A stretch of 64,000 bases of DNA from a virus, in IMG/VR virus record IMGVR_UViG_3300010334_000061, positions 1-64,000 of that record; one strand, written 5' to 3'. A model generated the notes under the pieces. It was not told the origin of the DNA. It did no database searches and saw only the letters and a program-made list of their open reading frames with translations. Both the position numbers and the translations under genes were made by a program. Position 1 is the stretch's first letter, and each line of letters begins with the position of its first letter. Shown piece by piece: positions 1 to 64,000 of this stretch.

Positions 1-399
1 GAGGTGAGGCATAACTCCAGTACTTTTATCGTCAGCCGAACGAATACCAAAGCCAATCCCAACACCACCGCCCAACATACTAAGCCAATTTGTCTCAGAT
101 AGATTATCAACTAGACCCTCCGCTGTATCTTCAATATAATTAAGGAAACATGATATAGGCATACCACGCTTACTTCTTCCGAAACTGAGAATAGGTGTCG
201 AATAGCTGAGCCAATGTTTGCTTGAGTATTCATACAGTCGTTGTGCATGTTCTGGATTACTACCAAATTTTGTGCTAACGAATGCAAATCTTTCTTGTGG
301 CGACTTCTCTTCATCTTTCATGTAACTTTCTTGTAATCTTTTGATTCCTAGTGAATCGAAAAGTGCATCTCTCTCGTAGTTCAGTACGATCTCTGACAT
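1..399 (-). CDS. nrdA: Ribonucleoside-diphosphate reductase alpha subunit, N-terminal part (cut by window edge)
   Basis: The first 133 codons of the large subunit of class I ribonucleotide reductase, which makes deoxynucleotides for phage DNA synthesis. Translation from ATG at 399 (upstream AGGAAA ribosome site) gives the family segment SYSTPILSFGRSKRG, then PISCF at residues 81-85, whose Cys84 fits the N-terminal redox-active cysteine, and LSMLGGGVGIGFGIRS at about residues 105-120. No ATP-cone domain precedes the catalytic domain, because the conserved region begins only about 60 residues in. The gene follows thyX with a 13-base gap and continues beyond position 1. Family assignment is from motifs; NrdA rather than NrdE is by T4-like context. 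Confidence 0.88.
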   Translation of the reverse strand, partial: MSEIVLNYERDALFDSLGIKRLQESYMKDEEKSPQERFAFVSTKFGSNPEHAQRLYEYSSKHWLSYSTPILSFGRSKRGMPISCFLNYIEDTAEGLVDNLSETNWLSMLGGGVGIGFGIRSADDKSTGVMPHL

Positions 400-412
400 A
401 GTTAATTTCCTG

Positions 413-1072
413 TTATTCTTGTTGTATAAATTCTGACGATAATGGAAATACTTCAGCAATTACTTTTGCGCATGCTTTAGCAATTTCCATATGTTCTTTT
501 TGTGTGCCATTGCCAGATCGTAATTGTATATAGTGAATCCAACTTCTGACAGTTCCATTCATGTAAAGTCTTGATACTGTCAATCCTTCTGGCAACACTG
601 CTCTTGCTTGTTCTTTGGCAATGCCATTTGCAATAGCCCACTTATACACATTTTTACAAATAGAAAGCACCCGATCCTGCTGTTCTTCCCACCTTTTTTG
701 TAAATACTCATCATCTGTCTCAACGCTATTTTGACGATTCTTAGTATCTTGAAGACGTGCTTCTCTAATCTCAAAATCTAAATCCTGAGTCGGATCTGCA
801 TAACGCTGTGAAAATTCTTGAAACGAGAATGAACGATGGCGTAGCATTTGTCTTGCGATGTCACGTGTTGTTGTGATTTCAAGACAAATATTTACCATCT
901 CTAATGGCGACCAATGCTGATTCTTAATCAGATATCTGATCAACTTCTCACTTGTTTCTTTGTTGTTTTGGTTGCTAGGATTACTAACACGAGCACAGAA
1001 CGCAACTAATTCTGTCATGTTTTCAGCAAAATATTCTGCTGGTTGCGAAAATGATATGAGTTCAATCTTCAT
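413..1072 (-). CDS. thyX: Flavin-dependent thymidylate synthase ThyX
   Basis: Makes dTMP from dUMP with FAD, NADPH and methylene-tetrahydrofolate. The ThyX signature RHR-x7-S is complete: RHR at residues 78-80 and Ser88, within RHRSFSFQEFSQRY. The length of 219 residues is normal for the family. It sits between nrdA and a short gene whose stop codon it overlaps, forming a nucleotide-supply group. The start at 1072 has AAGGA upstream. T4 itself uses the unrelated folate-type ThyA (gene td); ThyX is common in marine and freshwater T4-like phages. Confidence 0.95.
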   Translation of the reverse strand: MKIELISFSQPAEYFAENMTELVAFCARVSNPSNQNNKETSEKLIRYLIKNQHWSPLEMVNICLEITTTRDIARQMLRHRSFSFQEFSQRYADPTQDLDFEIREARLQDTKNRQNSVETDDEYLQKRWEEQQDRVLSICKNVYKWAIANGIAKEQARAVLPEGLTVSRLYMNGTVRSWIHYIQLRSGNGTQKEHMEIAKACAKVIAEVFPLSSEFIQQE

Positions 1073-1196
1073 GTAATTCTTTATCCTTTAATTCTTCCGA
1101 AGGTTTTGGTTTCTTTCCGAAAATGCGTTCATAGCCATCGTCCCATTTCTCTTGATCTTCTGGTCGACGCTTATCGCCTTTACCACCATCGCTCAT
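1062..1196 (-). CDS. Small highly charged protein, unknown function (44 aa)
   Basis: A 44-residue protein beginning MSDGGKGDKRRPEDQEKW, with a hydrophilic Lys/Asp/Glu-rich body and the segment YERIFGKKPKP. No function is recognised. It is supported by an upstream AAGGAGAG-type ribosome site and by an 11-base overlap of its TGA end with the thyX start, which suggests translational coupling. Similar short MSDGGKGDxxRP proteins are familiar in phage genomes. It lies between primase and thyX. Confidence 0.75.
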   Translation of the reverse strand: MSDGGKGDKRRPEDQEKWDDGYERIFGKKPKPSEELKDKELHED

Positions 1197-1206
1197 TCTA
1201 CTCTCC

Positions 1207-2223
1207 TTAACATTTTTTCCACTGATTAAATTTAACTGTTGCCTCTAAACCAGAAACAGTGTTTTCATCAATTAGATTGACGATTTTATCCTGCGACCAT
1301 CCTGCTTTAAACAAGTCATTAATATCTTTATAACCTGTTTCTGGCATCAATGACACAGTATATCCTTTATCTATACACTTTGCAATTTGCTTACATAAAT
1401 CTTTGTTTCTTGGTTCGTTATCAAATACGACTACAAGTTTAGAAACAAGACCACGCATATAATTTGAATCAAAAGAGGAGCCAGCAACTGCAATAGAATT
1501 GGGTAAGAAGAGACTATCAATTGGTCCCTCAACTGCATAAACTTTTTTACCAAAGTCAACTCTCTCAAGTCCATAAATTCTCTCCATATTATCATCAAGT
1601 TTAACTGTCATATATCTTGGTTCTTCGTTACCGAATGCCCGACCTTGGAATGCATAAACTTTACCATGATCGTTGAAGAAAGGAATTACCAATCTTGGGT
1701 GTTCATTTTCTTCTTCAGAAGTGTATGTATATTTAACGCTGTTTACATACTTCTTCCACTTCGGACAATAATAAAGTAGATCAAAATATTCGTTTGGGAT
1801 TAAACGAGATTCTACATATACTCTGGCTGGATGTTCAGGGGGTAAGGTATCAATTCTACGCAACCCTTCTAAAATCTTATCTTTTAACTCAGTAAACACT
1901 GGTTTTGTGTCTGGATATGCTATATTTTTATGAGAATTGTGCTTATTTGCACCAGACTGATAACGCTCTACTACATATTGTTCATAGAGATATGAGTCAA
2001 CATGCTTGATCAAATTACCGACGTTCGTGCTTACACCACAATTATGACATTTGTAGAATAAATCGGTTTTCTTTTGGAATATGTAGCCACGTGCCTTCAG
2101 CTTGTTTTTCTTCGAATCCCCACAGAATGGGCAAGAAAAATTGAAGGTGTAGTCACTCTGCTGTTTGAAATTACGCAGCCGTGTACTTAACTGGGAGATG
2201 TATTTGTGATCAATATGTAACAT
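1207..2223 (-). CDS. 61: DNA primase (T4 gp61-like)
   Basis: Synthesises RNA primers for lagging-strand replication with helicase gp41. The N-terminal zinc ribbon is visible as CPFCGDS (Cys31, Cys34) and CHNCG (Cys59, Cys62), with the KARGYIFQ segment typical of gp61 between them. The TOPRIM domain shows YAVEGPIDS around residue 235 and LVVVFDNEPRNKD further on. At 338 residues it is close to T4 gp61. The C-terminus is WKKC. The start codon lies directly after a TATAAT box, so a transcript from that promoter would begin at or near the ATG. A downstream non-ATG start cannot be excluded. Confidence 0.93.
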   Translation of the reverse strand: MLHIDHKYISQLSTRLRNFKQQSDYTFNFSCPFCGDSKKNKLKARGYIFQKKTDLFYKCHNCGVSTNVGNLIKHVDSYLYEQYVVERYQSGANKHNSHKNIAYPDTKPVFTELKDKILEGLRRIDTLPPEHPARVYVESRLIPNEYFDLLYYCPKWKKYVNSVKYTYTSEEENEHPRLVIPFFNDHGKVYAFQGRAFGNEEPRYMTVKLDDNMERIYGLERVDFGKKVYAVEGPIDSLFLPNSIAVAGSSFDSNYMRGLVSKLVVVFDNEPRNKDLCKQIAKCIDKGYTVSLMPETGYKDINDLFKAGWSQDKIVNLIDENTVSGLEATVKFNQWKKC

Positions 2224-2229
2224 AACATA

Positions 2230-2258
2230 ATTATACTCCGAATCATATAAAAAAGCAA
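2230..2258 (-). promoter_or_regulatory. Sigma70-type promoter overlapping terminator, upstream of primase
   Basis: On the minus strand TATAAT (2235-2230) lies 17 bases after TTGCTT (2258-2253). Position +1, seven bases after the -10 box, falls on the A of the primase ATG at 2223, predicting a leaderless mRNA. The -35 hexamer is the outer part of the terminator stem of the upstream lysis genes. Confidence 0.5.
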
Positions 2259-2276
2259 GTTATTTTTAACTTGCTT
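2247..2276 (-). terminator. Rho-independent terminator after the lysis cassette
   Basis: A perfect 10-bp inverted repeat, AAGCAAGTTA (2253-2262) and TAACTTGCTT (2267-2276), with a 4-base loop. Read on the minus strand it is followed by six T residues. It lies just after the stop of the gene at 2283 and directly before the primase gene. Confidence 0.85.
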
Positions 2277-2282
2277 TCGGAA

Positions 2283-2603
2283 TTACTTTAGAAACTTCGA
2301 GAAGAAGTCCAGATGCCCCATGAGATATCCACAAACAATTGCACCACCAACAATCATAAATCTCCACTTTTCTAAAATCTCAACACGACTTTTAATATCA
2401 CCAAGTGTTTTTGTCATAACATTATGTTGTTCAGAATCTGCTTTGGCAAGATCGTCGATTTTCTTGTCAATGTGATCCGTAATCTCACGAGTAGTGGTCG
2501 TGATTCGAGAATGCAGTTCTTTGATGTCTTGTTTCACATCTGCAACGTCCTCTTTTATGCCTTCTACTTGTGCTTCCAATTTGGCTATTCTTTCTGCATC
2601 CAT
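2283..2603 (-). CDS. Coiled-coil membrane protein, XhlA/holin-accessory-like
   Basis: A 106-residue protein with a long charged coiled coil (about residues 5-80, heptad pattern in KLEAQVEGIKEDVADVKQ) and one membrane segment near the C-terminus (FMIVGGAIVCGYLMGHL, about residues 82-98). This architecture is that of XhlA-type haemolysin/holin accessory proteins. It is the last gene of a three-gene lysis-type cassette with a spanin-like pair upstream, and it ends in a strong terminator. Function as a holin component is inferred from architecture and neighbours; no lysozyme is visible beside it. Confidence 0.6.
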   Translation of the reverse strand: MDAERIAKLEAQVEGIKEDVADVKQDIKELHSRITTTTREITDHIDKKIDDLAKADSEQHNVMTKTLGDIKSRVEILEKWRFMIVGGAIVCGYLMGHLDFFSKFLK

Positions 2604-2607
2604 GGCT

Positions 2608-2877
2608 TTACTTTACGCTTTCGAAAATTTCTTTTTGTGTCTTATACCATTCATTCCAAGTATCATTTTTATTTTGGCATTCATGGTACTGCGAATAATT
2701 CTCTGAAACAACTTTCAAGACTTCGCTCAATTTGCTAGTCGATTCGGTTTGTTTCAAATCAGGACATGGTGTTGTCAATTCGGTTGGGACATCAGGAAAT
2801 TTTCTTTTCACTGTGACTGTCGTAGAACAACCAGCAACTAAAACAAGAAACAGTGTGAGAGTAATGTATTTAATCAT
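2608..2877 (-). CDS. Rz1-like outer-membrane spanin lipoprotein (putative)
   Basis: An 89-residue lipoprotein: short basic start MIKY, hydrophobic segment and lipobox LVAGC with acylated Cys17. The mature part is short and contains PDVPTELTTPCPDLK, the Pro-rich, Cys-containing stretch seen in many o-spanins. Its start overlaps the end of the preceding membrane gene by four bases (ATGA), as expected for a two-component spanin. Its job would be to fuse inner and outer membranes at lysis of a Gram-negative host. Assignment rests on lipobox, size and context. Confidence 0.7.
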   Translation of the reverse strand: MIKYITLTLFLVLVAGCSTTVTVKRKFPDVPTELTTPCPDLKQTESTSKLSEVLKVVSENYSQYHECQNKNDTWNEWYKTQKEIFESVK

Positions 2878-3323
2878 TTCTTCACCTCTGGTTTCTTAGC
2901 TGCCTCATTAAGGATATCAAGTGCTTCTGGGATGACCTCGCATTTAGCGTCCATCTTTTCTGCTACATTTACAATCTTCTCTTGTATAACTATCTTCGTA
3001 TCGTGTATAACTTTTACTTTATCTACGTATACTTTTTTAATGACAGTATTTACTTCTTGCGACTTTGCTTCAGCAATAGCAACTTTTGCTTCTGCTTCTT
3101 TAACTTTATCACGCCACTCCATTTCTGTGGCATAACTTCCATAAAAATATACACCTGCGATTGCAAGTAAAGAACCAATTAACTGAATTGGTGTCTTGTA
3201 TATTTTTAATGGTGGTATAAAGTTTACAAATAAACTCAACACATACATACCAACACCACTAGCAAGAATTGCTAATACTGCAAGATGTAACCAACTATCA
3301 GGAACAAAACTAAGAAGCCACAT
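2874..3323 (-). CDS. Membrane protein with periplasmic coiled coil, Rz-like i-spanin candidate
   Basis: A 149-residue protein with two or three hydrophobic segments (about residues 12-33 and 46-65) followed by a coiled coil of about 80 residues (MEWRDKVKEAEAKVAIAEAK onward) and a Lys-rich tail KKPEVKK. It is coupled by ATGA overlap to the downstream lipoprotein gene, the gene order of Rz/Rz1. Classical Rz has a single N-terminal membrane segment, so the additional one is unusual. It overlaps the upstream gene by 14 bases. Confidence 0.6.
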   Translation of the reverse strand: MWLLSFVPDSWLHLAVLAILASGVGMYVLSLFVNFIPPLKIYKTPIQLIGSLLAIAGVYFYGSYATEMEWRDKVKEAEAKVAIAEAKSQEVNTVIKKVYVDKVKVIHDTKIVIQEKIVNVAEKMDAKCEVIPEALDILNEAAKKPEVKK

Positions 3324-3840
3324 TTACAGCTTTCCTTCTCGCTAACATTTGATATTTTTTAATACTATTCTTACGAATAATAGGCTCATCAGTTTTTACT
3401 CCAGCACCAGTGTGGTTTGCTGGTATACCACCACCTTCGCCATCTTCATTCAGTAAAAACTTTTCTACTAATAAATGTTCATCAACTAATAGTATATCCT
3501 CTTTTTGAATTTTTGTCAAAAGATCTATATACTGCTCTTCAAGATTTGTTGAAGATTTATTATTATCAAGACATTCTTTTACAAGAAAATATGCTGCTGC
3601 AAGATTACCAATTTTTGTATTTAACAAAGGAATCTTTTGCATGATTTTGCGCAAACGAAAAGTCAATCTGTGCAACATAGTATAGGCATCTTTTTCAGTA
3701 TATGTCATGTCCTTGATTTTCTTTTGGGGACTGCCATTCTGATCAATTAGACCAAGTTTATATGCTTTTGTTTTTTCAAATGGTGTTACCAACATCGAAA
3801 GAACTCTAAAAGCAATCAGATTGTCAACTAATTGCGACAT
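3310..3840 (-). CDS. Conserved T4-like phage protein, unknown function
   Basis: A 176-residue, mostly helical, soluble-looking protein. It starts MSQLVDNLIAFRVLSMLVTPF and ends with a basic stretch IIRKNSIKKYQMLARRKA. A Gly-rich linker (GEGGGIPANHTGAG, about residues 132-145) separates the helical body from the tail. I do not recognise a function. It overlaps its neighbours at both ends and lies between tail-protein and lysis genes, which suggests late expression and possibly a virion role, but no motif shows this. Confidence 0.7.
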   Translation of the reverse strand: MSQLVDNLIAFRVLSMLVTPFEKTKAYKLGLIDQNGSPQKKIKDMTYTEKDAYTMLHRLTFRLRKIMQKIPLLNTKIGNLAAAYFLVKECLDNNKSSTNLEEQYIDLLTKIQKEDILLVDEHLLVEKFLLNEDGEGGGIPANHTGAGVKTDEPIIRKNSIKKYQMLARRKAVNVAS

Positions 3841-4211
3841 TAAATTTTCCTTAATTCTTGTATGACTCTGTCGTCTAATCTTAAATCAGTAACTGCTATT
3901 GATGTCCCTGGAATACTATCTGGCATTCTTTGAATATAGATTAAAAATGTTGCCAGTAATCCCCAGTCATCAGGATCAATTTTGTAGAACAGCATTTGTA
4001 CTGCTGCGTCATTAAACAAGTTGAAAAGAACGATGAGGTGGTTGAGGATTAATCTCTCTTTTAACTCATCGTTCTTCTTATATCTTGTAAATAATTTCTT
4101 CAAATACAAAAACTTTTTTAGATCTTCCTCAAATTCACTTACTGTTGAACATTGAGGATTATCATAGTTATGCATTGCATAATGTAAAAATTCAGTCTCA
4201 CTTTTAAACAT
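3840..4211 (-). CDS. Conserved T4-like phage protein, unknown function (123 aa)
   Basis: Starting at ATG 4211 (five bases after the stop of the fibre gene) gives MFKSETEFLHYAMHNYDNPQ. The longer reading frame would overlap the fibre gene by about 68 bases and is rejected. The protein is helical, with EFEEDLKKFLYLKKLFTRY and LILNHLIVLFNLFND, and resembles a family found widely in T4-like marine phages next to structural genes. The role is unknown. It abuts the next gene at 3840. Confidence 0.72.
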   Translation of the reverse strand: MFKSETEFLHYAMHNYDNPQCSTVSEFEEDLKKFLYLKKLFTRYKKNDELKERLILNHLIVLFNLFNDAAVQMLFYKIDPDDWGLLATFLIYIQRMPDSIPGTSIAVTDLRLDDRVIQELRKI

Positions 4212-4215
4212 AACA

Positions 4216-5157
4216 TTATGCGTCGTGTAATTGAACTCCGTAAGATGGGGCAGTTGTTGACCCTGTTGATGCGTATGTTGCACCAGTTACTGGATACCAG
4301 CGACCTGTACCGTCAATCTTCAACCAAGCAAACTGCATAATATACTTACCAGCAATAGCTGCTGTTCTGTATTTGTAGTACTTAGTACCTTGCTCAGATG
4401 CATTCAATGCATAAATTGATTGAGAGTTTGTGGTAGTTTGGTTCAATACGAATGTCCAAATCTTACCAGAGTCAGCATCGCTCATACCTGTTGTTGGTAG
4501 AGTAATGTTATAACTTGCTGCACCTGATTGGTTCAAGTAGATTAGCGAAGTTACGTTCAAGTTAGCGTATGTTAAATCTGTAGATGCAGAGATAGAAATA
4601 CTGTTTGTGTTATTAGTAATACCACCAGAAGTTCCAACGAAGCCCAATGATGGGAATTTTGGATACTGGGTTTGTGACCACATATTACCACCAGCATCGA
4701 TAGCAGATAACTGAGTACCACCAACCTTAACACTCAACACACGAGATGAAGATGAAGAAGCAGTATTAGTAACTTGGAAATCGAGGGAAGTAAATACTTG
4801 AGCAGCGTTGTTCCAAGTTTCAACTAATGTCAAACTTGTACCACCGATTGTACCCAAATCACCTACGTTAAATGTAAACTTAGTATTACTACCATTGCTC
4901 AACAGCAATGTTGGTAAGTTTGATGCACTACCAGTAACACGGAAAATACCGTTAGTAGAACTACCACCAGTACCTTTGATGATGTAAGAGTTGGTTGTTA
5001 ATGTTAATGTTGGATTAACAGCTGACGATGTCGTCAATCCAGACAACAAATTGTCAAGGGTTAGTTGACGATTGTCGCCTGATTGAACGATCAAGAATCG
5101 TTCAGCACCAGTCAGCGAAGCTGCTGAGTTTAGTTCTGAGATCTTTTTAGATGCCAT
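4216..5157 (-). CDS. Tail fibre/adhesin-type structural protein
   Basis: A 313-residue Ser/Thr/Gly/Asn-rich beta protein with almost no Lys or Arg in its middle, typical of fibre shafts. The N-terminal module KKISELNSAASLTGAERFLI resembles the start of another fibre gene at 17109-18215 (KISAMTSLAAATDATTFPVV), suggesting a common attachment domain. The C-terminal part (KIWTFVLNQTTTNSQSIY onward) looks like a globular tip. A role in receptor binding is inferred from composition and from the cluster of similar genes; the exact location on the virion is not shown. Confidence 0.7.
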   Translation of the reverse strand: MASKKISELNSAASLTGAERFLIVQSGDNRQLTLDNLLSGLTTSSAVNPTLTLTTNSYIIKGTGGSSTNGIFRVTGSASNLPTLLLSNGSNTKFTFNVGDLGTIGGTSLTLVETWNNAAQVFTSLDFQVTNTASSSSSRVLSVKVGGTQLSAIDAGGNMWSQTQYPKFPSLGFVGTSGGITNNTNSISISASTDLTYANLNVTSLIYLNQSGAASYNITLPTTGMSDADSGKIWTFVLNQTTTNSQSIYALNASEQGTKYYKYRTAAIAGKYIMQFAWLKIDGTGRWYPVTGATYASTGSTTAPSYGVQLHDA

Positions 5158-5192
5158 TTTAAGTTTCCTTGGTTAGATTATAAAGTTATTTA

Positions 5193-6500
5193 TTAGGTAT
5201 TTGGAGTTTCAATTTCAACTAATGAATTAGCATCATCACCAGAAATTAAGCTACGACCAGCTACTAAAACTTCATAACGTACACGACCAGCGAGACCACC
5301 AGTACCAACAGTACGACGAACCCATCCTGGGCTGGCCATAATAGCATGCGAACCAGAACCTAATGTAGCAGTTGCAGTAGCTGCATCAGATGTACCTTGT
5401 AGTTCAAAATACTGAGCAGCATTACCAGTACCAGTAATATCAATAACTGTTTCAGTTGTATATGTAAGACCAATTAAAGTACCAGCAGTTGTAACGATAG
5501 CAGTACCATCTTCAGCAGTAAGAGTAAAACCAGTTACGCTTGGTGAAGTACCAGTAACTGCAGAAACTTTATAAGTTGTTCCAGTTGCGTAACTAGTAAT
5601 AGTACCTGTACCAGTATTTGTACCAGTAATAGTAATACGATCACTAGCAGCAAGAGTAGAGTTACCACAAGTAAATTGACCACCAGTACCAGAAGTAGCA
5701 ACAGTAGCTGTTAATGTACCAGTTGTGTTAGCAGCTTTAACTTCGAATGCGTTAGCAGTACGACCAGCAGTAGCCACATAGTAAGTTGTACCAGAAGTTA
5801 AACCAGTAGCAGATGTTGAACCACCATTGTTATAAGCAACAGCGTCACCAGCAACTAATAAGTGACCAGTGTATGCGATAGTATCAGTACTAGTAGTAAC
5901 TGAAGCTGTTGCAATAGTACGACGTGGCTTACTGATAGCAACAGTTGGTGCTGAAGTATAAGAAGAACCACCATTGCTCAATACAATTGTAGAAACTGCA
6001 TTAGAAGCAACAGTTGTTGATGCAGCTGCAGAAGAACCACCACCACCACTGAATGTTACAGTTGGTGTAGTGCTTGAGTTGTCAGTTGCGATATAACGAG
6101 CACCTGCGCTACTAATAGCAACAGAAACTACGTTATCACCACCAGCTTTAATTTCAGTTGCACTAATACCATATACTTTTGTAATTGCTGAAACACCACT
6201 GGCTTGATTAGAGTCTTGATATACAAATTTTGGTTGTTGCTGAATTTTAAAGTTAGCAATTGCCAATGATGAATTTGTTGTGCCAGTAAAGTTATTGGCT
6301 AATGTCAATGCAGTATCAGAAGTAACTGATAGTACACGTGCTTTTGTTACAGTTCCTGAGTTGATAATCAACGTGTCGCCGTTTTTAATATCGCTCAAGA
6401 ATGTTGTACCACTGCCTGTTACAGCAGTAGATGCGTTTGTTACGCTGACAGTTGTTCCATTAGATGGTGCTGCAGCGTCTTGTTTACCCCAAAGTGCCAT
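5193..6500 (-). CDS. Virion structural protein with MALWGK N-terminus
   Basis: A 435-residue, low-complexity Thr/Ser/Ala/Gly beta protein. The N-terminus MALWGKQDAAAPSNGTTVSV is a start shared by structural proteins of many T4-like phages, and the body has repeated Ser/Thr/Val beta segments such as SSTTPTVTFSGGGGSSAA and TITGTNTGTGTITSYATG. The C-terminal domain (MASPGWVRRTVGTGGLAGRV) looks globular. It starts at ATG 6500 after a GGAG site. Decoration of head, neck or tail fits, but the sequence alone does not decide which. Confidence 0.65.
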   Translation of the reverse strand: MALWGKQDAAAPSNGTTVSVTNASTAVTGSGTTFLSDIKNGDTLIINSGTVTKARVLSVTSDTALTLANNFTGTTNSSLAIANFKIQQQPKFVYQDSNQASGVSAITKVYGISATEIKAGGDNVVSVAISSAGARYIATDNSSTTPTVTFSGGGGSSAAASTTVASNAVSTIVLSNGGSSYTSAPTVAISKPRRTIATASVTTSTDTIAYTGHLLVAGDAVAYNNGGSTSATGLTSGTTYYVATAGRTANAFEVKAANTTGTLTATVATSGTGGQFTCGNSTLAASDRITITGTNTGTGTITSYATGTTYKVSAVTGTSPSVTGFTLTAEDGTAIVTTAGTLIGLTYTTETVIDITGTGNAAQYFELQGTSDAATATATLGSGSHAIMASPGWVRRTVGTGGLAGRVRYEVLVAGRSLISGDDANSLVEIETPNT

Positions 6501-6520
6501 TTTTATTCTCCTTGTTTGTT

Positions 6521-6871
6521 TTATTTTGGCAGATGTAGTTTATAACCAGTTGAGTCATATCTATCATCGTCTGATTTCGCTGCTGAACCCTTTTGGCGTG
6601 CGCCTGAGGCAGCACCTTTTGGTCTTCCGCGACCACGCTTCTCCTGACCTTCAGGAGTGCTGGTTTCTTTCTCGGCTTTCTCGTAGTCACGCTCATGTCT
6701 GTAGCTACCATCACCTGTTCCAGTAATAGTACCAGTTCCACTTGCGGATTTACGTGATTCGCCTTTTTTCAAATCTGTATGTCCATACTTTGCTTTATAT
6801 TCTGGAGTTCCTGGCCACATGGCTTCGTCCAGTCCTTCTTGCATGTATGATTTAAATGAGTTTAGTTTCAT
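6521..6871 (-). other. Possible nested gene: internal start giving a 116-aa C-terminal product
   Basis: Within the 652-residue frame, ATG at 6871 is preceded by GAGGAAACC, a good ribosome site at proper spacing. The product would begin MKLNSFKSYMQEGL, matching the capsid-targeting-like start of the proteins encoded at 18217-20943. It would contain GRGRPKG near the end. This could be a second product from the same frame or a relic of gene fusion. Confidence 0.45.
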
Positions 6872-8479
6872 GGTTTCCTCGTTTGTATCTTTATTACTAC
6901 TAGTCATTGGTTGCAATGGATTCATTTTATTCTTTTGAACAATGCCAGTTTTTGGATCAACTGATGTAGTTGCATCTTTACCAACCATTGCTAAAAATTG
7001 ACGTCTACGAATTTCTCTATAATGTGGATCCATACCAGCACGATCAGCAAATTCATCGGCATATTGCTCTAATGATTTTTCTTTGTTTTGAGGTTCATCT
7101 GATACAGCAGCTTCCTGAATACCAGCGTCAACACCATATTTCGCTTTAACTGCTGCACCAATATTTTTACCTGTATGTTTTACAATTTTACCATTTGGTG
7201 ATTTTAACATAACAGTTGTTGTACCATCAGCATTTGTTTTCTTAGAGTGTAAAGAATATCCTTCTTCAGAGATAACTTCTTCATCTAATTTATCAGTAAC
7301 TTTAAACTTATGAACAGTTCCTTTTTTCTTAGGATCATAAGAATCATGAGTTTGTTTCATGTGTACTTCAGTGTCGCTCTTATGCATAACTTTACCAGAA
7401 ACCTTGTCGCCAGTTTTTGGCTCATAGTAATCATGCTCTTGGCCAACAGACATATGTTTAGCCATGCTTGGATGCATACAGCCAGCACAAGCGTAATCAC
7501 GATGATTGGCTTCATCTAAAGATTCAACTTCTTCTTTGTTTAGACGCTGCTTTGCTGCACCCATACCAGTAAGACGTTTTACGTAACGATTCTTAGCATA
7601 GTTTGCTTCATCTTTGTCACCAGATTTTCTAGAATGAGCATTTGCTTTATTATCGTCTTTAGCAGCAGTATAATAGTTACCAAGTGTGGTTTTGCTTAAT
7701 TCAGAAATCTCTTCAACTTCTTCATTTGTTTTTTTCTTTGATGCATAATAAGCACGAAGACTGTCATCAGTTTTGGCTTGAGCAGTTGGGTGACCAACTC
7801 TTGGTTTCATTTGTTCTTTTTTCTTTGGTGGAACTGGAGCAACAGGTGCTTGTTCATTCATGCAACCACATTTCATTTCACCACACTCTGAGCATGCTTT
7901 CTTTTTAGCTGCTTCAGCAATACGAGAAAGTAAAGTTTGTTCTTTTACTGGAGAGATTGGTGATTGTGCGTTATTTTTTTGTTTGCGTTTTTGCATGTAA
8001 AGATCAAACTTAGCACCTTCAGTACCTTTACCACCATAGTGTTTTGGTGGAGTAACATCTTCTTTCATTGTATGGGCAGGAACATGAGTTGTTCCACCAC
8101 CATTAGCACCTTGGAAGTGAACATTGTCACCCATCTTCTTAGCTGTCCAGTGGCGACCAGTTTCGTCTTTGAATTTATGTTCTTGTTGATCTTTCAACTT
8201 AGCAATTTCTTGATGGTGTTCTGGATGTAAAGGAATAGAAAAATCAGATCCGTGATGAACAGTCTTCATAGTTCCCCATGAATATTTCTGTGTATCTACT
8301 TTACCACCTTTACCCAACGCTTTGGCATTGTCTGGGGCATTTTTAGTTTGATCTTGTTTCTCTTCTTTACGAAGAATTTGCAAGTCTTGACCATCAATTT
8401 TACCATTGTGGTTTTTGTCGATCTTTTTTTGCTTTTTGGATAGTTCTTCCAAATACGCTAGTCTAAATGGATTACTCAT
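6521..8479 (-). CDS. Large basic protein with EF-hand-like site and C-terminal AT-hook-like motif (652 aa)
   Basis: The N-terminal region carries an EF-hand/dockerin-type calcium loop, DKNHNGKIDGQDL (about residues 21-33). Two cysteine clusters follow, CSECGEMKCGC and CAGCMHP, compatible with metal binding. Much of the protein is Lys-rich and polar. The last 116 residues form a separable domain starting MKLNSFKSYMQEGLDEAMW, with an AT-hook-like GRGRPKG and ending GYKLHLPK. The start is coupled by ATGA overlap to the Dps-like gene. It lies among structural genes, so a capsid-internal or DNA-associated role is plausible. The overall function is not recognised. Confidence 0.7.
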   Translation of the reverse strand: MSNPFRLAYLEELSKKQKKIDKNHNGKIDGQDLQILRKEEKQDQTKNAPDNAKALGKGGKVDTQKYSWGTMKTVHHGSDFSIPLHPEHHQEIAKLKDQQEHKFKDETGRHWTAKKMGDNVHFQGANGGGTTHVPAHTMKEDVTPPKHYGGKGTEGAKFDLYMQKRKQKNNAQSPISPVKEQTLLSRIAEAAKKKACSECGEMKCGCMNEQAPVAPVPPKKKEQMKPRVGHPTAQAKTDDSLRAYYASKKKTNEEVEEISELSKTTLGNYYTAAKDDNKANAHSRKSGDKDEANYAKNRYVKRLTGMGAAKQRLNKEEVESLDEANHRDYACAGCMHPSMAKHMSVGQEHDYYEPKTGDKVSGKVMHKSDTEVHMKQTHDSYDPKKKGTVHKFKVTDKLDEEVISEEGYSLHSKKTNADGTTTVMLKSPNGKIVKHTGKNIGAAVKAKYGVDAGIQEAAVSDEPQNKEKSLEQYADEFADRAGMDPHYREIRRRQFLAMVGKDATTSVDPKTGIVQKNKMNPLQPMTSSNKDTNEETMKLNSFKSYMQEGLDEAMWPGTPEYKAKYGHTDLKKGESRKSASGTGTITGTGDGSYRHERDYEKAEKETSTPEGQEKRGRGRPKGAASGARQKGSAAKSDDDRYDSTGYKLHLPK

Positions 8480-8913
8480 TTAAGATGGCTCCTTATCATC
8501 CAACCGTGCTTATTGTGGACATCAACACGCTCTGGAAGCGAGTTTAATAGTCCTTGTTTATTTAATTTTGTTGCTAACTCTATTGCTTTATTTAGGGATT
8601 CTATAACCTGATCATTCGTAATTAAGAGATCCTGAAGCATTTCTTCTGGTGTTATTGCTACAACACCTTCATTTACTGTTTTATATTCATACATTTCGCT
8701 CAATGTTTTTGACGCATATGCGCTATGAGCACGAATCTCTTCAGCCAATAAATCTGAAGCATCAAAAAGATCTTCATACAAAGACTGGAAAAAACTGTGT
8801 AGTTGAGAAAAGTGAATACCCTCAACATTCCAGTGATGACTATGTGCTTTGAAATACATCAAAAATGTATTTGCATGAGCAATTCTAAGCGACATTACTA
8901 ATTCAGTATCCAT
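8476..8913 (-). CDS. Dps-like ferritin-family protein
   Basis: A 145-residue member of the Dps/ferritin-like family, which bind and oxidise iron and, in Dps, protect DNA. All four positions of the intersubunit ferroxidase site align with E. coli Dps: His27 (SHHWNVEG), His39 (QLHSFF), Asp54 and Glu58 (DASDLLAEE), with the same spacing. The start at 8913 (AAGGAAA upstream) is chosen over a longer frame that would overlap the neighbour. It is coupled by ATGA to the EF-hand gene and lies directly after the large nucleotidyltransferase-like gene, so it is probably made with the virion genes. Confidence 0.85.
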   Translation of the reverse strand: MDTELVMSLRIAHANTFLMYFKAHSHHWNVEGIHFSQLHSFFQSLYEDLFDASDLLAEEIRAHSAYASKTLSEMYEYKTVNEGVVAITPEEMLQDLLITNDQVIESLNKAIELATKLNKQGLLNSLPERVDVHNKHGWMIRSHLK

Positions 8914-8923
8914 ATTATTTCCT

Positions 8924-11584
8924 TTATTTCCCAGTACCAACTGAGGACTGAGTGTATTTATGATGTTGTAATCTTGCCTTTTCGACTGAACGCACACGTG
9001 GTACCAGTCTACGTGCTAGACGTTGAATTAACTGTGGTCTAGCATGTAAAAATTTCTCTGCTCTTTCTTTTTCCTGAACAGATGCTGTGCTTGGGTCTTT
9101 TCTTAAAAGACGTTTCTTAACCATAAATGTGGCTAATCTTTTAGCACGCTTGTTTAATACTGGAATACTTGATGATTTCTTGAGAGCAATTTTTTCTTTT
9201 ACTTCACGTTTAGATTTGCTACGTGCCCATCTTTGTCTGCGACGCATACGTTCAGTACGACCAATTGCTTCAGTCAATTCTTCTTGGAAACCTTCTTCAT
9301 CAAGTTCCTCACCAGTTTCTGAATCAATAATTGCTAGTTCGTTATCATTATATGCTTCTAAAATATCTTCTAATAATGAAAGAGAATCTATTTCGTCATA
9401 GAAATCTTCTTCTTTGATATCATCAAATCCTGGGATTACTGTATGTGGATTTTCTTCTTTAACATGTTTGAAATACTCAACTTGTTTTAGACGTTTCTTT
9501 GCGCCAGCAAGAGTTGGAGATTTGCCAAGGTTTTTATTACCATGTTCGCTCTCAACTTCGTATCCACCTTTAACTTTTTCGATATGTTCTGGTACACAGT
9601 TAGGTACTTTTTTAGCACCTTTGTTTTTCATACCAATCATTTTATATCCAGACCAACATGGATTTACTGCTTCACCAAGTTCTTCCTTTGACTGTAGATA
9701 ATCTCTAACAGTTGTGATATAGTCTTGTGCTAATGTAATTTTAGACTGAACCCACTCTGGCATGTTGTCGTCATCTTTGATCATATCAATCAAATCTTTA
9801 CAATTACGTAGGGTTGTTTGTAATTGTGTGCGAGCCATTTGACCTTCGTAATCGTACTCACCTGGATCGGTTTTAGATAATGCCTCATCGATCGCTTGAA
9901 GAATCTCTTCGTATTCTTCTTTGTTCAATGCTTTCTTAATACCTGCTGTAGTTTTATCAATCTGTTTACCAGTCGCTTTCATAACACCCATCCAGCGATC
10001 AGTTGATTTTTTATGTTTACCTTGTGCTGTTAAATCATCAGCAGATTTCTTTGCTGCTGTTTTATAACGATCTAACAACTCTGATGACACTTCCTCAATT
10101 TTTTTTGTTTCCTGTGAGGAATTCATTTTATCTTGTTGATGTTTATCTTTTAATTCTTTTACTTTGTCTGACCAGTATTTGTGGTTTTTGTCAACATCAT
10201 ATCCATGTTTCTTCAAAGCACGACTAAATTTTTCATATGACGACAGCTTCTTTGTTTCATCCAACTCAAGATCTTCTTTAACAGTTGGATTTTGTGATAT
10301 TGATTCAGAATTATGCAGACCAATATAATTATGATCATGAACCTTATAACCCTGTTTCTTATAGAAATGTATTGCGCCATCAATTGCAGAGTCTTTATCT
10401 TTGGCTTTTACTTTTGCTTTTCTATATTGTGTTTCTTTACGTTTCGTAACAGCTGAGTGGTTTGGATTTGACACAGTAACACCAACCACATGATGTTGTT
10501 CTTCTGATGAACCAAGAGGATTTATTTCAGTAGAAGATTCATTCTCTTTGATATCAACTTTAGATGGAAGTAATTTCTGATCATATTCAATTCCTGCTTC
10601 TCTTGCAGTTTGTAACATATTATGAATAATTGCAATGTACTCTGGGCGCATAGGTTTGCTTCTAACTTTGCGAAGAGCATTGTTAATTAACTGTTCTGCG
10701 CTTGATGTTTTCTCAACATCAGTAACACCCAATGCGTTTGCTATAATTCTAGCAACTTTAATTTTGTCCGTAGCAGTAAATTTCATTTCTGTAACAATTC
10801 CCTGGAAATTGAATGGTTTCTGAGAAATTATAACATCACGAATCCACTTGCTTACTAAATCGCCTTGTTCATTTTGAAGCAGTAAATGATTTGAGCCACG
10901 TTTCTGAATTCTGTAAAGAGTATTATCTGCTTCTACAATATCGCCTACGTTGAATAACTCACCACGAAAATATGATTCTCTTAACCAGTCTGTTGCTAAC
11001 TTTACTTGTTCTTTAATAACTTCCAAACCAAAACCTGTGCGCATCTCATTCATTAGACGTTTAGCATCTACTGAGGTGATTGTGTTTGGGAGATTTTCTT
11101 TGAAGAGATCGTAGTCGCCTTTTTTGGCTGACTCACGCAATTTATTGACAGTTGTATCTTCATCGGCATTTCGTTCGCCTGTTGATACAACTTTGATGCT
11201 ATTGAAATTAAATTCTTTACCGTTGTGTTTTTCTAACAACTTTTGACACTCAGCAACTTGATCGATTCCAACAACCAAAACGATACTGTTATATTTCTCG
11301 TTCAATTCAGTAGCAGCTTCTAAAAGGTTTCCTGCTGATTTGAATTTGGATTCTGGGAACATGCGATTAAGGTAATATACCTTACGATCGGCTGGTAGGG
11401 GATTCTTTTTGTCGTCTTGCAGTGAAGACGTATAGATAATTTTTGTGGCATTCTGTTGTTCAGCTACCTGTTCAACAGTTTTGATGAGAAGTTCGTGGTC
11501 TGCCGTTGGTGGCTGGAAGCTACCAAATGTGAATACTGCATTTTTAGAGGGCAACCCTCTTAAGAACTGGCTATATGCTTTCAT
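8924..11584 (-). CDS. Large protein with N-terminal HxGH-type nucleotidyltransferase-like domain and basic C-terminus (886 aa)
   Basis: Residues 1-11, MKAYSQFLRGL, resemble a T4 capsid-targeting peptide, without the usual x-E cleavage point. A nucleotidyltransferase-like domain follows at once: AVFTFGSFQPPTADHELL (residues 16-33), with TADH in place of HxGH, then a Rossmann-type region to about residue 190. The middle holds PCWSGYKMIGMKNKGAKK (about residue 655), a motif I associate with T4-like virion proteins. The last 120 residues are strongly basic (ERMRRRQRWARSKSKR; LARRLVPRVRSVEKARLQ), suited to DNA contact. It may be a capsid-internal enzyme. The substrate is unknown (NMN, CTP or other), and loss of the second His in the motif leaves activity uncertain. 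Confidence 0.7.
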   Translation of the reverse strand: MKAYSQFLRGLPSKNAVFTFGSFQPPTADHELLIKTVEQVAEQQNATKIIYTSSLQDDKKNPLPADRKVYYLNRMFPESKFKSAGNLLEAATELNEKYNSIVLVVGIDQVAECQKLLEKHNGKEFNFNSIKVVSTGERNADEDTTVNKLRESAKKGDYDLFKENLPNTITSVDAKRLMNEMRTGFGLEVIKEQVKLATDWLRESYFRGELFNVGDIVEADNTLYRIQKRGSNHLLLQNEQGDLVSKWIRDVIISQKPFNFQGIVTEMKFTATDKIKVARIIANALGVTDVEKTSSAEQLINNALRKVRSKPMRPEYIAIIHNMLQTAREAGIEYDQKLLPSKVDIKENESSTEINPLGSSEEQHHVVGVTVSNPNHSAVTKRKETQYRKAKVKAKDKDSAIDGAIHFYKKQGYKVHDHNYIGLHNSESISQNPTVKEDLELDETKKLSSYEKFSRALKKHGYDVDKNHKYWSDKVKELKDKHQQDKMNSSQETKKIEEVSSELLDRYKTAAKKSADDLTAQGKHKKSTDRWMGVMKATGKQIDKTTAGIKKALNKEEYEEILQAIDEALSKTDPGEYDYEGQMARTQLQTTLRNCKDLIDMIKDDDNMPEWVQSKITLAQDYITTVRDYLQSKEELGEAVNPCWSGYKMIGMKNKGAKKVPNCVPEHIEKVKGGYEVESEHGNKNLGKSPTLAGAKKRLKQVEYFKHVKEENPHTVIPGFDDIKEEDFYDEIDSLSLLEDILEAYNDNELAIIDSETGEELDEEGFQEELTEAIGRTERMRRRQRWARSKSKREVKEKIALKKSSSIPVLNKRAKRLATFMVKKRLLRKDPSTASVQEKERAEKFLHARPQLIQRLARRLVPRVRSVEKARLQHHKYTQSSVGTGK

Positions 11585-11655
11585 TTAATCCATCTATATG
11601 TTGATATTATTCATTTATTTAGTCATCTGGAGAGTTACCCCCTAGAGATAACATT

Positions 11656-12285
11656 CTATTGCATTAATAAAAAGAAATTACCAGGATTTGCTGATACTGC
11701 CGCTTCTTTAATTGAAAAAGCAAAACTTGTAAAAGTGGCTGCTGTAGATGAGGATGTAGCAGTTCTTACGGTTGTTGCGCCAGCACTTGTTTGCAATTCA
11801 TCTACTAATAATATGCCCCTAATAGATGATGTTCCTGAAGCATTTACCCTTGTGTTTGTAGATGCTGGAGCAGTCCATGTTTGCGCTACAGTAACTTGTG
11901 CATAAAAACTAATAATATAATCATTATTTGTAGTTGTTGTTAATGAATTGGTTGCAATTGTTGAATTTCCAGACGTAGCTTGTTTAAATGTTCCAGTAAC
12001 ACCAAGTCCTGATTGACCACGATAAGCAACCATTACTACCCTAGTATTGGGTGAAGCAGATGTCATAACAACAGAAGATTCACTTGCACTAGCAGTTTTA
12101 TAATAAACAAAACATATTGGTGCTGTAGCGTTATTGCTTAATAATGTCCATCCTGATGGAGTTGATACAGTTGTACCTGTAATGGCAATTATTAATAAAT
12201 CACCAGCCGCATAACCAGTAGGCACAGTAACAGTTGGGTTTGTTCCTGAAGCTACTGTACCAGCCGCTACAAATGAAATAGCCAT
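11656..12285 (-). CDS. Small fibre-type structural protein
   Basis: A 209-residue Thr/Ser/Ala-rich all-beta protein: TNPTVTVPTGYAAGDLLIIA, then a jelly-roll-like pattern of short strands to the C-terminus NPGNFFLLMQ. VTVPTGYAAGDLL is a start I associate with phage and bacterial surface proteins that form a single beta-sandwich. It is the downstream partner of a fibre gene with one base between them. A receptor-contact or fibre-accessory role is inferred. Confidence 0.6.
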   Translation of the reverse strand: MAISFVAAGTVASGTNPTVTVPTGYAAGDLLIIAITGTTVSTPSGWTLLSNNATAPICFVYYKTASASESSVVMTSASPNTRVVMVAYRGQSGLGVTGTFKQATSGNSTIATNSLTTTTNNDYIISFYAQVTVAQTWTAPASTNTRVNASGTSSIRGILLVDELQTSAGATTVRTATSSSTAATFTSFAFSIKEAAVSANPGNFFLLMQ

Positions 12286-12286
12286 C

Positions 12287-13477
12287 TTATGCTACCGCCA
12301 CGCAACGCCAAACGCTAGAAGCAGCGTTCCATACAAAACCTACATCAAGACGATTTGTAGTAACAGTGGTCGTAGGAAGGGCTACAGTAGAGGCTTCAAA
12401 TTTTGCACCCCAAAGAATTGTCCTTGCAGCCGTACCTACAATGTAAATCCATAACTTTTGACCATCTGTAGGTGTACCAGACAAGTTAGTAGTAAATGAT
12501 GTAATGTTAACCGCTTGCGCCGTTAAACCATACATATCCACGTTATCAGTGTTTATGGTAGGTGTTGCACTAGAAGTAGTGGTTGATACTCTAGGTGTTA
12601 CACGTTTGTTAGTAAGTGTTTCAGTACCATTAATAGTGGCTAATGTTCCACTTGTTGGCAAGGTTATAGCGGTTGTTCCAGAAACAGTTAGTGTTGTTCC
12701 AAAAGCACCAGAAATTGTAAGCGTGCTTGATGCGTTATTTGCAACACCTGTACCGCCTTGTGCAGGAGTAACTGCGGCATTGGTTGTGAGAATTGTTGTT
12801 GTTGCATCTGGTAAGGTGTATGTTTTTTCTGCTGTAGTTGCACCACTAAACTTAGTAAAACCATTACCAGTACCACCATAAGTAGACGCAATAATTTGAG
12901 TCAGTGCAGCAGAGCCATCAAAACTATTACCGTAGATAGCACGAGCAGTAGTAAGAGTTGCAGCAGAACCATCGATACTAGTAATACCAGTTAATGACTG
13001 TGAAGCAGAAGATCTATTGATAGCAATCGAAGTTGTACCAAGATAGAATGTTTGATTGTTTAACGCAACAGTACCAGTTGTGCTTGGTAGAGTAATTGTA
13101 GTTGAATCAGTACCAGCAAGAGTGATTGTATTATTAACAGTGAATGTTTTACCATCAGCAACAGCAAGAGTTGAACCAGTTGTTGGAGCAGTAATTGTTA
13201 CTTTGTTAATAGATGTAGCAGAAGCAACCCCAAGAGTAGGTGTTGTTAATATTGGGCTAGTAAGAGTTTTGTTAGTTAATGTATCAGTCGTTGCTCGACC
13301 AACTAGCGTATCTGTTGCAGCTGGTAGAGTTAGAGTAGTAGTCCCTGCAACAGCAGTGGCTAGGACAGTAGTTGTCCCTGATGTTGAGCCATTAAAAATT
13401 GCAGATGTTCCCAACGATAAAGTTGTATCTATAGTTGCTGATCCGTATATTCTTGTGCCAGATAGTAGTTTAGCCAT
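12287..13477 (-). CDS. Tail fibre protein with Thr-rich repeats
   Basis: A 396-residue fibre shaft-type protein of repeated TTTLTLP/TTITLPSTTGT strands (residues about 40-280), including TLTNKTLTSPILTTPTLG, a repeat common in cyanophage and pelagiphage fibres. The C-terminal 80 residues (NVDMYGLTAQAVNITSF onward) look like a globular tip. It lies in the middle of a four-gene fibre cluster. Host receptor binding is inferred; the Thr bias gives the complementary strand long spurious open frames. Confidence 0.7.
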   Translation of the reverse strand: MAKLLSGTRIYGSATIDTTLSLGTSAIFNGSTSGTTTVLATAVAGTTTLTLPAATDTLVGRATTDTLTNKTLTSPILTTPTLGVASATSINKVTITAPTTGSTLAVADGKTFTVNNTITLAGTDSTTITLPSTTGTVALNNQTFYLGTTSIAINRSSASQSLTGITSIDGSAATLTTARAIYGNSFDGSAALTQIIASTYGGTGNGFTKFSGATTAEKTYTLPDATTTILTTNAAVTPAQGGTGVANNASSTLTISGAFGTTLTVSGTTAITLPTSGTLATINGTETLTNKRVTPRVSTTTSSATPTINTDNVDMYGLTAQAVNITSFTTNLSGTPTDGQKLWIYIVGTAARTILWGAKFEASTVALPTTTVTTNRLDVGFVWNAASSVWRCVAVA

Positions 13478-13487
13478 AGTTTTCTAT

Positions 13488-14837
13488 TTAGGTAGGTTTA
13501 ACATATTCATCAAAATATCCAGTAACTTGGATTTTTCCAGTTGATGTTTCTTTTTTGACTAAACCTCCACCAGCCCCTTGTAATGTATACTCATCAAACT
13601 CACTAGAGTATAAAAAATTTGGTGTAAGACTAATTGTAGCCTGAGTAACTTCGTCTAACTCTCCAGATATTGATAATACACCTGTTGATGTAATTCTTGA
13701 TGCTATTACTACACTAGGAGGTGCTGTAAACGTCCAACCTAAATTGTTTGCCCCATTGGTTGAGTGTGTGCCAGCATACCAGGCAGCACCACCTGTGGCG
13801 TTTGAATCTCGTATACTTAAATAATCCACACTCACAGTACCTGATGCCATGGATAGATTCCATCTTGTACCATTAGTAACACTCTTCAAAATCCATAGGC
13901 TTCCAGAACTTCCCGAAACTGTAAAATTGGACACGGTTTGAGTGGAACCTGCCTCAAAAGATATCGTTTTAACACCTTGAATATAATTTGTAGTGATGGT
14001 ATTAAAAGTGTTGTTGCCAGTAATCGCTGAGACCTTACCCGTAATTGTTAAATTATAATAGGTGTATCCCATACCACAGAAAAAAGCGCCATATCCTGAG
14101 GTCCTACCGCCCATTTGTATAGTTGATGTTCCGGGATTTATAGTAATGGTGCCATCAGTTATTGGACTGCCAAAATTAATGTTCCAACCAAATGCATTGC
14201 CATCATCCCAAAGTTGCCAAGTTCCCGAACCCATGTTTATGGTGATGGAATTACCTGCGCCAGGATCAAAGATGTTGAAATCCATTGTTTGTATATTAAA
14301 ATTATTTGCATTAAATGTGCTATTAGCAGCTACATAGAATGTGAAACTAGCACCTGAATTGCTGTCTGGTTGAATACACAGGTTATCTCCCAGTGTGGTA
14401 GTTGTAGCAGTTGTACCATCTCCAACTGTTAAACCACTTATTGTTTTTCCTACAGACGTAAGTGTGCCTGTGCCTATCATGTTAACACCAAATCCTGACC
14501 CGCCAGATGACCCTCCATAAGGAGTTAGAAAATATGTTCCACCACTGGACAATGTAACATTGCCATAAACATTGAAACCCAGTCCGTCAAAAAAGGCAGG
14601 TATTGAATTCAATGTTCCAGTGAAACCTGTGCAGTCTAAAGAAGCACATTCCACTGCACTGCCAGAAATAGTAAAACCAATTATAATTAATCCTGACCCT
14701 GAATTTGAATCCAAAAAGACTGCATCTGCGGCAGTTGGTATACTGGCACCACCTGACCCACCAGAAGAAGTGCTCCAATGACTTGAGCTACTTCCATCCC
14801 ATGTACCTGCGCCACCTACCCAATATCTATTAGCCAT
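13488..14837 (-). CDS. Fibre/adhesin protein with Trp/Gly-rich N-terminus, probable beta-solenoid
   Basis: A 449-residue protein beginning MANRYWVGGAGTWDGSSSSH, a start shared by many phage and bacterial surface proteins. The body consists of repeated beta strands with Asn/Gly/Thr turns (NMGSGTWQLWDDGNAFGWNI; TTNYIQGVKTISFEAGST), compatible with a right-handed beta-solenoid. The C-terminal domain from about residue 385 differs. Placement in the fibre cluster supports an adhesin or polysaccharide-binding role. No catalytic residues are evident. Confidence 0.6.
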   Translation of the reverse strand: MANRYWVGGAGTWDGSSSSHWSTSSGGSGGASIPTAADAVFLDSNSGSGLIIIGFTISGSAVECASLDCTGFTGTLNSIPAFFDGLGFNVYGNVTLSSGGTYFLTPYGGSSGGSGFGVNMIGTGTLTSVGKTISGLTVGDGTTATTTTLGDNLCIQPDSNSGASFTFYVAANSTFNANNFNIQTMDFNIFDPGAGNSITINMGSGTWQLWDDGNAFGWNINFGSPITDGTITINPGTSTIQMGGRTSGYGAFFCGMGYTYYNLTITGKVSAITGNNTFNTITTNYIQGVKTISFEAGSTQTVSNFTVSGSSGSLWILKSVTNGTRWNLSMASGTVSVDYLSIRDSNATGGAAWYAGTHSTNGANNLGWTFTAPPSVVIASRITSTGVLSISGELDEVTQATISLTPNFLYSSEFDEYTLQGAGGGLVKKETSTGKIQVTGYFDEYVKPT

Positions 14838-14845
14838 TTAATTTA

Positions 14846-17104
14846 TTACCCAAAAATTGTATCTAAACTATTTGTAGTAGCATTATATACTTGATATACT
14901 GCGCTTACGTTACTTGCGTTTACGAAACCAACTTTACTTCCTGAACCTACATAAATGTTACCAACAACACCCAATCCACCACCAAGTTTTAATGAACCAG
15001 TAGTGCTAGATGTAGAAGCTGTTGTATCAGAAAGAGTTGGAGCACCTGTAAAAGTGCCAGACAATGCACCGCTATTAATAGTTGGAGATGTTAATGTTAA
15101 TCCAGCAAATGTAGTTACTGTTGCGCCTAAAGAAACTGCTGTTGAACCAATAGTAACAGAACTGTTGGTCAACATGGTATTTGTTATAGAACTGGCACCC
15201 AACAAACCAGTAATATCTGCTTGAGCAACTGCCACAGTTCCAGTTACTAATCCCTTAGTGTTGGTAGTAATTTTCTTAAATGTGCCAGTACCAGAGTCAG
15301 TGATAGTTGCTAGTGTTAATGCGATAGTTCCAGTGTTTAACGCAGTTGCTGGAGCAGTAGCATCACCAGTAACAGCAAGTGTTTGCGTATATACAAGTTG
15401 TTTATCATTCGTTACATTACCTAAACCAACATCTGTGGATGTTAAAGTAACTACACCAGTTTTACCAGCGACAGAATCAACTGCTCCGCTGGTAATATAA
15501 ACATAAACAGAACCTGACCATCTATATGCTTTACTTGTATCTATGGCAATATAGATCTTTCCTGTTTCGCCAGTCGCAGGGAATGCTGCAAGGTTTGCAT
15601 ATTCAAGAACATCATCAACATATGATGGCAAGTACGTAGAAGAAATTTTAGAAGTAGCATCAAGTGGCGCAACACCATTGGCAGCACCAACTAATGATGA
15701 CGCAACACGAGCAGTAGAGTCAACTGCGTTAATCGTAATATTAGCAGATCCATCAAATGAAACACCATTAATGGTACGAGCAGTTTGTAATATAGTTGCT
15801 GATCCAGCATTGCCAGTAACAGTTGTTTGAGCGGTAGAACTAATTACACCGCTGGCAATAGTGATTGTTGTACCATCAACTTTAACACCGCCAAGAACTG
15901 TTGTTGATGAGGTTGGTAGTGAGTAAGCATTAGGTATGTTTGTTAGATCATTATAACTACCAGAGAACAGAGTTGGTTTACCAGTTAGACTAGCGTATGC
16001 TCCATCAAACAATGTTGGCTTGTTGGTTAAGTCATTATAACTTCCACTGAACAATGCTGGTTTGTTTAGTATCTGTGCTAGTCCAGAACTGGCATTCCAA
16101 TCACTATTAACTTGTGCGGCAGGTATTGTTGGCTTGTTAGTTAAATCAGTATAACTTCCACTGAATGGTGCGGCTACACTGATAACACCTGCGTTGATAG
16201 TTATATTGCTACCAATCTTTACTCCACCTAATATTGTGTCAGTTGCTGTTGGTAAAGTATAAGCACTGGGTATTGTTGGCTTGTCAGTTAAGTCAGTATA
16301 ACTACCTGAGAACAATGTAGGTTTGCCAGTTAGACTAGCGTATGCTCCATCAAACAATGTTGGTTTACCAGTTAGACTAGCGTATGCTCCATCAAACAAT
16401 GTTGGTTTACCAGTTAGACTAGCGTATGCTCCATCAAACAATGTTGGTTTGTTTTTAATAAAACTTTTTAAAGTGTTGTCAGTAACATTCCAATCAGATT
16501 GTATCTGAGCAACACCACCTGAACCACCACTTACTGCAGAGAATTCAAACTTTTTACTTGTACCATTGTACCCAAGATAATATCCATCTTGAATAGTAGA
16601 ACGATCGATGTCGTCAAGATATCTTAGGTTTACTTCACCAGATCCTGGACCTGTGGCAGCAATGCGTCCGATTGCTTGCTCTAAAAATTTAAGTTTCTTT
16701 TGAATGCCAGTAATGTTGGGATCTACTGGTTGTGGTGCTGGCTGTTGAAAAGAATCTTTATTGACTACTTCTTTTTCAACAATTACTTCTTTTTCAACAA
16801 TTACTTCTTTTTCAACAATTACTTTTTTAACAGGTTGTTTCTTTTCAACAAACAACTCCATCATTTCACCAATATCATTATTGGCTTTGAGACTTTCTTT
16901 AACAGCTTTTAATGCTTTTCCTGCAGGTGTTTTTTCTTGTTCTTCTTTGAGTTTACGTTTCTCTTCAGCAGCAGCTTTGAATAGCGTAGAAAGATTTACT
17001 GGCTGTTCTGGCTCTGACTTTTGTTGTAGCAAAAGTTCTTCCTGCTCTTTGAGTTTACGTTTCTCTTCAGCAGCAGCTTTAAATAGATCACCAAGATCAG
17101 TCAT
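14846..17104 (-). CDS. Long tail fibre protein with coiled-coil base and 14-residue repeats (752 aa)
   Basis: The N-terminus contains a duplicated helical motif, LFKAAAEEKRKLKE, at residues 7-20 and about 41-54. A repeated VEKEVI coiled segment lies near residues 95-115. NLRYLDDIDRSTIQDGYYLG (about residues 157-176) is a motif of T4-like fibre or baseplate-linked proteins. The shaft is built from tandem FDGAYASLTGKPTL and SGSYTDLTNKPTI units. The long distal domain includes AGKTGVVTLTSTDVGLGNVT, found in many tail fibres. It is likely a main long fibre; repeat number probably varies between relatives. Confidence 0.78.
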   Translation of the reverse strand: MTDLGDLFKAAAEEKRKLKEQEELLLQQKSEPEQPVNLSTLFKAAAEEKRKLKEEQEKTPAGKALKAVKESLKANNDIGEMMELFVEKKQPVKKVIVEKEVIVEKEVIVEKEVVNKDSFQQPAPQPVDPNITGIQKKLKFLEQAIGRIAATGPGSGEVNLRYLDDIDRSTIQDGYYLGYNGTSKKFEFSAVSGGSGGVAQIQSDWNVTDNTLKSFIKNKPTLFDGAYASLTGKPTLFDGAYASLTGKPTLFDGAYASLTGKPTLFSGSYTDLTDKPTIPSAYTLPTATDTILGGVKIGSNITINAGVISVAAPFSGSYTDLTNKPTIPAAQVNSDWNASSGLAQILNKPALFSGSYNDLTNKPTLFDGAYASLTGKPTLFSGSYNDLTNIPNAYSLPTSSTTVLGGVKVDGTTITIASGVISSTAQTTVTGNAGSATILQTARTINGVSFDGSANITINAVDSTARVASSLVGAANGVAPLDATSKISSTYLPSYVDDVLEYANLAAFPATGETGKIYIAIDTSKAYRWSGSVYVYITSGAVDSVAGKTGVVTLTSTDVGLGNVTNDKQLVYTQTLAVTGDATAPATALNTGTIALTLATITDSGTGTFKKITTNTKGLVTGTVAVAQADITGLLGASSITNTMLTNSSVTIGSTAVSLGATVTTFAGLTLTSPTINSGALSGTFTGAPTLSDTTASTSSTTGSLKLGGGLGVVGNIYVGSGSKVGFVNASNVSAVYQVYNATTNSLDTIFG
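16326..16451 (-). repeat. Three tandem 42-bp repeats in the fibre gene
   Basis: Three near-identical 42-base units in the same frame encode the 14-residue unit KPTLFDGAYASLTG. Degenerate copies continue upstream and downstream in the gene (15960-16300). Such identity at the DNA level indicates recent expansion and is a likely site of length variation. Confidence 0.9.
16767..16820 (-). repeat. Three tandem 18-bp repeats encoding VEKEVI
   Basis: Three consecutive identical 18-base units (ACTTCTTTTTCAACAATT on the plus strand) encode repeats of six residues, IVEKEV, in the coiled-coil base of the long fibre. Confidence 0.9.
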
Positions 17105-17108
17105 ATCA

Positions 17109-18215
17109 TTATACTGCTGTAAAGGTAGTCGTCAATGGCACCAAGGTAATTGCAGTTGAGATCTTGTTGGTTGTTCCATATTGGAAAATTGGTCCAGAAT
17201 ATAATACCACATTACCAGCAACCCCATTGATAGCACGATTAGTTGCCTGCGCAGCTGGTACGTTAAATGTACACACACCAAACTGCATGGTTGCTGAGCC
17301 ACTCATTGAGACGCCATAGGTATTGGCACCTGTGCCAGTGTTAGTAATAATACATACACCCATACCCCACTGTACCGTTCCACTTAGAGTAACCACAGCA
17401 CCTGTGTTGGCTTCTACTCCACATCTTAGCATATTGCCTGTAGAATCATTTGCCATATTAAGCACTTGTCCTATGCCATTGGTTTCCAGATTGCTTATGC
17501 TACAGAATCCACGCTGAATGTCTATTAGATATACGGAACCACTGGCTCTAGCCATGGTACAATCATACATTTCCACTCTGCTGCCAGTGCCAGTATTATC
17601 CGCATAAACACAACTCTTGGTAGCATTGCTTTGATAGCAGTACACATCGTCTAGGTAAAGTTTTGATGGATTGGCGCCAGTCACTTGAATAGCATGATTT
17701 GTACTGTTGGGGTTGACAGCAACATTAAACAAACCAAATCTATTGACGTTTATGGCGTTTGCGCTGGAGTCTGCTGGGGTAATAGTAACATACCCATTAA
17801 TCCAGATTGGTACGTGTCCAGCATCAGGAGTAGCAGCACCGATAAAAATATTTCCACGAGTCAGTGCCACGTTTTCTGTAGTTGAACTCAGTAGTTGAAT
17901 AAACTGTGGGTTACTAACAACAGCACCACTGATACTGATTGTTAAAGTGTTAGCAGCAATTCTTGCTTCAATATATGCTAAAGCAGCAGTAATAGTTTTA
18001 AATGGTTTGGCTACACTTCCATCTGATGTGTAAGTATCAGTTCTACTTGGATCAACAAGCCAATAGTTATTTGGTGGAACAACTGCGCCAAGTACATAGT
18101 TCTTTAATGCTAATGCTGTTAATTTTTTATTAACACTGCTTTCTACTACTGGAAAAGTTGTTGCATCAGTGGCTGCTGCCAACGATGTCATTGCTGATAT
18201 TTTTATTTGTGTCAT
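17109..18215 (-). CDS. Fibre protein with probable parallel beta-helix
   Basis: Starting at ATG 18215, just past the stop of the nucleotidyltransferase gene, gives 368 residues beginning MTQIKISAMTSLAAATDATT. This N-terminal module resembles that of the fibre gene at 4216-5157. The sequence YTSDGSVAKPFKTITAALAY (about residues 62-81) is the characteristic opening of pectate-lyase-like parallel beta-helix proteins. The body has ladder-like repeats (NPSKLYLDDVYCYQS; GSRVEMYDCTMARAS). It could bind or degrade a surface polysaccharide, but catalytic acids cannot be assigned by eye. Confidence 0.72.
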   Translation of the reverse strand: MTQIKISAMTSLAAATDATTFPVVESSVNKKLTALALKNYVLGAVVPPNNYWLVDPSRTDTYTSDGSVAKPFKTITAALAYIEARIAANTLTISISGAVVSNPQFIQLLSSTTENVALTRGNIFIGAATPDAGHVPIWINGYVTITPADSSANAINVNRFGLFNVAVNPNSTNHAIQVTGANPSKLYLDDVYCYQSNATKSCVYADNTGTGSRVEMYDCTMARASGSVYLIDIQRGFCSISNLETNGIGQVLNMANDSTGNMLRCGVEANTGAVVTLSGTVQWGMGVCIITNTGTGANTYGVSMSGSATMQFGVCTFNVPAAQATNRAINGVAGNVVLYSGPIFQYGTTNKISTAITLVPLTTTFTAV

Positions 18216-18216
18216 T

Positions 18217-18822
18217 TTAGTGTCCCATTCCTTTGCGGACATCATTATACATCTCCGCTTTGTGTGCGTCGCTCATTTTGCTAGGTGCGCCAGCATGGAA
18301 TTCTTTCTGATTGCCAGCTGCAGCATGAGCACGCATTTTACTTGCGGACATGCCACTAGTACCCTCTGCGTCTGGATCACGAGCACCAGAAGAATGAACA
18401 GTTATAGATTTGAAATTATAGTGGCCATGAGCAGAATCTTTACCATTATATTTGTGAAGAAGATTATGCATTTCTTCTTTACGATCAGAACCAGCAACTA
18501 CATGTAGATGTTGAGCACCAGCAGCATGAGCAGCTGCTGCGTGATGAAGAATTGTTGGTTTATCTTTACTTGCAGCAGAAACATTTGTTCCAGGAAAGGC
18601 ACGACCAGCGTGTTTAACTTTCTGCTCACCAGTCAATGGATTCTTCTTAGCGTCTTGGCTATGAGAAACAACAACACCATGAGTGGCTTTATGTTGTTTC
18701 GCAACATCGTGAACCTTGTTAACAACTGCTTCATGACCAGAAGTAATTGGATTCATACGACCAAATGCCAACACGTGGTGTTGTTCACCAGCTTCTTGTA
18801 AGTATTGTTTTAATGTTTTCAT
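18217..18822 (-). CDS. Putative capsid-targeted HxGH nucleotidyltransferase (201 aa)
   Basis: The start at 18822 forms a TAATG overlap with the upstream gene. Residues 1-10, MKTLKQYLQE, match the T4 capsid-targeting pattern MKTYQEFIAE with an L-x-E cleavage point before Ala11. A nucleotidyltransferase core follows: FGRMNPITSGHE (residues 20-31, TSGH for HxGH) and the second signature SGMSASKMR (about residues 160-170), equivalent to ISSTxxR. The fold catalyses NMP transfer from ATP or CTP to substrates such as NMN or phosphosugars; the substrate here is unknown. His is strikingly frequent (HHAAAAHAAGAQHLH). Confidence 0.8.
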   Translation of the reverse strand: MKTLKQYLQEAGEQHHVLAFGRMNPITSGHEAVVNKVHDVAKQHKATHGVVVSHSQDAKKNPLTGEQKVKHAGRAFPGTNVSAASKDKPTILHHAAAAHAAGAQHLHVVAGSDRKEEMHNLLHKYNGKDSAHGHYNFKSITVHSSGARDPDAEGTSGMSASKMRAHAAAGNQKEFHAGAPSKMSDAHKAEMYNDVRKGMGH

Positions 18823-19721
18823 TAGCAGTGCCACTTTCTTAATGCGAGTGCTTTACGAGTTGGCTCGCCGTTTGGTTTTTTCATTGGACCTTCTACGCCA
18901 GACATTCTTGCGCAGAAAGATTTTCTACGATTAGCAGCTTTACTTCCTGGTTTCAATTTACTTGGCTTTGTTGTAACAGCAGTTTGTAAATGACTACCAG
19001 GAGTTTGTCTACGATAATGGTCAACACCTTTTTGTGTTAAACCACCAGTAGATGATTTATAACCTTTTGCATCGATAGCATATTCTAGTAATTCTTCATC
19101 AGGATAGACTTCCAACCATTCCCAAACAAGTTCTGAATCAACACCATTGGTAGCTGCCATTTCTTCAACAACTTCTTCAATCAAATCGAACTGTGCTTCA
19201 ACTTCTTCAGTTCTAGTTCTACGACCAGCAAAGTTATGTATACCTCTATCTTTTAATTCAGAACGAGATGCTTCATATTCATAACGATTCTTATGAGCAC
19301 TTGCTGATGTATTACCAAGAGTTTTAACTTTTTTATCTAAAGTTGAAGTTGCTTGTGTTTTAGCAATTTTGTTTGTTGCTCTATACAAACCAGTATCTCT
19401 TTTATCGCTAGTATCATTAGACTTTAGATTTTTATTAACATAAGATTTTAAAGTTTTTGTATCTAACTCAGCAATCTGCTCAAATTCTTCATTCTTTGGC
19501 TTCTTGCCAGCTTTTTTGATTGCGATAGCAATTGCTGCTTGCTGGGCAGGATTTGCTGCTTCATTCTGAGAATCTTTTAACGATTTGTCAGTTGGCGCAC
19601 CTTTACTTCCTGGCTTACGCATCTTCTCACCAGAACCATGTTTGATTCTTTCTTGTTTGGCATGGATATTATCCCACAATCCACGTTTTGCTTCTTCTAA
19701 GTATTCTTTGAACGAGATCAT
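18822..19721 (-). CDS. Basic protein with capsid-targeting-like start and C-terminal Cys/Arg motif (299 aa)
   Basis: It begins MISFKEYLEEAKRG, with a predicted L-x-E cleavage before Ala11. The segment GLWDNIHAKQERIKHGSGEK and the Arg/Lys-rich C-terminus GSKAANRRKSFCARMSG...LRKWHC are a conserved pair of elements I recognise from T4-like phage proteins of unknown function (a DUF6321-type protein). An acidic stretch around residues 160-210 separates two basic parts. It is translationally linked to the nucleotidyltransferase downstream and lies one base from the ligase-like gene upstream. A DNA-binding or packaging-associated role inside the head is inference. Confidence 0.72.
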   Translation of the reverse strand: MISFKEYLEEAKRGLWDNIHAKQERIKHGSGEKMRKPGSKGAPTDKSLKDSQNEAANPAQQAAIAIAIKKAGKKPKNEEFEQIAELDTKTLKSYVNKNLKSNDTSDKRDTGLYRATNKIAKTQATSTLDKKVKTLGNTSASAHKNRYEYEASRSELKDRGIHNFAGRRTRTEEVEAQFDLIEEVVEEMAATNGVDSELVWEWLEVYPDEELLEYAIDAKGYKSSTGGLTQKGVDHYRRQTPGSHLQTAVTTKPSKLKPGSKAANRRKSFCARMSGVEGPMKKPNGEPTRKALALRKWHC

Positions 19722-19722
19722 T

Positions 19723-20943
19723 TTATTTCCTTGTCTTTAATAAGTTGGCTCTTGCGAATTCTGATCTATTGACCAATTTAGTTGGTTCATTAGCATGGTG
19801 AACAACGTAACCTTCTGGATTAGTTTTCGTACCATTAATAGAATGTTCAACTCCACCACCACCTGAGTGATGCGCATCAAGAGCACCTGTTAATACATGT
19901 TTAGCATTAGCAAGATGCCCATGCATCTGCAATAAATTACCATAATGTTCTTTGTGTTTTTCAACGTGAGCAACCTGAGCAGCACCTTCACCAGTATGCG
20001 CTTCTTTTGCTTTTGGTGTTGAAACTTTCGCAGCTTTTTTCTCATAATGAGATTGAACATGCTGTTGAAAACCTTTAACGCTTGGTTTCTCGCCAGTACG
20101 AACAGTTGAGTTGATATATGTTCCTAGATGACCAGCTTCCCCACTGTGTTGTGGATGGACAGCTGTATACATTGAAGATCCATGTTCTTTATGAATTTTC
20201 TCAGCTTCACCCATATGTTGATGGAATTCATCTTGTTTCTTTTTATCGTAAGCAACTTTGCTTGTATCAAGATGAGCCGAAGTCTGGTGAACATCAGGAT
20301 GTTGATTAAATCCTGCATGACTTGTTAATGGCTTTGCTTGCATTGAATGCATATCTTTACCATGATACTGAGTATGAGTAACAATACCAAACTTTGATTT
20401 CTTAGCAGTTTCTGCTTCTGGACCAGAATGGGCGTAAGTAATTGTATTTGGCGTATACGATGCTTTACCATCTTTCGTCGTCACATCGCCTTTTGGATTT
20501 GCTTTACTTTTACCACCAGAATGCATCACATCGCCTTGATAGATGCCTTGTTTTGGTGCAACCTTTGGTAGATGTTTTAAAGCAGCATTCATTTTGTCTG
20601 CCAATCCTGGAGCATGACCATGATTCGCTTGAACATCTTTTGATGTGTAATTTAATTTTGGTGTTTTGTTGAATGCGGATTTTGTAGCAACAAAGAATTT
20701 ACCTGACTCTGGATGATGTCCGTAAACGATAGATGGCGATCCATCATATTTTGTTGTTAGATTTGAATCTGATTTACCAGTAGCCATATGCTGGTGGGCT
20801 TGTTGTAGCGCACCTTTGGCATGACCATAACCTGCTGCGCCATGGAACAGTGGACGATCCTCAGCGTGGGTAATGTGCTTTAACTTAGCACCTTCTTCGG
20901 CTTCTTCTTGAATTACCTGTAAATATTGTTTTAATTTTAACAT
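19723..20943 (-). CDS. KxDG ligase/nucleotidyltransferase-like protein with capsid-targeting-like start (406 aa)
   Basis: It begins MLKLKQYLQVIQEEAEEGAK, with a possible I-x-E cleavage before residue 14. Residues 63-71, TTKYDGSPS, have the K-x-D-G core (Lys65, Asp67, Gly68) of the ATP-grasping site of DNA/RNA ligases and capping enzymes. Further conserved-looking blocks include FVATKSAFNKTPKLNYTSKD and GIYQGDVMHSG, the latter resembling the ligase motif with an acidic residue after a strand. Proteins of this type in T4-like phages are annotated only as unknown (DUF6267-type). Covalent nucleotide transfer at Lys65 is a testable inference. First gene after a consensus promoter. Confidence 0.72.
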   Translation of the reverse strand: MLKLKQYLQVIQEEAEEGAKLKHITHAEDRPLFHGAAGYGHAKGALQQAHQHMATGKSDSNLTTKYDGSPSIVYGHHPESGKFFVATKSAFNKTPKLNYTSKDVQANHGHAPGLADKMNAALKHLPKVAPKQGIYQGDVMHSGGKSKANPKGDVTTKDGKASYTPNTITYAHSGPEAETAKKSKFGIVTHTQYHGKDMHSMQAKPLTSHAGFNQHPDVHQTSAHLDTSKVAYDKKKQDEFHQHMGEAEKIHKEHGSSMYTAVHPQHSGEAGHLGTYINSTVRTGEKPSVKGFQQHVQSHYEKKAAKVSTPKAKEAHTGEGAAQVAHVEKHKEHYGNLLQMHGHLANAKHVLTGALDAHHSGGGGVEHSINGTKTNPEGYVVHHANEPTKLVNRSEFARANLLKTRK

Positions 20944-20967
20944 AAACTTCCTCTATTCCATCTATTT

Positions 20968-20996
20968 ATTATACTATAAAACCGAATAAATGTCAA
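20968..20996 (-). promoter_or_regulatory. Sigma70-type promoter
   Basis: TTGACA (20996-20991), a 17-base spacer and TATAAT (20973-20968) on the minus strand. Predicted start near 20961, leader about 18 bases with GAGGAAG before the ATG at 20943. Confidence 0.88.
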
Positions 20997-21001
20997 GCAT
21001 A

Positions 21002-21021
21002 CCCCTACGGACAGTAGGGTT
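21002..21021 (-). repeat. CCCTAC/GTAGGG hairpin between stop codon and promoter
   Basis: CCCTAC (21003-21008) and GTAGGG (21014-21019) form a 6-bp stem with a 5-base loop, one base after the stop codon at 21023. It is the leftmost copy of a hairpin family found at stop codons in the early region. No T-run follows on the minus strand. Confidence 0.7.
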
Positions 21022-21022
21022 A

Positions 21023-22339
21023 TTATACACCCTTGACTACAATATACAAAGAGCTGTCAGCACTTACCTTTTTGGAACTATAATAACAAAATGTCATATT
21101 TTCTTTAAATTTTGCTGGTGTTCCAGCAGCCATCATAAAACTGTAAAGGTAAGATATTAAATTAGCAAATCTGTCTTTTGTTAATTTATCTGCTTTGTCA
21201 AATATTGCTTCAGCTTGTTTATAATCTTTTAATGTATTTGATAATCTTGGGAATTTACCAAACATCTGTTTCAACTCAGTTTTTGCTTTAGTATAATCTT
21301 GAGATGTTACACCAACACCACTTCTTACATTATACTGATAATTTTTTTGTACATGTGGTCCATATTGTTTAGCATCAACAGCACCAAGTTGATAACCTGC
21401 GCCAATAAATCTACCTTCTAATGATACATTCAATGTTGTTGCGGATGCTTTAAAACCACATCTAACAGCAAAACCAGATTTTGTTTGAACAATAAAATTA
21501 GCAAAAGTATCTGATAAATCTACTTTAGAAAATGACATATCATATTCTAATTGCTGAGACATAGCATTTGCTGGATCAACAATCTCAACTTTCGCAGATT
21601 GATTTGATTCAACTTGCTTCAAAGAGATTGGAATTAAATCTTTCTTTTTGTATGCTGCAGCAATACCATTATTTAATTCTTCAATAGACTTGGCAGCAAT
21701 TAACTTTTTCATATCAAAAGTTTTTTTAATCATCCACACATCAGCAGGATTCCAGTTGTCGTTTGCTTTACCAGAAAGTTTTCTTCCAACTGTATATAAA
21801 TCTTTTGTCAAATCTTGCGCTTGTCTCTCGTAAGTATAACCCTTACCAGCTTTCAAAAACTTTTTCAACTCATTAACTTGTTTTACTGCACTCTCATAAT
21901 ACAAACTATCGTAATATGTTTTCTTTGCGCCAAGTTTATCGCGAATAGTGTCCTCTGATAACATTTTATTGTTTTCAAACACACTCTCAAAAAGATACAT
22001 ACTAACAAGTTCTTTAATCTCAGTAAGTTTACCTGTATCACTTTTTGCATTTTCACTAAAATGATTAAATGCAGTATTGATAGAACTCTCTGAACCTTTA
22101 ATTAGAATTACTTTATTCTTCTCATCTTTAACATACAGTGTCGCAGATCCAGCAGCCAACTCAATAACTGTTGAAATGTCTTTTGTTTTTGCTGATTTTG
22201 TAATGGAGAATACAGACTCGCCAAGTTTATACTTTTGAGCAGTAAACTTGCTACCAATCGCAGCAGATATTTTGCTTGCGTCTTTTAGGACAATTTTATG
22301 CCCTTCTCCGTATTTTGTGCTTCCTGCAATCGATGCCAT
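21023..22339 (-). CDS. Unknown phage protein (438 aa)
   Basis: I do not recognise this protein. It has no signal peptide or membrane segment. The N-terminal third is beta-rich (KIVLKDASKISAAIGSKF), the middle is helical (KQVNELKKFLKAGKGYTYER) and contains DNWNPADVWMIKKTF, a motif I associate with uncharacterised phage proteins. The C-terminal part includes FAVRCGFKASATTLNVSLEG. It follows the metallopeptidase gene with a 17-base gap and shares its promoter at 23052-23080, so it is probably expressed early. Confidence 0.6.
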   Translation of the reverse strand: MASIAGSTKYGEGHKIVLKDASKISAAIGSKFTAQKYKLGESVFSITKSAKTKDISTVIELAAGSATLYVKDEKNKVILIKGSESSINTAFNHFSENAKSDTGKLTEIKELVSMYLFESVFENNKMLSEDTIRDKLGAKKTYYDSLYYESAVKQVNELKKFLKAGKGYTYERQAQDLTKDLYTVGRKLSGKANDNWNPADVWMIKKTFDMKKLIAAKSIEELNNGIAAAYKKKDLIPISLKQVESNQSAKVEIVDPANAMSQQLEYDMSFSKVDLSDTFANFIVQTKSGFAVRCGFKASATTLNVSLEGRFIGAGYQLGAVDAKQYGPHVQKNYQYNVRSGVGVTSQDYTKAKTELKQMFGKFPRLSNTLKDYKQAEAIFDKADKLTKDRFANLISYLYSFMMAAGTPAKFKENMTFCYYSSKKVSADSSLYIVVKGV

Positions 22340-22356
22340 AGATATTCCAGTAAAAA

Positions 22357-23031
22357 TTACTGAATATTTAGGTATTCGGCACGCTGTTGATATTTTCTAT
22401 CCCAGCGTAGGATTTCCTTGTAGAGATACTTGAGAGGATAGTCAAATCCGTCAAACGACTTCTTGATTGCCTTCAATGTAGGTGAGTAGCGTCCTATGCG
22501 TTTAGCACGGAGCATTTCGTGAACTGGTTTTTTGAGATTAACTGATCTCATTTCCATAAGAATACAGTGAGAATATGCTTGTATCTCACACCAAGCAGCA
22601 TAGTATTCTCTATCCTCTTGTTTGTCTGGGTCGTTGCTTTCTCTATGTAGCAACACAAACTCATACTCATTTTCATGGAAAGACCACTGCATGTGGTGAA
22701 TATACTCATGCATCATGGTGATAATAATTTCAAATTTGAACTTGTCCCATTCTGCGTTGGTGAAGATTCGTGGACGAACTGTAAAGACTTGAATCTTTTC
22801 TTCGTCAAAGGCAAACTCGCCTGATACAGTAAAGTCCGAATTTTTGGATCTTTCTGTATACAGGGTTGTTTTATAGTAGCGTGCTAGATAACGCTTCAGA
22901 TTGATTCCGAGATAGTCATCTCGGTATTTGTCCAACTTGCGCCACAGCTGTGATGGAACAAGTTTGGGCAAATCTACATTCAACAGTTCGGTAAAATTAC
23001 CATTATAATTGCTTAAGAATTGCCCTTTCAT
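22357..23031 (-). CDS. Putative zinc metallopeptidase
   Basis: A 224-residue protein with a zinc-binding HExxH motif in MMHEYIHHMQW (about residues 124-134) and a downstream Glu in WCEIQAYSH (about residues 146-154) that could be the third ligand, the arrangement of gluzincin-type peptidases. Homologues in T4-like phages are uncharacterised. The start at 23031 has AGGAGACAG at good spacing, 30 bases downstream of a consensus promoter. The substrate is unknown; an early host-protein target is a guess. Confidence 0.7.
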   Translation of the reverse strand: MKGQFLSNYNGNFTELLNVDLPKLVPSQLWRKLDKYRDDYLGINLKRYLARYYKTTLYTERSKNSDFTVSGEFAFDEEKIQVFTVRPRIFTNAEWDKFKFEIIITMMHEYIHHMQWSFHENEYEFVLLHRESNDPDKQEDREYYAAWCEIQAYSHCILMEMRSVNLKKPVHEMLRAKRIGRYSPTLKAIKKSFDGFDYPLKYLYKEILRWDRKYQQRAEYLNIQ

Positions 23032-23051
23032 TTTCTGTCTCCTAAAGCATT

Positions 23052-23080
23052 ATTATACTATAAAATACAGGAAATGTCAA
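23052..23080 (-). promoter_or_regulatory. Sigma70-type promoter
   Basis: TTGACA (23080-23075), 17-base spacer, TATAAT (23057-23052). Predicted start near 23045, leader of about 14 bases to the metallopeptidase ATG. The -35 box abuts the stop codon of the glycosyltransferase gene. Confidence 0.88.
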
Positions 23081-23081
23081 G

Positions 23082-24431
23082 CTACCCGAAGAACTCGTCC
23101 AGTCCTTGGGTTGTTGGTGCTTCGAAATGTTCATCGAACATATTTCTTGCATTTCTGGGGATATTTGGATCATAATTCGACTTCGTCTTGAGTTCGTTTA
23201 GGAAACCTGTAGTTCTACCCATAGCCAAGTCGATGTAGTGCTGAGCAACTACTTTTCGATCAAATTGTTTAATCAATTCGTAGTTATTTAGCTGAATCTG
23301 TCTGTAGTCTTGTTCGCGCATGAAACAATAGTTAGCGATCGCTTCGCCATATTCTTTTGGTGTAAAATCCTTTTTGAGCATACAGTAGTTAACACCTGCC
23401 TTCAAAACAGTTCCCATACCCTCATCGTTGTTGGAAACCCCATAATTTACAGCGATGGGCACAGTCCCGATGCGCATAGCATCAATGACAACCCTATTGA
23501 AATGCTCACCAAAAGTGTTAGACCAGCTAGGATCAACAAGAAATTTAGAAGTTGCCAAAATTTCGTCACGTTTTGCTCCAGAAATAAAACCAAGATATTG
23601 AAAATTGCCTGAATTTTCAGCATTCTCCCAAATACGTTTACCTTCTCTATCTGGTGTAACATCTGGATCATACTGAGAAGTCGCAAAATATTCTTCTTTA
23701 CATTTATCTTTGGACATCATATATGCTGCTTCAATACCATATCCACCAACCAGTGTTTTTACATCTTTCATGTAAGGAACAGCACGAACCAAATCATCGA
23801 CACGTTTCCAACGCTTAAATGTTTGGATAGATAAAATCTTATTTTCACGCTGATTGAATGGTGGTGTTTCAGGAATACCAGCAATGTCTTGTGGGTTTAA
23901 AATCAAGGCACGTGGTACGTCCATAAAATCAGCTGAGTCATATGCTGCTGGATGTACACAAGCCAAACCAGCAAAGTGTTTCTCAAACAAAACAATCCAA
24001 GGATATAACTTTTTAAGATTAGCATCATGAATAATTGGAACCTGCTTTGATGTAATTTGTTCAATCATCGGCAGCCATTCTAGATACTGCTCAGTGTCTT
24101 TATTTTTAAAACCAAAAATAGACTGCCAAATAACCAAGTCGTGTTTGTTAGCATCTTCAACAAACTGATCAATAGACTCTTTAACTTTATACGAATAGTA
24201 TGGAGCAATCCAGCCATCGCCTTGATGAACAGGATAACCTGTACCGATACCAATTTCGTAGCCTTCTTTTAACTCAGAAGGAATTTCAACTGGCTTCACT
24301 TGTTTATTTGGTTTAAGATAAGCAAATGTTACCTCATGACCAATTTCTTTCAATCCTGCTACGAGATGTTCACAGTGATTGATAATACCTCCAAAGTTGT
24401 TGAAGGTGTGCATTACCATCATAATCTTCAT
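23082..24431 (-). CDS. Glycosyltransferase (GT-B, GT4-like) with C-terminal DEFF tail
   Basis: A 449-residue GT-B fold enzyme. The N-terminal domain starts KIMMVMHTFNNFGGI. The C-terminal nucleotide-sugar domain has LSIQTFKRWKRVDDLV, the GT4 region FISGAKRDEILATSKF and the E-x7-E-like loop FGEHFNRVVIDAMRIG. The last residues, QGLDEFFG, repeat the tail of the dioxygenase (ADLDEFFA) and of the phage DNA polymerase (DLAEFF), a probable sliding-clamp contact. With the TET/JBP-type oxygenase nearby, glycosylation of hydroxylated DNA bases is the favoured inference. A cell-surface glycan role is the alternative. Confidence 0.8.
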   Translation of the reverse strand: MKIMMVMHTFNNFGGIINHCEHLVAGLKEIGHEVTFAYLKPNKQVKPVEIPSELKEGYEIGIGTGYPVHQGDGWIAPYYSYKVKESIDQFVEDANKHDLVIWQSIFGFKNKDTEQYLEWLPMIEQITSKQVPIIHDANLKKLYPWIVLFEKHFAGLACVHPAAYDSADFMDVPRALILNPQDIAGIPETPPFNQRENKILSIQTFKRWKRVDDLVRAVPYMKDVKTLVGGYGIEAAYMMSKDKCKEEYFATSQYDPDVTPDREGKRIWENAENSGNFQYLGFISGAKRDEILATSKFLVDPSWSNTFGEHFNRVVIDAMRIGTVPIAVNYGVSNNDEGMGTVLKAGVNYCMLKKDFTPKEYGEAIANYCFMREQDYRQIQLNNYELIKQFDRKVVAQHYIDLAMGRTTGFLNELKTKSNYDPNIPRNARNMFDEHFEAPTTQGLDEFFG

Positions 24432-24613
24432 AGTGTTTTCCTTAGTTCATAACTTTTATGTTGTTGTTCAAGCCACTCTTGTGCTTCTATTTCGCTGTCA
24501 AAATATGGACTCACCAAATTACGATAAGTTCTATTGATCCAAAAATAAGTATAGGTGTGCATACCAACGTCCCTATACTTAATTAGTTCCATGCCATCAA
24601 GTCCAGAGTCCAT
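24428..24613 (-). CDS. Small protein of unknown function (61 aa)
   Basis: A 61-residue, Tyr/Trp-rich soluble protein with the segment TYFWINRTYRNLVSPYFDSE. The ATG at 24613 has AAGGTG five bases upstream; a second ATG at 24592 would avoid the 17-base overlap with the upstream gene but has a weaker site. It overlaps the glycosyltransferase start by four bases, so the two are probably coupled. No function recognised. Confidence 0.65.
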   Translation of the reverse strand: MDSGLDGMELIKYRDVGMHTYTYFWINRTYRNLVSPYFDSEIEAQEWLEQQHKSYELRKTL

Positions 24614-25445
24614 GGCGCACCTTGATAAGTCGTATCATCATTTCTTCGTCTTCAGTCTCATACGCTTGTTCAATTTTATGACACTCATCAAGCATTTTAG
24701 AAACTCTTTCTTTTTCTTCTGGTGTTTTTTCTTCACGACCCATAAAGCCATATGGTTCGCCATCTTCATCGCGATCGTTTCTACGCTCATCGCAGTAAGC
24801 AGACCATCCTGATGCTTCGTGAGGATCAACACGTTTTGGTCTTTCAATTGTCCACCAATTATATAGATCTAGAATTTCTTGTGCTTTAATTGCTTGGTGA
24901 GTTGGTTTACCATAATCAGGACTATCTTTCTCTACCCACTGTTCATCATGAACCAACTTACGTTGCCATTCTAAATTAGCAAGACCACATTCAGGTTTGC
25001 GCCATGTGCGCCAGCGGAACCATCCCCAAGCCCACCATGGTGCAACAAATTTCTTACGAGCATCTTCATCCCATGCTACATGCCACCATGCTAATTCAAT
25101 TTCAACAAAATCGACAAGTTCATTAAACAAACAAGGAAGAAACCTATTACCCACGTCACACCAACTACCAGGACTGATATCACGAGCATGGGCAGTAAGA
25201 GAATGAGTGCGAGTAACAAATCTATTGTTAATATAATATTTGAGAGCATAAAGTTTGTCCACTGGATAAAAGATTGTTTTTTGAATAATATCAAGTCCTT
25301 CTTCTGCCAACCAGTAGCGGAAAGGATGTGACTTTTTTGCTTGCTTGTTCCATTTGTGCCAACCTTCGCTGGTTTCAGCAGTTGGTTTCATTGTGCCACG
25401 AAGCCAGTCGGCAAACTTAGAACATGTCCAATAATTGTTTCTCAT
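24597..25445 (-). CDS. Conserved Trp-rich phage protein, unknown function (282 aa)
   Basis: An unusually Trp-rich protein (for example AWWHVAWDEDARKKFVAPWW and WAWGWFRWRTWRKPE), beginning NNYWTCSKFADWLRGTMKP. It has no signal peptide or clear membrane segment, and the C-terminal 80 residues are acidic and helical. I associate this family with T4-like phages of aquatic bacteria, without known function. It is the first gene after a consensus promoter and is followed by the small gene and the glycosyltransferase. A role in the modification pathway is only positional inference. Confidence 0.68.
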   Translation of the reverse strand: MRNNYWTCSKFADWLRGTMKPTAETSEGWHKWNKQAKKSHPFRYWLAEEGLDIIQKTIFYPVDKLYALKYYINNRFVTRTHSLTAHARDISPGSWCDVGNRFLPCLFNELVDFVEIELAWWHVAWDEDARKKFVAPWWAWGWFRWRTWRKPECGLANLEWQRKLVHDEQWVEKDSPDYGKPTHQAIKAQEILDLYNWWTIERPKRVDPHEASGWSAYCDERRNDRDEDGEPYGFMGREEKTPEEKERVSKMLDECHKIEQAYETEDEEMMIRLIKVRHGLWT

Positions 25446-25462
25446 AATTACTCCAAAAGTAT

Positions 25463-25491
25463 ATTATACTATGTATTTGAGTTTTTGTCAA
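25463..25491 (-). promoter_or_regulatory. Sigma70-type promoter
   Basis: TTGACA (25491-25486), 17-base spacer, TATAAT (25468-25463). Predicted start near 25456; the leader is about 11 bases, with GGAG just before the ATG at 25445. The -35 box lies over the last codons of the dioxygenase gene. Confidence 0.88.
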
Positions 25492-26810
25492 GCAAAGAAT
25501 TCATCTAAGTCAGCGTTATTTGCTGCTGGGTGATACTTAGCAACCATCGCATCGCCATTTGGTTGTTTACGAAGATAGTCATACCATTCTTCATCATCCC
25601 ACATTCCTGGACTTACGCCATTCCAAAGTTTCTTCCACAACTTATGTTCTTTATTTAGACGACGTGATTCAACATACTCATAACGAGCATTCTCATATTC
25701 CCAACTACCAAGTTGCATCATATTTTCACGAAGATAAACAACAAGAGAAATACGCTCTGAACCTTCTTCACAAACAATCGGTGTGTTACCATGGATGACT
25801 TCATGATTGTTTACCAATAACAAATCTCCTGGACGAACATTAACAGCAGTGCGAATCTCTGGGAAAATTAAATAACCACCTGTATATTTACCATCATTAG
25901 ACAATGTCAACAGATTAGACATACCTTCAGTAAAATCACCAGCATCACGATGAGCAGCTGTACGGAATGTTTTATTAACTGTTACTGTAGTAAATGGTGT
26001 TGCCTCAATAACAAATTTCTGATCAATCTTATCAGTTGCTGTTTTCTGATTAGCATAACGCTGTGGTAGTAGTGTTTTAAAACCACGTGCCAATGATTGT
26101 AGAAATGGATATGCCATTCTAAACTTCTCAGGATTATCTCGAGTATAAGTTGTCGCACGACCAAAAGGAATTCTAGGATAACGATCAAACCAACCTGCGA
26201 TACCAGAATCAACTGGATTACCATAAGATGTTTCACTAATCATAGTCATAACTTCTTCTGTTGCTTTCGCACGTTCTTCTGGATTGAGTTTGATGATTGA
26301 ATCAACCCACTCATCGAAATTAAACTTGTTACGGAAACGTGAGATAACCCAAACATTATTTTTACCAGAACCCAATGCTTTCAAACGTGATTCTTGCGTT
26401 GGATACTTTTCTCTAATTGTGGTAATAACATCATCATCAGACAATCGAGCAAAACGAGCAGACAGCAACTCACTAATCATTTCTTCTTGATAGTTAGTAA
26501 CCCACTCACGTCCTTCGCCTGTGACAGAAGTTCCTGCTTTGATACCAGAAGCAAGTCCACGATTTTCAGTACGAACTGCTGCTTCACGCAATCCAACATA
26601 TGCTTGTTCCTGTTCTTCTTTGGTGAAGAAGTTCTTACGGAATTTAAAAGCGATCTTTGCTTCGCTGTGTGGATTGTCGTCTTCATGATCAGGTGGCAAA
26701 TAGAAATCAGTATCTTCCTCAACCAAAAGATCATAATGAGATTCATCTACGAACATACCAAGTAAATGTTCTGAATCGTGAATTTTATCTGCTACAATAA
26801 TTTTTGTCAT
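25488..26810 (-). CDS. TET/JBP-family 2-oxoglutarate/Fe(II) dioxygenase (DNA base hydroxylase candidate)
   Basis: The catalytic core near residues 270-345 shows TTVTVNKTFRTAAHRDAGDF, with the iron-binding H-x-D, then EVIHGNTPI with the distal His and ERISLVVYLR with the Arg that would bind 2-oxoglutarate. The VNKxFRTxxHxDxGD and HGNT combination is characteristic of the TET/JBP family, which oxidises 5-methylpyrimidines in DNA. The N-terminal 200 residues are a separate domain I do not recognise. The C-terminus ADLDEFFA matches the DNA polymerase and glycosyltransferase tails. Hydroxylation of thymine or 5-methylcytosine followed by glycosylation is inferred; no DNA methyltransferase lies in the window. 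Confidence 0.83.
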   Translation of the reverse strand: MTKIIVADKIHDSEHLLGMFVDESHYDLLVEEDTDFYLPPDHEDDNPHSEAKIAFKFRKNFFTKEEQEQAYVGLREAAVRTENRGLASGIKAGTSVTGEGREWVTNYQEEMISELLSARFARLSDDDVITTIREKYPTQESRLKALGSGKNNVWVISRFRNKFNFDEWVDSIIKLNPEERAKATEEVMTMISETSYGNPVDSGIAGWFDRYPRIPFGRATTYTRDNPEKFRMAYPFLQSLARGFKTLLPQRYANQKTATDKIDQKFVIEATPFTTVTVNKTFRTAAHRDAGDFTEGMSNLLTLSNDGKYTGGYLIFPEIRTAVNVRPGDLLLVNNHEVIHGNTPIVCEEGSERISLVVYLRENMMQLGSWEYENARYEYVESRRLNKEHKLWKKLWNGVSPGMWDDEEWYDYLRKQPNGDAMVAKYHPAANNADLDEFFA

Positions 26811-28201
26811 ACCTTAAATCCCTCAAAATTGTTTTCTTTCATTCTTTTGCCAAACTTAGACTGATCAAACAAAGGTGTGTCATCATCAACAGTTCCCTGT
26901 CCTGCGATATTCATTTGAGCACTCATCTCAACATCATACAATCTCATTTGCTTTCTATCAATACCAATAACAAAACGCTTGAAATAATTTGGATCTGAAT
27001 AACGATTCTTCAACTGTTTTACCATAACCTGATTCATCTGATCCAACTCTTCAGTCGCAATTAACGCAACCATCAAATCAGCAGTTGCTGGCAAACCAAA
27101 CGATTCTGAAGTATCCTCAAGTCCTGGATCTGTGTTAGCATATCCAGAACGAGTCGTTTGTGTTGCGGAAACAATTGGCACTTTATATTCACCAGCCAAA
27201 CCACGCAACTCTTCAGCAATCGACTTAATATATGTATAAGAGTTTACATTGGCTCCCATACGAATTCTTTGAGAAGAACAAATGTTCAAGTAATCAATGT
27301 AAATAATATCTGGTTTGAAATTACGTTTCATCTTAAGTTCTTCAATCAATGCTCGGAAATGACCAGAATGAGCAGAAGAAGTTGGATATTCTTTAACAAT
27401 GAATTTACCTTGTGTTTTGTTACGGACTTTCTCAAGTCTAGCATCAAATACACGTTTCTCAACCATAGGAATTGATTCAATTGACAACTCAAGTAAGTTC
27501 GCATCAATACGCTCAGCAATCTTTTCTTCAGCCATCTCCATAGTTATGTATAATACATTTTTACCAGTCAACAAATTAGCAGCAGCAAAATGACACATCG
27601 CCAAAGATTTACCAACACCTGTACCTGCCAAAATAATGTTGAGGGTTTTCTTACTCAAACCACCATTCGTGATTTTGTTAAGGATCTCCAAGTCGAAAGG
27701 AATTTTCTCTTCAACTCTGTGATAAAAATCATACCTCGCATCTGAGTCATCAAGATAGTCATGTCCAACATGTGAGTCGAATGTGACACCCAACGCTTTA
27801 GACAATAAATCTGGGATCGCATCTTGTGTTCTAATCTTATCTTTACCATCAATAATTTTAATTGAATCGATAATCGCATTATAAACAGCCTTGTCTTTAC
27901 AAAACTTTTCAGTAGAAGTTGTGATCCAATCAATGTGAGTTTTCTCAGAATTGGTTGAATCGAGAATCTCATTCGCAAGTCTAACTTGATCTTCAGTTAC
28001 ATCGGTGCGATTTGAGATTTCAATTTTCAATACATCTTTTGTTGGTGCTTCATTATATGTGACAAAGAATTTTGTTATCTCTTCAAAAACTACTCTGTCA
28101 GTTCTATCGGTAAAATATTCTGGCTGAAGGAAAGGCATAACCTTTCTTGAATATTCTTCATGACACAATAAATTACCGAAGATTTGGTCTTCAATTCGCA
28201 T
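26807..28201 (-). CDS. 41: Replicative DNA helicase (T4 gp41-like)
   Basis: A DnaB-like hexameric helicase that unwinds duplex DNA at the fork and stimulates primase. Walker A is GTGVGKS in NIILAGTGVGKSLAMCHFAA (about residues 190-210), Walker B is PDIIYIDYLNIC, and DnaB-type motifs follow (VPIVSATQTTRSG). The length of 464 matches T4 gp41. It overlaps the dioxygenase start by four bases and the uvsX end by eleven. A perfect sigma70-type promoter lies in the end of uvsX just upstream. Confidence 0.95.
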   Translation of the reverse strand: MRIEDQIFGNLLCHEEYSRKVMPFLQPEYFTDRTDRVVFEEITKFFVTYNEAPTKDVLKIEISNRTDVTEDQVRLANEILDSTNSEKTHIDWITTSTEKFCKDKAVYNAIIDSIKIIDGKDKIRTQDAIPDLLSKALGVTFDSHVGHDYLDDSDARYDFYHRVEEKIPFDLEILNKITNGGLSKKTLNIILAGTGVGKSLAMCHFAAANLLTGKNVLYITMEMAEEKIAERIDANLLELSIESIPMVEKRVFDARLEKVRNKTQGKFIVKEYPTSSAHSGHFRALIEELKMKRNFKPDIIYIDYLNICSSQRIRMGANVNSYTYIKSIAEELRGLAGEYKVPIVSATQTTRSGYANTDPGLEDTSESFGLPATADLMVALIATEELDQMNQVMVKQLKNRYSDPNYFKRFVIGIDRKQMRLYDVEMSAQMNIAGQGTVDDDTPLFDQSKFGKRMKENNFEGFKV

Positions 28202-29246
28202 CTACTTCTTCCTCTATCTCTTGTGGGGTATCTTCTTCACTACCATAATTATACTTGCTTTTGCAGTATTTGTCAAGTTGTTTCAAGATATCTTCGGAGA
28301 AAAATTCAGAAGGATTATTTGCGATATTTTTGCCGAACACTTTACGTCCATCGTGGACTTCAATTCGACCACCTTGGGATTTCCAAATTCCTGCCTCAAT
28401 CGCAAGATCAGCAAGTCCGTGGTATCGGTCAAGACCTTTGGTAAATGAAAGTTTAGTTTCGACCATGGATTTCTCGCGAGTGAAGCGAGATTTTTCCAGT
28501 TTACATTTTATAATATTACCAACCACTTCGGTGCCGTCTTTATCTTGCGATTTTGACAGAAACACAATAGTAGATGCTGCGTACTTAAGACCATCGCCAC
28601 CACCCATAGTTTTCGTTGGCATATACGCACCAACAACAGCATAGGTATGATTAGTAACAACCATAGCAACATCCAACTTTGATAGTTTCAATGATAGAAC
28701 ACGAAATGCTCCACGAATTAACTGAGCACGTGTCATATCACGAGTATCTTTACCTTCAAGTGTATCTTCCATCTCTTTAGAAGTTGAGAGCATACCCAAT
28801 GAATCAAGAAAGAACATCAATGGTGGACGATCTTTCTTTGGTGTTTTTTCATAAGCATCTAAAACTTTAGTAGCTTGAGTGCGGAATTCTTGAATCGTAG
28901 AAACAGGAACAATCATGAAACGCTTGGTATCAATACCACGATCAACCAACATATCTTTGTTCAGTGCTCCTTCTGTTTCAAAGTATATAACTCCAGCCTG
29001 TTCATTAGTTCGTAGAAAATTGTTCGCAATGCCAATAGCATAAAATGTTTTTCCTGTGGAAGACTCACCAGCCAGAGCTGTAACTTTGTTGCCAGGAAGA
29101 CCACCATAGATGCTACCGCTGACAAGAGCATTAAGGGAATAAGAACCAGTGTCGATAAAACTACTAGTATCACCAACCACACCATCATCAGCAAGTCCCG
29201 CATATTCATTATCAAGTTCCTTTACGATATTCTTTAAAAAACTCAT
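28191..29246 (-). CDS. uvsX: RecA-like recombinase UvsX
   Basis: Strand-exchange protein for recombination-dependent replication and repair. Walker A is GESSTGKT (about residues 41-48) in VTALAGESSTGKTFYAIGIA; Walker B lies in PPLMFFLDSLGML. VVTNHTYAVVGAYMPTKTMG fits the DNA-binding loop region. At 351 residues it is slightly shorter than T4 UvsX. The C-terminal acidic tail EEDTPQEIEEEVDAN is coded by DNA that also contains a consensus promoter. It is coupled (ATGA) to the small gene upstream. Confidence 0.95.
   Translation of the reverse strand: MSFLKNIVKELDNEYAGLADDGVVGDTSSFIDTGSYSLNALVSGSIYGGLPGNKVTALAGESSTGKTFYAIGIANNFLRTNEQAGVIYFETEGALNKDMLVDRGIDTKRFMIVPVSTIQEFRTQATKVLDAYEKTPKKDRPPLMFFLDSLGMLSTSKEMEDTLEGKDTRDMTRAQLIRGAFRVLSLKLSKLDVAMVVTNHTYAVVGAYMPTKTMGGGDGLKYAASTIVFLSKSQDKDGTEVVGNIIKCKLEKSRFTREKSMVETKLSFTKGLDRYHGLADLAIEAGIWKSQGGRIEVHDGRKVFGKNIANNPSEFFSEDILKQLDKYCKSKYNYGSEEDTPQEIEEEVDAN
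28248..28276 (-). promoter_or_regulatory. Consensus sigma70-type promoter inside uvsX
   Basis: TTGACA (28276-28271), 17-base spacer, TATAAT (28253-28248), all within the last codons of uvsX. Predicted start near 28241, 40 bases before the gp41 ATG at 28201. It would transcribe helicase and dioxygenase independently of uvsX. Confidence 0.8.
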
Positions 29247-29491
29247 TCTTGTGTCTCCTTATTTGGTACCAATTTAACTTCAGCAGTAATCATCTGTAAA
29301 TATTCAGCGATGCATACTAAACAGTAGTGTTCATCCTCAATCCCAAACTCTGGCATGTTTACACGAATCGTGTATTCACCAATCTCACCATGTTTATCAC
29401 AAACAACTTTTGGTGGTGTCTTGAGATCAATTTCTTCTGTTTTTACATCTTTAAATTTGACATCTTGGATGTCTGGAAATTCTTGTGTCAT
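29243..29491 (-). CDS. Small zinc-ribbon-like protein (82 aa)
   Basis: An 82-residue protein with potential metal ligands in VVCDKHGEIGEYTI (Cys, His) and EHYCLVCIAEY (Cys-x2-Cys), an arrangement like a small zinc ribbon. The N-terminal 25 residues are acidic. It is the first gene after a promoter, with AAGGAG before the ATG, and is coupled by ATGA to uvsX. Function unknown; similar proteins precede uvsX in other T4-like phages as far as I recall. Confidence 0.7.
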   Translation of the reverse strand: MTQEFPDIQDVKFKDVKTEEIDLKTPPKVVCDKHGEIGEYTIRVNMPEFGIEDEHYCLVCIAEYLQMITAEVKLVPNKETQE

Positions 29492-29511
29492 ATTAAACTC
29501 CTTATTTCAGT

Positions 29512-29540
29512 ATTATACTATATTCCGTATTAAAAATCAA
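29512..29540 (-). promoter_or_regulatory. Sigma70-type promoter upstream of the uvsX unit
   Basis: TTGATT (29540-29535), 17-base spacer, TATAAT (29517-29512). Predicted start near 29505 with AAGGAG and ATG at 29491. The -35 box is weaker than in the other copies. Confidence 0.75.
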
Positions 29541-29544
29541 ATAA

Positions 29545-32046
29545 TTAAAAGAATTCTGCCAAGTCATTCTTTTCGTCAACAGACCAGCCAATCGAATTCA
29601 TAATTGCGGAAAGTGGGTCAAGGAAAACTTTTTCAAATTGTTTTTCATAATCTACGTATTTATGTAGGTCTAACTGTTTGGGTAATGTTGTAGTAAACGC
29701 AATAACATCTTCACGAATAGTATTTGGTTCACGAAGATAGATAAATTTAATTCTATCGCCTTCACGAATCGGTTGGTATAATTCTGTTAACCCAAGTTCC
29801 TTAATGTGATGATTGAACATCAACGCACCTCGAACATGAATCGGTGTTGATTTGCGATAAATCGAACCAGAATCAGAATACTCTTTCAAATTGTTTACGC
29901 TTCGTGGGAATGCGATATCTTCAATCGGTAACCCATAAAACTCTTTTCTAAAATCAACAATAAATTTACGTAATTGAATCTCATCACCAGCAATCAAAAT
30001 CTTCATTGAATCTTTTAATTTACCACGAACTACCATAGGGGTTGACGACTTAACCATCTCAAGACCCATGATTTTCATTTTGGGTTCAGCATATTGAACA
30101 CCCTCAGAATTGTGTACGTTAAGAACATAACGCTTCTTCGCAGTCCACACACCCTTGTCGGCAATAACTTCACGCTTCATAATCATTTTCTGAGAGAATG
30201 CGTTTTGTCTTTGAGCCAAGTCAGAATAACACTTATCTATGTATAATTGAATTTTATCTTCACAAATCTTATCAATATATTCAACAACTTTTGTTTTATC
30301 TTTCTGTTGTTCTTTCGTGAATACTTTATCAACAAGTGGACCAAATCGTAGATATACAGAGTCAGTGTCAACAGCAATTACATAATCTTCTTTTTCAGTC
30401 TTGAGTAATTTGTTGAAGTATTCATTAAATTTCTTTTCCATCCAACGAATAGACAACTGACCACTCAACGTGATACCTTCAGACATGCGTTTGTCATAAT
30501 ATCGGAAATATTGATTAGCCAACGCACCATAAGCTGAGTTCAACGCAATCTTAAGAGCCATCTGAAGATTATTCAATCGAGATATCTCATTTGTTAGAGA
30601 TTCGTCTTTTGTGTTTTCATATTCTTGTTGAATCTTCAACATTTGTTTCTTTGCTTTACTGCGATTGATGTACATAGTTTCCATCAACTCAGGCAAGAAA
30701 CCTTTGATGTCTTTACGGTAACACCAACCATTCGCAGTACAAGATAAATCTAAATCATGAAAACCACCAGTTTCTTCATGCTCAAGGAAATACCCAACAC
30801 CACCAACGTGTTTATAACCTGCGTCCATTGTTTCAGGACTAATGTTATATTGCATAATCAAATGAGGATATAGACTGTTCAAGTCAAAAGAAACAACCCA
30901 GTTATGCATACCAACAAGTGGTTCTTTAACATAAGCACCTTCAATAACAGAATCTTTATCATTGTGTTGTTTGTTTGGAATCACAATCTTTTTAGAACGC
31001 AAATGATTATAGATGATTGTATCCCACATTCTAACTTGAGAGAACACATCCTCATAGTTTACCTTTGCGTTATACGCCATAACCATAGCCAATTCAATCA
31101 ACTTCATCTTGTCTTCAAGTTTATCAACAAGCACAGTATCATGAATGTTATAATCAACAAACTTCTTCCATCCGTAGGTATAGAAATCTTTGAAAGTATC
31201 GTATTCAGAATAATCTAATTTGTTTTCACCAAGTTCAACAAACGCAATGTGATCCAACTTGTATGATTCTTGCATTGAGTAAGTAAACTTTTTATACAAG
31301 TCAATATAATCAAGAGCAGAAATACCTGCGATGTCATATGAGATTTCTTCAGATCCCTTAACATGAATCCTACGTTCGTTTATAATACCCCATGGGGATA
31401 GTTGCTTAGCATGAGATTCGCCAAGCACATTCATAATCCTGCGTGTTAGATACGGAATATCAAAGAAGTTGATGTTCCAGCCTGTAACGATGTCGGGATA
31501 GTTTTCTTTCCAGAAGTCCAGGAAATTCATAAGAAGTGCTCGCTCACTTTCGCAGTGATGAAATCTTACTTCTCTATTTCCTGTGTATGGATTTTTACCA
31601 AAGGTATGAATCTCTTTGGTTTTGTTGTCCATAAGTGTGATGAGAAGGATTTCCTCATTAGCAGTTTCTATGTTAGGAAATCCTTCCTCGGTTGTGGTTT
31701 CAATATCAATAGAGAAACATTTGATTAGATCTTTATTGAATGTGATGTCAGTAGGATATGTATCTGAGATATACTGGTAAGCAAAGTTTGTGTTACCATA
31801 TACCATGAATCCTTGAACGTCTTTATAACGATCGATAAATTCTTTTGAGTCGCGAATAGATCCTGGACGAATTGAGTAAACAACCTCACCATCAAGTGTA
31901 CGGAAAATTTCACCAGCATTTTTACTCTTAGATGATGCGTAGAGTGTTGGCTTGAAATCTATTTTGTCTGTATATTGTTTTCCGTTTTGATATCCACGTA
32001 CACAAAGTTTGTTTCCCAGAGGGAACACATTTGTATAAAATTCCAT
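29545..32046 (-). CDS. 43: DNA polymerase, family B (T4 gp43-like)
   Basis: Replicative polymerase with proofreading. Exonuclease motif I is FSIDIETTTEEG (about residues 111-122), with GWNINFFDIPYL as motif II. Polymerase motif A is FDLNSLYPHLIMQYN, motif B includes KIALNSAYGALANQYFRYY, and motif C is VDTDSVYLRFG. The length of 833 is near T4 gp43. The C-terminus EKNDLAEFF corresponds in position to the clamp-binding tail of T4/RB69 gp43. It directly follows the DexA-like gene with a 3-base gap. No intein or intron is visible. Confidence 0.97.
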   Translation of the reverse strand: MEFYTNVFPLGNKLCVRGYQNGKQYTDKIDFKPTLYASSKSKNAGEIFRTLDGEVVYSIRPGSIRDSKEFIDRYKDVQGFMVYGNTNFAYQYISDTYPTDITFNKDLIKCFSIDIETTTEEGFPNIETANEEILLITLMDNKTKEIHTFGKNPYTGNREVRFHHCESERALLMNFLDFWKENYPDIVTGWNINFFDIPYLTRRIMNVLGESHAKQLSPWGIINERRIHVKGSEEISYDIAGISALDYIDLYKKFTYSMQESYKLDHIAFVELGENKLDYSEYDTFKDFYTYGWKKFVDYNIHDTVLVDKLEDKMKLIELAMVMAYNAKVNYEDVFSQVRMWDTIIYNHLRSKKIVIPNKQHNDKDSVIEGAYVKEPLVGMHNWVVSFDLNSLYPHLIMQYNISPETMDAGYKHVGGVGYFLEHEETGGFHDLDLSCTANGWCYRKDIKGFLPELMETMYINRSKAKKQMLKIQQEYENTKDESLTNEISRLNNLQMALKIALNSAYGALANQYFRYYDKRMSEGITLSGQLSIRWMEKKFNEYFNKLLKTEKEDYVIAVDTDSVYLRFGPLVDKVFTKEQQKDKTKVVEYIDKICEDKIQLYIDKCYSDLAQRQNAFSQKMIMKREVIADKGVWTAKKRYVLNVHNSEGVQYAEPKMKIMGLEMVKSSTPMVVRGKLKDSMKILIAGDEIQLRKFIVDFRKEFYGLPIEDIAFPRSVNNLKEYSDSGSIYRKSTPIHVRGALMFNHHIKELGLTELYQPIREGDRIKFIYLREPNTIREDVIAFTTTLPKQLDLHKYVDYEKQFEKVFLDPLSAIMNSIGWSVDEKNDLAEFF

Positions 32047-32049
32047 TAA

Positions 32050-32619
32050 TTATTTTCCATGTACTAGTTGCATGATGTCATATGCGCAGTCATGCACAGG
32101 ATGATGTTTAATTACATTTGATCCCTTGTCGAAAGGAATTGTTAAATCACAGTAACCATTTTTTGCTGTTGTTGTTAAACAGTCTAATGCTGTTCTTACA
32201 TCTCGCCATTGATTATATGGTGCGAGTAACTCTTGACCTGTGACTTTACACAAACTGTCAATCGCCATTTGATCTAGTGAACCACGTGCCCAAAATGTAT
32301 TTTTACCTGGATTTCCAATGTAATCACGAAGTCGATTGATGCCTTCGATCGCTTCTAGGTCGTCTTCCTCACTCGGAATGAAACTTACCTTGCGAACGTA
32401 GTCATGTTGATTTGACCACCACTCAATGGTAGATTTATCAATCGTACGTTTATACTTAGCTACTTGTTCCTGCACATTAAACTTTACAAACAGTGCTTCG
32501 GAGATATAGTCATCGTAGGTTTGTGTTTTATCGTTTGGGTCAAATGCGATAATCGCAGCAGACAATACAACAGTCGTAGACTCTACACCGAGAGTCTCAA
32601 TATCAAACATATACATCAT
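32050..32619 (-). CDS. 3'-5' exonuclease, DexA/Rv2179c-like DEDD family
   Basis: A 189-residue nuclease domain: the first acidic pair in MYMFDIETLGVES (Asp6, Glu8), a second Asp in FWARGSLDQMAIDSL (about residue 115) and HDCAYD near the C-terminus (residues about 176-181), the DEDD set. T4 DexA degrades single-stranded DNA; the same fold includes RNases, so the substrate is not certain. It is coupled (ATGA) to a small gene upstream and adjoins the polymerase gene downstream, in the promoter unit starting at 33042. Confidence 0.82.
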   Translation of the reverse strand: MMYMFDIETLGVESTTVVLSAAIIAFDPNDKTQTYDDYISEALFVKFNVQEQVAKYKRTIDKSTIEWWSNQHDYVRKVSFIPSEEDDLEAIEGINRLRDYIGNPGKNTFWARGSLDQMAIDSLCKVTGQELLAPYNQWRDVRTALDCLTTTAKNGYCDLTIPFDKGSNVIKHHPVHDCAYDIMQLVHGK

Positions 32620-32783
32620 TTTTCGTTATCCTTATCAATTCGAATTATTCGCACTTCATCATATAGAGTGCCACGTTTCAACATATCTTCCGCTACTTGA
32701 TCTGCTTCAAGCCAGTTGTCGCAATGTTCTGTTGACATTACCAAACCCTGACGATATGCGACTACTTTAAATTGTGGTACCAT
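32616..32783 (-). CDS. Small protein, unknown function (55 aa)
   Basis: Encodes MVPQFKVVAYRQGLVMSTEH followed by a helix (NWLEADQVAEDMLKRG) and DEVRIIRIDKDNEK. Its stop overlaps the exonuclease start (ATGA) and its start overlaps the previous stop (TAATG), so it is locked into an operon by coupling on both sides. A compact beta-alpha-beta peptide fits. Function not recognised. Confidence 0.75.
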   Translation of the reverse strand: MVPQFKVVAYRQGLVMSTEHCDNWLEADQVAEDMLKRGTLYDEVRIIRIDKDNEK

Positions 32784-33010
32784 TACAAAATCATCCTTTG
32801 TAGTTTCAACTTCGCTTCGTGTACTGATTTGAACAAATCTCCGTTGATTTTAATGTTGCGATTATGCTTGATTGCGACAGTAACATTACCAGCAGTGAGT
32901 GTGGTAGTGTCAGTTGTCTTTGTTTTTGATACTGTGTTACCAGTAGAGAAGAATAGCGTGTCCATGAGTTCGTCAGAAGCCATTTTACGCAAAAAGTGGT
33001 TATTAGCCAT
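32783..33010 (-). CDS. Small protein, unknown function (75 aa)
   Basis: Starting at ATG 33010, with GGGG at about ten bases upstream, gives MANNHFLRKMASDELMDTLF, a Thr/Lys-rich centre and SVHEAKLKLQRMIL at the end. It is the first gene after the promoter at 33042-33070 and is TAATG-coupled to the next. The longer frame (six extra residues) lacks room for a leader. Function not recognised. Confidence 0.7.
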   Translation of the reverse strand: MANNHFLRKMASDELMDTLFFSTGNTVSKTKTTDTTTLTAGNVTVAIKHNRNIKINGDLFKSVHEAKLKLQRMIL

Positions 33011-33041
33011 ACAATACCCCATAATCAAGAATTATAGTATA

Positions 33042-33070
33042 ATTATACCTCGAAACCTATTAAATGTCAA
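33042..33070 (-). promoter_or_regulatory. Sigma70-type promoter for the polymerase unit
   Basis: TTGACA (33070-33065), 17-base spacer, TATAAT (33047-33042). Predicted start near 33035, 25 bases before ATG 33010. It reads two small genes, the exonuclease and the DNA polymerase. Confidence 0.88.
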
Positions 33071-33150
33071 GGGTTTTTCCGAAAAAGACCAAATTGGAGC
33101 GATTTTGGACGATTTTTGTGGTTTGGGAGGGGTAAAGGTCGGTCCAGACA

Positions 33151-33200
33151 GAAAAATCGTCCCTGTAGGGTCTAAAATCGGTCTACAGGGACGTTTTTTT
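33151..33200. terminator. Bidirectional Rho-independent terminator
   Basis: CGTCCCTGTAG (33158-33168) and CTACAGGGACG (33183-33193) form a perfect 11-bp stem with a 14-base loop. Seven T residues follow on the plus strand and GATTTTTC follows on the minus strand. It separates the gene at 33241 from the polymerase-unit promoter. Confidence 0.85.
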
Positions 33201-33211
33201 GGGTTTTTAGA

Positions 33212-33235
33212 CCCTATGAGGACCCCTATGAGGAC
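33212..33235. repeat. Tandem 12-bp direct repeat
   Basis: CCCTATGAGGAC occurs twice in immediate succession in the gap between the terminator and the gene ending at 33241. No function is evident. Confidence 0.9.
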
Positions 33236-33240
33236 GCTTT

Positions 33241-33453
33241 TTAGACGTTTCCAAGGGTCAAATACTCTAAAAACATAACACTTTCTTGATATGAACCAAA
33301 TATTCTAGTAAAATAGTCGCCTGTTACCTCATTATAACCAACAATCATAATCTGCTCATCAAGGTATACAGACGCTTTGATGAACCAATCACCTCTCATC
33401 GCAGTTGCGTAAGATATAATACCTTTACCGATGGTGACTTTTTTTATACTCAT
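33241..33453 (-). CDS. Small protein, unknown function (70 aa)
   Basis: From ATG 33453 the product is MSIKKVTIGKGIISYATAMR, then a WFIKASVYLDEQIMIVGYNE core, probably a small beta barrel or sheet, and a helical end. The longer reading frame starting at 33474 would begin inside the upstream hairpin. The ribosome site is weak. It ends before a bidirectional terminator. Function not recognised. Confidence 0.6.
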   Translation of the reverse strand: MSIKKVTIGKGIISYATAMRGDWFIKASVYLDEQIMIVGYNEVTGDYFTRIFGSYQESVMFLEYLTLGNV

Positions 33454-33475
33454 GCATTTATTTATCAGATGCATG

Positions 33476-33495
33476 AAGGGAGCCGAAGCTCCCTT
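33476..33495 (-). terminator. UUCG-loop hairpin after small genes
   Basis: AAGGGAGC and GCTCCCTT form an 8-bp stem; on the minus strand the loop is the stable TTCG tetraloop. It follows the stop codon at 33500. There is no T-run on the minus strand, so it may be an RNA end-stabilising or weak termination hairpin, as seen after T4 genes. A T-rich stretch follows on the plus strand. Confidence 0.6.
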
Positions 33496-33499
33496 GTTT

Positions 33500-33580
33500 T
33501 TATTTCACTGGTTTTGGTTCAGGTGACTTTTCATTCACCCAATCCCAATCATCATCTGTCATTGGGATCCAGTTGTTCAT
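33500..33580 (-). CDS. Very small acidic peptide (26 aa)
   Basis: Encodes MNNWIPMTDDDWDWVNEK and a Pro/Lys tail. Evidence for reality is the ATGA overlap with the stop of the preceding 38-codon gene and the hairpin right after its stop. Asp/Trp-rich; function unknown. Confidence 0.55.
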   Translation of the reverse strand: MNNWIPMTDDDWDWVNEKSPEPKPVK

Positions 33581-33693
33581 CTTCCAATACCTCTTGTTAT
33601 TGCATCCGCACGTGCTTTGCGTGCTTCACCAATTGATTCAAGAATTGATTTGAAAAATGTACCAATTAGTTTAAAGAGTTTCAGTGATCGCAT
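33577..33693 (-). CDS. Very small basic peptide (38 aa)
   Basis: Encodes MRSLKLFKLIGTFFKSILES followed by IGEARKARADAITRGIGR. It is an amphipathic, possibly membrane-binding N-terminal helix with a basic tail; similar short peptides occur in T4-like phages of aquatic bacteria as far as I recall. It overlaps the end of hsp20 upstream and is ATGA-coupled to the 26-residue peptide downstream. Confidence 0.62.
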   Translation of the reverse strand: MRSLKLFKLIGTFFKSILESIGEARKARADAITRGIGR

Positions 33694-34168
33694 CTTGCTC
33701 TTCCTCTGTTAGAAGTTGTTTCTTAGATGCTTTCGCGTCTTTCACTTCAATCTTTTTTGGCTTTTTGTGTTCAGGAATAACACGCTCTAAGAAAATCTTT
33801 AGCATGCCATTGAACATTTCCGCATCCTTAATTTCTGTTTGATCATTAAGTGCGAATGTACGAGTAAACGCACGATTAGCAATACCTTTGAAGACATAGT
33901 CAGAACCATCTTCTGCAGTAGTACCCTTAACAATCAACTTGTCTCCATCAATCTCAATCTCGATGTCTTGCTTAGCAAAGCCAGCAACAGCGATCTCAAT
34001 GACATACTTGTTCTCGTCTGTCTTCTTGATGTTGTAAGGTGGGTAGTTTGGGATATTTTTTGTTAGATCATCATGTAGTTTTGCTAGTTGATTGAATTGC
34101 TCATCAAAACCAACAAACACTCTATCAAAGTCTTGACCGAAAATGGTCGGAATGAATTTATGTACCAT
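33671..34168 (-). CDS. Small heat-shock protein Hsp20 family
   Basis: A 165-residue alpha-crystallin-domain chaperone: NYPPYNIKKTDENKYVIEIA, AGFAKQDIEIEIDGDKLIVKG and RTFALNDQTEIKDAEMFNGM, then the GMLKIFLERV strand typical of IbpA-like proteins. Hsp20 is widespread in cyanophages and other aquatic T4-like phages, where it may protect virion or host proteins. The start at MVHKFIP (TAGGAGAAAA just upstream) is chosen over a 23-codon longer frame that runs into the structured leader. The start coordinate may be off by a base from manual counting. Confidence 0.9.
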   Translation of the reverse strand: MVHKFIPTIFGQDFDRVFVGFDEQFNQLAKLHDDLTKNIPNYPPYNIKKTDENKYVIEIAVAGFAKQDIEIEIDGDKLIVKGTTAEDGSDYVFKGIANRAFTRTFALNDQTEIKDAEMFNGMLKIFLERVIPEHKKPKKIEVKDAKASKKQLLTEEEQDAITETL

Positions 34169-34174
34169 AAGTTT

Positions 34175-34430
34175 TCTCCTATTAAGCGAGTTAGAAAAAC
34201 CCTCAAGCAATCCCCGAAAGCGATTGAAGAGAGCCATATTAAATACTGGTTACGATTCCAGCGATATCGTGACGCCATATCCGCTTTATGCGATTCGTTA
34301 CTTAGCGGTCCTAAGGTGAATCCAAATTAGTGGGGGTTCTGGGCTGGTTTCCCCCAACCAGTTTATCCTAGAGTATTACGTCGCGATAGGACTAGGTTCC
34401 ATCTTTGACGTTCCCATCCCTGAGAATCGT
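34175..34430 (-). ncRNA. Candidate structured RNA leader between pqqA and hsp20
   Basis: About 255 bases without a minus-strand gene. Read on the minus strand, CTGGTT-GGGGGA-AACCAG is a hairpin whose G5 loop can pair with the downstream CCCCC (both within 34330-34365), an H-type pseudoknot. Flanking it are CCTAG/CTAGG, ACGTC/GACGT and CTTAG-GACCG-CTAAG pairings. The density of pairings suggests a folded RNA, either the 5' leader of hsp20 (thermosensor or riboswitch) or an independent RNA. It matches no family I can name. Confidence 0.45.
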
Positions 34431-34502
34431 TTAGCGATTGGCTACGTACATTGTAATTTCAAAGCCAAAACGCATTTCCGTTGCAGTAGGTTTAGTCCAC
34501 AT
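34431..34502 (-). CDS. pqqA: PqqA-like PQQ precursor peptide (23 aa)
   Basis: Encodes a 23-residue peptide starting MWTKP and ending [14 protein letters not shown]. This agrees with PqqA, whose conserved Glu and Tyr in E-V-T-x-Y are cross-linked by the radical-SAM enzyme PqqE to build the cofactor PQQ; here they are Glu15 and Tyr19 in EITMY. Length, the N-terminal MWTKP and the terminal NR also fit bacterial PqqA. The ATG has CGGAGATG upstream at suitable spacing, and a late-type promoter lies about 100 bases upstream. No other pqq gene is in the window, so host PqqB-E would be needed. Too short for routine gene calling. Confidence 0.85.
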
Positions 34503-34544
34503 GTTTTCATCTCCGTATATGTCCGATTTGGACAATAATACTTA

Positions 34545-34558
34545 TTGCCCGAAGGCAA
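34545..34558 (-). terminator. UUCG-loop hairpin upstream of pqqA
   Basis: TTGCC and GGCAA form a 5-bp stem; on the minus strand the loop is TTCG. It lies between the end of the orphan frame at 34590 and the pqqA start, within the putative late transcript. It may be an mRNA end or processing hairpin. Confidence 0.4.
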
Positions 34559-34589
34559 ATAAATGGCTAATGAAAATCATTAAAATCTA

Positions 34590-34777
34590 CTAACTGTTTT
34601 TATTTATATTATCAAACTTCATCAAAGCAAGTTGCCTTGCTAAAAAAAGTCTAAATTTTACATGTGCACTAAGATCTGTATCTGTATCTTCTTGAACAAT
34701 TTTTGGACGACGATAGGGTGATTGAATATCTAGTTCATCAAACCAATCGTCATCATCGTCATCAATTTCTAAATTAC
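34590..34777 (-). other. Open frame without a normal start codon, coding-like
   Basis: A minus-strand frame reads NLEIDDDDDWFDELDIQSPY, then RRPKIVQEDTDTDLSAHVK and FRLFLARQLALMKFDN, ending at TAG 34590. The composition is that of a real small phage protein, but the frame has no ATG, GTG or TTG back to the preceding stop. It is in the +1 frame relative to the upstream gene, which ends AAG TAA at 34774. Possibilities are a +1 frameshift at that stop, an ATT start, or decay. Confidence 0.45.
34601..34608 (-). promoter_or_regulatory. T4-type late promoter
   Basis: TATAAATA on the minus strand (34608-34601), the exact T4 late consensus recognised with gp55. It lies about 100 bases upstream of pqqA and would read pqqA, the structured leader and hsp20. 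Confidence 0.65.
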
Positions 34778-35073
34778 TTAGAAGTTGCTGTTGCTTTCTT
34801 TGTGTCCTTGGTAGGTGTAGCTTGACTTTTAGTGGCTGCTTTAGCAGCGTCCTTTTCTTTCTTGGCTTCTACCTTTGCCTTAGCATTTGCAGCTGCTTTC
34901 TCTTGAACAGAAGTTGGAGCATGTTTCGCTTCATCTTTCTTAGCAACTGGTTTCTTTGTCTCAGCTTTTTTGGCTGGGGCAGTAGCTGCTGGTTTTGGTT
35001 CAGGTGATTTGGCTGGTTGAGCAAATGATACTGTTGCTACTGAAAGTGCTACGATTGCGATAAGATTTTTCAT
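34774..35073 (-). CDS. Exported Lys/Ala/Pro-rich protein (99 aa)
   Basis: A Sec signal peptide (MKNLIAIVALSVATVSFA, cleavage expected after SFA at residue 18) precedes a mature part made almost only of Lys, Ala, Pro, Thr and Glu (KPAATAPAKKAETKKPVAKK). The mature region resembles histone-H1-like tails yet is predicted to be periplasmic. It is ATGA-coupled to the gene upstream. Function unknown; binding to polyanions at the cell envelope is a guess. Its stop codon is followed at once by the coding-like +1 frame. Confidence 0.72.
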   Translation of the reverse strand: MKNLIAIVALSVATVSFAQPAKSPEPKPAATAPAKKAETKKPVAKKDEAKHAPTSVQEKAAANAKAKVEAKKEKDAAKAATKSQATPTKDTKKATATSK

Positions 35074-35258
35074 GATTGCGTTTCCTCATTAGTTGAAGTT
35101 TGGATTTCCTGCGCTTCTTGGATCGCTTTCCATTGTGGTACAGCTTGATTGCGTAACTTCTCAATTAAGCCACTTACTTTGATGTATGGTTGTTCGCCAA
35201 GCGCAGATAACACAAGATCAACCTCATCAACATTAAGATTCAATTTAATAATACTCAT
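35070..35258 (-). CDS. Small conserved phage protein (62 aa)
   Basis: A 62-residue protein, MSIIKLNLNVDEVDLVLSAL, with a helix VSGLIEKLRNQAVPQWKAIQ and a polar tail. I associate such proteins with T4-like phages (the pattern LxLxxxExxLVLxALGxxPY). Function unknown. It precedes the exported protein with ATGA overlap and follows regA after a 52-base gap that contains a TATAAT-like box without a convincing -35 partner. Confidence 0.65.
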   Translation of the reverse strand: MSIIKLNLNVDEVDLVLSALGEQPYIKVSGLIEKLRNQAVPQWKAIQEAQEIQTSTNEETQS

Positions 35259-35310
35259 AATTTCCTACTCTCCATAGTAATATAACGCTACAGCATTATA
35301 ATTGGTTGAC

Positions 35311-35733
35311 TTACTTCTTAACTTTTTTCCCAATATTATACTTGGGTACAAGTTCCCATTCGTCTTTCTCTTTGAAAGACAATACTTTAATTTGTGACAA
35401 TGATGCTTGTGGTTCAGCTTCTGCTGGTTTTATAATTTTCAACAGTCCCCAATCTTGAAGCAACACAGCAACTGTGTTCCTACGTTCAATATCATTGTTT
35501 GTTAAATTTGATTCTTTTCCATCCAAAGCAAATAGTTCTTTGAAATGCACCAAGAAATATCTACCCTGTTTGTGTAGAATATGACATGACTGAAACAACT
35601 TATGCTCTTTACGTGATGCGATCCCAATACGTGTCAATGTTTCCTTAATCTTAAGGAAATTGTCTGGTTCTGGGAGTGTCACTTCGAGCATACTGTCTGA
35701 TGTCCAATCATAATAAACAGTTTCAACACTCAT
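35311..35733 (-). CDS. regA: RegA-like translational repressor
   Basis: RNA-binding repressor that blocks translation of early mRNAs, including clamp and clamp-loader messages. It is recognised by EPDNFLKIKETLTRIGIASR (about residues 22-41), QSCHILHKQGRYFLVHFKEL and RRNTVAVLLQDWGLLKII, which match T4 RegA along its length. It has an extra C-terminal extension of some 20 residues ending in KKVKK. Gene order 45-44-62-regA is that of T4, and it overlaps gene 62 by four bases. Confidence 0.93.
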   Translation of the reverse strand: MSVETVYYDWTSDSMLEVTLPEPDNFLKIKETLTRIGIASRKEHKLFQSCHILHKQGRYFLVHFKELFALDGKESNLTNNDIERRNTVAVLLQDWGLLKIIKPAEAEPQASLSQIKVLSFKEKDEWELVPKYNIGKKVKK

Positions 35734-36113
35734 TTTCTTCCACCTTTATCCATTTTTCGTTTTATCAGTTGTAACTGTTCTTCTGTCAAAATGTCGAGAA
35801 CAGTCATTGCTTTACGCTTACTATAATCATAGTATTGCATTACCATTTCCAAGTCATCTGTTTTTGGGACTTTCTCAGCCCATTTACTGAATCGTTTTTT
35901 CTTGGTAATTGTATTTAGCAAATACGAAAATTGCCAATCTTTCGGAATGGCACGATGGATATTCATCTGATTGGCTTGAAGTACTGTATCTGGAAAGTAC
36001 GCCAAACCTCTGTTGATGATGAAAGAGTTATAGTCTTTTTCAGCTTGTGGTTCTTTTATTAGATCCTTGTTTTTGTTGTCGCAGATCGCATTAATAAAAT
36101 CAAATGGGGTCAT
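35730..36113 (-). CDS. 62: Clamp-loader small subunit (T4 gp62-like)
   Basis: Small subunit of the gp44/gp62 loader that places gp45 on DNA. At 127 residues it is clearly shorter than T4 gp62. The start TPFDFINAICDNKNKDLI and the PKDWQFSYLLNTITKKKRFS segment fit the cyanophage-like short form. Its assignment rests on these and on the strict 45-44-62-regA order. It is coupled to regA (ATGA). Confidence 0.88.
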   Translation of the reverse strand: MTPFDFINAICDNKNKDLIKEPQAEKDYNSFIINRGLAYFPDTVLQANQMNIHRAIPKDWQFSYLLNTITKKKRFSKWAEKVPKTDDLEMVMQYYDYSKRKAMTVLDILTEEQLQLIKRKMDKGGRK

Positions 36114-36120
36114 GATAACC

Positions 36121-37062
36121 TCACTTGAATTTACAGTTTGCCATAATCTCTGTCAAAGCAGCAACATTATTAACTTCAATGTCAGCAACGAATGCTGCTT
36201 TATACTGATAATCAGCAAGTATCAACACAAGCTGAGGAACAGATTGTCCCTCAACAATATCTGCAGCAGTGTCATAAAGTCTTCGGAATAATACCGAAGT
36301 TTCAATGTCGTTGTTTCTAGCAACCCACTTACGTGCTTCAATAAAGTTTTTCTCCTTGAGATAACCAACCAACTCTTTCATGGTTTCATCGGACATGTTG
36401 GCCAAAATGCCAGCATCAACTTTACCACTAACACTATATCTTTGAAGTTCGTTAAGAACTCTACGGAAGTCTGGGAAAAATGTTTCTACAACTTTAGCAA
36501 CAACTTTAGAATCAGATTCTACACCTTCAGATGTTAGAACATCATTAACCCTGCGGAAAAATGATGCTGCGATCTTTGGTTTATCTTTGCTTTCAATCTT
36601 AAAGTCTACGACTGCACATCGACTGTGGAGTGGGGCAATGATTCTGTTTTTGAAGTTACATGTAAGGATGAATCGACAGTTGTTTGAAAACTCTTCGATA
36701 AAAGCACGCAAGGCTGCTTGTGTGTCTGGCGTAAGATAGTCGGCTTCGTCAAGGATGACGACTTTTGCACCTTCTGCGGTGATACTAACAGACGAGGCAA
36801 ATTGTTTGATTTTTGTACGTAAGACATCGATTCCTCTTTCTTCAGATCCGTTGATAAACAAATAATCAGCACCCAACTCATTACACAAAGCACGTGCCAC
36901 TGTAGTTTTACCTACACCAGCACTGCCTGAGAAAATAAAATTGGGCAACTGTCCCTCAGCAATATATTGCTTAAATGTATCTTTGATTTGTTGCGGTAGG
37001 ATGCAATCATCAATAACTTGTGGGCGATACTTCTCGCACCAGAGAAACTCTTCACGACTCAT
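36121..37062 (-). CDS. 44: Clamp-loader ATPase (T4 gp44-like)
   Basis: AAA+ ATPase of the clamp loader. Walker A is FSGSAGVGKTTVARAL (about residues 44-59), Walker B is VVILDEADYLT, and the arginine finger region reads APLHSRCAVVDF. The N-terminal LWCEKYRPQVIDDCIL is the classic RFC/gp44 box. 313 residues, close to T4. It lies 18 bases downstream of gene 45 and 7 bases before gene 62. Confidence 0.96.
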   Translation of the reverse strand: MSREEFLWCEKYRPQVIDDCILPQQIKDTFKQYIAEGQLPNFIFSGSAGVGKTTVARALCNELGADYLFINGSEERGIDVLRTKIKQFASSVSITAEGAKVVILDEADYLTPDTQAALRAFIEEFSNNCRFILTCNFKNRIIAPLHSRCAVVDFKIESKDKPKIAASFFRRVNDVLTSEGVESDSKVVAKVVETFFPDFRRVLNELQRYSVSGKVDAGILANMSDETMKELVGYLKEKNFIEARKWVARNNDIETSVLFRRLYDTAADIVEGQSVPQLVLILADYQYKAAFVADIEVNNVAALTEIMANCKFK

Positions 37063-37080
37063 AATATAATATCCTTAAAA

Positions 37081-37740
37081 TTATTCAGATGTTGAATCAG
37101 ATTCAACTGCTACATAATATGATAGACTTGTTTTTGCAGATTTAAAACGACAAATTTTCATCTTAGCAATAGAAACATCATATGCTCCTGGAAGCATTTT
37201 GAAGTTTTCAATTTTAAGGTTTGCTGTAAAGTTCTTATCAGTTGTACCAACCTCAACTTCAAATTTATTTGTTAGAGGATTTTTCTTATCCACAACAACA
37301 GCATTTACTTTGCCATTTGAACCGATGAAAGATACATCAGATACTTTAAGAACACCAGCAGCACGGATCAAGTTTGATAGATCGCCAGCTGAGAGTGAGA
37401 AATTGATTTCCGCTTCTGGGAAATTGATTGCCTTGGCAGGTGTCTTCAAAGTAGTTTCTTCCGCAGCACGGTAACTAATTTGATTCTTACCTTCTTTGAT
37501 TGTTACAGTGTTTCCACTGAAAGATAGATCTGGGTCATTGAACAATGACAATGTGCCAAGAAATTCATTGATATCATAGATACCAAAATTTTGTGGGAAT
37601 GTTTCAGGAACAATTACTTCCCCAAACACAGTTTTGTTTTCAGTCATCGAATAGATGCTGTTACCTTCACGAAGCAACAGGTTTAAATTGATAGAAGCAA
37701 AGTTCTTCAATACCTCTTGCGTTTCTTTACTAATCTTCAT
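37081..37740 (-). CDS. 45: Sliding clamp (T4 gp45-like)
   Basis: Trimeric processivity clamp for the polymerase and, in T4, co-activator of late transcription. It is 219 residues long, starting MKISKETQEVLKNFASINLN, with the two-domain clamp pattern: EVIVPETFPQNFGIYDINEF and, in the second half, PGAYDVSIAKMKICRF. The start has AAAGGAGACG, 35 bases below a consensus promoter. It is the presumed partner of the DLxEFF tails on polymerase, dioxygenase and glycosyltransferase. Confidence 0.95.
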   Translation of the reverse strand: MKISKETQEVLKNFASINLNLLLREGNSIYSMTENKTVFGEVIVPETFPQNFGIYDINEFLGTLSLFNDPDLSFSGNTVTIKEGKNQISYRAAEETTLKTPAKAINFPEAEINFSLSAGDLSNLIRAAGVLKVSDVSFIGSNGKVNAVVVDKKNPLTNKFEVEVGTTDKNFTANLKIENFKMLPGAYDVSIAKMKICRFKSAKTSLSYYVAVESDSTSE

Positions 37741-37781
37741 TCACGTCTCCTTTAAAAATGATATATCAATATGTATAAAGT

Positions 37782-37810
37782 ATTATACCTATAAAAGTGT
37801 TTTGTGTCAA
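37782..37810 (-). promoter_or_regulatory. Sigma70-type promoter for the clamp/clamp-loader operon
   Basis: TTGACA (37810-37805), 17-base spacer, TATAAT (37787-37782). Predicted start near 37775, giving a 35-base leader to gene 45. The -35 box lies over the last codons of the upstream hydroxylase-like gene. Confidence 0.88.
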
Positions 37811-38358
37811 ATATATTTACTGTTGGCAGGATGATCTAACGAATGTGGCACATCGAACACAAAGGTAAGACGTTCTTCGTCACCAACTTGTTTCGCAGCA
37901 TGATACTCTTTATTATTAAACCAAAAGAAAGTTCCTGGCTCAATGATATGTTGCTCATCGCCACATGTGTAAAGATATTTTCCTTGTAGACAAAGATGAA
38001 ATCTATCACGTGTTTTGTAATATGTTCCATCATCGATGTGAGACAAAACTTCTCCACCAATTGCCAACTTGAAAAATGCTGCTCGGGAATGTTCAGTTAT
38101 TCCACGCTCGATCAGCCATTTCCTAATCTCAGTGTATTTTGTGTATAGTGGTGTGTTCATTTGTAGTTCTGAGTTCTTAGGATTGTCTCCTTCTTTACGA
38201 ACTACTGCCATAGTCAAAGGCATAAAGCCATATGGCTTGAGATCGCCAGCAATGTTCTTATAAGAAGACACTGCTTGCCAATCTTGTGGGTTGTCCAATA
38301 CTTGTTCTAGTATCGAACTAACATCAACATTATAATTCCAAAATTTAAAATTACTCAT
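37807..38358 (-). CDS. Aspartyl/asparaginyl beta-hydroxylase-like dioxygenase
   Basis: A 183-residue cupin-fold 2-oxoglutarate/Fe(II)-type protein of the Asp_Arg_Hydrox group: iron-site HID in GEVLSHIDDGTYYKTRDRFH (about residues 107-126), Arg in RDRFHLCLQG and distal His in FFWFNNKEYHAAKQ. Members hydroxylate Asp/Asn/Arg in proteins, and related phage proteins are of unknown target. It overlaps the upstream small gene by eight bases. The single His-x-Asp and a second His are present, so activity is plausible. Confidence 0.78.
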   Translation of the reverse strand: MSNFKFWNYNVDVSSILEQVLDNPQDWQAVSSYKNIAGDLKPYGFMPLTMAVVRKEGDNPKNSELQMNTPLYTKYTEIRKWLIERGITEHSRAAFFKLAIGGEVLSHIDDGTYYKTRDRFHLCLQGKYLYTCGDEQHIIEPGTFFWFNNKEYHAAKQVGDEERLTFVFDVPHSLDHPANSKYI

Positions 38359-38596
38359 CTATCTGATAAAACCTTTTTTCTTGTATGGTTTTTTCACCAA
38401 GTGTTTTTCTTGGATTAGAACACATAAAACAATCTGGATTTCCACAATCCATAGCGTGATGTTTATTCAATCTATGTGGTTGTTGCAAATACTTGTTTAT
38501 ACCAGATACTGTTGCTATCTTTAACTGTTTTCGTATCTTAACTTCTTTTTGATGGATACGTTTAGAGTGTTGTTCTTTGTCGAGTTCATTTGACAT
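38351..38596 (-). CDS. Small Cys-containing conserved protein (81 aa)
   Basis: The C-terminal half reads RLNKHHAMDCGNPDCFMCSN, then PRKTLGEKTIQEKRFYQ. The Cys-x4-Cys-x2-Cys set together with the His pair looks like a metal site. This motif is widely conserved in bacterial and phage proteins of unknown function. The first 40 residues are basic and helical. It overlaps the hydroxylase-like gene downstream. Confidence 0.75.
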   Translation of the reverse strand: MSNELDKEQHSKRIHQKEVKIRKQLKIATVSGINKYLQQPHRLNKHHAMDCGNPDCFMCSNPRKTLGEKTIQEKRFYQIDE

Positions 38597-38624
38597 ATAT
38601 CCTCCATAGAGTTAAGTAGTAAAG

Positions 38625-38990
38625 TTATTTATCAGTGTCCTTTGAGTATTTTACATCATGTTCATATAAAAACATCAAACAACACATTGCATGTGCCAAA
38701 TGATTTTTATCAGTTTCGGGATCGTTTTGTTCACCATTTTTCCATGCCCATAGATGCCTTTGCATTGCGTCAAAGTATCTACGTTTAGAATCAGGAACAT
38801 GTTTCCAATTATCTGGTTCGTATTTCTCCGCACCAAATGTCAGAATATCCACAGTTGCTTCTAGAGCAAGTGGAGGCAACAAGCCATATTGAAGTTTACC
38901 ACCATCAAATTTACGACCACCAGTAGTGGCAGTTTGAGATGCTTTGATATTATCTTGAATCAAGTCTCTAGTTGTTTTACTTCTAGCCAT
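38625..38990 (-). CDS. dATP/dGTP diphosphohydrolase-like protein (MazG-like, DUF5664 type)
   Basis: A 121-residue all-alpha NTP pyrophosphohydrolase-like protein. The block GGRKFDGGKLQYGLLPPLAL (about residues 25-44), then TFGAEKYEPDNWK, YFDAMQRHLWAWKNGE and HLAHAMCCLMFLYE is the family signature, with Glu/Asp residues for Mg2+. The family was linked to dATP/dGTP hydrolysis in cyanophage S-2L, and in other phages the substrate is not known. It could clean or bias the nucleotide pool. GGAGAAAA precedes the ATG. Confidence 0.82.
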   Translation of the reverse strand: MARSKTTRDLIQDNIKASQTATTGGRKFDGGKLQYGLLPPLALEATVDILTFGAEKYEPDNWKHVPDSKRRYFDAMQRHLWAWKNGEQNDPETDKNHLAHAMCCLMFLYEHDVKYSKDTDK

Positions 38991-39010
38991 TTGTTTTCTC
39001 CATAAATGAT

Positions 39011-39041
39011 GGATCTGGACACTTTCCCAATGTCCAGATCC
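39011..39041. terminator. 11-bp inverted repeat between genes
   Basis: GGATCTGGACA (39011-39021) and TGTCCAGATCC (39031-39041) are perfectly complementary with a 9-base loop. It lies between the HTH-like gene and the diphosphohydrolase gene. Only a weak T-rich stretch follows on the minus strand, so attenuation or RNA processing is also possible. Confidence 0.65.
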
Positions 39042-39051
39042 AGTTACTCAA

Positions 39052-39309
39052 TTAACGTGAGAACATGCCTGTACCAGCAACACGATAAGCGAGAGCGAGC
39101 ATACGCTTGCTTGGCTTGCCGATGCGATACTTAACAGCAACTGCGCCATTGCTCAATTTTGCTGTGTTGCTATAAACACAATAACCTTGTTCACGCAAGT
39201 TACGAACAGCAGAAGCAGGGTGGGCGATACCGAAAGAAGCAGCGATTTGCTTTGCGGTAAATGCTTTACCAGCTTGTAGGTGTTTCAACAAAAGACTTTG
39301 CTTTGTCAT
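39052..39309 (-). CDS. Helix-turn-helix-type small protein (85 aa)
   Basis: From ATG 39309 the product is MTKQSLLLKHLQAGKAFTAK followed by QIAASFGIAHPASAVRNLRE, a winged-helix/HTH pattern, then a beta wing (AVKYRIGKPSKRM). It is a likely DNA-binding regulator; close relatives occur in T4-like phages of cyanobacteria and other aquatic hosts. The longer frame to 39372 would run through the hairpin at 39353-39378 and is rejected. Confidence 0.75.
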   Translation of the reverse strand: MTKQSLLLKHLQAGKAFTAKQIAASFGIAHPASAVRNLREQGYCVYSNTAKLSNGAVAVKYRIGKPSKRMLALAYRVAGTGMFSR

Positions 39310-39352
39310 AATTAATACTCCATAAAATAATGTCACCAAATAAATGGGAAAA

Positions 39353-39378
39353 GGATGCGCTGGTGACCACACGCATCC
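39353..39378 (-). terminator. Rho-independent-like terminator
   Basis: GGATGCG and CGCATCC (39353-39359, 39372-39378) form a 7-bp stem. On the minus strand the sequence after it is TTTTCCCATTTATTT. It separates the gene ending at 39398 from the HTH gene. Confidence 0.65.
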
Positions 39379-39397
39379 ATCCCACGAAACTATCTAA

Positions 39398-39784
39398 TTA
39401 AGAATTGATATCAGCAATGTCTTGCTTAATACTCTCAAGTTCTTCATCATACCCATCGTCAATCTCAGGAACATCTACGATACCATCGTTAACGATTTGT
39501 TCAAACTTTTGTTTTTCTGCATTAGCAGTTTTCTTTGCTTTCGCAGCAACTGCTTCTGGCATTGGCAAAGCAAACACACCACGACCAACCTTGTTAGGTC
39601 CAGTCAACCAGTTAGGGAAACCAACTTTCTCCCCACCTTTGGCACGCTTCTCATTCAAAGTCCAGTAGATTGACTCAAGTTCCTTACGGGAAACTGTGCC
39701 AGTCTTTTTAACTTCAGGAAATTCACGAACAACTGTATCAACGAAACGCTTTTGCGCTTTTGTTAGATCATTATACTTCAACAT
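39398..39784 (-). CDS. Protein sharing the N-terminal domain of the CobS-like ATPase (128 aa)
   Basis: Residues about 22-70 (FPEVKKTGTVSRKELESIYW ... FPNWLTGPNKVGRGVFAL) repeat the N-terminal domain of the neighbouring ATPase (FPDVVDTGTVSRAQIVDTMN ... YPNWLMTNKVGRGLYAI). The rest is a helical, acidic tail (VDVPEIDDGYDEELESIKQD). It is a stand-alone copy of this domain, possibly an adaptor or competitor of the ATPase complex. It starts under a consensus promoter with AGGAG before the ATG. Confidence 0.75.
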   Translation of the reverse strand: MLKYNDLTKAQKRFVDTVVREFPEVKKTGTVSRKELESIYWTLNEKRAKGGEKVGFPNWLTGPNKVGRGVFALPMPEAVAAKAKKTANAEKQKFEQIVNDGIVDVPEIDDGYDEELESIKQDIADINS

Positions 39785-39815
39785 AATAATACTCCTTTAT
39801 CAATTTACAAAAATA

Positions 39816-39844
39816 ATTATACCTGATTTACTATTAAATGTCAA
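39816..39844 (-). promoter_or_regulatory. Sigma70-type promoter
   Basis: TTGACA (39844-39839), 17-base spacer, TATAAT (39821-39816); start near 39809, AGGAG, ATG at 39784. The -35 box overlaps the end of the CobS-like gene. Confidence 0.88.
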
Positions 39845-40973
39845 GCACTTTTTCTGTTTCTTCGGAAACAGGTACTTGCTCTGTTACAACAGCAGTTGGT
39901 TCCGAAGAAACTTTATCGAACAAGTCCATAAAAGCATCTTTGGTGTGACTGTCAAATCGATTGATAGCCAACTGTACTGCCTTACGCTTGTCCTTATAGA
40001 TCGCAAAGTTTTTCACAATGTGAACCAAACGACGAGTCGTAATTGTTTCGTCAACACCACCATCCTCGAAGGTGCGACGAATTGCATCAGCCCATTTAAT
40101 TAGAACCGAAGTAAAATCACCATCTAAACAGTCAAGAGACTTCATCAGATTGGTAACGATTTTCGCTTCAACCTTTTGACCAGGATATTCCTGCTCGAAG
40201 ACAATAGCGAACCGCTCGAGGAATGCTTCATTCAAGACGTTGGTGCCGATATAGCGACCATCGTCACTGCCTTTACCTTTGGTGTTAGCAGTTGCGATTA
40301 CATTAAAACCCTTCTGTGGGTATACGATTTCGTTCTTGGCTTTGATGTAAAGTGGCTTACCTTCAAGAACACCCTGCAAACACATAAGCAAGTTTGCGCC
40401 ACCAGCGTCAATCTCATCAATCAAGATTGGGATACCCTTACGCATCGCAATCACAACTGGACCATCTTCAATAACCACGTTACCTTCAACCAAAGTCTTA
40501 GATGCGATCAACTTATCTTCGTCATCAGTTGCGTTCAAGTTAACACGGATAAGAGGTGTCTTTTGTTTTGCACAAATCTGTTCAACCATAGTTGACTTAC
40601 CATTCCCAGTCGGACCTGTGATATAGATCGGGTGAAACAATTTAGATTTTACAATCGCTTCAACATCAGTGTGGTTACCCCAAGCAACATAATTGCTATC
40701 AACGATTGGAGCAGCAACTGTGGCTTCAGTAATATATGTAGGTTTGTTCACAGCATTCTCACCGATTTCTTGTTCAACAACTTTACGGACTGTGTTACCA
40801 CCAGCAATTGCGTAAAGACCACGACCAACTTTATTGGTCATCAGCCAGTTAGGATACTTAGTAGTACCCAAGGCATTCATCGTGTCAACAATTTGAGCAC
40901 GACTAACAGTCCCAGTGTCAACAACATCGGGAAACATTTCAAACAATTTAGACTCAAAAACATTTTGTTCCAT
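39834..40973 (-). CDS. cobS: CobS/MoxR-like AAA+ ATPase
   Basis: An AAA+ ATPase of the CobS/MoxR type, 379 residues from ATG 40973 (GGAG six bases upstream; five codons further upstream is less likely). The N-terminal domain (residues 14-57) is shared with the neighbour at 39398. Walker A is GPTGNGKS (residues 120-127), Walker B is GIPILIDEIDA, and sensor 1 lies in FNVIATANTKGKG. In CobNST this ATPase pairs with a VWA protein to insert cobalt. Phage homologues are common in cyanophages, but cobalt chelation is unproven. A VWA partner is encoded at 41641. Confidence 0.85.
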   Translation of the reverse strand: MEQNVFESKLFEMFPDVVDTGTVSRAQIVDTMNALGTTKYPNWLMTNKVGRGLYAIAGGNTVRKVVEQEIGENAVNKPTYITEATVAAPIVDSNYVAWGNHTDVEAIVKSKLFHPIYITGPTGNGKSTMVEQICAKQKTPLIRVNLNATDDEDKLIASKTLVEGNVVIEDGPVVIAMRKGIPILIDEIDAGGANLLMCLQGVLEGKPLYIKAKNEIVYPQKGFNVIATANTKGKGSDDGRYIGTNVLNEAFLERFAIVFEQEYPGQKVEAKIVTNLMKSLDCLDGDFTSVLIKWADAIRRTFEDGGVDETITTRRLVHIVKNFAIYKDKRKAVQLAINRFDSHTKDAFMDLFDKVSSEPTAVVTEQVPVSEETEKVLDI

Positions 40974-40998
40974 CACAAACTCCATCATGTAAAATTAT

Positions 40999-41027
40999 AT
41001 TATACCGCATTTACGAATTAATGTCAA
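40999..41027 (-). promoter_or_regulatory. Sigma70-type promoter
   Basis: TTGACA (41027-41022), 17-base spacer, TATAAT (41004-40999). Start near 40992; leader of about 19 bases to ATG 40973. Confidence 0.88.
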
Positions 41028-41032
41028 GCATT

Positions 41033-41054
41033 AACCCTACAACCTGTAGGGGTT
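41033..41054 (-). repeat. AACCCTAC/GTAGG hairpin at stop codon
   Basis: AACCCTAC (41033-41040) pairs with GTAGGGGTT (41046-41054, one bulge). It touches the stop codon of the gene at 41054 and precedes the promoter for the CobS-like gene. Confidence 0.75.
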
Positions 41055-41518
41055 TACCAAGACGACTGGTAGTAAAAATCTGCTTTCTCAAAGGCAGGAT
41101 CAGCAAGGATTTTTCCAATACGTTGAGCAGTATGATCAACATCGCCCATATACCAGTCATCGTATTCAGTTGAGCCAAAGAAGAAACCACTCTTGGTTGG
41201 CAACAATTCACGAGCAAGTTTCTTATCTTTAAGAATATCTTGACACAGTTTCATCAAGCTGTCCAACTGTTCACGACTAACACGGTATTCGCCACAATCA
41301 TCTTCACCATCCTGAACATTGTCAACGAACCACTGATGGATTGCGTTGGCTTTACGCCAGTAGGCTACTTTGAAGATAACTTCTTGCGCACCATAATCAT
41401 TTTCTTCATCGCCATCGACTCCGAACAAATCATTAATGGAAGCAATCTTATCAGAATCAGCTGGATCGAAATACTTACTCATATATTTCCTTGCTGACAA
41501 ATACATATCCAAACCCAT
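41054..41518 (-). CDS. Conserved protein of unknown function (154 aa)
   Basis: Begins MGLDMYLSARKYMSKYF and contains VAYWRKANAIHQWFVDNVQD, DDCGEYRVSREQLDSL and KSGFFFGSTEYDDWY, blocks conserved in a family found in many bacteria and phages without known role. It is soluble and mixed alpha/beta. It stands alone between its own promoter (41551-41579) and a hairpin. AGGAG precedes the ATG. Confidence 0.75.
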   Translation of the reverse strand: MGLDMYLSARKYMSKYFDPADSDKIASINDLFGVDGDEENDYGAQEVIFKVAYWRKANAIHQWFVDNVQDGEDDCGEYRVSREQLDSLMKLCQDILKDKKLARELLPTKSGFFFGSTEYDDWYMGDVDHTAQRIGKILADPAFEKADFYYQSSW

Positions 41519-41550
41519 AATCTAACTCCTTTTATCAATTCAATAGAGTA

Positions 41551-41579
41551 ATTATACTCTAAACCCGAATAAATGTCAA
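41551..41579 (-). promoter_or_regulatory. Sigma70-type promoter
   Basis: TTGACA (41579-41574), 17-base spacer, TATAAT (41556-41551). Start near 41544, AGGAG leader, ATG 41518. Confidence 0.88.
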
Positions 41580-41594
41580 GCACTTTATTGGGAT

Positions 41595-41615
41595 AACCCT
41601 ACGTCTTGTAGGGTT
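41595..41615 (-). repeat. AACCCTAC/GTAGGGTT hairpin
   Basis: A perfect 8-bp stem (41595-41602, 41608-41615) with a 5-base loop, between the VWA gene stop at 41641 and the next promoter. A T-rich stretch follows only on the plus strand. Confidence 0.8.
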
Positions 41616-41640
41616 ATTTTTCCCATTTAAAATCAATGAC

Positions 41641-43914
41641 TTACGCAACCGCAGCCACAAACCGATTCAGAAGGATTCGGCTGGTCTTCTTTGCCCCCAA
41701 ATATTTGCCGAATTTCTTAGCAATTTGGTTCGAAGTCAGATTAGCCATACCCTCATCGAGTTCGGTTTCATCAACTTTGATTGAGTTCGGCAACAAGAAC
41801 ATTTCTGTATGACCAGTCATGGTGATTGGGAAGAACATCTCATCGTTGAAACCCTTACGGATTTTGATAGCCAAGTCATTTTCTTGGTAGCTGTTGGTAG
41901 CAATACCATAGCGACCAATTGTGTACATAAGTTCACGACGACCTTTACCAACAACATGATAACCAACAACGCTGGCATCATAACGATCTTGAATCATTTT
42001 ACAGATAATGTTGGTACAACTATGAGCAGCGTAGGTATACGTTTTCTTTGAAACTTTGTCAGTCAACAGAGTAACAATCTTTGTACGTTTACGTTCACCA
42101 TCTTCATAAGAATAGTCCATTGTGTTGATCCACTCTGAACCTTTGGATACATCATCAGTAAAGTAAGAAGTAGCACCAGTGGCATCACCATCGGTCAACT
42201 TGATGACAGTCAATTTCTCAACTTGGTTAACAGTTTTGAATTCACCGACATAGTTATACAACCACATCATACCTTCGTTGAGCGGAGTGCCATTGAGTTC
42301 GTACTTACCACTGAATTTTACATTCTGGTCAATATACTCAGACTCATGACAATAAGGTGAGCGGAAACGACCAGTCGTACTCATTATGTATAGATTTTTA
42401 CAAGCAGTATTGAATTCACTGTTTGTCATCTTATGGCTGAAGAATTCAATCATCTGAAAATCATGAGTGAAAGTCAGAGTATTTGGCTGAGACATCACTG
42501 TATGATCATGCGCACGTTCTTCAGCAGTTTTCTCACAGTTATCGCTGAAGGCAAATACTTCAAATGGAATCTTTAGACGATAGCAGAATGTAACCAAAGA
42601 GATCAACTGTTTTACAGTTTCCTCAAGGTAATCTCCCATCGAACCAGACCAGTCGATAGTAAACACCATACCATGTTTCTTACCATCCTTAGTGATTTGA
42701 ATTTGTTTGAACAAGTCCTCACGGATTTTGTAAGAAGCAAGTTTACGAACATCAAGAACACCAGTCTTAGCAACGCTGGTACGTTTGTAGTCAGACGCAG
42801 CTTTCTTCATCTCAAATTCTTTGATGAGATAGTTTACGATACGACTAGTATCAACACGGAATTGATCATAGTTCTTTTCTGAAGTTGTAAACATCTCATA
42901 GAATCGTGCCTGTGGATTCTTAAACTGTTTCAACATCATAGTTGTCTCAGCAAGATAAGTTTTGTAAGGAATACGGATGTGTTTCGTTTTGCTTGTATCA
43001 GGCAACGACACTTGAATGTACTTGGTTGAAGTATCGGCAGACTCAGCCAGTTTCTCAGCGAATGCGTTTTGAGTAATACTCTCAGTAGCATCATCAGGCA
43101 ACGATGGCTCGTCGGATTGTTTCACCTCATCAGGTGCTTGGTTACCCTTTACCTTAACTTCTTCCTGTTCTTCATCAGGTGTTTCGTCAGTTTCCTCAGG
43201 ATCACTGTAGTCAACATCGGATGCCCAGTCGTCATCGTCAAAAGATTCATCTTGCTGTAGTTCAAGTTGTTCTTCCAACAAATCTTTAGCAGCATCTTCT
43301 GCTTCCTCTTGTTTCATTTTCTTGTACTCAGAATCATTTTCACGTTCTTTGTGCTTACGCTCATTTTCACGTTTGATGAATTCATAGATTGCGTTACCAA
43401 GAGAAACCACATTGTCGATGGACTCAAGTTTCTCAGCACGTTCGACAAGATATTTCTCAGCGACAGAGAATCGCACACCAGATTTGAAACCAACTTTGAA
43501 CCAAAGATTGATACGATCAATCAAACTCAATTGAGTTACATCGCGACGACTCACATTAAAGAAATCCAATTCATTCAACTCAGCGTAACCCAAGTTGAAA
43601 GTTTTACGCAGTCCTGGATACTTACGCTTCATCAATTTCTCGATGCGAGCATCTTCTAAAATGTTAAGAATAGCAAAGGGAACAGAGGATTTTTGTGCTT
43701 TCTCAGCAAACAGTTTTTCATCGGTATAGATAGCATGACCAACTTCGTGGGCTTTCAGCATTTCCTCAATTTGAGGTGTCATGTTTTGCCACATTGGCAA
43801 TGTTAAAATTCGATTCCTAACATCAAACGAAGCAGTCTTAACAGGTGCTCGGTTGATGAGTAAGTTTTCCTGAGCCAACAGGCGAGTGGATAAGTCGTTC
43901 GTAATTTCAGTCAT
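41641..43914 (-). CDS. CobT-like protein with HEVGH and VWA motifs (757 aa)
   Basis: From ATG 43914 (GGAG upstream). Residues about 56-60 are HEVGH in MLKAHEVGHAIYTDEKLF, a zinc-peptidase motif. A long acidic/helical linker follows (about residues 195-290). A von Willebrand factor A domain begins with a MIDAS DWSGSMGDYLEETVKQL at about residue 420 and extends to near the C-terminus, with VIKLTDGDATG later. The VWA end and acidic middle match the CobT type of chelatase partner; the CobS-like ATPase is two genes downstream. The HEVGH end is not typical of CobT proper. An assembly or remodelling machine is the favoured inference. Confidence 0.78.
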   Translation of the reverse strand: MTEITNDLSTRLLAQENLLINRAPVKTASFDVRNRILTLPMWQNMTPQIEEMLKAHEVGHAIYTDEKLFAEKAQKSSVPFAILNILEDARIEKLMKRKYPGLRKTFNLGYAELNELDFFNVSRRDVTQLSLIDRINLWFKVGFKSGVRFSVAEKYLVERAEKLESIDNVVSLGNAIYEFIKRENERKHKERENDSEYKKMKQEEAEDAAKDLLEEQLELQQDESFDDDDWASDVDYSDPEETDETPDEEQEEVKVKGNQAPDEVKQSDEPSLPDDATESITQNAFAEKLAESADTSTKYIQVSLPDTSKTKHIRIPYKTYLAETTMMLKQFKNPQARFYEMFTTSEKNYDQFRVDTSRIVNYLIKEFEMKKAASDYKRTSVAKTGVLDVRKLASYKIREDLFKQIQITKDGKKHGMVFTIDWSGSMGDYLEETVKQLISLVTFCYRLKIPFEVFAFSDNCEKTAEERAHDHTVMSQPNTLTFTHDFQMIEFFSHKMTNSEFNTACKNLYIMSTTGRFRSPYCHESEYIDQNVKFSGKYELNGTPLNEGMMWLYNYVGEFKTVNQVEKLTVIKLTDGDATGATSYFTDDVSKGSEWINTMDYSYEDGERKRTKIVTLLTDKVSKKTYTYAAHSCTNIICKMIQDRYDASVVGYHVVGKGRRELMYTIGRYGIATNSYQENDLAIKIRKGFNDEMFFPITMTGHTEMFLLPNSIKVDETELDEGMANLTSNQIAKKFGKYLGAKKTSRILLNRFVAAVA

Positions 43915-43937
43915 CGTTTTCTCCAATTTATAGAGTA

Positions 43938-43966
43938 ATTATACACTATTTCGGAATAAATGTCAA
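43938..43966 (-). promoter_or_regulatory. Sigma70-type promoter
   Basis: TTGACA (43966-43961), 17-base spacer, TATAAT (43943-43938). Start near 43931, GGAG, ATG 43914, a leader of only about 17 bases. Confidence 0.88.
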
Positions 43967-43968
43967 TA

Positions 43969-44022
43969 CCCCTGCAAAGTCTTATCTGCAGGGGTTTGAA
44001 TAACCCTACTGTTCGGAGGGTT
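43969..44022 (-). repeat. Double hairpin upstream of promoter
   Basis: Two stems in tandem: CCCCTGCA/TGCAGGGG (43969-43976 with 43987-43994) and AACCCT/AGGGTT (44002-44007 with 44017-44022). The second reaches into the stop codon of the ATPase gene at 44021. Confidence 0.7.
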
Positions 44023-45154
44023 ATAGTGCACGCCAGTCGTAGAAGGTTTCGACTTTCTTGGTCAGCACAGCCTCAGCCTGTGAGTTGCGGAAGATGTAGC
44101 GACCTTCCTGTGGGAATACTTGATATAAGTCATTTGGTTTAAATGTCAAGTCAATCCAGCGATCTCCATCCTCATCGTCATCAATAGCAGCAGTAAGAGC
44201 AGGAGCCAGAGTAGATTTGATTTTACCTTTGGTTCCCTTTACTACAGGTTTTGTTTTCTTAGACTTGAAGAAGAAAGAGAAACACACATCATCATTGAGA
44301 GGATTACCTTTCCACTCATCGCGACGTAGTTCAGTAATTTTCTCACCCTCAAATGTAACTTCAACAGAATACTTTGAACCTGAGTCAAACTCTGGCTTGG
44401 CATTCAGAATACGCAGGGCATCGGCTGGTGATTCATCATAGCGATTCATCTCCTCAACCAGTGCCTTCAACATGTCAAAATTAAACTGATCGAACATAGA
44501 TGCGATCGTGCAGATTTTCTCAATGTATTGTTTAGCATTAAGATTATCTTGGCAGTACTCAATGATGAAGGCATGGTCTAAACCTTTGTAGTCGATCATG
44601 TAGTACAGGCGACCAGGACGATTGCGCATATGAGAGTTGATGCGCCACTTGTCATTACAAGTTAGAACAAACAGTTTCTTGGTAGGAAACACACCATCCA
44701 TCAAAGTCAGAACAGCTTCCTGAGTTTCTTCACCATAAACTTTCTCAAACTCATCAAACATAATGATGGCTGGCTGGTTGATGTCTTGAATCAACTTGTT
44801 AAATTTATCACCATGCCAATCGGTGTTGATGATAATAGTAGGAATACCTTTGTTACCAGCTTCGATAGACAGAGTCTTAGCAAGCAAAGTTTTACCTGAA
44901 CCTTTCTCACCATTCAGAAGCACACCTGTTGACATCTCACGTGAGTCAAATGTGTTGAGAATGCGATCTGCGTTCTTCAGCGCATCACCATAAACTTTCT
45001 TGATTGGTTTAAATTGTTCGACTTCCTCAAGGAAGAAGTTCTCGAACGGATCGATCTTTACGATGTAGTTTCCAGCAGGAAGAAACTCATGGACTTCGAT
45101 GGCTTTGTCATCGGCAACACGGAACGTATTACCATTACGAAAAAAATGTGACAT
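44021..45154 (-). CDS. AAA+ ATPase, unknown role (377 aa)
   Basis: Walker A GEKGSGKT lies in GVLLNGEKGSGKTLLAKTLS (about residues 77-96), Walker B is AIIMFDEFEKVYG, sensor 1 is FVLTCNDKWRIN and an Arg-finger-like HMRNRPGRLYY follows. After about residue 260 a separate C-terminal domain with Lys-rich and acidic stretches begins (KTKPVVKGTKGKIKS; IDDDEDGDRW). It belongs with MoxR/BCS1-like ATPases by appearance. Third of four AAA+ genes of the early region; target unknown. Confidence 0.8.
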   Translation of the reverse strand: MSHFFRNGNTFRVADDKAIEVHEFLPAGNYIVKIDPFENFFLEEVEQFKPIKKVYGDALKNADRILNTFDSREMSTGVLLNGEKGSGKTLLAKTLSIEAGNKGIPTIIINTDWHGDKFNKLIQDINQPAIIMFDEFEKVYGEETQEAVLTLMDGVFPTKKLFVLTCNDKWRINSHMRNRPGRLYYMIDYKGLDHAFIIEYCQDNLNAKQYIEKICTIASMFDQFNFDMLKALVEEMNRYDESPADALRILNAKPEFDSGSKYSVEVTFEGEKITELRRDEWKGNPLNDDVCFSFFFKSKKTKPVVKGTKGKIKSTLAPALTAAIDDDEDGDRWIDLTFKPNDLYQVFPQEGRYIFRNSQAEAVLTKKVETFYDWRAL

Positions 45155-45189
45155 TGTAACTCCTTGATGAATGTCAGCTTCAAAATTAT

Positions 45190-45218
45190 ATTATACCTGC
45201 TAAGTCCTTATTTGTCAA
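45190..45218 (-). promoter_or_regulatory. Sigma70-type promoter
   Basis: TTGACA (45218-45213), 17-base spacer, TATAAT (45195-45190). Start near 45183, AAGGAG, ATG 45154. The following 100 bases upstream to 45324 hold a CCGAAT/ATTCGG hairpin (45228-45243) and no gene. Confidence 0.88.
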
Positions 45219-45324
45219 GGACTATTTCCGAATAAATATTCGGACAGTGGGTCAATAACGCATAGCAGGATGCCGTGGGTAAGGTTTTCGTTATTTCCCC
45301 CACAACTGGCCAAATGCTACACTG

Positions 45325-45546
45325 TCACTCTCCACCAAAGTATTCGATGAGTTTGTTCATAGAACGGATCAGGACAAAGTTGTTCGCTAGATCGTCAGGA
45401 TGTAGCCAGTAGCCATCAGGATTGTCCTCGCTCTTAGGATTAGCCAACCACTGGTCGTTCTCCGACTTAAGATAGTTGCGATAATCAATCAGAGTTGCCT
45501 TAGTAATACCATCAGCAACTTCACTTGGGATTTTAATTTCTCTCAT
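45325..45546 (-). CDS. Small protein, unknown function (73 aa)
   Basis: MREIKIPSEVADGITKATLI starts a helical 73-residue protein with YRNYLKSENDQWLANPKSED and GYWLHPDDLANNFVLIRSMN. It resembles hypothetical proteins of other T4-like phages and has no recognised fold. ATGA-coupled to the gene upstream and last in the operon beginning at 47521. Confidence 0.7.
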   Translation of the reverse strand: MREIKIPSEVADGITKATLIDYRNYLKSENDQWLANPKSEDNPDGYWLHPDDLANNFVLIRSMNKLIEYFGGE

Positions 45547-45884
45547 CGACTCACTCTCAATTCTGCATCTGGATTATCCCAGCATGCGTTACGATACTTA
45601 TACACAAAGTCACAGAGTCCTTCATATGAACCCCATCCATTCTCTGGATTGAATTTCTTATACTTTTCTGGATCTGATAGTAGATCATTCCAACCTTCAT
45701 CAAGAAATTCTGAGATATCTTTAGCGTATTTCCAACCACACTCATCTGGACGCCATAGTACATGATACAAAGTTGCTCCATTTGATAATTCTACTTTAGC
45801 AGCCATTATATTCAGATTGTGCGTGATATTACCTTCATACACAGAGACTGGTTGCGTCACCATTAAATCAACATCTAAACTCAT
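45543..45884 (-). CDS. Small protein, unknown function (113 aa)
   Basis: From ATG 45884: MSLDVDLMVTQPVSVYEGNI, a Trp/Tyr-rich soluble protein with ATLYHVLWRPDECGWKYAKD and NGWGSYEGLCDFVYKYRNAC. The upstream TTG in the same frame is not used because the ATG overlaps the preceding stop (TGATG). Function not recognised; similar proteins are found in phages and some bacteria. Confidence 0.7.
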   Translation of the reverse strand: MSLDVDLMVTQPVSVYEGNITHNLNIMAAKVELSNGATLYHVLWRPDECGWKYAKDISEFLDEGWNDLLSDPEKYKKFNPENGWGSYEGLCDFVYKYRNACWDNPDAELRVSR

Positions 45885-46018
45885 CAAGTCACTCCATTTA
45901 TAAAATCAACAACAGCTTGAATCAAGTAAGGATCCAAGTGTAACTTATGGGCAATATCATTTACCCCAAAACGCTCCATCATTTCTCTAACTTCTAAGAC
46001 CAAACTTCTGTTGAACAT
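45884..46018 (-). CDS. Small protein, HTH-like (44 aa)
   Basis: A 44-residue peptide, MFNRSLVLEVREMMERFGVN, then DIAHKLHLDPYLIQAVVDFI. The pattern of a short helix pair around DIAHKLHL suggests a minimal helix-turn-helix. AAGGAG lies upstream of the ATG and its stop overlaps the next start. Function unknown. Confidence 0.65.
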   Translation of the reverse strand: MFNRSLVLEVREMMERFGVNDIAHKLHLDPYLIQAVVDFINGVT

Positions 46019-46079
46019 ACGATTCTCCTTTTAGTGGCTCGTATATATACAACGCTCGAACAGAGAGTTTGGTTGACGA

Positions 46080-46490
46080 TTAGTTAATCCAACCTGCAAT
46101 AGTAACATGAGATTTTTTTATATTGTGTGCTGTCAACAGCCATTCCGACAGTCTCCTAAGAGATAATCCTTGTTTACGCATACTTCTCACATCCTCTATA
46201 ATTTCCAATTCTTTTGTATTCTTTATCAGTTTATTATTCTTAAGTCTATAACCAAAGGGAACATGTCCTCCTAGGAATATTCCGTTTTCTTTTTGTTTCG
46301 TTTTGGCTGCTCGGATTAGTTCAGCTGAATGAACACGATTGCTAGAAAGGTTGTGTATCTTTACATGATGTTTTGAACATAAAGTCAATATATTTTCTTC
46401 TTCATCAGAACCACCAAGGGATTTTGGCACTACATGATGATGCTCCAATTTATCAGTTACCCCACACAGAACACAGAAATTAAGTTTCAT
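46080..46490 (-). CDS. HNH endonuclease with resolvase-like C-terminal segment (136 aa)
   Basis: Residues 1-50 form an HNH nuclease: CVLCGVTDKLEHHHVVPKSL, DEEENILTLCSKHHVKIH, with paired Cys and His residues. The rest, GIFLGGHVPFGYRLKNNKL and VRSMRKQGLSLRRLSEWLL, resembles the region after the catalytic domain of large serine recombinases (GGxxPFGY...). This combination suggests a homing-type nuclease with a borrowed DNA-binding tail. The true start is 46490; the longer frame is a run of hydrophobic shadow codons inside the neighbour. Confidence 0.8.
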   Translation of the reverse strand: MKLNFCVLCGVTDKLEHHHVVPKSLGGSDEEENILTLCSKHHVKIHNLSSNRVHSAELIRAAKTKQKENGIFLGGHVPFGYRLKNNKLIKNTKELEIIEDVRSMRKQGLSLRRLSEWLLTAHNIKKSHVTIAGWIN

Positions 46491-46491
46491 T

Positions 46492-46986
46492 TCAGAACAA
46501 CCTCTCAACAATAATAGCACTACCCATGTCATCACCAAGAGTAAGGTTATCATAATGGGTACGCACAAGACCCTTACGATCCAAGCCAACAATAGCAATA
46601 ATGTTCACCATCATACCAAGCTGGGTTCGGATTTTTTCTAGATCGCTCAAGTCATCCGTACCCTCAGCAGAAGCCAACATACAAGTCAGAAGCATAATCT
46701 GCTCCATACTTTCTTCAACACCAGCAGACACCAAGTCAGCCAACTCAAGCAGTTCATTCATGCTGGTTTCAGGTAGCGCACGGAACCAGTCTCCAATTCT
46801 CACATACGGATTTTTTTGTAAATCCATAGCAAGCAATCTAATAGTAGGCGACACATGGGAAGCCATAGCAATCTCAGAAAGGTTAAGAGAATAACCCTCC
46901 TCGCTAAACTCGATACGAAAATCATCCTCATCCATCACCATTCTCCTTATATCATCATTCTGTCGTTTACGCCAAAGACTAGCCAT
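46492..46986 (-). CDS. Unknown phage protein (164 aa)
   Basis: ATG 46986 overlaps the preceding stop (TAATG). The product MASLWRKRQNDDIRRMVMDE is followed by an acidic helical protein (ETSMNELLELADLVSAGVEE; SMEQIMLLTCMLASAEGTDD), with LGDDMGSAIIVERLF at the end. No family recognised. It lies one base from the HNH gene, which may have inserted next to it. Confidence 0.65.
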   Translation of the reverse strand: MASLWRKRQNDDIRRMVMDEDDFRIEFSEEGYSLNLSEIAMASHVSPTIRLLAMDLQKNPYVRIGDWFRALPETSMNELLELADLVSAGVEESMEQIMLLTCMLASAEGTDDLSDLEKIRTQLGMMVNIIAIVGLDRKGLVRTHYDNLTLGDDMGSAIIVERLF

Positions 46987-47138
46987 TATACCCTCACTGG
47001 TCCAAGATGCCAAGAGGTAGGTGAGTATAGAGATTCTATTAGTCGCCTTGCCTGAAACACATCATTTGCTTGCACAATCACTTCTATCATCGATCCCCCA
47101 ACCTTTGGTGTAATCGTTGCTTTCCATGAACTACTCAT
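46986..47138 (-). CDS. Small protein, unknown function (50 aa)
   Basis: From ATG 47138: MSSSWKATITPKVGGSMIEV followed by a helix QANDVFQARRLIESLYSPTS. The strand-strand-helix arrangement with a final Trp is common in small phage proteins of unknown role. Its start lies inside the end of the preceding small gene. Confidence 0.65.
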   Translation of the reverse strand: MSSSWKATITPKVGGSMIEVIVQANDVFQARRLIESLYSPTSWHLGPVRV

Positions 47139-47298
47139 AATTATCCTCATCATATAAGCCACGCATCTCCATCTGCTCTTCAATCATGGTGAGATAATGT
47201 TCATCATCCACACTGAGAGAGGTAAGTGTTGAGTAAAAGTTGTATGCCTCAAACACTTCACTGTCTGTCATGTTAATGGGATTAAGTCTTATTGTCAT
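47131..47298 (-). CDS. Small acidic protein (55 aa)
   Basis: Encodes MTIRLNPINMTDSEVFEAYN, then SLSVDDEHYLTMIEEQMEMR and an acidic end. It overlaps the next gene start by eight bases. No recognised function. Part of the small-protein operon beginning at 47521. Confidence 0.62.
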   Translation of the reverse strand: MTIRLNPINMTDSEVFEAYNFYSTLTSLSVDDEHYLTMIEEQMEMRGLYDEDNYE

Positions 47299-47302
47299 AG
47301 TG

Positions 47303-47521
47303 TTACCTTATTAAATCAATATACTCGCCAAAGTGTGTGTCAAATACAGCCAGTAAGTGTTCATAATCCCCTGCCTGCATTTCTTCAGTGATCGCTTTCC
47401 AGTCTAAGCCATTGTCCTTAGCAATCTGCTTAGCATAACCAAGAAGTGCGAATGCGTTGCCATCTGGACCCCTAAGATTAATGTAAGGTTTACGTCCCTT
47501 CAAGTCTTCGATAATAGCCAT
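47303..47521 (-). CDS. Small conserved phage protein (72 aa)
   Basis: MAIIEDLKGRKPYINLRGPD, then NAFALLGYAKQIAKDNGLDW and a helical end. The motif NLRGPDGNAFALLG is one I recognise from hypothetical proteins of many phages. GGAG precedes the ATG and a consensus promoter lies 34 bases upstream. First gene of an eight-gene unit ending at 45325. Confidence 0.75.
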   Translation of the reverse strand: MAIIEDLKGRKPYINLRGPDGNAFALLGYAKQIAKDNGLDWKAITEEMQAGDYEHLLAVFDTHFGEYIDLIR

Positions 47522-47554
47522 TCATATTCTCCATTTAGAATTGTATACACTGAT

Positions 47555-47583
47555 ATTATACCTGAATGCGGTATTAATGTCAA
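47555..47583 (-). promoter_or_regulatory. Sigma70-type promoter
   Basis: TTGACA (47583-47578), 17-base spacer, TATAAT (47560-47555). Start near 47548, ATG 47521. Confidence 0.88.
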
Positions 47584-47599
47584 GGGTGTAGTGTATACA

Positions 47600-47770
47600 G
47601 TTACCCCCCCACGATTCAAACCATCTGCCAAGTTTCGGACTTTTAACCCCCCCCCCCTTTGGAGATGGATACTAAAGGTGTAAGAAAATTGGGTGGGGGC
47701 AAGCCGATAGGGACCCGAGCCAAATTTTAGGGGACCCGAATTTAACTTCCCTTTTTGAACCCCTACCCCC
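47600..47770. repeat. Non-coding stretch with C/G tracts and a short repeat
   Basis: The gap 47584-47829 has no credible gene. It holds homopolymer C runs of 7 (47604-47610) and 11 (47647-47657), a GGGTGGGGG run near 47691, two copies of GGGACCCGA (about 47710 and 47741) and further C runs at 47761-47771. Such tracts are absent elsewhere in the window. The C11 run could fold as G-quadruplex-type DNA or RNA on the minus strand. Confidence 0.75.
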
Positions 47771-47829
47771 CTTATGCTCTCAGCGAAAGGTTAGGGTGTT
47801 TCCGCAAAGAAACTATTACAACTTTCTAC

Positions 47830-48030
47830 TCAGCAATCTGGATCAAAATCGTGCCACTCCTGTGCTTCATCAACAGTATCATAGCGAGCAAATGTTTCCT
47901 CAAGAAAATCTACTGCATCATATACTACATCAACAGGCACACTCAGCATAGCAGCAATCTCTGGTACTGTCATATCAGTAGTGCTTAGCAACTCTTCAAC
48001 ATCAACCAAGATATCTTTGAATACACTCAT
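47830..48030 (-). CDS. Small acidic protein, HTH-like core (66 aa)
   Basis: MSVFKDILVDVEELLSTTDM is followed by TVPEIAAMLSVPVDVVYDAV, a helix-turn-helix-like pattern, and an acidic tail FDPDC. It stands alone after its own promoter (48075-48103). It could be a small regulator; no family named. Confidence 0.68.
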   Translation of the reverse strand: MSVFKDILVDVEELLSTTDMTVPEIAAMLSVPVDVVYDAVDFLEETFARYDTVDEAQEWHDFDPDC

Positions 48031-48074
48031 AATTTATTACTCCTCTTTTATCTTTTATCAAACCCAACACTGTT

Positions 48075-48103
48075 ATTATACAGCATTCATAATTATTTGT
48101 CAA
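48075..48103 (-). promoter_or_regulatory. Sigma70-type promoter
   Basis: TTGACA (48103-48098), 17-base spacer, TATAAT (48080-48075). Start near 48068, GAGGAGTAAT before ATG 48030. Confidence 0.88.
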
Positions 48104-48185
48104 ATCAATTTCCGAACAACACTCACATGCTGTTCGCTTCACAATGAGGCACTAGTATATATACCCCCCCATCAGCATTAAGGGT

Positions 48186-48431
48186 TCATCCCTTTCCCAT
48201 GGAGAAAGTCATTAACAGCTGTTGCGCATCAGAAAGGTCTTCCTCAGCAATACTATCAATGTCATTCAGCAACAGCAGCTGCTCTAGCAATTCAACTTCA
48301 CGTTGGTCACTAGTAGATATACCCCTCTTCCAGGAAAGGTACTCATCATAGCCATCAATAGACCACATCTTGTCGAGCAATTTTATTTGCTTTTTATTTA
48401 CGCCTGTTATTGTTACCGAATCTTTGCTCAT
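48186..48431 (-). CDS. Small protein, unknown function (81 aa)
   Basis: From ATG 48431 (GGAG ten bases upstream): MSKDSVTITGVNKKQIKLLD, then WSIDGYDEYLSWKRGISTSD and an acidic helical end. It is soluble and appears last in the operon beginning with the ATPase at 50165. The longer frame to 48485 would add a hydrophobic stretch without a good ribosome site. Function unknown. Confidence 0.62.
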   Translation of the reverse strand: MSKDSVTITGVNKKQIKLLDKMWSIDGYDEYLSWKRGISTSDQREVELLEQLLLLNDIDSIAEEDLSDAQQLLMTFSMGKG

Positions 48432-48526
48432 CTTTGTCTGGCTCCACAAATTAAAAATCAAACCTACTGCCACATTGGCGAACATAAACCACTGTTTTCA
48501 GCCAGTGCGATCACTACTTCCAATGC

Positions 48527-48634
48527 CTACGCTAATGCCAATACCGCCAGCACAAAACCCAATATGGGATACCCAGCGAACACTAAAGCAAGGGCAATGA
48601 TTACGCCCACGACCACGGCATCCCTCTCAGTCAT
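48527..48634 (-). CDS. Single-pass membrane peptide (35 aa)
   Basis: Encodes MTERDAVVVGVIIALALVFA, then GYPILGFVLAVLALA: two hydrophobic stretches separated by GYP. The start overlaps the stop of the upstream gene (ATGA), which is the main evidence that it is translated. Function unknown; small phage membrane peptides often act on host envelope or holin timing. Confidence 0.6.
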   Translation of the reverse strand: MTERDAVVVGVIIALALVFAGYPILGFVLAVLALA

Positions 48635-48861
48635 AAACTACTGCCAATAACGCTACGCTGAACAATATCATAAGTCACCACATCACTCACCTCGTCAACA
48701 AGGTCTTTATCTGCCACTTCACTCTCGTCAATGTCAAAATATTCACGAATGATGGTAAACTTTTCCTGCTCAGCCAGTTCATAGGTTTCATATACACCGA
48801 TAACAGCATATCCGACATCATAATGGCTCTCAGTCAACACATAAACTTGATTGTTACTCAT
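48631..48861 (-). CDS. Small protein, unknown function (76 aa)
   Basis: From ATG 48861: MSNNQVYVLTESHYDVGYAV, then VYETYELAEQEKFTIIREYF and an acidic end. VYVLTESxYDxxxxVIGVYxT is a pattern of small phage proteins of unknown role (beta-beta-alpha). Overlaps the upstream gene by eight bases and couples to the membrane peptide. Confidence 0.68.
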   Translation of the reverse strand: MSNNQVYVLTESHYDVGYAVIGVYETYELAEQEKFTIIREYFDIDESEVADKDLVDEVSDVVTYDIVQRSVIGSSL

Positions 48862-49060
48862 AGTCTTTTTTATCTCCGTATTCTTCATTGTAATCGTAAC
48901 CAGCGTTATAGGCATGAACCTCTGCTTCTGTCAGTTCAGTTACCTTTGGGCTGGTTGCTGTTCCCTGCTCATAGTAATGCGGATCACGTGGGCGACGATA
49001 ATAACTGTCAGCCGAACCACGATCAAACGCACCTCCATGTCTCTTGTCAAAATTTGTCAT
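48854..49060 (-). CDS. Conserved phage protein with HGGxFDRGSADSYY motif (68 aa)
   Basis: The sequence KRHGGAFDRGSADSYYRRPR followed by DPHYYEQGT is a strongly conserved block in a widespread family of short phage and plasmid proteins without known function. The C-terminal half contains EVHAYNAGYDYNEEYGDKKD. Highly polar and Tyr-rich. AAGGAAATAAT precedes the ATG. Confidence 0.8.
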   Translation of the reverse strand: MTNFDKRHGGAFDRGSADSYYRRPRDPHYYEQGTATSPKVTELTEAEVHAYNAGYDYNEEYGDKKDYE

Positions 49061-49110
49061 ATTATTTCCTTATTAAAAAAACAGCCGATACCACAGATTG
49101 GTTTGGCTGC

Positions 49111-49209
49111 TCACAGTCCCATCAGACGCAAGCGCAAGAGCTGTCCCAGTGTAGGTTTCAAGCCCAGTCGTTTGCGTAACAGCTGTCCCAATGTTTTCTT
49201 TTCTTTCAT
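49111..49209 (-). CDS. Small basic peptide with internal duplication (32 aa)
   Basis: Encodes MKEKKTLGQLLRKRLGLKPT and LGQLLRLRLMGL: the unit TLGQLLRxRL occurs twice. A strong ribosome site (AGGGAGGAAAG, seven bases from the ATG) supports translation. It lies between the ATPase gene and the HGGxFDRG gene. Probably an amphipathic cationic helix pair; function unknown. Confidence 0.65.
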   Translation of the reverse strand: MKEKKTLGQLLRKRLGLKPTLGQLLRLRLMGL

Positions 49210-49232
49210 ATCACTTTCCTCCCTTGTTCTTA

Positions 49233-50165
49233 TTAAGCAGTCAACATATAAGTAGCAAGATCTTTCCAGTTGTCATTGCTAGCACGAACCTTGCTAACAG
49301 CGATAAGGGTACGCAGGCTGATTTCCTTCACGTCGTCCTTGATCTCACGAATCAAAGCCAAAGCATCAGATTTGATTGTCTTGCTGTACTCAGGCAGGAA
49401 TTCAGCTGACTGGGCGATAGTTTCCATACGATCAATTTTCTGATCAAGCGACATAGTCAAGTCAATCATCATAGAACGTGAACGAATGGCTTGGTCAATT
49501 TTGTCTTCAGTCATATTGCTAATGAAAATAACACGACCTTCAAAATTGAATGACTTTGGCAGGTCTTCGTCTTTGAAGTCAGCATTCCAGCTGATGATGC
49601 GTTTGCCGTAGCTGTCAAGTGCACCTTTCAACAGGTTCAACGCAACTGGGTCTTTGAGGATAGCATCACAGTCATCAAACACAACGATTGACTTGTTGTT
49701 TTCGAACAGAGTGCGGTACAAACCCTTAGCAGTCGAGAAACCCTTGACCATACGGAAGCACTTACGCATAGACACAACGCTACCTACTTGAAACTCAGCC
49801 AAGTCAGAGATATCGGTGTAGCCTTTGGTTTCCAAAGTCTTAGTCACAGTATAGGTTTTACCCAAGCCACCTTCACCAGTGATAACTGCGGAGGGCTGAA
49901 CACCATCAGCAACCATAGACACGAGTTGCTCAACAAAGGCGAAACGCTGGTTGATACCGAAACGCTGGTCTTTCTTGGCTTTGGCTTCAACAGCACCAGC
50001 AGTGATTTCGTCATAGGACAAGTCCATACCTGTCACTTGTTTGAATTTCCACTCAATGTGGGATTTTTTACCAGTGGTGAAGGGTTTAGCATCACCGATT
50101 TGGCAGGTATATTTGCCAGTGTTTTTGTCGAAATTCACAGTAGTTTTCACGGTATTCTTAGTCAT
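49233..50165 (-). CDS. AAA+ ATPase, unknown role (310 aa)
   Basis: Walker A GEGGLGKT (about residues 100-107) in SAVITGEGGLGKTYTVTKTL, Walker B SIVVFDDCDAIL, sensor 1 VIFISNMTEDKI and arginine finger AIRSRS. The ATPase core is preceded by a 90-residue N-terminal region containing HIEWKFKQVTGMDLSYDEI. It is a compact AAA module like those of phage-encoded chaperone or clamp-loader-like ATPases. The start at 50165 is favoured (AAGGAAC upstream); an in-frame ATG lies at 50183. Fourth AAA+ gene in this region. Confidence 0.8.
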   Translation of the reverse strand: MTKNTVKTTVNFDKNTGKYTCQIGDAKPFTTGKKSHIEWKFKQVTGMDLSYDEITAGAVEAKAKKDQRFGINQRFAFVEQLVSMVADGVQPSAVITGEGGLGKTYTVTKTLETKGYTDISDLAEFQVGSVVSMRKCFRMVKGFSTAKGLYRTLFENNKSIVVFDDCDAILKDPVALNLLKGALDSYGKRIISWNADFKDEDLPKSFNFEGRVIFISNMTEDKIDQAIRSRSMMIDLTMSLDQKIDRMETIAQSAEFLPEYSKTIKSDALALIREIKDDVKEISLRTLIAVSKVRASNDNWKDLATYMLTA

Positions 50166-50201
50166 TTTCAGTTCCTTCTTCATTATCAAGTCAATATAGT
50201 A

Positions 50202-50230
50202 ATTATGCCTTAAAACCGAATTTACGTCAA
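50202..50230 (-). promoter_or_regulatory. Sigma70-type promoter (variant)
   Basis: TTGACG (50230-50225), 17-base spacer, CATAAT (50207-50202). Start near 50195; leader about 30 bases to ATG 50165. Confidence 0.8.
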
Positions 50231-50245
50231 GCACTAAATTCGATT

Positions 50246-50265
50246 CCCCTACTCACAGTAGGGTT
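50246..50265 (-). repeat. CCCTAC/GTAGGG hairpin at stop codon
   Basis: CCCTAC (50247-50252) and GTAGGG (50258-50263), 5-base loop. It overlaps the stop codon of the membrane-peptide gene (50264). Confidence 0.75.
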
Positions 50266-50422
50266 ATTGGTTCATCGCCTTTACGCCAGATGCCAGGATA
50301 GCCAGACCGACCAAGGCAACCAGCAACAGGGGCAACAGCTGGGCATCGGTACAGGTGTCCATGCCACCAACAGCACCGAAAGTCACTAGAAAACCCACAC
50401 CAGCACGAATAGAACCACGCAT
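50264..50422 (-). CDS. Small membrane protein (52 aa)
   Basis: Encodes MRGSIRAGVGFLVTFGAVGG, then a Cys/Asp-containing bend and a second hydrophobic helix LLPLLLVALVGLAILAS. It has its own promoter (50459-50487) and a hairpin over its stop codon. Such single-gene early units in this window carry small membrane or regulatory proteins. Function unknown. Confidence 0.65.
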   Translation of the reverse strand: MRGSIRAGVGFLVTFGAVGGMDTCTDAQLLPLLLVALVGLAILASGVKAMNQ

Positions 50423-50458
50423 AATTAACTCACTTTCTTTATCAATTTCAATACCGTA

Positions 50459-50487
50459 AGTATACCTGAATTACGAATTAATGTCAA
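50459..50487 (-). promoter_or_regulatory. Sigma70-type promoter
   Basis: TTGACA (50487-50482), 17-base spacer, TATACT (50464-50459). Start near 50452; ATG 50422. Confidence 0.82.
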
Positions 50488-50500
50488 TCACTACCTACGT

Positions 50501-50525
50501 ATAACCCTACTGTGTGAAGGGTTAT
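50501..50525 (-). repeat. ATAACCCT/AGGGTTAT hairpin at stop codon
   Basis: An 8-bp perfect stem (50501-50508, 50518-50525) spans the stop codon of the gene ending at 50522. Confidence 0.8.
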
Positions 50526-50881
50526 TTACGGAAGTAGCCATAGGGCAGACCAACCAAAAAGCACAGGTACTCATCGTCGCCATCGCTACCTTCGGCTTCG
50601 TGTACCCAACGCAATGCCATCTCATAGGACTTGGCTCCGCTCATCATCAAATTCTGCATGCGCATTTCAAAGTCATGGGCTGCTGCTTCTTGCGCTACCT
50701 GCTCATCAGCGTAGTTGCGCTGAATGGTAGTGGCGAGTCGTTCAAACTCTTGCTCAAACTGCTCAAGCGACCACTCGGTTGTGTCGATTCCACGAGGACG
50801 GACGCCATACGCATCCTTGTACATATCCCAATACTGACACTGGGCTTGCTCAACAGGGGACATTTCATTCCAACTCAACAT
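50522..50881 (-). CDS. Small conserved phage protein (119 aa)
   Basis: The start at 50881 is chosen because GGAG lies six bases upstream of it; an ATG at 50887 directly abuts that site. MLSWNEMSPVEQAQCQYWDM is followed by DAYGVRPRGIDTTEWSLEQF, a motif I recognise from many short phage proteins, then a helical middle and VGLPYGYFRK. Function unknown. It shares a transcript with the single-pass membrane protein upstream. Confidence 0.7.
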   Translation of the reverse strand: MLSWNEMSPVEQAQCQYWDMYKDAYGVRPRGIDTTEWSLEQFEQEFERLATTIQRNYADEQVAQEAAAHDFEMRMQNLMMSGAKSYEMALRWVHEAEGSDGDDEYLCFLVGLPYGYFRK

Positions 50882-50896
50882 ACTCATCTCCAAAAA

Positions 50897-51025
50897 TTAA
50901 CGTGACAATTCATAGCTGGTTGTCTTGACTGTGTCAACGGCACGATCAAGCACACGTGCCACACCAGCGAAACCGATAGTAGACACAACCACACCAAGGA
51001 TAAAACCGATTACCAATTTAGTCAT
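50897..51025 (-). CDS. Small single-pass membrane protein (42 aa)
   Basis: MTKLVIGFILGVVVSTIGFA is a hydrophobic N-terminal helix, followed by GVARVLDRAVDTVKTTSYEL and a basic end, an architecture common to small T4-like phage proteins of cyanobacterial and pelagic hosts (YtxH-like). It begins the unit after the promoter at 51062-51090. Function unknown. Confidence 0.68.
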   Translation of the reverse strand: MTKLVIGFILGVVVSTIGFAGVARVLDRAVDTVKTTSYELSR

Positions 51026-51061
51026 TTTTTTCTCACTTTCATTTTCAATTTCAATAGAGTA

Positions 51062-51090
51062 AGTATACTAAAAAACCGAATTTCCGTCAA
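51062..51090 (-). promoter_or_regulatory. Sigma70-type promoter (variant)
   Basis: TTGACG (51090-51085), 17-base spacer, TATACT (51067-51062). Start near 51055; the leader shares the TTGAAATTGA-type sequence of the neighbouring copies. Confidence 0.8.
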
Positions 51091-51104
51091 GCATTTTCGG
51101 AAAT

Positions 51105-51125
51105 AACCTTACAACTTGTAGGGTT
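51105..51125 (-). repeat. AACCTTAC/GTAGGGTT hairpin at stop codon
   Basis: An 8-bp stem with G-U pairs (51105-51112, 51118-51125) touching the stop codon of the gene ending at 51124. Confidence 0.72.
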
Positions 51126-51315
51126 ATGCCTGTGGACCAGAAAAGGTAGTTTTACGTGGGAAACCAACAGCAAAGCCAGATGTACCTGTGGAAGCCGAGC
51201 GAGTCGTTTTACCAGACATCCAGCCAGACTTGGGGGTCTTGCGTGGTTTGTACACAGTCACTGTAACGCCATTTTCAACAGTCACAGACAACACATTACG
51301 AGGGATCTTAGTCAT
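51124..51315 (-). CDS. Small basic protein (63 aa)
   Basis: From ATG 51315: MTKIPRNVLSVTVENGVTVT followed by a basic Gly/Ser/Thr tail (VYKPRKTPKSGWMSGKTTR). No function recognised. Single-gene unit between promoter 51352-51380 and a hairpin on its stop codon. The longer frame to 51384 runs through the promoter and is rejected. Confidence 0.62.
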   Translation of the reverse strand: MTKIPRNVLSVTVENGVTVTVYKPRKTPKSGWMSGKTTRSASTGTSGFAVGFPRKTTFSGPQA

Positions 51316-51351
51316 TTTTATTTCCTTTTCTTTATCAATTTCAATACAGTA

Positions 51352-51380
51352 AGTATACCTGAATTCGGAATTAATGTCAA
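51352..51380 (-). promoter_or_regulatory. Sigma70-type promoter
   Basis: TTGACA (51380-51375), 17-base spacer, TATACT (51357-51352). Start near 51345; a 30-base leader leads to ATG 51315. Confidence 0.85.
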
Positions 51381-51395
51381 CCACTTTATTCGGAT

Positions 51396-51416
51396 AACCC
51401 TACTACCTGTAGGGTT
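51396..51416 (-). repeat. AACCCTAC/GTAGGGTT hairpin overlapping the stop codon
   Basis: A perfect 8-bp stem (51396-51403, 51409-51416). The last codons and the TAG stop of the gene at 51403-51642 lie within the hairpin itself. Confidence 0.8.
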
Positions 51417-51642
51417 TTACATCAGCGTGCTTGACGATAATCACTGAGCGATAGCTACCTTCATACTTCATGGGCAGGTCAAGCGTAACAGTCAAAATTG
51501 GACCATCATCGGTGCTGCGGATGTCATCACTACCTACGGTGCCAACGAAAGGAATTCCGTGGTAGCGACCAAACACACGTGCGCCGAATTCATAAACAGG
51601 CTGGTATGCTTTGTTGTTAAAATAATCTGCTAGTGTTCCCAT
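51403..51642 (-). CDS. Small conserved phage protein (79 aa)
   Basis: MGTLADYFNNKAYQPVYEFG, then ARVFGRYHGIPFVGTVGSDD and VTLDLPMKYEGSYRSVIIVK: an all-beta small protein, perhaps SH3-like. Similar sequences appear in many phages. The final residues (VKPYR) are encoded inside the hairpin. It precedes the HNH gene by 13 bases in the other direction of reading. Function unknown. Confidence 0.68.
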   Translation of the reverse strand: MGTLADYFNNKAYQPVYEFGARVFGRYHGIPFVGTVGSDDIRSTDDGPILTVTLDLPMKYEGSYRSVIIVKHADVKPYR

Positions 51643-51655
51643 GTTATGTCCTTGT

Positions 51656-52045
51656 TCAAGCGTAGTTTTTGTAGCGATTCAAATCGCCAGAGAGCCTACT
51701 TTTAATTTTATGACAGATTACACATAATTCTTGTATATTAGAAACTCTGTTGTCAGCATGGTCTCCATTTATGTGATCAATTTCAGTAAGATGCATATCC
51801 TTAGGCAACAGCTTGTGATTGACTGCACATTTAAATCCTAATTTACCATCTGTGTTCTCACAAATTCCAGTACGATATGGAACAACTCCAGCTGCATATG
51901 ATTGTCTATTTTGTTGTGCTTTTTCACAAGAACAGCATATAGGTTTCCAACGATATGTTCCATCTTGATTTTTACGATTCCATGTCACAGGTTTTTTACA
52001 ACCCTTGTTTATACAGATTGGTCTGAATTCTAAAATTTTTGCCAT
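51656..52045 (-). CDS. HNH endonuclease (129 aa)
   Basis: The nuclease core is HLTEIDHINGDHADNRVSNI (about residues 85-104) followed by QELCVICHKIKS, the classic HNH pattern with Asp/His catalysis and the second Cys pair. The N-terminal half has two further Cys pairs (CINKGCKKP; CCSCEKAQQNRQ), likely a zinc ribbon. Stand-alone phage HNH enzymes of this type are usually homing endonucleases that spread between genomes. It lies between early genes without an intron signal. Confidence 0.85.
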   Translation of the reverse strand: MAKILEFRPICINKGCKKPVTWNRKNQDGTYRWKPICCSCEKAQQNRQSYAAGVVPYRTGICENTDGKLGFKCAVNHKLLPKDMHLTEIDHINGDHADNRVSNIQELCVICHKIKSRLSGDLNRYKNYA

Positions 52046-52047
52046 GA

Positions 52048-52257
52048 TTAAACCTTTGAAATTTGAACATCATACGAAACACGATTCATCTTGTGATCGT
52101 AAACATGCATCGTTGAACCGATACCCACTGCGTTGAACATGTTTTCAAACAGCTGGCGCACGACAGTGTTAACACTGACTGAGTTTCCGACGCCACGTTT
52201 GATGGCAGCACCAGATGCATAAAAAGACACACCATTCACAACGACAAGGTATTTCAT
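52048..52257 (-). CDS. Small protein, unknown function (69 aa)
   Basis: MKYLVVVNGVSFYASGAAIK, then a helical segment VSVNTVVRQLFENMFNAVGI and MHVYDHKMNRVSYDVQISKV. Alpha/beta, soluble. ATGA-coupled to the next gene upstream. Function not recognised. Confidence 0.65.
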   Translation of the reverse strand: MKYLVVVNGVSFYASGAAIKRGVGNSVSVNTVVRQLFENMFNAVGIGSTMHVYDHKMNRVSYDVQISKV

Positions 52258-52490
52258 ACAGTTTCCTTTGCTTCCATCATTTCACACAAAATAAATTTTG
52301 CGATATTGATATTCTTGCGAGCTTGGTCAGTTGCTTGAGCATGACCGAAGGACATCAATTCTTGAGCATCGGACAGGACACCCATCGCAACCATTTCAAG
52401 ACCAGACAACTTAGCAGTGATGCTATTCATGTATTGCTCACGGATGTCATCTTGAGTCATACCGTAGCAGTTTTTTTCGAATTCAGTCAT
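52254..52490 (-). CDS. Small conserved phage protein (78 aa)
   Basis: From ATG 52490: MTEFEKNCYGMTQDDIREQY, then LSGLEMVAMGVLSDAQELMS and a final helix. VAMGVLSDAQELM occurs in small phage proteins I recall from T4-like genomes. The extended frame runs into the promoter. It is the first gene after the promoter at 52524-52552. Confidence 0.66.
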   Translation of the reverse strand: MTEFEKNCYGMTQDDIREQYMNSITAKLSGLEMVAMGVLSDAQELMSFGHAQATDQARKNINIAKFILCEMMEAKETV

Positions 52491-52523
52491 TTTTTTCCTT
52501 TCGTTTTCAATCACAATAAAGTA

Positions 52524-52552
52524 ATTATGCCTGAATTCGGAATTTATAGCAA
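52524..52552 (-). promoter_or_regulatory. Sigma70-type promoter (variant)
   Basis: TTGCTA (52552-52547), 17-base spacer, CATAAT (52529-52524). It retains the common leader of the neighbouring copies but is the weakest of the series. Confidence 0.65.
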
Positions 52553-52567
52553 GCACTAAATGTGAAA

Positions 52568-52588
52568 AACCCTACACTCGATAGGGTT
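52568..52588 (-). repeat. AACCCTA/TAGGGTT hairpin
   Basis: A 7-bp perfect stem (52568-52574, 52582-52588). It lies between the zinc-finger gene ending at 52619 and the promoter at 52524. Rightmost copy of the family; the intervening 30 bases are T-rich. Confidence 0.75.
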
Positions 52589-52618
52589 ATTGTAAGTCAT
52601 TGATTTGCTTAGGTTTTT

Positions 52619-52942
52619 TTACGTCCAGATGTCGCCATCAGCGTCCTTCTCATAGCTGAAGCCAATGTCGCTTGGGGGCACCACTCCGTATTCCTCCATC
52701 TCGGCATACAGCTGTGCTTCTGTTTTGCCGTCAGCCCTGCGTTGCTGTGTGATGAGCCAGCGTTGCCTTTCGGCTACTTCGGTTTCGCTATTCATGTGCT
52801 TGCGTTGCGCAGCACGTTTGACTTCTTTCTGTTCTTCCGTATAGGTGCGTTTGTTACCACAACTACGTGAACAATATGGACCACGTTTCCTGTGCTCCGC
52901 ACCACACGAAGGACATTCCTTTAGTCTATATACGTTTGGCAT
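52619..52942 (-). CDS. Zinc-ribbon protein (107 aa)
   Basis: Residues about 9-28 read ECPSCGAEHRKRGPYCSRSC, four cysteines for a zinc ribbon, followed by a basic region KEVKRAAQRKHMNSETEVAE. The C-terminal part is acidic. Start at 52942 (MPNVYRLK) rather than 52966. Possible nucleic-acid-binding regulator; no family named with certainty. Confidence 0.72.
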   Translation of the reverse strand: MPNVYRLKECPSCGAEHRKRGPYCSRSCGNKRTYTEEQKEVKRAAQRKHMNSETEVAERQRWLITQQRRADGKTEAQLYAEMEEYGVVPPSDIGFSYEKDADGDIWT

Positions 52943-52943
52943 T

Positions 52944-53201
52944 TTATTCAGCCAATAATTCTTCAATCATTTGAATTGCCATCTCACGCTTCATCTCATC
53001 ACTAGTGTGATTCAATGCATCAAGAGCAATTTCTAGTGCTCCTTTATAACGCTGAAGACCAAGACCAATACTCAAGATGGCTTGTGATTCTTGCTCTCTT
53101 AATGTTAGTGGTGAGATCTGTGTTGGTGTCTTATCATATGTGCCATCGAAAGGGTTTTCTAATATGATTGAATCAACCAGCTGTTTTGTGCTATCATTCA
53201 T
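52944..53201 (-). CDS. Small protein, unknown function (85 aa)
   Basis: A helical 85-residue protein beginning MNDSTKQLVDSIILENPFDG and containing LTLREQESQAILSIGLGLQR and EMKREMAIQMIEELLAE. No recognised function. Coupled to the AbrB-like gene upstream by eight-base overlap. Confidence 0.65.
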   Translation of the reverse strand: MNDSTKQLVDSIILENPFDGTYDKTPTQISPLTLREQESQAILSIGLGLQRYKGALEIALDALNHTSDEMKREMAIQMIEELLAE

Positions 53202-53415
53202 CTGTTTTCTCCTGTGGGGTTGCTTCTTTTTTAGATAGGATTACTTGATTGGTTTCATTTTCGCCACGCACAATTTCCCATACGAGTGTGTCGCCTTCTG
53301 CCCAGCCAAGTACCTCAAGCATGTCTGGACTGAGTGGGATAACGAGATCTTTCGTTTCTGGATCTTCCTCAACAACAACTGTCCAGCAATTAACACTTAT
53401 GCGTTCTGATATCAT
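53194..53415 (-). CDS. AbrB/MazE-like small protein (73 aa)
   Basis: The segment LVIPLSPDMLEVLGWAEGDT followed by LVWEIV is an AbrB/MazE-type swapped-hairpin motif (PLxxxxLxxLGWxxGDxLxW). Members are DNA-binding antitoxins or transition regulators; short phage versions also exist without partner toxins. No toxin gene is adjacent. ATGA-coupled to the next gene upstream. Confidence 0.72.
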   Translation of the reverse strand: MISERISVNCWTVVVEEDPETKDLVIPLSPDMLEVLGWAEGDTLVWEIVRGENETNQVILSKKEATPQEKTDE

Positions 53416-53717
53416 AACTTCAATCCTTGCATTGATGGTACGATTTGAATTCCGCTACCAAATGATGTGTTATAGTGATTGGCCAGATCAGGAGTTGGCT
53501 CATAGTCAGCAGCAATAGCATGTGGGTAGATGCCAATTGTTTTGTCTGGAATTCCATATGCAGCATATGGAAGGAAATTCAGTTTGACTTTTCCACTCAT
53601 TTCATCTTGGGCTGGTGCGAGTATCATTGGTGATTTGATTTCAACAACACCTGTTGGTTGTGCTGACACATCACCAATAATTTCTTCGCCTGTCATTAAT
53701 TTAATAATACGTATCAT
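53412..53717 (-). CDS. Conserved T4-like protein with Sm-like N-terminal strand pattern (101 aa)
   Basis: MIRIIKLMTGEEIIGDVSAQ is followed by KSPMILAPAQDEMSGKVKLN, FLPYAAYG and FGSGIQIVPS near the end. The IRIIKLxTGEEIIGDV start is a beta-strand pattern typical of LSm/Hfq-like folds. This protein recurs beside gp46/47 in aquatic T4-like phages. A related N-terminus occurs in the gene at 58290. An RNA-related role is inferred from fold appearance only. Confidence 0.7.
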   Translation of the reverse strand: MIRIIKLMTGEEIIGDVSAQPTGVVEIKSPMILAPAQDEMSGKVKLNFLPYAAYGIPDKTIGIYPHAIAADYEPTPDLANHYNTSFGSGIQIVPSMQGLKL

Positions 53718-53950
53718 TATGCTCCTCTCGCTGCTGCTTTCACAACAGGTTTCGTTGGTAGTTGACTATTGTTTTTCATCACACGTTTGGTTGCTTCCTT
53801 AACAAGTTTCTTTGCTGCTTTCGGACCAACTTGTGGTGTGATTTCTTTTCTTGCTTTTTTCTTTGCTTTACGCAACTCACGTTCTTGTTTCCATCGTGTT
53901 TTGCTATCAATGTATATAGGTGCGGTAACGATCGCTGATTCATCTGTCAT
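53717..53950 (-). CDS. Lys/Arg-rich small protein (77 aa)
   Basis: A strongly basic helical protein, WKQERELRKAKKKARKEITP, then KAAKKLVKEATKRVMKNN and a basic end PVVKAAARGA. Likely binds nucleic acid. The stop overlaps the start of the LSm-like gene by one base, and its start overlaps the oxygenase stop by four bases. Function unknown. Confidence 0.68.
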   Translation of the reverse strand: MTDESAIVTAPIYIDSKTRWKQERELRKAKKKARKEITPQVGPKAAKKLVKEATKRVMKNNSQLPTKPVVKAAARGA

Positions 53951-54570
53951 AATTTTAACTCCGTAAGTGAATTGTTAGAACCAAGTGTGCCTTTAACAAA
54001 CACATTAAATGCCAAACTAATCCGTGTCTTAGTATTTCCTTCTGGTATAATTTCTACCATATGCTGCATCCAACTTGGGAAAATCAACAACAGCCCTGTT
54101 CTGGTTGAGAAATCCCATGTCTCTGTGTTGAAATGATTTACTTCTTTGTGTTGAATTTTAATTGTGCGATACGTATCATTGATGAACACAAGTTTATCTT
54201 TAGTATCATCAGCAGCAATATAGAACACACCAGACAGATAACTGTTACTATGATTATGTTTGTGGTGCCATTCGCCAGGACGTGTCCAGTTCATCCAACT
54301 TTGTGTGATATACAATTCTATATCGTTTTGGGCTGGTGCCATAATATTGTCACGCCACTGTAACAATACATCTTCAATTTCTTTTTTGATATCTGCCAAC
54401 TCTGGCTCATTCAAAATATAATTGTTGTGGCTCATTGAGTTGCCAACATTTCTTGTTTGTTTGCTATTTTGTTTAGCAAGAAACTTTCTTTCCACATCAG
54501 TGAAGTCACGTTCTAATTGTGATACACAGATAGGTGTTGGAAATATTGGTTGAATGATTGGATCTCTCAT
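53947..54570 (-). CDS. 2-oxoglutarate/Fe(II) oxygenase family protein (207 aa)
   Basis: The iron site is visible in WTRPGEWHHKHNHSNSYLSG (about residues 96-115) with HxH/N, then LIFPSWMQHMVEII with the distal His and KTRISLAFNVFV with the Arg. WxNxxxxGxxHxxHxHxNSxLSGxxY is the signature of a group of phage/bacterial oxygenases (PF13759-type) that occurs in T4-like cyanophages. The target is unknown. Coupled by ATGA to the next upstream gene. Confidence 0.83.
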   Translation of the reverse strand: MRDPIIQPIFPTPICVSQLERDFTDVERKFLAKQNSKQTRNVGNSMSHNNYILNEPELADIKKEIEDVLLQWRDNIMAPAQNDIELYITQSWMNWTRPGEWHHKHNHSNSYLSGVFYIAADDTKDKLVFINDTYRTIKIQHKEVNHFNTETWDFSTRTGLLLIFPSWMQHMVEIIPEGNTKTRISLAFNVFVKGTLGSNNSLTELKL

Positions 54571-54704
54571 TTAAAATTTTCCTTGTAATATTTGAACATC
54601 TTCACATACCATGCGAATCGTTTTGGCTCATGTTCAAAGTTTGGTAACTCACCATAATGCTCAAGCATTTCGTTATAAAATTTCAATACTTCCTCATCTG
54701 TCAT
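54567..54704 (-). CDS. Small conserved T4-like protein before gp46 (45 aa)
   Basis: MTDEEVLKFYNEMLEHYGEL, then PNFEHEPKRFAWYVKMFKYY. It is coupled by ATGA overlaps both to the gp46 gene upstream and to the oxygenase downstream. This FYxxMxxxYGELPNxEHxPxxF pattern recurs next to gp46 in relatives as far as I recall. Function unknown. Confidence 0.75.
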   Translation of the reverse strand: MTDEEVLKFYNEMLEHYGELPNFEHEPKRFAWYVKMFKYYKENFK

Positions 54705-56413
54705 ACTATCACCGAGAAGTCATTTTTCTTTTCAAATTTAACAACTGATCTAAATTTATCAAACAGTTGGTCACCTTTGTGGCTGATGACAAACACATTC
54801 GTCTTATCATCAAAACTATTCATCAGCGATAAGAAATAATCGGTACCTGACACATCCAAACTACTGTCAAAGATTTCATCAAGTAACAATAGGTTTGTAT
54901 TAACAGAGTTTTTCATCTTAGCAATCTGTCTCCATGTGAATAACATTGCCAAGTCAATGCGCATCTTCTCACCTTCAGAGAATGAATCATATGTGAATTC
55001 ATCACGATATCTGGCTTTGATCTTTTCGTTGAATGTTTCATCCAACTCAAAATGAACATAGAAGTCCATTGATGCCAAATATTTGTTGATCAATTTATTC
55101 ATCACAGGCAAATACTCACGGATGATTGTTGTTTTGATTCCTGTGTCTCTCAATAGATTTGATGCTAGTTCTTCATATTGTCTTTTCTCAATGAGTTCAT
55201 TTTTTCTATTAAGATATGACAACGCTTCTTCAGCCATTGCCTTGAGTTTTGACTTCTCATCATCCACATTACCAGTATCATTCTTTGCGTTTTCCATTTC
55301 CTCAGCCAATTCTCTGTTAAGTTTATTCAACAAAGAAACAGTTTGATTGGCTGTGGATATTTCGATGTTCTTATCTGTTATTTGTTCTTGTATTGCATTG
55401 ATGGTTTCTAGTCTGGTAGTCAACTTTCCTAGTGCCTTTGTAATCTCGTCAATATTCGCTCGATTTTGTTCAATTTCGCGATTAATTTCGTCAATAATTG
55501 AGGATTTATGCTCATGTGGGATGTCTTGTTCACACTGAGGGCATATATCATTATTGTTAAAGAAATCGACAGTTACAGTGAGATCTGTGCTCTTGTTAGA
55601 TTTCTTATTGGCAAAAACTTTCGCCTTTTCGATGTCTTCGAGAACTGACTTCCTGTCTGTGATACTCGATTTAAGATTACCAAGGTCTTGATTGAGAACA
55701 TTAAGAGTTTCATTCGTGGTAATGATTTGTACTTCATTATCGCTAATCTTTTTCTGTATCGCTGATACAGCATCTTTTCTAGTTTCGAGCAAAATCTTAA
55801 TGGTTTTCTGCTGATTGTCAACCCTCTCACGTGCCAAGTTGAGCGCAGATTCGGTACGATTGATTTCATCTTTTGTCTCCTGCATTCTTTGTTTCAACAA
55901 CGTGTTCATTGTGCTGAACACACGGATATCTAAGATATCTTCGATAACCTCACGTCTTTGATGTGATGGCAACTGCATGAATGGCACAAATGAAGCACTA
56001 CCAAGTATAACTACTTGAGTAAAGGTTTTATAATTCAACTTCAGAATCTGTTGTTCAAGAACCTTTTGGTAGTCTCTTGATGCAGCATCCTGATTCATTA
56101 ATTCATTGTCGCACCAGATTTCAAATTTGTTTGGTTTGATTGTACGAATAACTTTATAATCTTTACCACCAACAGTAAATTCAACTGTGGTTTCACAGTT
56201 CTTTCCATTAATGCTGTTAATCAACTGTGGTTTATTGATGTTACGAAATGGTTTTCCAAACAATGAAAAGCACAATGCATCTAGGATTGTGCTTTTACCT
56301 TCACCATTTTTACCAACGATTAATGTACTTGATGATTTGTCAAGTAGAATTTTGTTTGCTTGGTTACCTGTTGATAGGAAATTTTTCCATTCAACACTTT
56401 TGAATTTAATCAA
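54701..56413 (-). CDS. 46: Recombination endonuclease subunit gp46 (SbcC/Rad50-like)
   Basis: SMC-type ATPase that works with gp47 in end resection and recombination-dependent replication. Walker A is VGKNGEGKSTILDALCFSLF (about residues 33-52). A long coiled coil is interrupted by the zinc hook CPQCEQDIPHEHK (about residue 295). The ABC signature FSEGEKMRIDLAML and Walker B LLLLDEIFDSSLD lie near the end. 570 residues, like T4 gp46. Coupled to gp47 by ATGA. Confidence 0.96.
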   Translation of the reverse strand: MIKFKSVEWKNFLSTGNQANKILLDKSSSTLIVGKNGEGKSTILDALCFSLFGKPFRNINKPQLINSINGKNCETTVEFTVGGKDYKVIRTIKPNKFEIWCDNELMNQDAASRDYQKVLEQQILKLNYKTFTQVVILGSASFVPFMQLPSHQRREVIEDILDIRVFSTMNTLLKQRMQETKDEINRTESALNLARERVDNQQKTIKILLETRKDAVSAIQKKISDNEVQIITTNETLNVLNQDLGNLKSSITDRKSVLEDIEKAKVFANKKSNKSTDLTVTVDFFNNNDICPQCEQDIPHEHKSSIIDEINREIEQNRANIDEITKALGKLTTRLETINAIQEQITDKNIEISTANQTVSLLNKLNRELAEEMENAKNDTGNVDDEKSKLKAMAEEALSYLNRKNELIEKRQYEELASNLLRDTGIKTTIIREYLPVMNKLINKYLASMDFYVHFELDETFNEKIKARYRDEFTYDSFSEGEKMRIDLAMLFTWRQIAKMKNSVNTNLLLLDEIFDSSLDVSGTDYFLSLMNSFDDKTNVFVISHKGDQLFDKFRSVVKFEKKNDFSVIV

Positions 56414-57477
56414 ACGACCTCCGTATTAACTGCTTCAGTATATAGTTCCTTCATATACTGTTTAATCTTTTCCTTATCCGAATCTGTTTGAATTGAATCA
56501 ACATAATTCTCAAGTACAGACATGGTGTCTTCAAGATTAATGTCACCATCGATTGTTCCTTCTTCAAATTCGCTGAAGTTTTCAACAATCTTAATGTCCG
56601 CACAACCCTTATTATACAACTTCTGAGTAAATTGGTCAAATTTATAATAGTCTGTTTTGTTAACAACAATCAATTTTACAAATTTGCCTTTGAAGTCACA
56701 TTCACTTAGATCAAGTGGTTCTGTTTCCTTGTCGTCGTATTCGACTCTGAAGAACATTCTATTTGGATTCTGTATGAATTCAAGTCCTCTTGTTGCAAGA
56801 TCGAACAAGTGGAATCCTCGGGGATCGTTATAGTCCTGCCATGTGAGTTCGTACGGATTTCCCAAATAATAGATATGATCATTAGAACTACGATGATGGT
56901 AATGCCCACTGAACACCATATCAAACCTTTTAAACAAATCTTTAGAAAGTCCTTCATGCGATTCCATCCCTCTATGCATTGCAAAACCAGCAATTTCCAA
57001 ATGTCCCATACATAAGGTTGCTGATGTGTTGTTAATTTCGTCCATACTTTGTTGATAATTATCAGCACAAATCCATGGCAACATCAATACATCTGCTGAC
57101 GTATCTTCATAGTTTAAATGAATCGTTTGTGGTGTATCAATAACAGTAATATTTTCATATTCACATAACAATAAGTCAGGTGAGTTTACATCATTTGTGT
57201 TTTTATAGTAAGTATCATGATTGCCAGCAAGCATGTATACATTGATGTTACGAGCAGCAAGTTTATCAAAGAACATTTCTTTTGCTCTTTGAAGTGAATA
57301 GAAGTTCACATATTTGCGTCGATCAAAAGTATCACCAAGAATAAGAACAGTGCTAATACCAGCTGCGTCGATATCAGGAAAGAAAGTATTGTCATAAAAT
57401 TCCTGAAAGAAATCTAGAAATCCAATACTATCATTGCGTGCACCAAAATGTTGGTCTGTAATAATTGCTACTTTCAT
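56410..57477 (-). CDS. 47: Recombination endonuclease subunit gp47 (SbcD/Mre11-like)
   Basis: Calcineurin-like phosphoesterase nuclease. Metal-site motifs are ITDQHFGARND (residues about 6-16), STVLILGDTFDRRK (about residues 43-56), YMLAGNHDTYYKNT and FSGHYHHRSSND. Length 355, near T4 gp47. Partner of the gp46 gene immediately downstream. One-base overlap with the small gene upstream. Confidence 0.96.
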   Translation of the reverse strand: MKVAIITDQHFGARNDSIGFLDFFQEFYDNTFFPDIDAAGISTVLILGDTFDRRKYVNFYSLQRAKEMFFDKLAARNINVYMLAGNHDTYYKNTNDVNSPDLLLCEYENITVIDTPQTIHLNYEDTSADVLMLPWICADNYQQSMDEINNTSATLCMGHLEIAGFAMHRGMESHEGLSKDLFKRFDMVFSGHYHHRSSNDHIYYLGNPYELTWQDYNDPRGFHLFDLATRGLEFIQNPNRMFFRVEYDDKETEPLDLSECDFKGKFVKLIVVNKTDYYKFDQFTQKLYNKGCADIKIVENFSEFEEGTIDGDINLEDTMSVLENYVDSIQTDSDKEKIKQYMKELYTEAVNTEVV

Positions 57478-57674
57478 TAGCTGAAGTCCAAGTCTGCGTC
57501 AGGATATCCTTCGGGAATTTCTATTTGTCCTTGTTCGACAACTCTATCTCCCACTCTTTTTGCGAATTCATCCGCATCTTGTTTTGATCTATAAAATTTA
57601 GATAGAATAGCACTTTCCGCAGATGATTCTTGCGGACGAAATGTTACTTTATATAAGAATTTTGTTTCACTCAT
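57477..57674 (-). CDS. Small protein between gp47 and gp55 (65 aa)
   Basis: A beta-rich 65-residue protein, FLYKVTFRPQESSAESAILS, then FYRSKQDADEFAKRVGDRVV and an acidic end DADLDFS. It lies between the gp55 and gp47 genes, overlapping the gp55 end by eight bases and the gp47 start by one. T4 has small genes at this place too, but no clear homologue is recognised. Confidence 0.68.
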   Translation of the reverse strand: MSETKFLYKVTFRPQESSAESAILSKFYRSKQDADEFAKRVGDRVVEQGQIEIPEGYPDADLDFS

Positions 57675-58227
57675 TACTGTCCTCTTCTAAAAATGTTTCA
57701 AGTGAATTTTTGGGTTTCTTTTTTGCTGCTTTCTTCACTGGCATATTATAATTGGCATCGTTATTGCTACGTAAATAATCCATCATCTGATTAGTATACT
57801 CACCACCTTCGTCTTGTTCTTGGAGTTCGAACATTTCGAATGGCATCTCCATAATCATTTTATTCTTGACGTATGTTTGTTTCTTTTCTTTTTGGATTTT
57901 TCGAATGAATGCATAGTAAATGATTTGAGTAAAGTAAGCGAATGGGTTACTTGACTTTGTGGGATCAAAATTGTGGATGTACTGTAAACAGTTCTCAACA
58001 CCATCGAGAATCATATCTTCTCGGTATGTATAATTGATGAAGTTTGCTTTATACGATAAATGTGTGGCTATCTTTAATAGACACTCACCTATGTACTCAG
58101 GTACTCTTGGTTTATCTTCGCCAGCTGCTTCTGCTTCGATTACAGATTCTCTATACTTTTTAATTGCTACTAGAAAATCAGCATTGCTTACATAATGTGC
58201 TTTGGCTTTGGGTATTGCTTCGGTCAT
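57667..58227 (-). CDS. 55: Late-transcription sigma factor gp55
   Basis: Directs host RNA polymerase to late promoters (TATAAATA). Recognised by the sigma region 2-like block FINYTYREDMILDGVENCLQ and FDPTKSSNPFAYFTQIIYYA, FIRKIQKEKKQTYVK. At 186 residues it matches T4 gp55 length. The tail has KNSLETFLEEDSNE; in T4 the gp55 C-terminus binds the clamp gp45, and SLETFL may serve the same. It starts below a consensus early promoter. Confidence 0.94.
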   Translation of the reverse strand: MTEAIPKAKAHYVSNADFLVAIKKYRESVIEAEAAGEDKPRVPEYIGECLLKIATHLSYKANFINYTYREDMILDGVENCLQYIHNFDPTKSSNPFAYFTQIIYYAFIRKIQKEKKQTYVKNKMIMEMPFEMFELQEQDEGGEYTNQMMDYLRSNNDANYNMPVKKAAKKKPKNSLETFLEEDSNE

Positions 58228-58254
58228 GATTCACTCCACTTACTATAATTATTC

Positions 58255-58283
58255 ATTATACCTCATAATCAATAAATTGTCAA
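58255..58283 (-). promoter_or_regulatory. Sigma70-type promoter for the gp55-gp47-gp46 unit
   Basis: TTGACA (58283-58278), 17-base spacer, TATAAT (58260-58255). Start near 58248, GTGGAGTG, ATG 58227. The -35 lies just after the gene ending at 58290. Confidence 0.88.
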
Positions 58284-58289
58284 ATTTAT

Positions 58290-58760
58290 TTAATGTACTG
58301 TCTTATTTGGTGGTGTCCAAATGTGAGCATCAGAAACTGAAGTCTCTTCTTCAATTTCTTCCATTTTGTTTATAAGATTTTCGACACGTGTTTGTATGTC
58401 TTGTTTAAATTCATCTTGTTGATTCTCTTCTGGCGCAACCAATTCTTCTAAGTTATATGCCTTGAGCGCATCAACTTCTTCGTGTCTATTCAACATCTCA
58501 ATATAATATGGAACAGCATGCTCAGACATTGGTTTGATGTATGTTAATTCGTGTTTCCAAAATGTAAAATGTTTGTCATCGCTGAATGGACAAAATATAG
58601 TTGTTGAGTGGATTTCGCGGAGAATATTTTTTGCTATCGGAACATGTTGTGTTCTGATTGAAAGTGGGAACAATACATTGATTGTATCATCTGTTTCTGA
58701 TTCTACTATGCACAGGAAACTTTCTCCTGTGTTCATACGGATAACTCTAAAATCTGTCAT
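58290..58760 (-). CDS. Conserved T4-like protein with Sm-like N-terminus (156 aa)
   Basis: FRVIRMNTGESFLCIVESET followed by DTINVLFPLSIRTQH opens with the strand pattern also seen at 53412 (IRIIKLMTGEEIIGDV), suggesting paralogous small beta-barrel domains. The C-terminal half is acidic and helical (EEVDALKAYNLEELVAPEEN) and ends in WTPPNKTVH. Four-base overlap with uvsW. Recurs near uvsW in related phages as I recall. Function unknown. Confidence 0.7.
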   Translation of the reverse strand: MTDFRVIRMNTGESFLCIVESETDDTINVLFPLSIRTQHVPIAKNILREIHSTTIFCPFSDDKHFTFWKHELTYIKPMSEHAVPYYIEMLNRHEEVDALKAYNLEELVAPEENQQDEFKQDIQTRVENLINKMEEIEEETSVSDAHIWTPPNKTVH

Positions 58761-60244
58761 AGGTCAATCTCTACAATCTTAGCTGAAAATTGTTCTTCTG
58801 AGTACAGTTTAACTCTCTCCAAAAAATGATTTAATGTATGATTCTTCCAAGATTTATATGTTAAGTCATCAGCAATGTCATATAGATTACAATGTGTTTT
58901 GCCTTCATTAAGTCTTAGACCACGACCAATTGATTGTAGGTTACGTATCTTAGACTTACTTGGGCTTGCAAAAATAACATTCTCAATTGATGGCATGTTA
59001 ATACCAGTAGAGAATGTACCATATGAAGCAAACACTAACATATTACTATTCTTAGTAGCTTTATATCTAATTGCCTCACGTTCTGTTACTTTTACATCAC
59101 CATGAACAATGTGTACTTCTAAATCTTCAGAATCTTTACACATATCATAAAGCACTATACCATGTTTGTCCACATACTGAAATAAGACAAGTGTATTTCC
59201 TTTTAGGGATTTGGCAAGATTTACTATGAAACGATTACGTTTGGAGTTGCTGACTAAAAAGTCCATCTCTTCTTGGTATAAATTATTCTTGCGCTTCTTT
59301 CTGGTGTCCTCATCATATTTCAGCAGTAGACATTTAATATTTAGTTCAGCGACTCTTCCTGACTTCATCAGTTCTTTTGTAGTTGTTACTTTAAACACTG
59401 GTCCAAACATACCTTCAAGCACTAGGCGATGTACTTGTTTACCATCAAGTGTTCCTGTGGTACCGATGCGATATGGGATATTTGTCATCTTTTCCATAAC
59501 AGTTCCCAATGATTTTGCTTTAAATTGATGCGCTTCGTCACCGAATACTACATTGAATTGTTCAAACCAAGCACGTGGTTGTTTATAAATTGATTGCCAT
59601 GTTGTAATCAATACATCAGACGTAATGTCTTTAGTGAAACCACTGTATAATTTCTGACAGTATCTATCAACTGGCCACTGGTTAACATATGAGTAGTCTT
59701 CAAAATCTTTATACATTTGTTCAACAAGTGATGTTGTTGGTACGATAAGAATACATTTCTTACCAGTACCTACGTAATGTCTCATCAGCGTATAGATTAT
59801 TAGGGATTTACCTGATGCGGTAGGAGAGAGCAACATAGCACGATGTTCATTCATGCATTTTTGTATTGCGTCTAATTGATAGTCACGAATCTCGATTGAT
59901 TCGCCACGTGCTGTTAGTTCTAAACTATCAGCAAACTCTTCAACATTTTCATATGTAAAATTGCCTACTGGTAGTTTTTTGTATGTATCATTTTTAGCAT
60001 CAAGGAATTGATAACCATTGCGATTAGCAAATTCTCTAACATAACTATACAATCCTGCGTATAATGTTTTACGATGGATATCATATAATCTTATCTTCCC
60101 ATCCCATAAACGTGCTTTATATGCTGGCATAAACTTAGCACCTGGAACTTCGAATGTAAAAAAGTTTGCCAGTTCTTGTTCTATTCCTGCATCTGAAAAC
60201 ACACGGATATATACATCATCAACTTGTTCTACGTATATCTTCAT
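58757..60244 (-). CDS. uvsW: UvsW RNA-DNA/DNA helicase
   Basis: SF2 helicase that unwinds R-loops and recombination intermediates and favours recombination-dependent replication. The start at 60244 (MKIYVEQVDDVYIRV) overlaps the uvsY stop (TAATG). The N-terminal domain includes ARLWDGKIRLYD. Walker A is LLSPTASGKSLIIYTLMRHY (about residues 135-155), the DEAH-type box is VFGDEAHQFKAKS, and motif VI is LQSIGRGLRLNEGK. 495 residues, near T4. Confidence 0.95.
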   Translation of the reverse strand: MKIYVEQVDDVYIRVFSDAGIEQELANFFTFEVPGAKFMPAYKARLWDGKIRLYDIHRKTLYAGLYSYVREFANRNGYQFLDAKNDTYKKLPVGNFTYENVEEFADSLELTARGESIEIRDYQLDAIQKCMNEHRAMLLSPTASGKSLIIYTLMRHYVGTGKKCILIVPTTSLVEQMYKDFEDYSYVNQWPVDRYCQKLYSGFTKDITSDVLITTWQSIYKQPRAWFEQFNVVFGDEAHQFKAKSLGTVMEKMTNIPYRIGTTGTLDGKQVHRLVLEGMFGPVFKVTTTKELMKSGRVAELNIKCLLLKYDEDTRKKRKNNLYQEEMDFLVSNSKRNRFIVNLAKSLKGNTLVLFQYVDKHGIVLYDMCKDSEDLEVHIVHGDVKVTEREAIRYKATKNSNMLVFASYGTFSTGINMPSIENVIFASPSKSKIRNLQSIGRGLRLNEGKTHCNLYDIADDLTYKSWKNHTLNHFLERVKLYSEEQFSAKIVEIDL

Positions 60245-60681
60245 TACATTCCAACTAAAAATTCTTTCCATTGAATGCTATTTCTAATTTGCCAATCACG
60301 TTGTTTGATTGCATTTAGAACTGACTCAAGAAACATAACAACAGTATTCAAGTATTCAACTTTCTGTTGCATTTGAACAAGGTCGGTGTCGCCTTCTAAA
60401 AATTCTTCCATCTCATTCTTTAATGGTTTTAGTCCTTGCCATTGTAACCAACCAAGATCTTCTAACTCTTGACGACTCAACTCACCACGATAGTAGCGAA
60501 ACTTATTCTTGCGAAGAATATTATAGTCGCCTTTGAGTTTACTCAATTTTAGTTTATAAGTTACAAGATACTGAATATACTCTGCGTGAAGATTTGGTGT
60601 ATATGTTGATGCTTCACCAAGATGATCATCATCAATCGAACAGTCATCTTCCCATTTCTTCATCAATTGCTCAAGATTCAT
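60244..60681 (-). CDS. uvsY: Recombination mediator UvsY
   Basis: Loads UvsX onto gp32-coated single-stranded DNA. NLEQLMKKWEDDCSIDDDHL, EYIQYLVTYKLKLSKLKGDY and KNKFRYYRGELSRQELEDLG match the T4 UvsY pattern. 145 residues. It lies directly before uvsW and after the tail-protein gene, the order seen in marine T4-like phages. Start at 60681 with GGAGTTGTT upstream. Confidence 0.93.
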   Translation of the reverse strand: MNLEQLMKKWEDDCSIDDDHLGEASTYTPNLHAEYIQYLVTYKLKLSKLKGDYNILRKNKFRYYRGELSRQELEDLGWLQWQGLKPLKNEMEEFLEGDTDLVQMQQKVEYLNTVVMFLESVLNAIKQRDWQIRNSIQWKEFLVGM

Positions 60682-60698
60682 AACAACTCCAATTTTAA

Positions 60699-61298
60699 TT
60701 ATGCAAATTCGTAATACGTATACTTAAATGTAGCATTTCCAATCAAATATGTAACATCAGTATCAACACCTGTGAATGTCAATGTGTCTAGCGATGTCGG
60801 AAATACGTTCCTGAAGTTTAATAGTATATTCTCACTGTTATTATTTGTCAAAATAAAAAGCGAAGCATCTGAATAGTTCTTCGATAAATCATTTCGATCT
60901 GTTATGCCACTGACTGTGTCTTGTGTAACACCTGTTGGGAATGCTGATGTTGGAAAAGATTGATCAATCTTTTGAAAGTTTACATATTGTTGATAATTTT
61001 GTGGAAATCCAAGACCATACATCCATCCTTGAATTGCTTTAAAATTTTCCATGTTTTTATCAATCAAAAACTGTACTTGTAAATCAGAAAAGGTAAGGGT
61101 GTCGCCAGGAAGTGGAATTGCTGAGAATGGTGTTCCGAACGATGGTTCACCAAGCACGATGCCTGGAAGATTTACTGTTTGGCAGTAAAATTGTAATTTT
61201 GGTAGTTTTTGAATACCGAATCGAAAACCAGTGGGCGACAGTGGATTGATGTTGTCTGGTATTTTGGTTTTCCATTCTGCTGCTACTTGGATAGTCAT
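60699..61298 (-). CDS. Tail tube-type structural protein (199 aa)
   Basis: Contains NPLSPTGFRFGIQKLPKLQF, YCQTVNLPGIVLGEPSFGTP and a beta-rich remainder ending YEFA. The family is a virion protein encoded near gp23 in aquatic T4-like phages and is often called a tail tube or tail-completion protein; I do not know which for this one. It has its own T4-type late promoter and a strong terminator separating it from gp23. CAGGAG precedes ATG 61298. Confidence 0.72.
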   Translation of the reverse strand: MTIQVAAEWKTKIPDNINPLSPTGFRFGIQKLPKLQFYCQTVNLPGIVLGEPSFGTPFSAIPLPGDTLTFSDLQVQFLIDKNMENFKAIQGWMYGLGFPQNYQQYVNFQKIDQSFPTSAFPTGVTQDTVSGITDRNDLSKNYSDASLFILTNNNSENILLNFRNVFPTSLDTLTFTGVDTDVTYLIGNATFKYTYYEFA

Positions 61299-61323
61299 TT
61301 ATGTATCTCCTGAGATAATCCAC

Positions 61324-61331
61324 TATTTATA
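61324..61331 (-). promoter_or_regulatory. T4-type late promoter
   Basis: TATAAATA (61331-61324) on the minus strand, directly after the gp23 terminator and 26 bases before ATG 61298. Confidence 0.85.
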
Positions 61332-61334
61332 TGT

Positions 61335-61363
61335 GAAAAAAAAGGGCACCGAAGTGCCCTTTT
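61335..61363 (-). terminator. Strong Rho-independent terminator after gp23
   Basis: GGGCAC/GTGCCC stem extended by A-T pairs, with the stable TTCG tetraloop on the minus strand and eight T residues following it. It isolates gp23 transcripts. It could also work on the plus strand with four T residues. Confidence 0.92.
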
Positions 61364-61392
61364 AAGTACTGATCTTACGTCAGCTTCATCAA

Positions 61393-62748
61393 TTATAGTA
61401 CGTTCTGTACACGTACACGGCGATAGTATACGTTGTTGTTAGAACCAATTGAAGATGCTAATGTAGTACCTGTTGCGAATGGGTTAGCAGCCATACCGTA
61501 ACGTGTCTTGAAACCAATTTTAGGTTGGAAGGTGTTAGGGTCAACAGCACGAACCATTTGTAGAGGTACGTATGGGCAGTAGAATACACCAGCGTCAAAC
61601 GCTGAAGCACCTTTGTAACCAACTACATAGAATTGGTCGTTTGCGCCACCATTAGATGCATATGGATCGATATAAACTTTATAACGACCATTCAATACGC
61701 CAGCGAAAGTATTACCTGTGTCATCAACAGTTAGGTTAGTTGATAGAGCAGGAGCGTAGTCAAGAACACCAGCCATTGCTAATGCAGATGCAACATCTGA
61801 AGAGCAAAGGATGAAGTTACCTTTTCCACGACGTGTTTCTTGAGCGATTACGTTAGCATCACGTTCGATTTGGAACAATAGACCTTTGAATTTCTCAACA
61901 GACCAACGACCATTAGAGTCAGTATCCAAGTCAAAAATACCAGCTGTTGTAACTGTACCACTGTTAGCACCAGACTTAGCTGTGTAATAGATTGTACGGA
62001 TAACTTCACGATTGATTTCGGCAAGAATTTCTGTTGAAAGAATATTGCTTAGTTCGCTTTCAGCGTCAAGACCATGAACTGATTTCAAGTCTTGTGCTAA
62101 TTCGATTGAGTATTCAGCCTTTAGAGCACGTGACTTAGCAGTAACGCTTGTCTTCTCGATTGAGAATGCCATTTGGTTGAATGTTGTAGAACCAGGACCT
62201 GGATCAGAAGCAGGTGAAGCACCTGTTTGTGAAGATGTATAACCACCTTCAGCCTGAGCTGTAGTCATACCACCTGGAGCATTAACTGAACTAAACCAGT
62301 TAGAACCAGAGATAGTTGATTCGTTAGTGTTAGCACCTAAGTCACCACCAGAGAACTCAGCGTCAGCTTCGTTGTATAGTGCCTCAGTACCACCTTGTGT
62401 TGAATAACGTGACTTCATCGCGAAGATTAAGCCAGTTGGACCAGTCATCGGTTGAACACCGCAAATGTCATAAGCGATCATTTGTGGAGCAGCACGACGT
62501 ACTAGGTTGATAAGAATTGGGTCATACTTAGCAACACCACCAGTGTCTGGGTTTGTTGATGAGCCGTTGTAGTTAGACATTGTTGGAGCTGTCTCAAACA
62601 ATGCGCTACGCTCTTCGCGTAATGCCTTTTCTTGGTTTTCTAAAAGAACTGCAGTAACTTCTTTACGGTACTGGTCTTTGATTTCTGGCGCAGATTCGTG
62701 TTCTAGAATCGGTGCCCATTTTTTTACGAGATCTTCTCTTAACATCAT
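61393..62748 (-). CDS. 23: Major capsid protein gp23
   Basis: The major head protein, 451 residues, shorter than T4 gp23. AAPQMIAYDICGVQPMTGPT and GLIFAMKSRYSTQ are the core gp23 blocks, and near the end MVRAVDPNTFQPKIGFKTRY and GMAANPFA. A prohead-protease site of the gp21 type (I/L-x-E) is likely at ALFE|TAPT, residues 49-56, analogous to the T4 cleavage of gp23 to gp23*. GGAGAAACTACA precedes the first of two adjacent ATGs. Scaffold gene gp22 is upstream. Confidence 0.96.
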   Translation of the reverse strand: MMLREDLVKKWAPILEHESAPEIKDQYRKEVTAVLLENQEKALREERSALFETAPTMSNYNGSSTNPDTGGVAKYDPILINLVRRAAPQMIAYDICGVQPMTGPTGLIFAMKSRYSTQGGTEALYNEADAEFSGGDLGANTNESTISGSNWFSSVNAPGGMTTAQAEGGYTSSQTGASPASDPGPGSTTFNQMAFSIEKTSVTAKSRALKAEYSIELAQDLKSVHGLDAESELSNILSTEILAEINREVIRTIYYTAKSGANSGTVTTAGIFDLDTDSNGRWSVEKFKGLLFQIERDANVIAQETRRGKGNFILCSSDVASALAMAGVLDYAPALSTNLTVDDTGNTFAGVLNGRYKVYIDPYASNGGANDQFYVVGYKGASAFDAGVFYCPYVPLQMVRAVDPNTFQPKIGFKTRYGMAANPFATGTTLASSIGSNNNVYYRRVRVQNVL

Positions 62749-62776
62749 TGTAGTTTCTCCTGAAAGGGTTTTGGTT

Positions 62777-63850
62777 TTATCTTAGTTTCTTAATTGCTGA
62801 AGCATAATGAGCCACTGATTCATTAATCATCTGCTCATCAGTTGACACTTGAGTATCAACATCTTTAGCCACAGGGGATGACTTCTTGAAATATGATTCA
62901 CGAATCAACTGTAGTTTACCTTGTAGGGTATCAGCATCTTCGCTAACAATTTCAGCTGCCAAACCTTTGAATTTCTCTGCTTCTGTGTCAGTTAAACCTT
63001 CACATAAGCCAGAAACGATTTCTGCTCGCTTCATTTCTGCAATTTGCTTGCTCATTTCAATATTTGCATTTACGGAATCATTCAATTTGCTGCCTAATTC
63101 ACTGACTTGTTCTTCAAGTGATCCTAGAACATCATACTTCTCTGCTGGGACATCGACGTAGTGCTCTTCGAATACTCTCTTGATACCATCAATGAAAGAT
63201 TCTGCAAGTTCAGCTTTAATTCCGCTTTCGAGGGCAAGTTCATTCTGTTTCATCCACTGCTCGGTAATATAACCGAGATATCCATCAACCTTTTCAACGA
63301 GTTCCTCTTTAATTTTCACAAACTCTTCTACGAGTTGTGCATCATACTGCTCTTGGATTTTAACAAGTTCAGTTTTGATTCTTGACGTAACAGCTGCTTC
63401 AAAAATAGTAGCTGCTTTTTCTTTAAATTCTTCTGATAGGTCTTCACCATCAACCAATGCTGCAACATCTTCAGCCATGCCATGAGAAACACCACCTGGA
63501 GTGATATCAATTTTAGCACCTGCTGCTTTGTATTGACCAGCAACTGGATCTTTTACACTTGGTTGTGGCTCAGAGCCAGCACCACCTTGACCAGATCTAG
63601 ATGTATCTTTAGATGTTCCTGGAGCTGGAGGTGCAAAGTTGTTGTTACGATCATTGTCGTCATTATCACCATCAACATTAGCATCAGAAGATACCTGTTT
63701 GTTTGATTTTTCTTTGATTGTTGCTTTAGCAGATGTGTTGTTAGAACCTTCTGATGCTTCACCATCTGGATCTTGACCATTAATGGCTTTTAATTCCTGA
63801 AGTTTTTGCGATTCAGCTAACAATTCTGCGATTTTTCTTTCAATTGACAT
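62777..63850 (-). CDS. 22: Prohead core scaffolding protein gp22
   Basis: Scaffold inside the prohead, degraded by the prohead protease during maturation. The protein is helical and acidic (EEFVKIKEELVEKVDGYLGY; EQVSELGSKLNDSVNANIEM), 357 residues with an inserted low-complexity Asn/Asp/Gly/Pro region (residues about 30-110). Multiple I/L-x-E sites fit protease digestion. Position just upstream of gp23 and CAGGAG before the ATG. The start MSIERKIAELLAESQKLQ fits the family. Confidence 0.88.
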   Translation of the reverse strand: MSIERKIAELLAESQKLQELKAINGQDPDGEASEGSNNTSAKATIKEKSNKQVSSDANVDGDNDDNDRNNNFAPPAPGTSKDTSRSGQGGAGSEPQPSVKDPVAGQYKAAGAKIDITPGGVSHGMAEDVAALVDGEDLSEEFKEKAATIFEAAVTSRIKTELVKIQEQYDAQLVEEFVKIKEELVEKVDGYLGYITEQWMKQNELALESGIKAELAESFIDGIKRVFEEHYVDVPAEKYDVLGSLEEQVSELGSKLNDSVNANIEMSKQIAEMKRAEIVSGLCEGLTDTEAEKFKGLAAEIVSEDADTLQGKLQLIRESYFKKSSPVAKDVDTQVSTDEQMINESVAHYASAIKKLR

Positions 63851-63901
63851 TCTAGTCTCCTGTTTTTAAGTAGGTTATGTCCGATTAGTTTCGATAAAGT
63901 C

Positions 63902-63909
63902 TATTTATA
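63902..63909 (-). promoter_or_regulatory. T4-type late promoter upstream of gp22
   Basis: TATAAATA (63909-63902) on the minus strand, 50 bases before the gp22 ATG and 5 bases after the stop codon of the gene entering from the right. Confidence 0.85.
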
Positions 63910-63913
63910 ATTT

Positions 63914-64000
63914 TCAAAGTTTAGATAAAAACTTCTGAAATTCAATAATAGATTGTTCTTTAAGTCTTCTAGAAGGAGTGTTTCGGATAGTTCTTTTTGC
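63914..64000 (-). CDS. C-terminal end of a head gene, possibly prohead protease gp21
   Basis: Only the last 28 codons are inside the window: a basic end including PSRRLKEQSIIEFQKFLSKL and TGA at 63914. By T4 gene order (21-22-23) it may be the prohead protease gp21, but the visible sequence has no catalytic motif, so the identity is positional inference. Confidence 0.5.
   Translation of the reverse strand, partial: AKRTIRNTPSRRLKEQSIIEFQKFLSKL

Follow-up and report, generated by a model that had tools for sequence, protein, structure and literature searches.

The stretch analysed here (the window: 64,000 bases out of a virus record of 64,528) comes from a T4-like phage, and its minus-strand frame at 34502-34431 encodes, judging from its sequence, a genuine PqqA-family peptide. 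This pqqA is probably a genuine gene from methylotroph hosts that acts as an auxiliary metabolic gene, supplying the substrate of PQQ synthesis so that methanol oxidation continues after host shut-off. Phage pqqA was confined to methylotroph phages in one collection of 50,697 records, and the phages tested had neither pqqC nor pqqE. The gene and its candidate expression signals are as follows.

34431..34502, minus strand: pqqA, 23 codons plus stop (TAA, 34433-34431), PqqA precursor peptide, over the PF08042 and TIGR02107 cut-offs
34511..34514, minus strand: GGAG, ribosome-binding site for pqqA (8 nt ahead of its ATG), read from the sequence
34539..34546, minus strand: AATAAGTA, possible late-promoter-like box (by-eye sequence comparison, no statistics)
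34601..34608, minus strand: TATAAATA, an exact word of the T4 late-promoter type, ~99 nt ahead of the pqqA ATG (weak candidate)

The first-pass annotation had placed a 23-codon gene with a ribosome site at 34431-34502, strand unstated, and had described its product as having the PqqA layout, with Glu and Tyr placed as in bacterial PqqA. Gene, ribosome site and coordinates were confirmed and the strand was found to be minus (ATG at 34502-34500, stop at 34433-34431, read from the sequence); the plus-strand frame at the same coordinates gives an unrelated peptide. The layout was borne out by matches to Pfam PF08042 (40.4 bits, E 2.7e-10; cut-off 21.1) and to the NCBIfam equivalog model TIGR02107 (41.8 bits, E 6.5e-11; cut-off 20). 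PHROGs, which has no family for the peptide, gave no match. Because this was the sole PF08042 match in the 64,528-base record and none was obtained in 14 control genomes, the match is more than chance, and a chance open reading frame is ruled out by the profile E-values together with the conservation described below. Glu15 and Tyr19, the residues known to be joined by PqqE, stand in the expected E-x3-Y spacing and are among ten positions that are invariant across ten aligned PqqA peptides.

Bacterial contamination of the window was ruled out by its T4-like genes, which comprise those listed here together with genes for a clamp loader A subunit and a RegA-type translational regulator and with hsp20, the downstream neighbour of pqqA.

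29545-32046: B-family polymerase
33671..34168, minus strand: hsp20 (small heat-shock protein), PF00011, E 1.1e-17
58757-60271: UvsW helicase
61393-62748: gp23 major capsid protein
62777-63850: scaffold protein

A host-type metabolic gene thus lies within a T4-like phage gene set and is conserved in relatives, which is the pattern of an auxiliary metabolic gene.

A late-type promoter beside hsp20 had also been claimed. The hsp20 neighbour was upheld (its start was picked by a ribosome site kept in relatives), and the promoter is plausible only. TATAAATA, an exact word of the T4 late-promoter type, is weak evidence because words of this type are no more frequent in the window than by chance (3 observed, 4.48 expected). 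Relatives L005-L007 and L011-L014 have, by eye, TATAAGTA at about the same place as AATAAGTA in the window. A sigma-70-type promoter for pqqA was rejected, none being found near the gene. A 92-codon minus-strand open frame with an acidic stretch (34590-34868) begins with no ATG, GTG or TTG close by and gave no match in Pfam. It overlaps the end of a signal-peptide-like protein rich in lysine and alanine (35073-34774), and its translation may depend on a frameshift or on a rare start.

Between pqqA and hsp20 a conserved structured leader RNA was delineated by strong covariation.

34430-34194, minus strand: leader RNA, core 34242..34309 (covariation; it matches the model by construction, the window being in the model)
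34284-34282 with 34254-34252, minus strand: pseudoknot of the core
34281-34263, minus strand: hairpin A of the core
34262-34245, minus strand: hairpin B of the core, with GUAA in its loop
34199..34221, minus strand: terminator-like hairpin after the leader RNA and before hsp20 (2 such sites in the region, 0.4 expected)

The leader includes a CCTTAGG box. Across 14 sequences, hairpins A and B and the pseudoknot paired in 100% of cells and a weaker upstream stem in 78.6%; over 16 pairs, 96.0% of cells paired, 8 pairs changed on both sides and the covariation score was 0.405. Pairing, two-sided changes and covariation score were reached by 0 of 500 shuffles, and the number of further pair types by 52 of 500. 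Sliding the partners cut pairing to 30-46%, a contrast that is partly expected since the structure was named after viewing the same sequences. RNAalifold returned the same two hairpins from 33 distinct sequences (paired in 33/33), and single-sequence folding was not unusual (z 0.01 to -1.24). With the 14 sequences as its basis, a model matched L018, L019, L025, L017 and L055, all outside the model, at E 1.5e-6 to 4e-4, and matched L005, L011 and L012 only at E 0.03; 22 of 40 sources matched. In whole-record searches 8 of 19 records matched, including the 356-kb record of L111, and Melnitz did not. Rfam 15 gave no match over thresholds in the window, and permissive Rfam searches of the leader region and four relatives returned three chance-level matches.

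The same leader was found elsewhere (e.g., L033:4603-4739, L052, L058, L021, L022, L044, L161 and L017) and, in T4-like phages whether or not they carry pqqA, lies ahead of hsp20 either directly or with a small gene in between; 9 of 10 leader-bearing records tested lacked pqqA. Its assignment as a 3' UTR of pqqA was rejected because it also stands before hsp20 or the small gene in records without pqqA. Of 30 distinct leaders, 22 have TATAAATA within the 45 bases preceding them. The element could act as a leader with a regulatory role or as an RNA in its own right. The small gene (~73 codons), missing in the window, lies just before hsp20 at 4769-4990 in L012 and likewise in L005, L006, L016, L020, L033 and others; its product was phasin-like by eye, an identification that was dropped as Pfam gave nothing over cut-off.

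Conservation of pqqA was followed through hsp20. Eighty hsp20-related loci were taken from IMG/VR and the records of 50 searched whole for PF08042, which was over cut-off in 12; the gene is therefore accessory in this group, 38 of the 50 records (many of them short) being without it. The order pqqA, leader RNA, hsp20 is the same as in the window in L002-L004, which also carry the window's own peptide. In L005-L007, L012-L014 and L020 a small gene separates pqqA from hsp20, which follows at ~0.5 kb; the distance is 3 kb in L011, and the two genes are far apart in L055.

Seven pqqA sequences found through hsp20 (6 distinct) gave pN 0.068, pS 0.406 and pN/pS 0.168, and six phages found by tblastn gave pN/pS 0.191. 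Single-pair tests for selection ranged from p 0.014 to 3e-7; between window and L020 there are 9.5 synonymous changes against 3.5 non-synonymous ones (p 3e-6), and the window's comparison with Melnitz gave p 0.014. Ribosome sites of phage pqqA are kept while flanks diverge. A pN/pS of 0.137 over 86 distinct sequences is biased, most rows having been found with a DNA pattern (below), and was not relied on. The frame is under purifying selection in related phages; the first-pass annotation had named absence of a conserved frame there as grounds for abandoning the assignment, and the frame is kept, though not in the 38 hsp20-related records noted above. Lack of a PqqA profile match had been named as such grounds too, and both profiles match.

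The window peptide was searched by tblastn (E up to 10) against the 50,697 phage records and matched 12: nine from Methylophilales or Methylophilaceae phages (Methylophilales Venkman, MEP401, MEP402, MEP301 and four Melnitz genomes; Methylophilaceae P19250A), one from environmental podovirus MW202481, and two misnamed contigs filed as Acinetobacter phage MD-2021a. Acinetobacter-type, Klebsiella-type and Pseudomonas-type PqqA queries returned the identical 12 records and no others. One MD-2021a contig (CAKLQF020000010.1) has a bacterial-type pqqABCDE locus beside ppk and fur and is probably bacterial DNA; the other (CAKLQH020000055.1) was judged by its identical peptide only. Carriage of pqqA by phages of non-methylotroph PQQ makers was rejected, as these contigs were the sole such matches and the one read was of bacterial type. 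The nine methylophages are no census: MEP431-434, HIM624-A, phiMB624-A and Venkman EXVC038S are in the taxonomy, were unmatched and are perhaps outside the collection.

In six isolate records (Venkman, MEP402, MEP301, P19250A, Melnitz EXVC044M and MEP401) pqqA is unannotated on the coding strand, and in Melnitz and MW202481 a hypothetical protein is called on the strand opposite. Whole-record searches with PF08042 were positive in 7 of 7 pqqA phages and in 0 of 4 T4-like relatives (SAR11 phages Mosig and HTVC008M; cyanophages P-TIM40 and S-BM3). Melnitz, Mosig and HTVC008M form one cluster, according to the accessible portion of PMC9004378; since only Melnitz among them has pqqA, the gene follows the host in this cluster.

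For metagenomes and bacterial genomes, a degenerate DNA pattern for EMRFGFE[V/I/M]TMY was scanned. At least 120 stretches were found in IMG/VR, with a complete PqqA in 80 of 80 loci among the matches listed; in bacterial genomes the matches listed gave 80 loci, mostly titled as Methylophilaceae members. When 91 pqqA loci were joined wherever they had two or more proteins in common, they fell into 12 groups (53, 14 and 12 loci, three pairs and six singles), which may be split too finely as loci were ≤15 kb. Venkman, MEP301, P19250A and MW202481 fall in the group of 53 and the window in the group of 14; Melnitz is in one of the pairs, and MEP402 and L111 (of the 356-kb contig) are singles. Ten large proteins from less clear loci were examined, of which 8 matched phage families, including five portal or tail proteins. 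Not everything in the virus set is clean: a further single, L122, looks bacterial, its 10 examined proteins including HSP70, curli, a formate-dehydrogenase-like molybdoprotein, SoxYZ and a CHASE2 cyclase and no phage hallmark. L122 and L336 (IMGVR_UViG_3300025120_009955) stand for a contig filed as viral that carries pqqA with a methanol-dehydrogenase-type protein, HSP70, curli and SoxYZ and is bacterial-looking. Tandem pqqA pairs ~200 bases apart were seen in methylotroph-related genomes, in L227 (7116/7314), L230 (2496/2696) and G091 (LSUCC0665; 875061/875260); the two peptides differ slightly in L227 and in L230.

The chances are about even that pqqA is a recurrent, independently acquired signature of methylotroph phages, in which several unlike groups carry only the consumed substrate of PQQ synthesis, the part that runs out after host shut-off. 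It would then serve as a marker predicting the host, one overlooked owing to its length of 23 codons.

Of the other genes of the pathway, those for PqqE and PqqC did not accompany phage pqqA. PqqE was over cut-off in 0 of 50 records, 49 of them with pqqA, and two pqqA-bearing records gave weak radical-SAM/PqqE-like matches below cut-off. PqqC was found in none of 26 virus-collection records and in 2 of 2 host genomes. The window record has neither PqqE nor PqqC, and so lacks linkage to these two members of pqqB-E; such linkage is usual for pqqA, not required, and orphan copies are common in the host family. Methanol dehydrogenase was rejected as a usual partner of phage pqqA: of 50 records searched, the window's among them, it was found only in the bacterial-looking L122.

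Among the 120 host-family genomes drawn, incomplete ones included, pqqA was present in all and in at least two copies in 113 (mean 4.2, median 4, maximum 12); 33 genomes of ≤1.4 Mb average 2.5 copies and the others 4.9. Several copies are as expected if substrate dosage matters. Five copies are described for a methanol-grown PQQ producer in the accessible text of PMC9851590. For Acetobacter, PMC7936290 reports 29% more PQQ on addition of pqqAB, against an eightfold rise with the entire cluster; as the entire cluster lifts PQQ far more, PqqA is not always limiting.

A PQQ-making, possibly methylotrophic host had been suggested for the virus, and the hosts of the isolate pqqA phages agree with this. 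The best isolate matches of the capsid were Melnitz (66.0%), then SAR11 phages (64.9% and 63.2%) and cyanophages (63-64%) close behind; for the DNA polymerase, the best 20 matches listed were cyanophages (54-56%) and unannotated marine viruses. The window peptide ends in VANR, where VMNK or VCNR is common in Methylophilaceae, and this ending and EITMY differ from the commonest form in that family; IANR endings occur in MAGs titled Burkholderiales and Rhodocyclaceae. Given pqqA and the nearest capsid in Melnitz phages, our best guess is a methylotroph host, most likely one of the Methylophilaceae.

PQQ is the cofactor of methanol dehydrogenase. In its synthesis a cross-link between Glu and Tyr of PqqA is made by PqqE together with PqqD; one PqqA is consumed per PQQ, whereas PqqB-E are reusable. 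Having presumably acquired the gene from methylotroph hosts, the phage would make the 23-residue substrate during infection, possibly late, from TATAAATA (34601-34608) or from AATAAGTA (34539-34546), where relatives have TATAAGTA. Host PqqD would present the peptide to host PqqE, which would link Glu15 with Tyr19; PqqB, PqqC and a host protease would then complete PQQ for methanol dehydrogenase. A phage halting host gene expression would thus need pqqA alone to keep or raise PQQ and methanol-driven energy. Expression, use by host enzymes and benefit to the phage are inferred, and PQQ output may likewise rise during infection.

Other readings were weighed against supply of PQQ for methanol oxidation. 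A working PqqA might serve a non-methylotroph host, in which PQQ feeds glucose or alcohol dehydrogenase; Pseudomonas, Klebsiella and Acinetobacter, for example, use the PQQ they make to oxidise sugars. In its favour are the VANR ending and EITMY in the window peptide and the IANR endings in Burkholderiales- and Rhodocyclaceae-titled MAGs, but no phage of those three genera matched in the 50,697 records save the two misnamed contigs, and every host named for pqqA phages belongs to the Methylophilales, which leaves this reading unlikely. That another radical-SAM enzyme instead turns the peptide into something other than PQQ is very hard to credit: the PqqE-like matches in two pqqA-bearing records would suit it, but they are weak and below cut-off, the window's own record has no such enzyme match, and the TIGR02107 equivalog model was passed by 21 bits.

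The phage peptide could also be a decoy or regulator that occupies host PqqD/PqqE or the processing protease, lowering or diverting PQQ and slowing methanol oxidation. A substrate-like peptide could indeed compete with host PqqA, though nothing direct points to this; a decoy would not need reactive residues, yet phage copies do not vary in Glu, Tyr or the flanking residues, and four compared phage peptides equal host ones across residues 2-23. We consider it improbable, and slightly more so that pqqA is a passenger, a short host gene taken with adjacent DNA and kept without effect. Accessory status in the hsp20-related group (12/50) and variable position between phages would fit a passenger, but pN/pS of 0.17-0.19 with significant single pairs, ribosome sites that outlast their flanks and recurrence in many phage groups would not, nor did host pqq neighbours (pqqE and pqqC tested) come along. 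Supply of PqqA to a methylotroph host accordingly remains the preferred reading.

Whether earlier reports of phage pqqA cover this lineage was left open in the first-pass annotation; a phage PqqA has been reported before, in a T4-like Methylophilaceae virus. The accessible text of PMC7678222 describes Lake Baikal VP_139 and VP_266, T4-like and assigned to Methylophilaceae, both with methanol dehydrogenase and VP_266 also with PqqA. By that description, not by sequence, VP_266 is like the window virus in being T4-like, in its PqqA and in its Methylophilaceae assignment, and differs, as does VP_139, in carrying methanol dehydrogenase, none being found in the window record. In a 2026 reservoir study (PMC13188868), pqqA, pqqD and pqqE of viruses are counted among the genes for phosphate solubilisation. 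A full-text search of the papers on Melnitz (PMC9004378), Venkman (PMC8163748), MEP401/402 (PMC10580990) and MEP301 (PMC8024684) gave no phage PqqA, and the Melnitz paper names PQQ only in growth medium. An earlier report of pqqA spread over methylotroph phages was not found in the literature searched, most subscription papers lying outside it. Phage PqqA itself is not new; its pattern of spread across methylotroph phages seems to be.

Methylophilaceae (OM43, Methylopumilus) are widespread aquatic methylotrophs. Should viruses of this family routinely supply PQQ synthesis, methanol oxidation would be kept going during infection, and a marker of 69 bases could help in linking many environmental viruses to their hosts. 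With phages and hosts in culture, methylophage pqqA would also cleanly test the general idea that phages bring along what a pathway consumes and not the enzymes that run it.

Compared with the known PqqA family (PF08042/TIGR02107), the window peptide is of the betaproteobacterial methylotroph type, with the common length, the W-T-x-P start, the E-x3-Y pair and a full-length profile match; it differs in being phage-borne, in being an orphan without pqqC or pqqE, and in its uncommon I at position 16 and VANR end. The isolate phages Venkman, P19250A, MEP301, MEP401/402 and Melnitz carry the same peptide family (five aligned, 73-83% identical) and, in the five tested, likewise have no pqqC or pqqE; unlike the window virus they are siphovirus-like, Zobellviridae or of another Kyanoviridae branch, with other gene neighbours, and in Melnitz no linked structured RNA was found. 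An analogy is cyanophage psbA, where a phage likewise would supply the fastest-used part of a host energy pathway; the psbA product is a protein subunit, whereas PqqA is a peptide substrate that is itself consumed.
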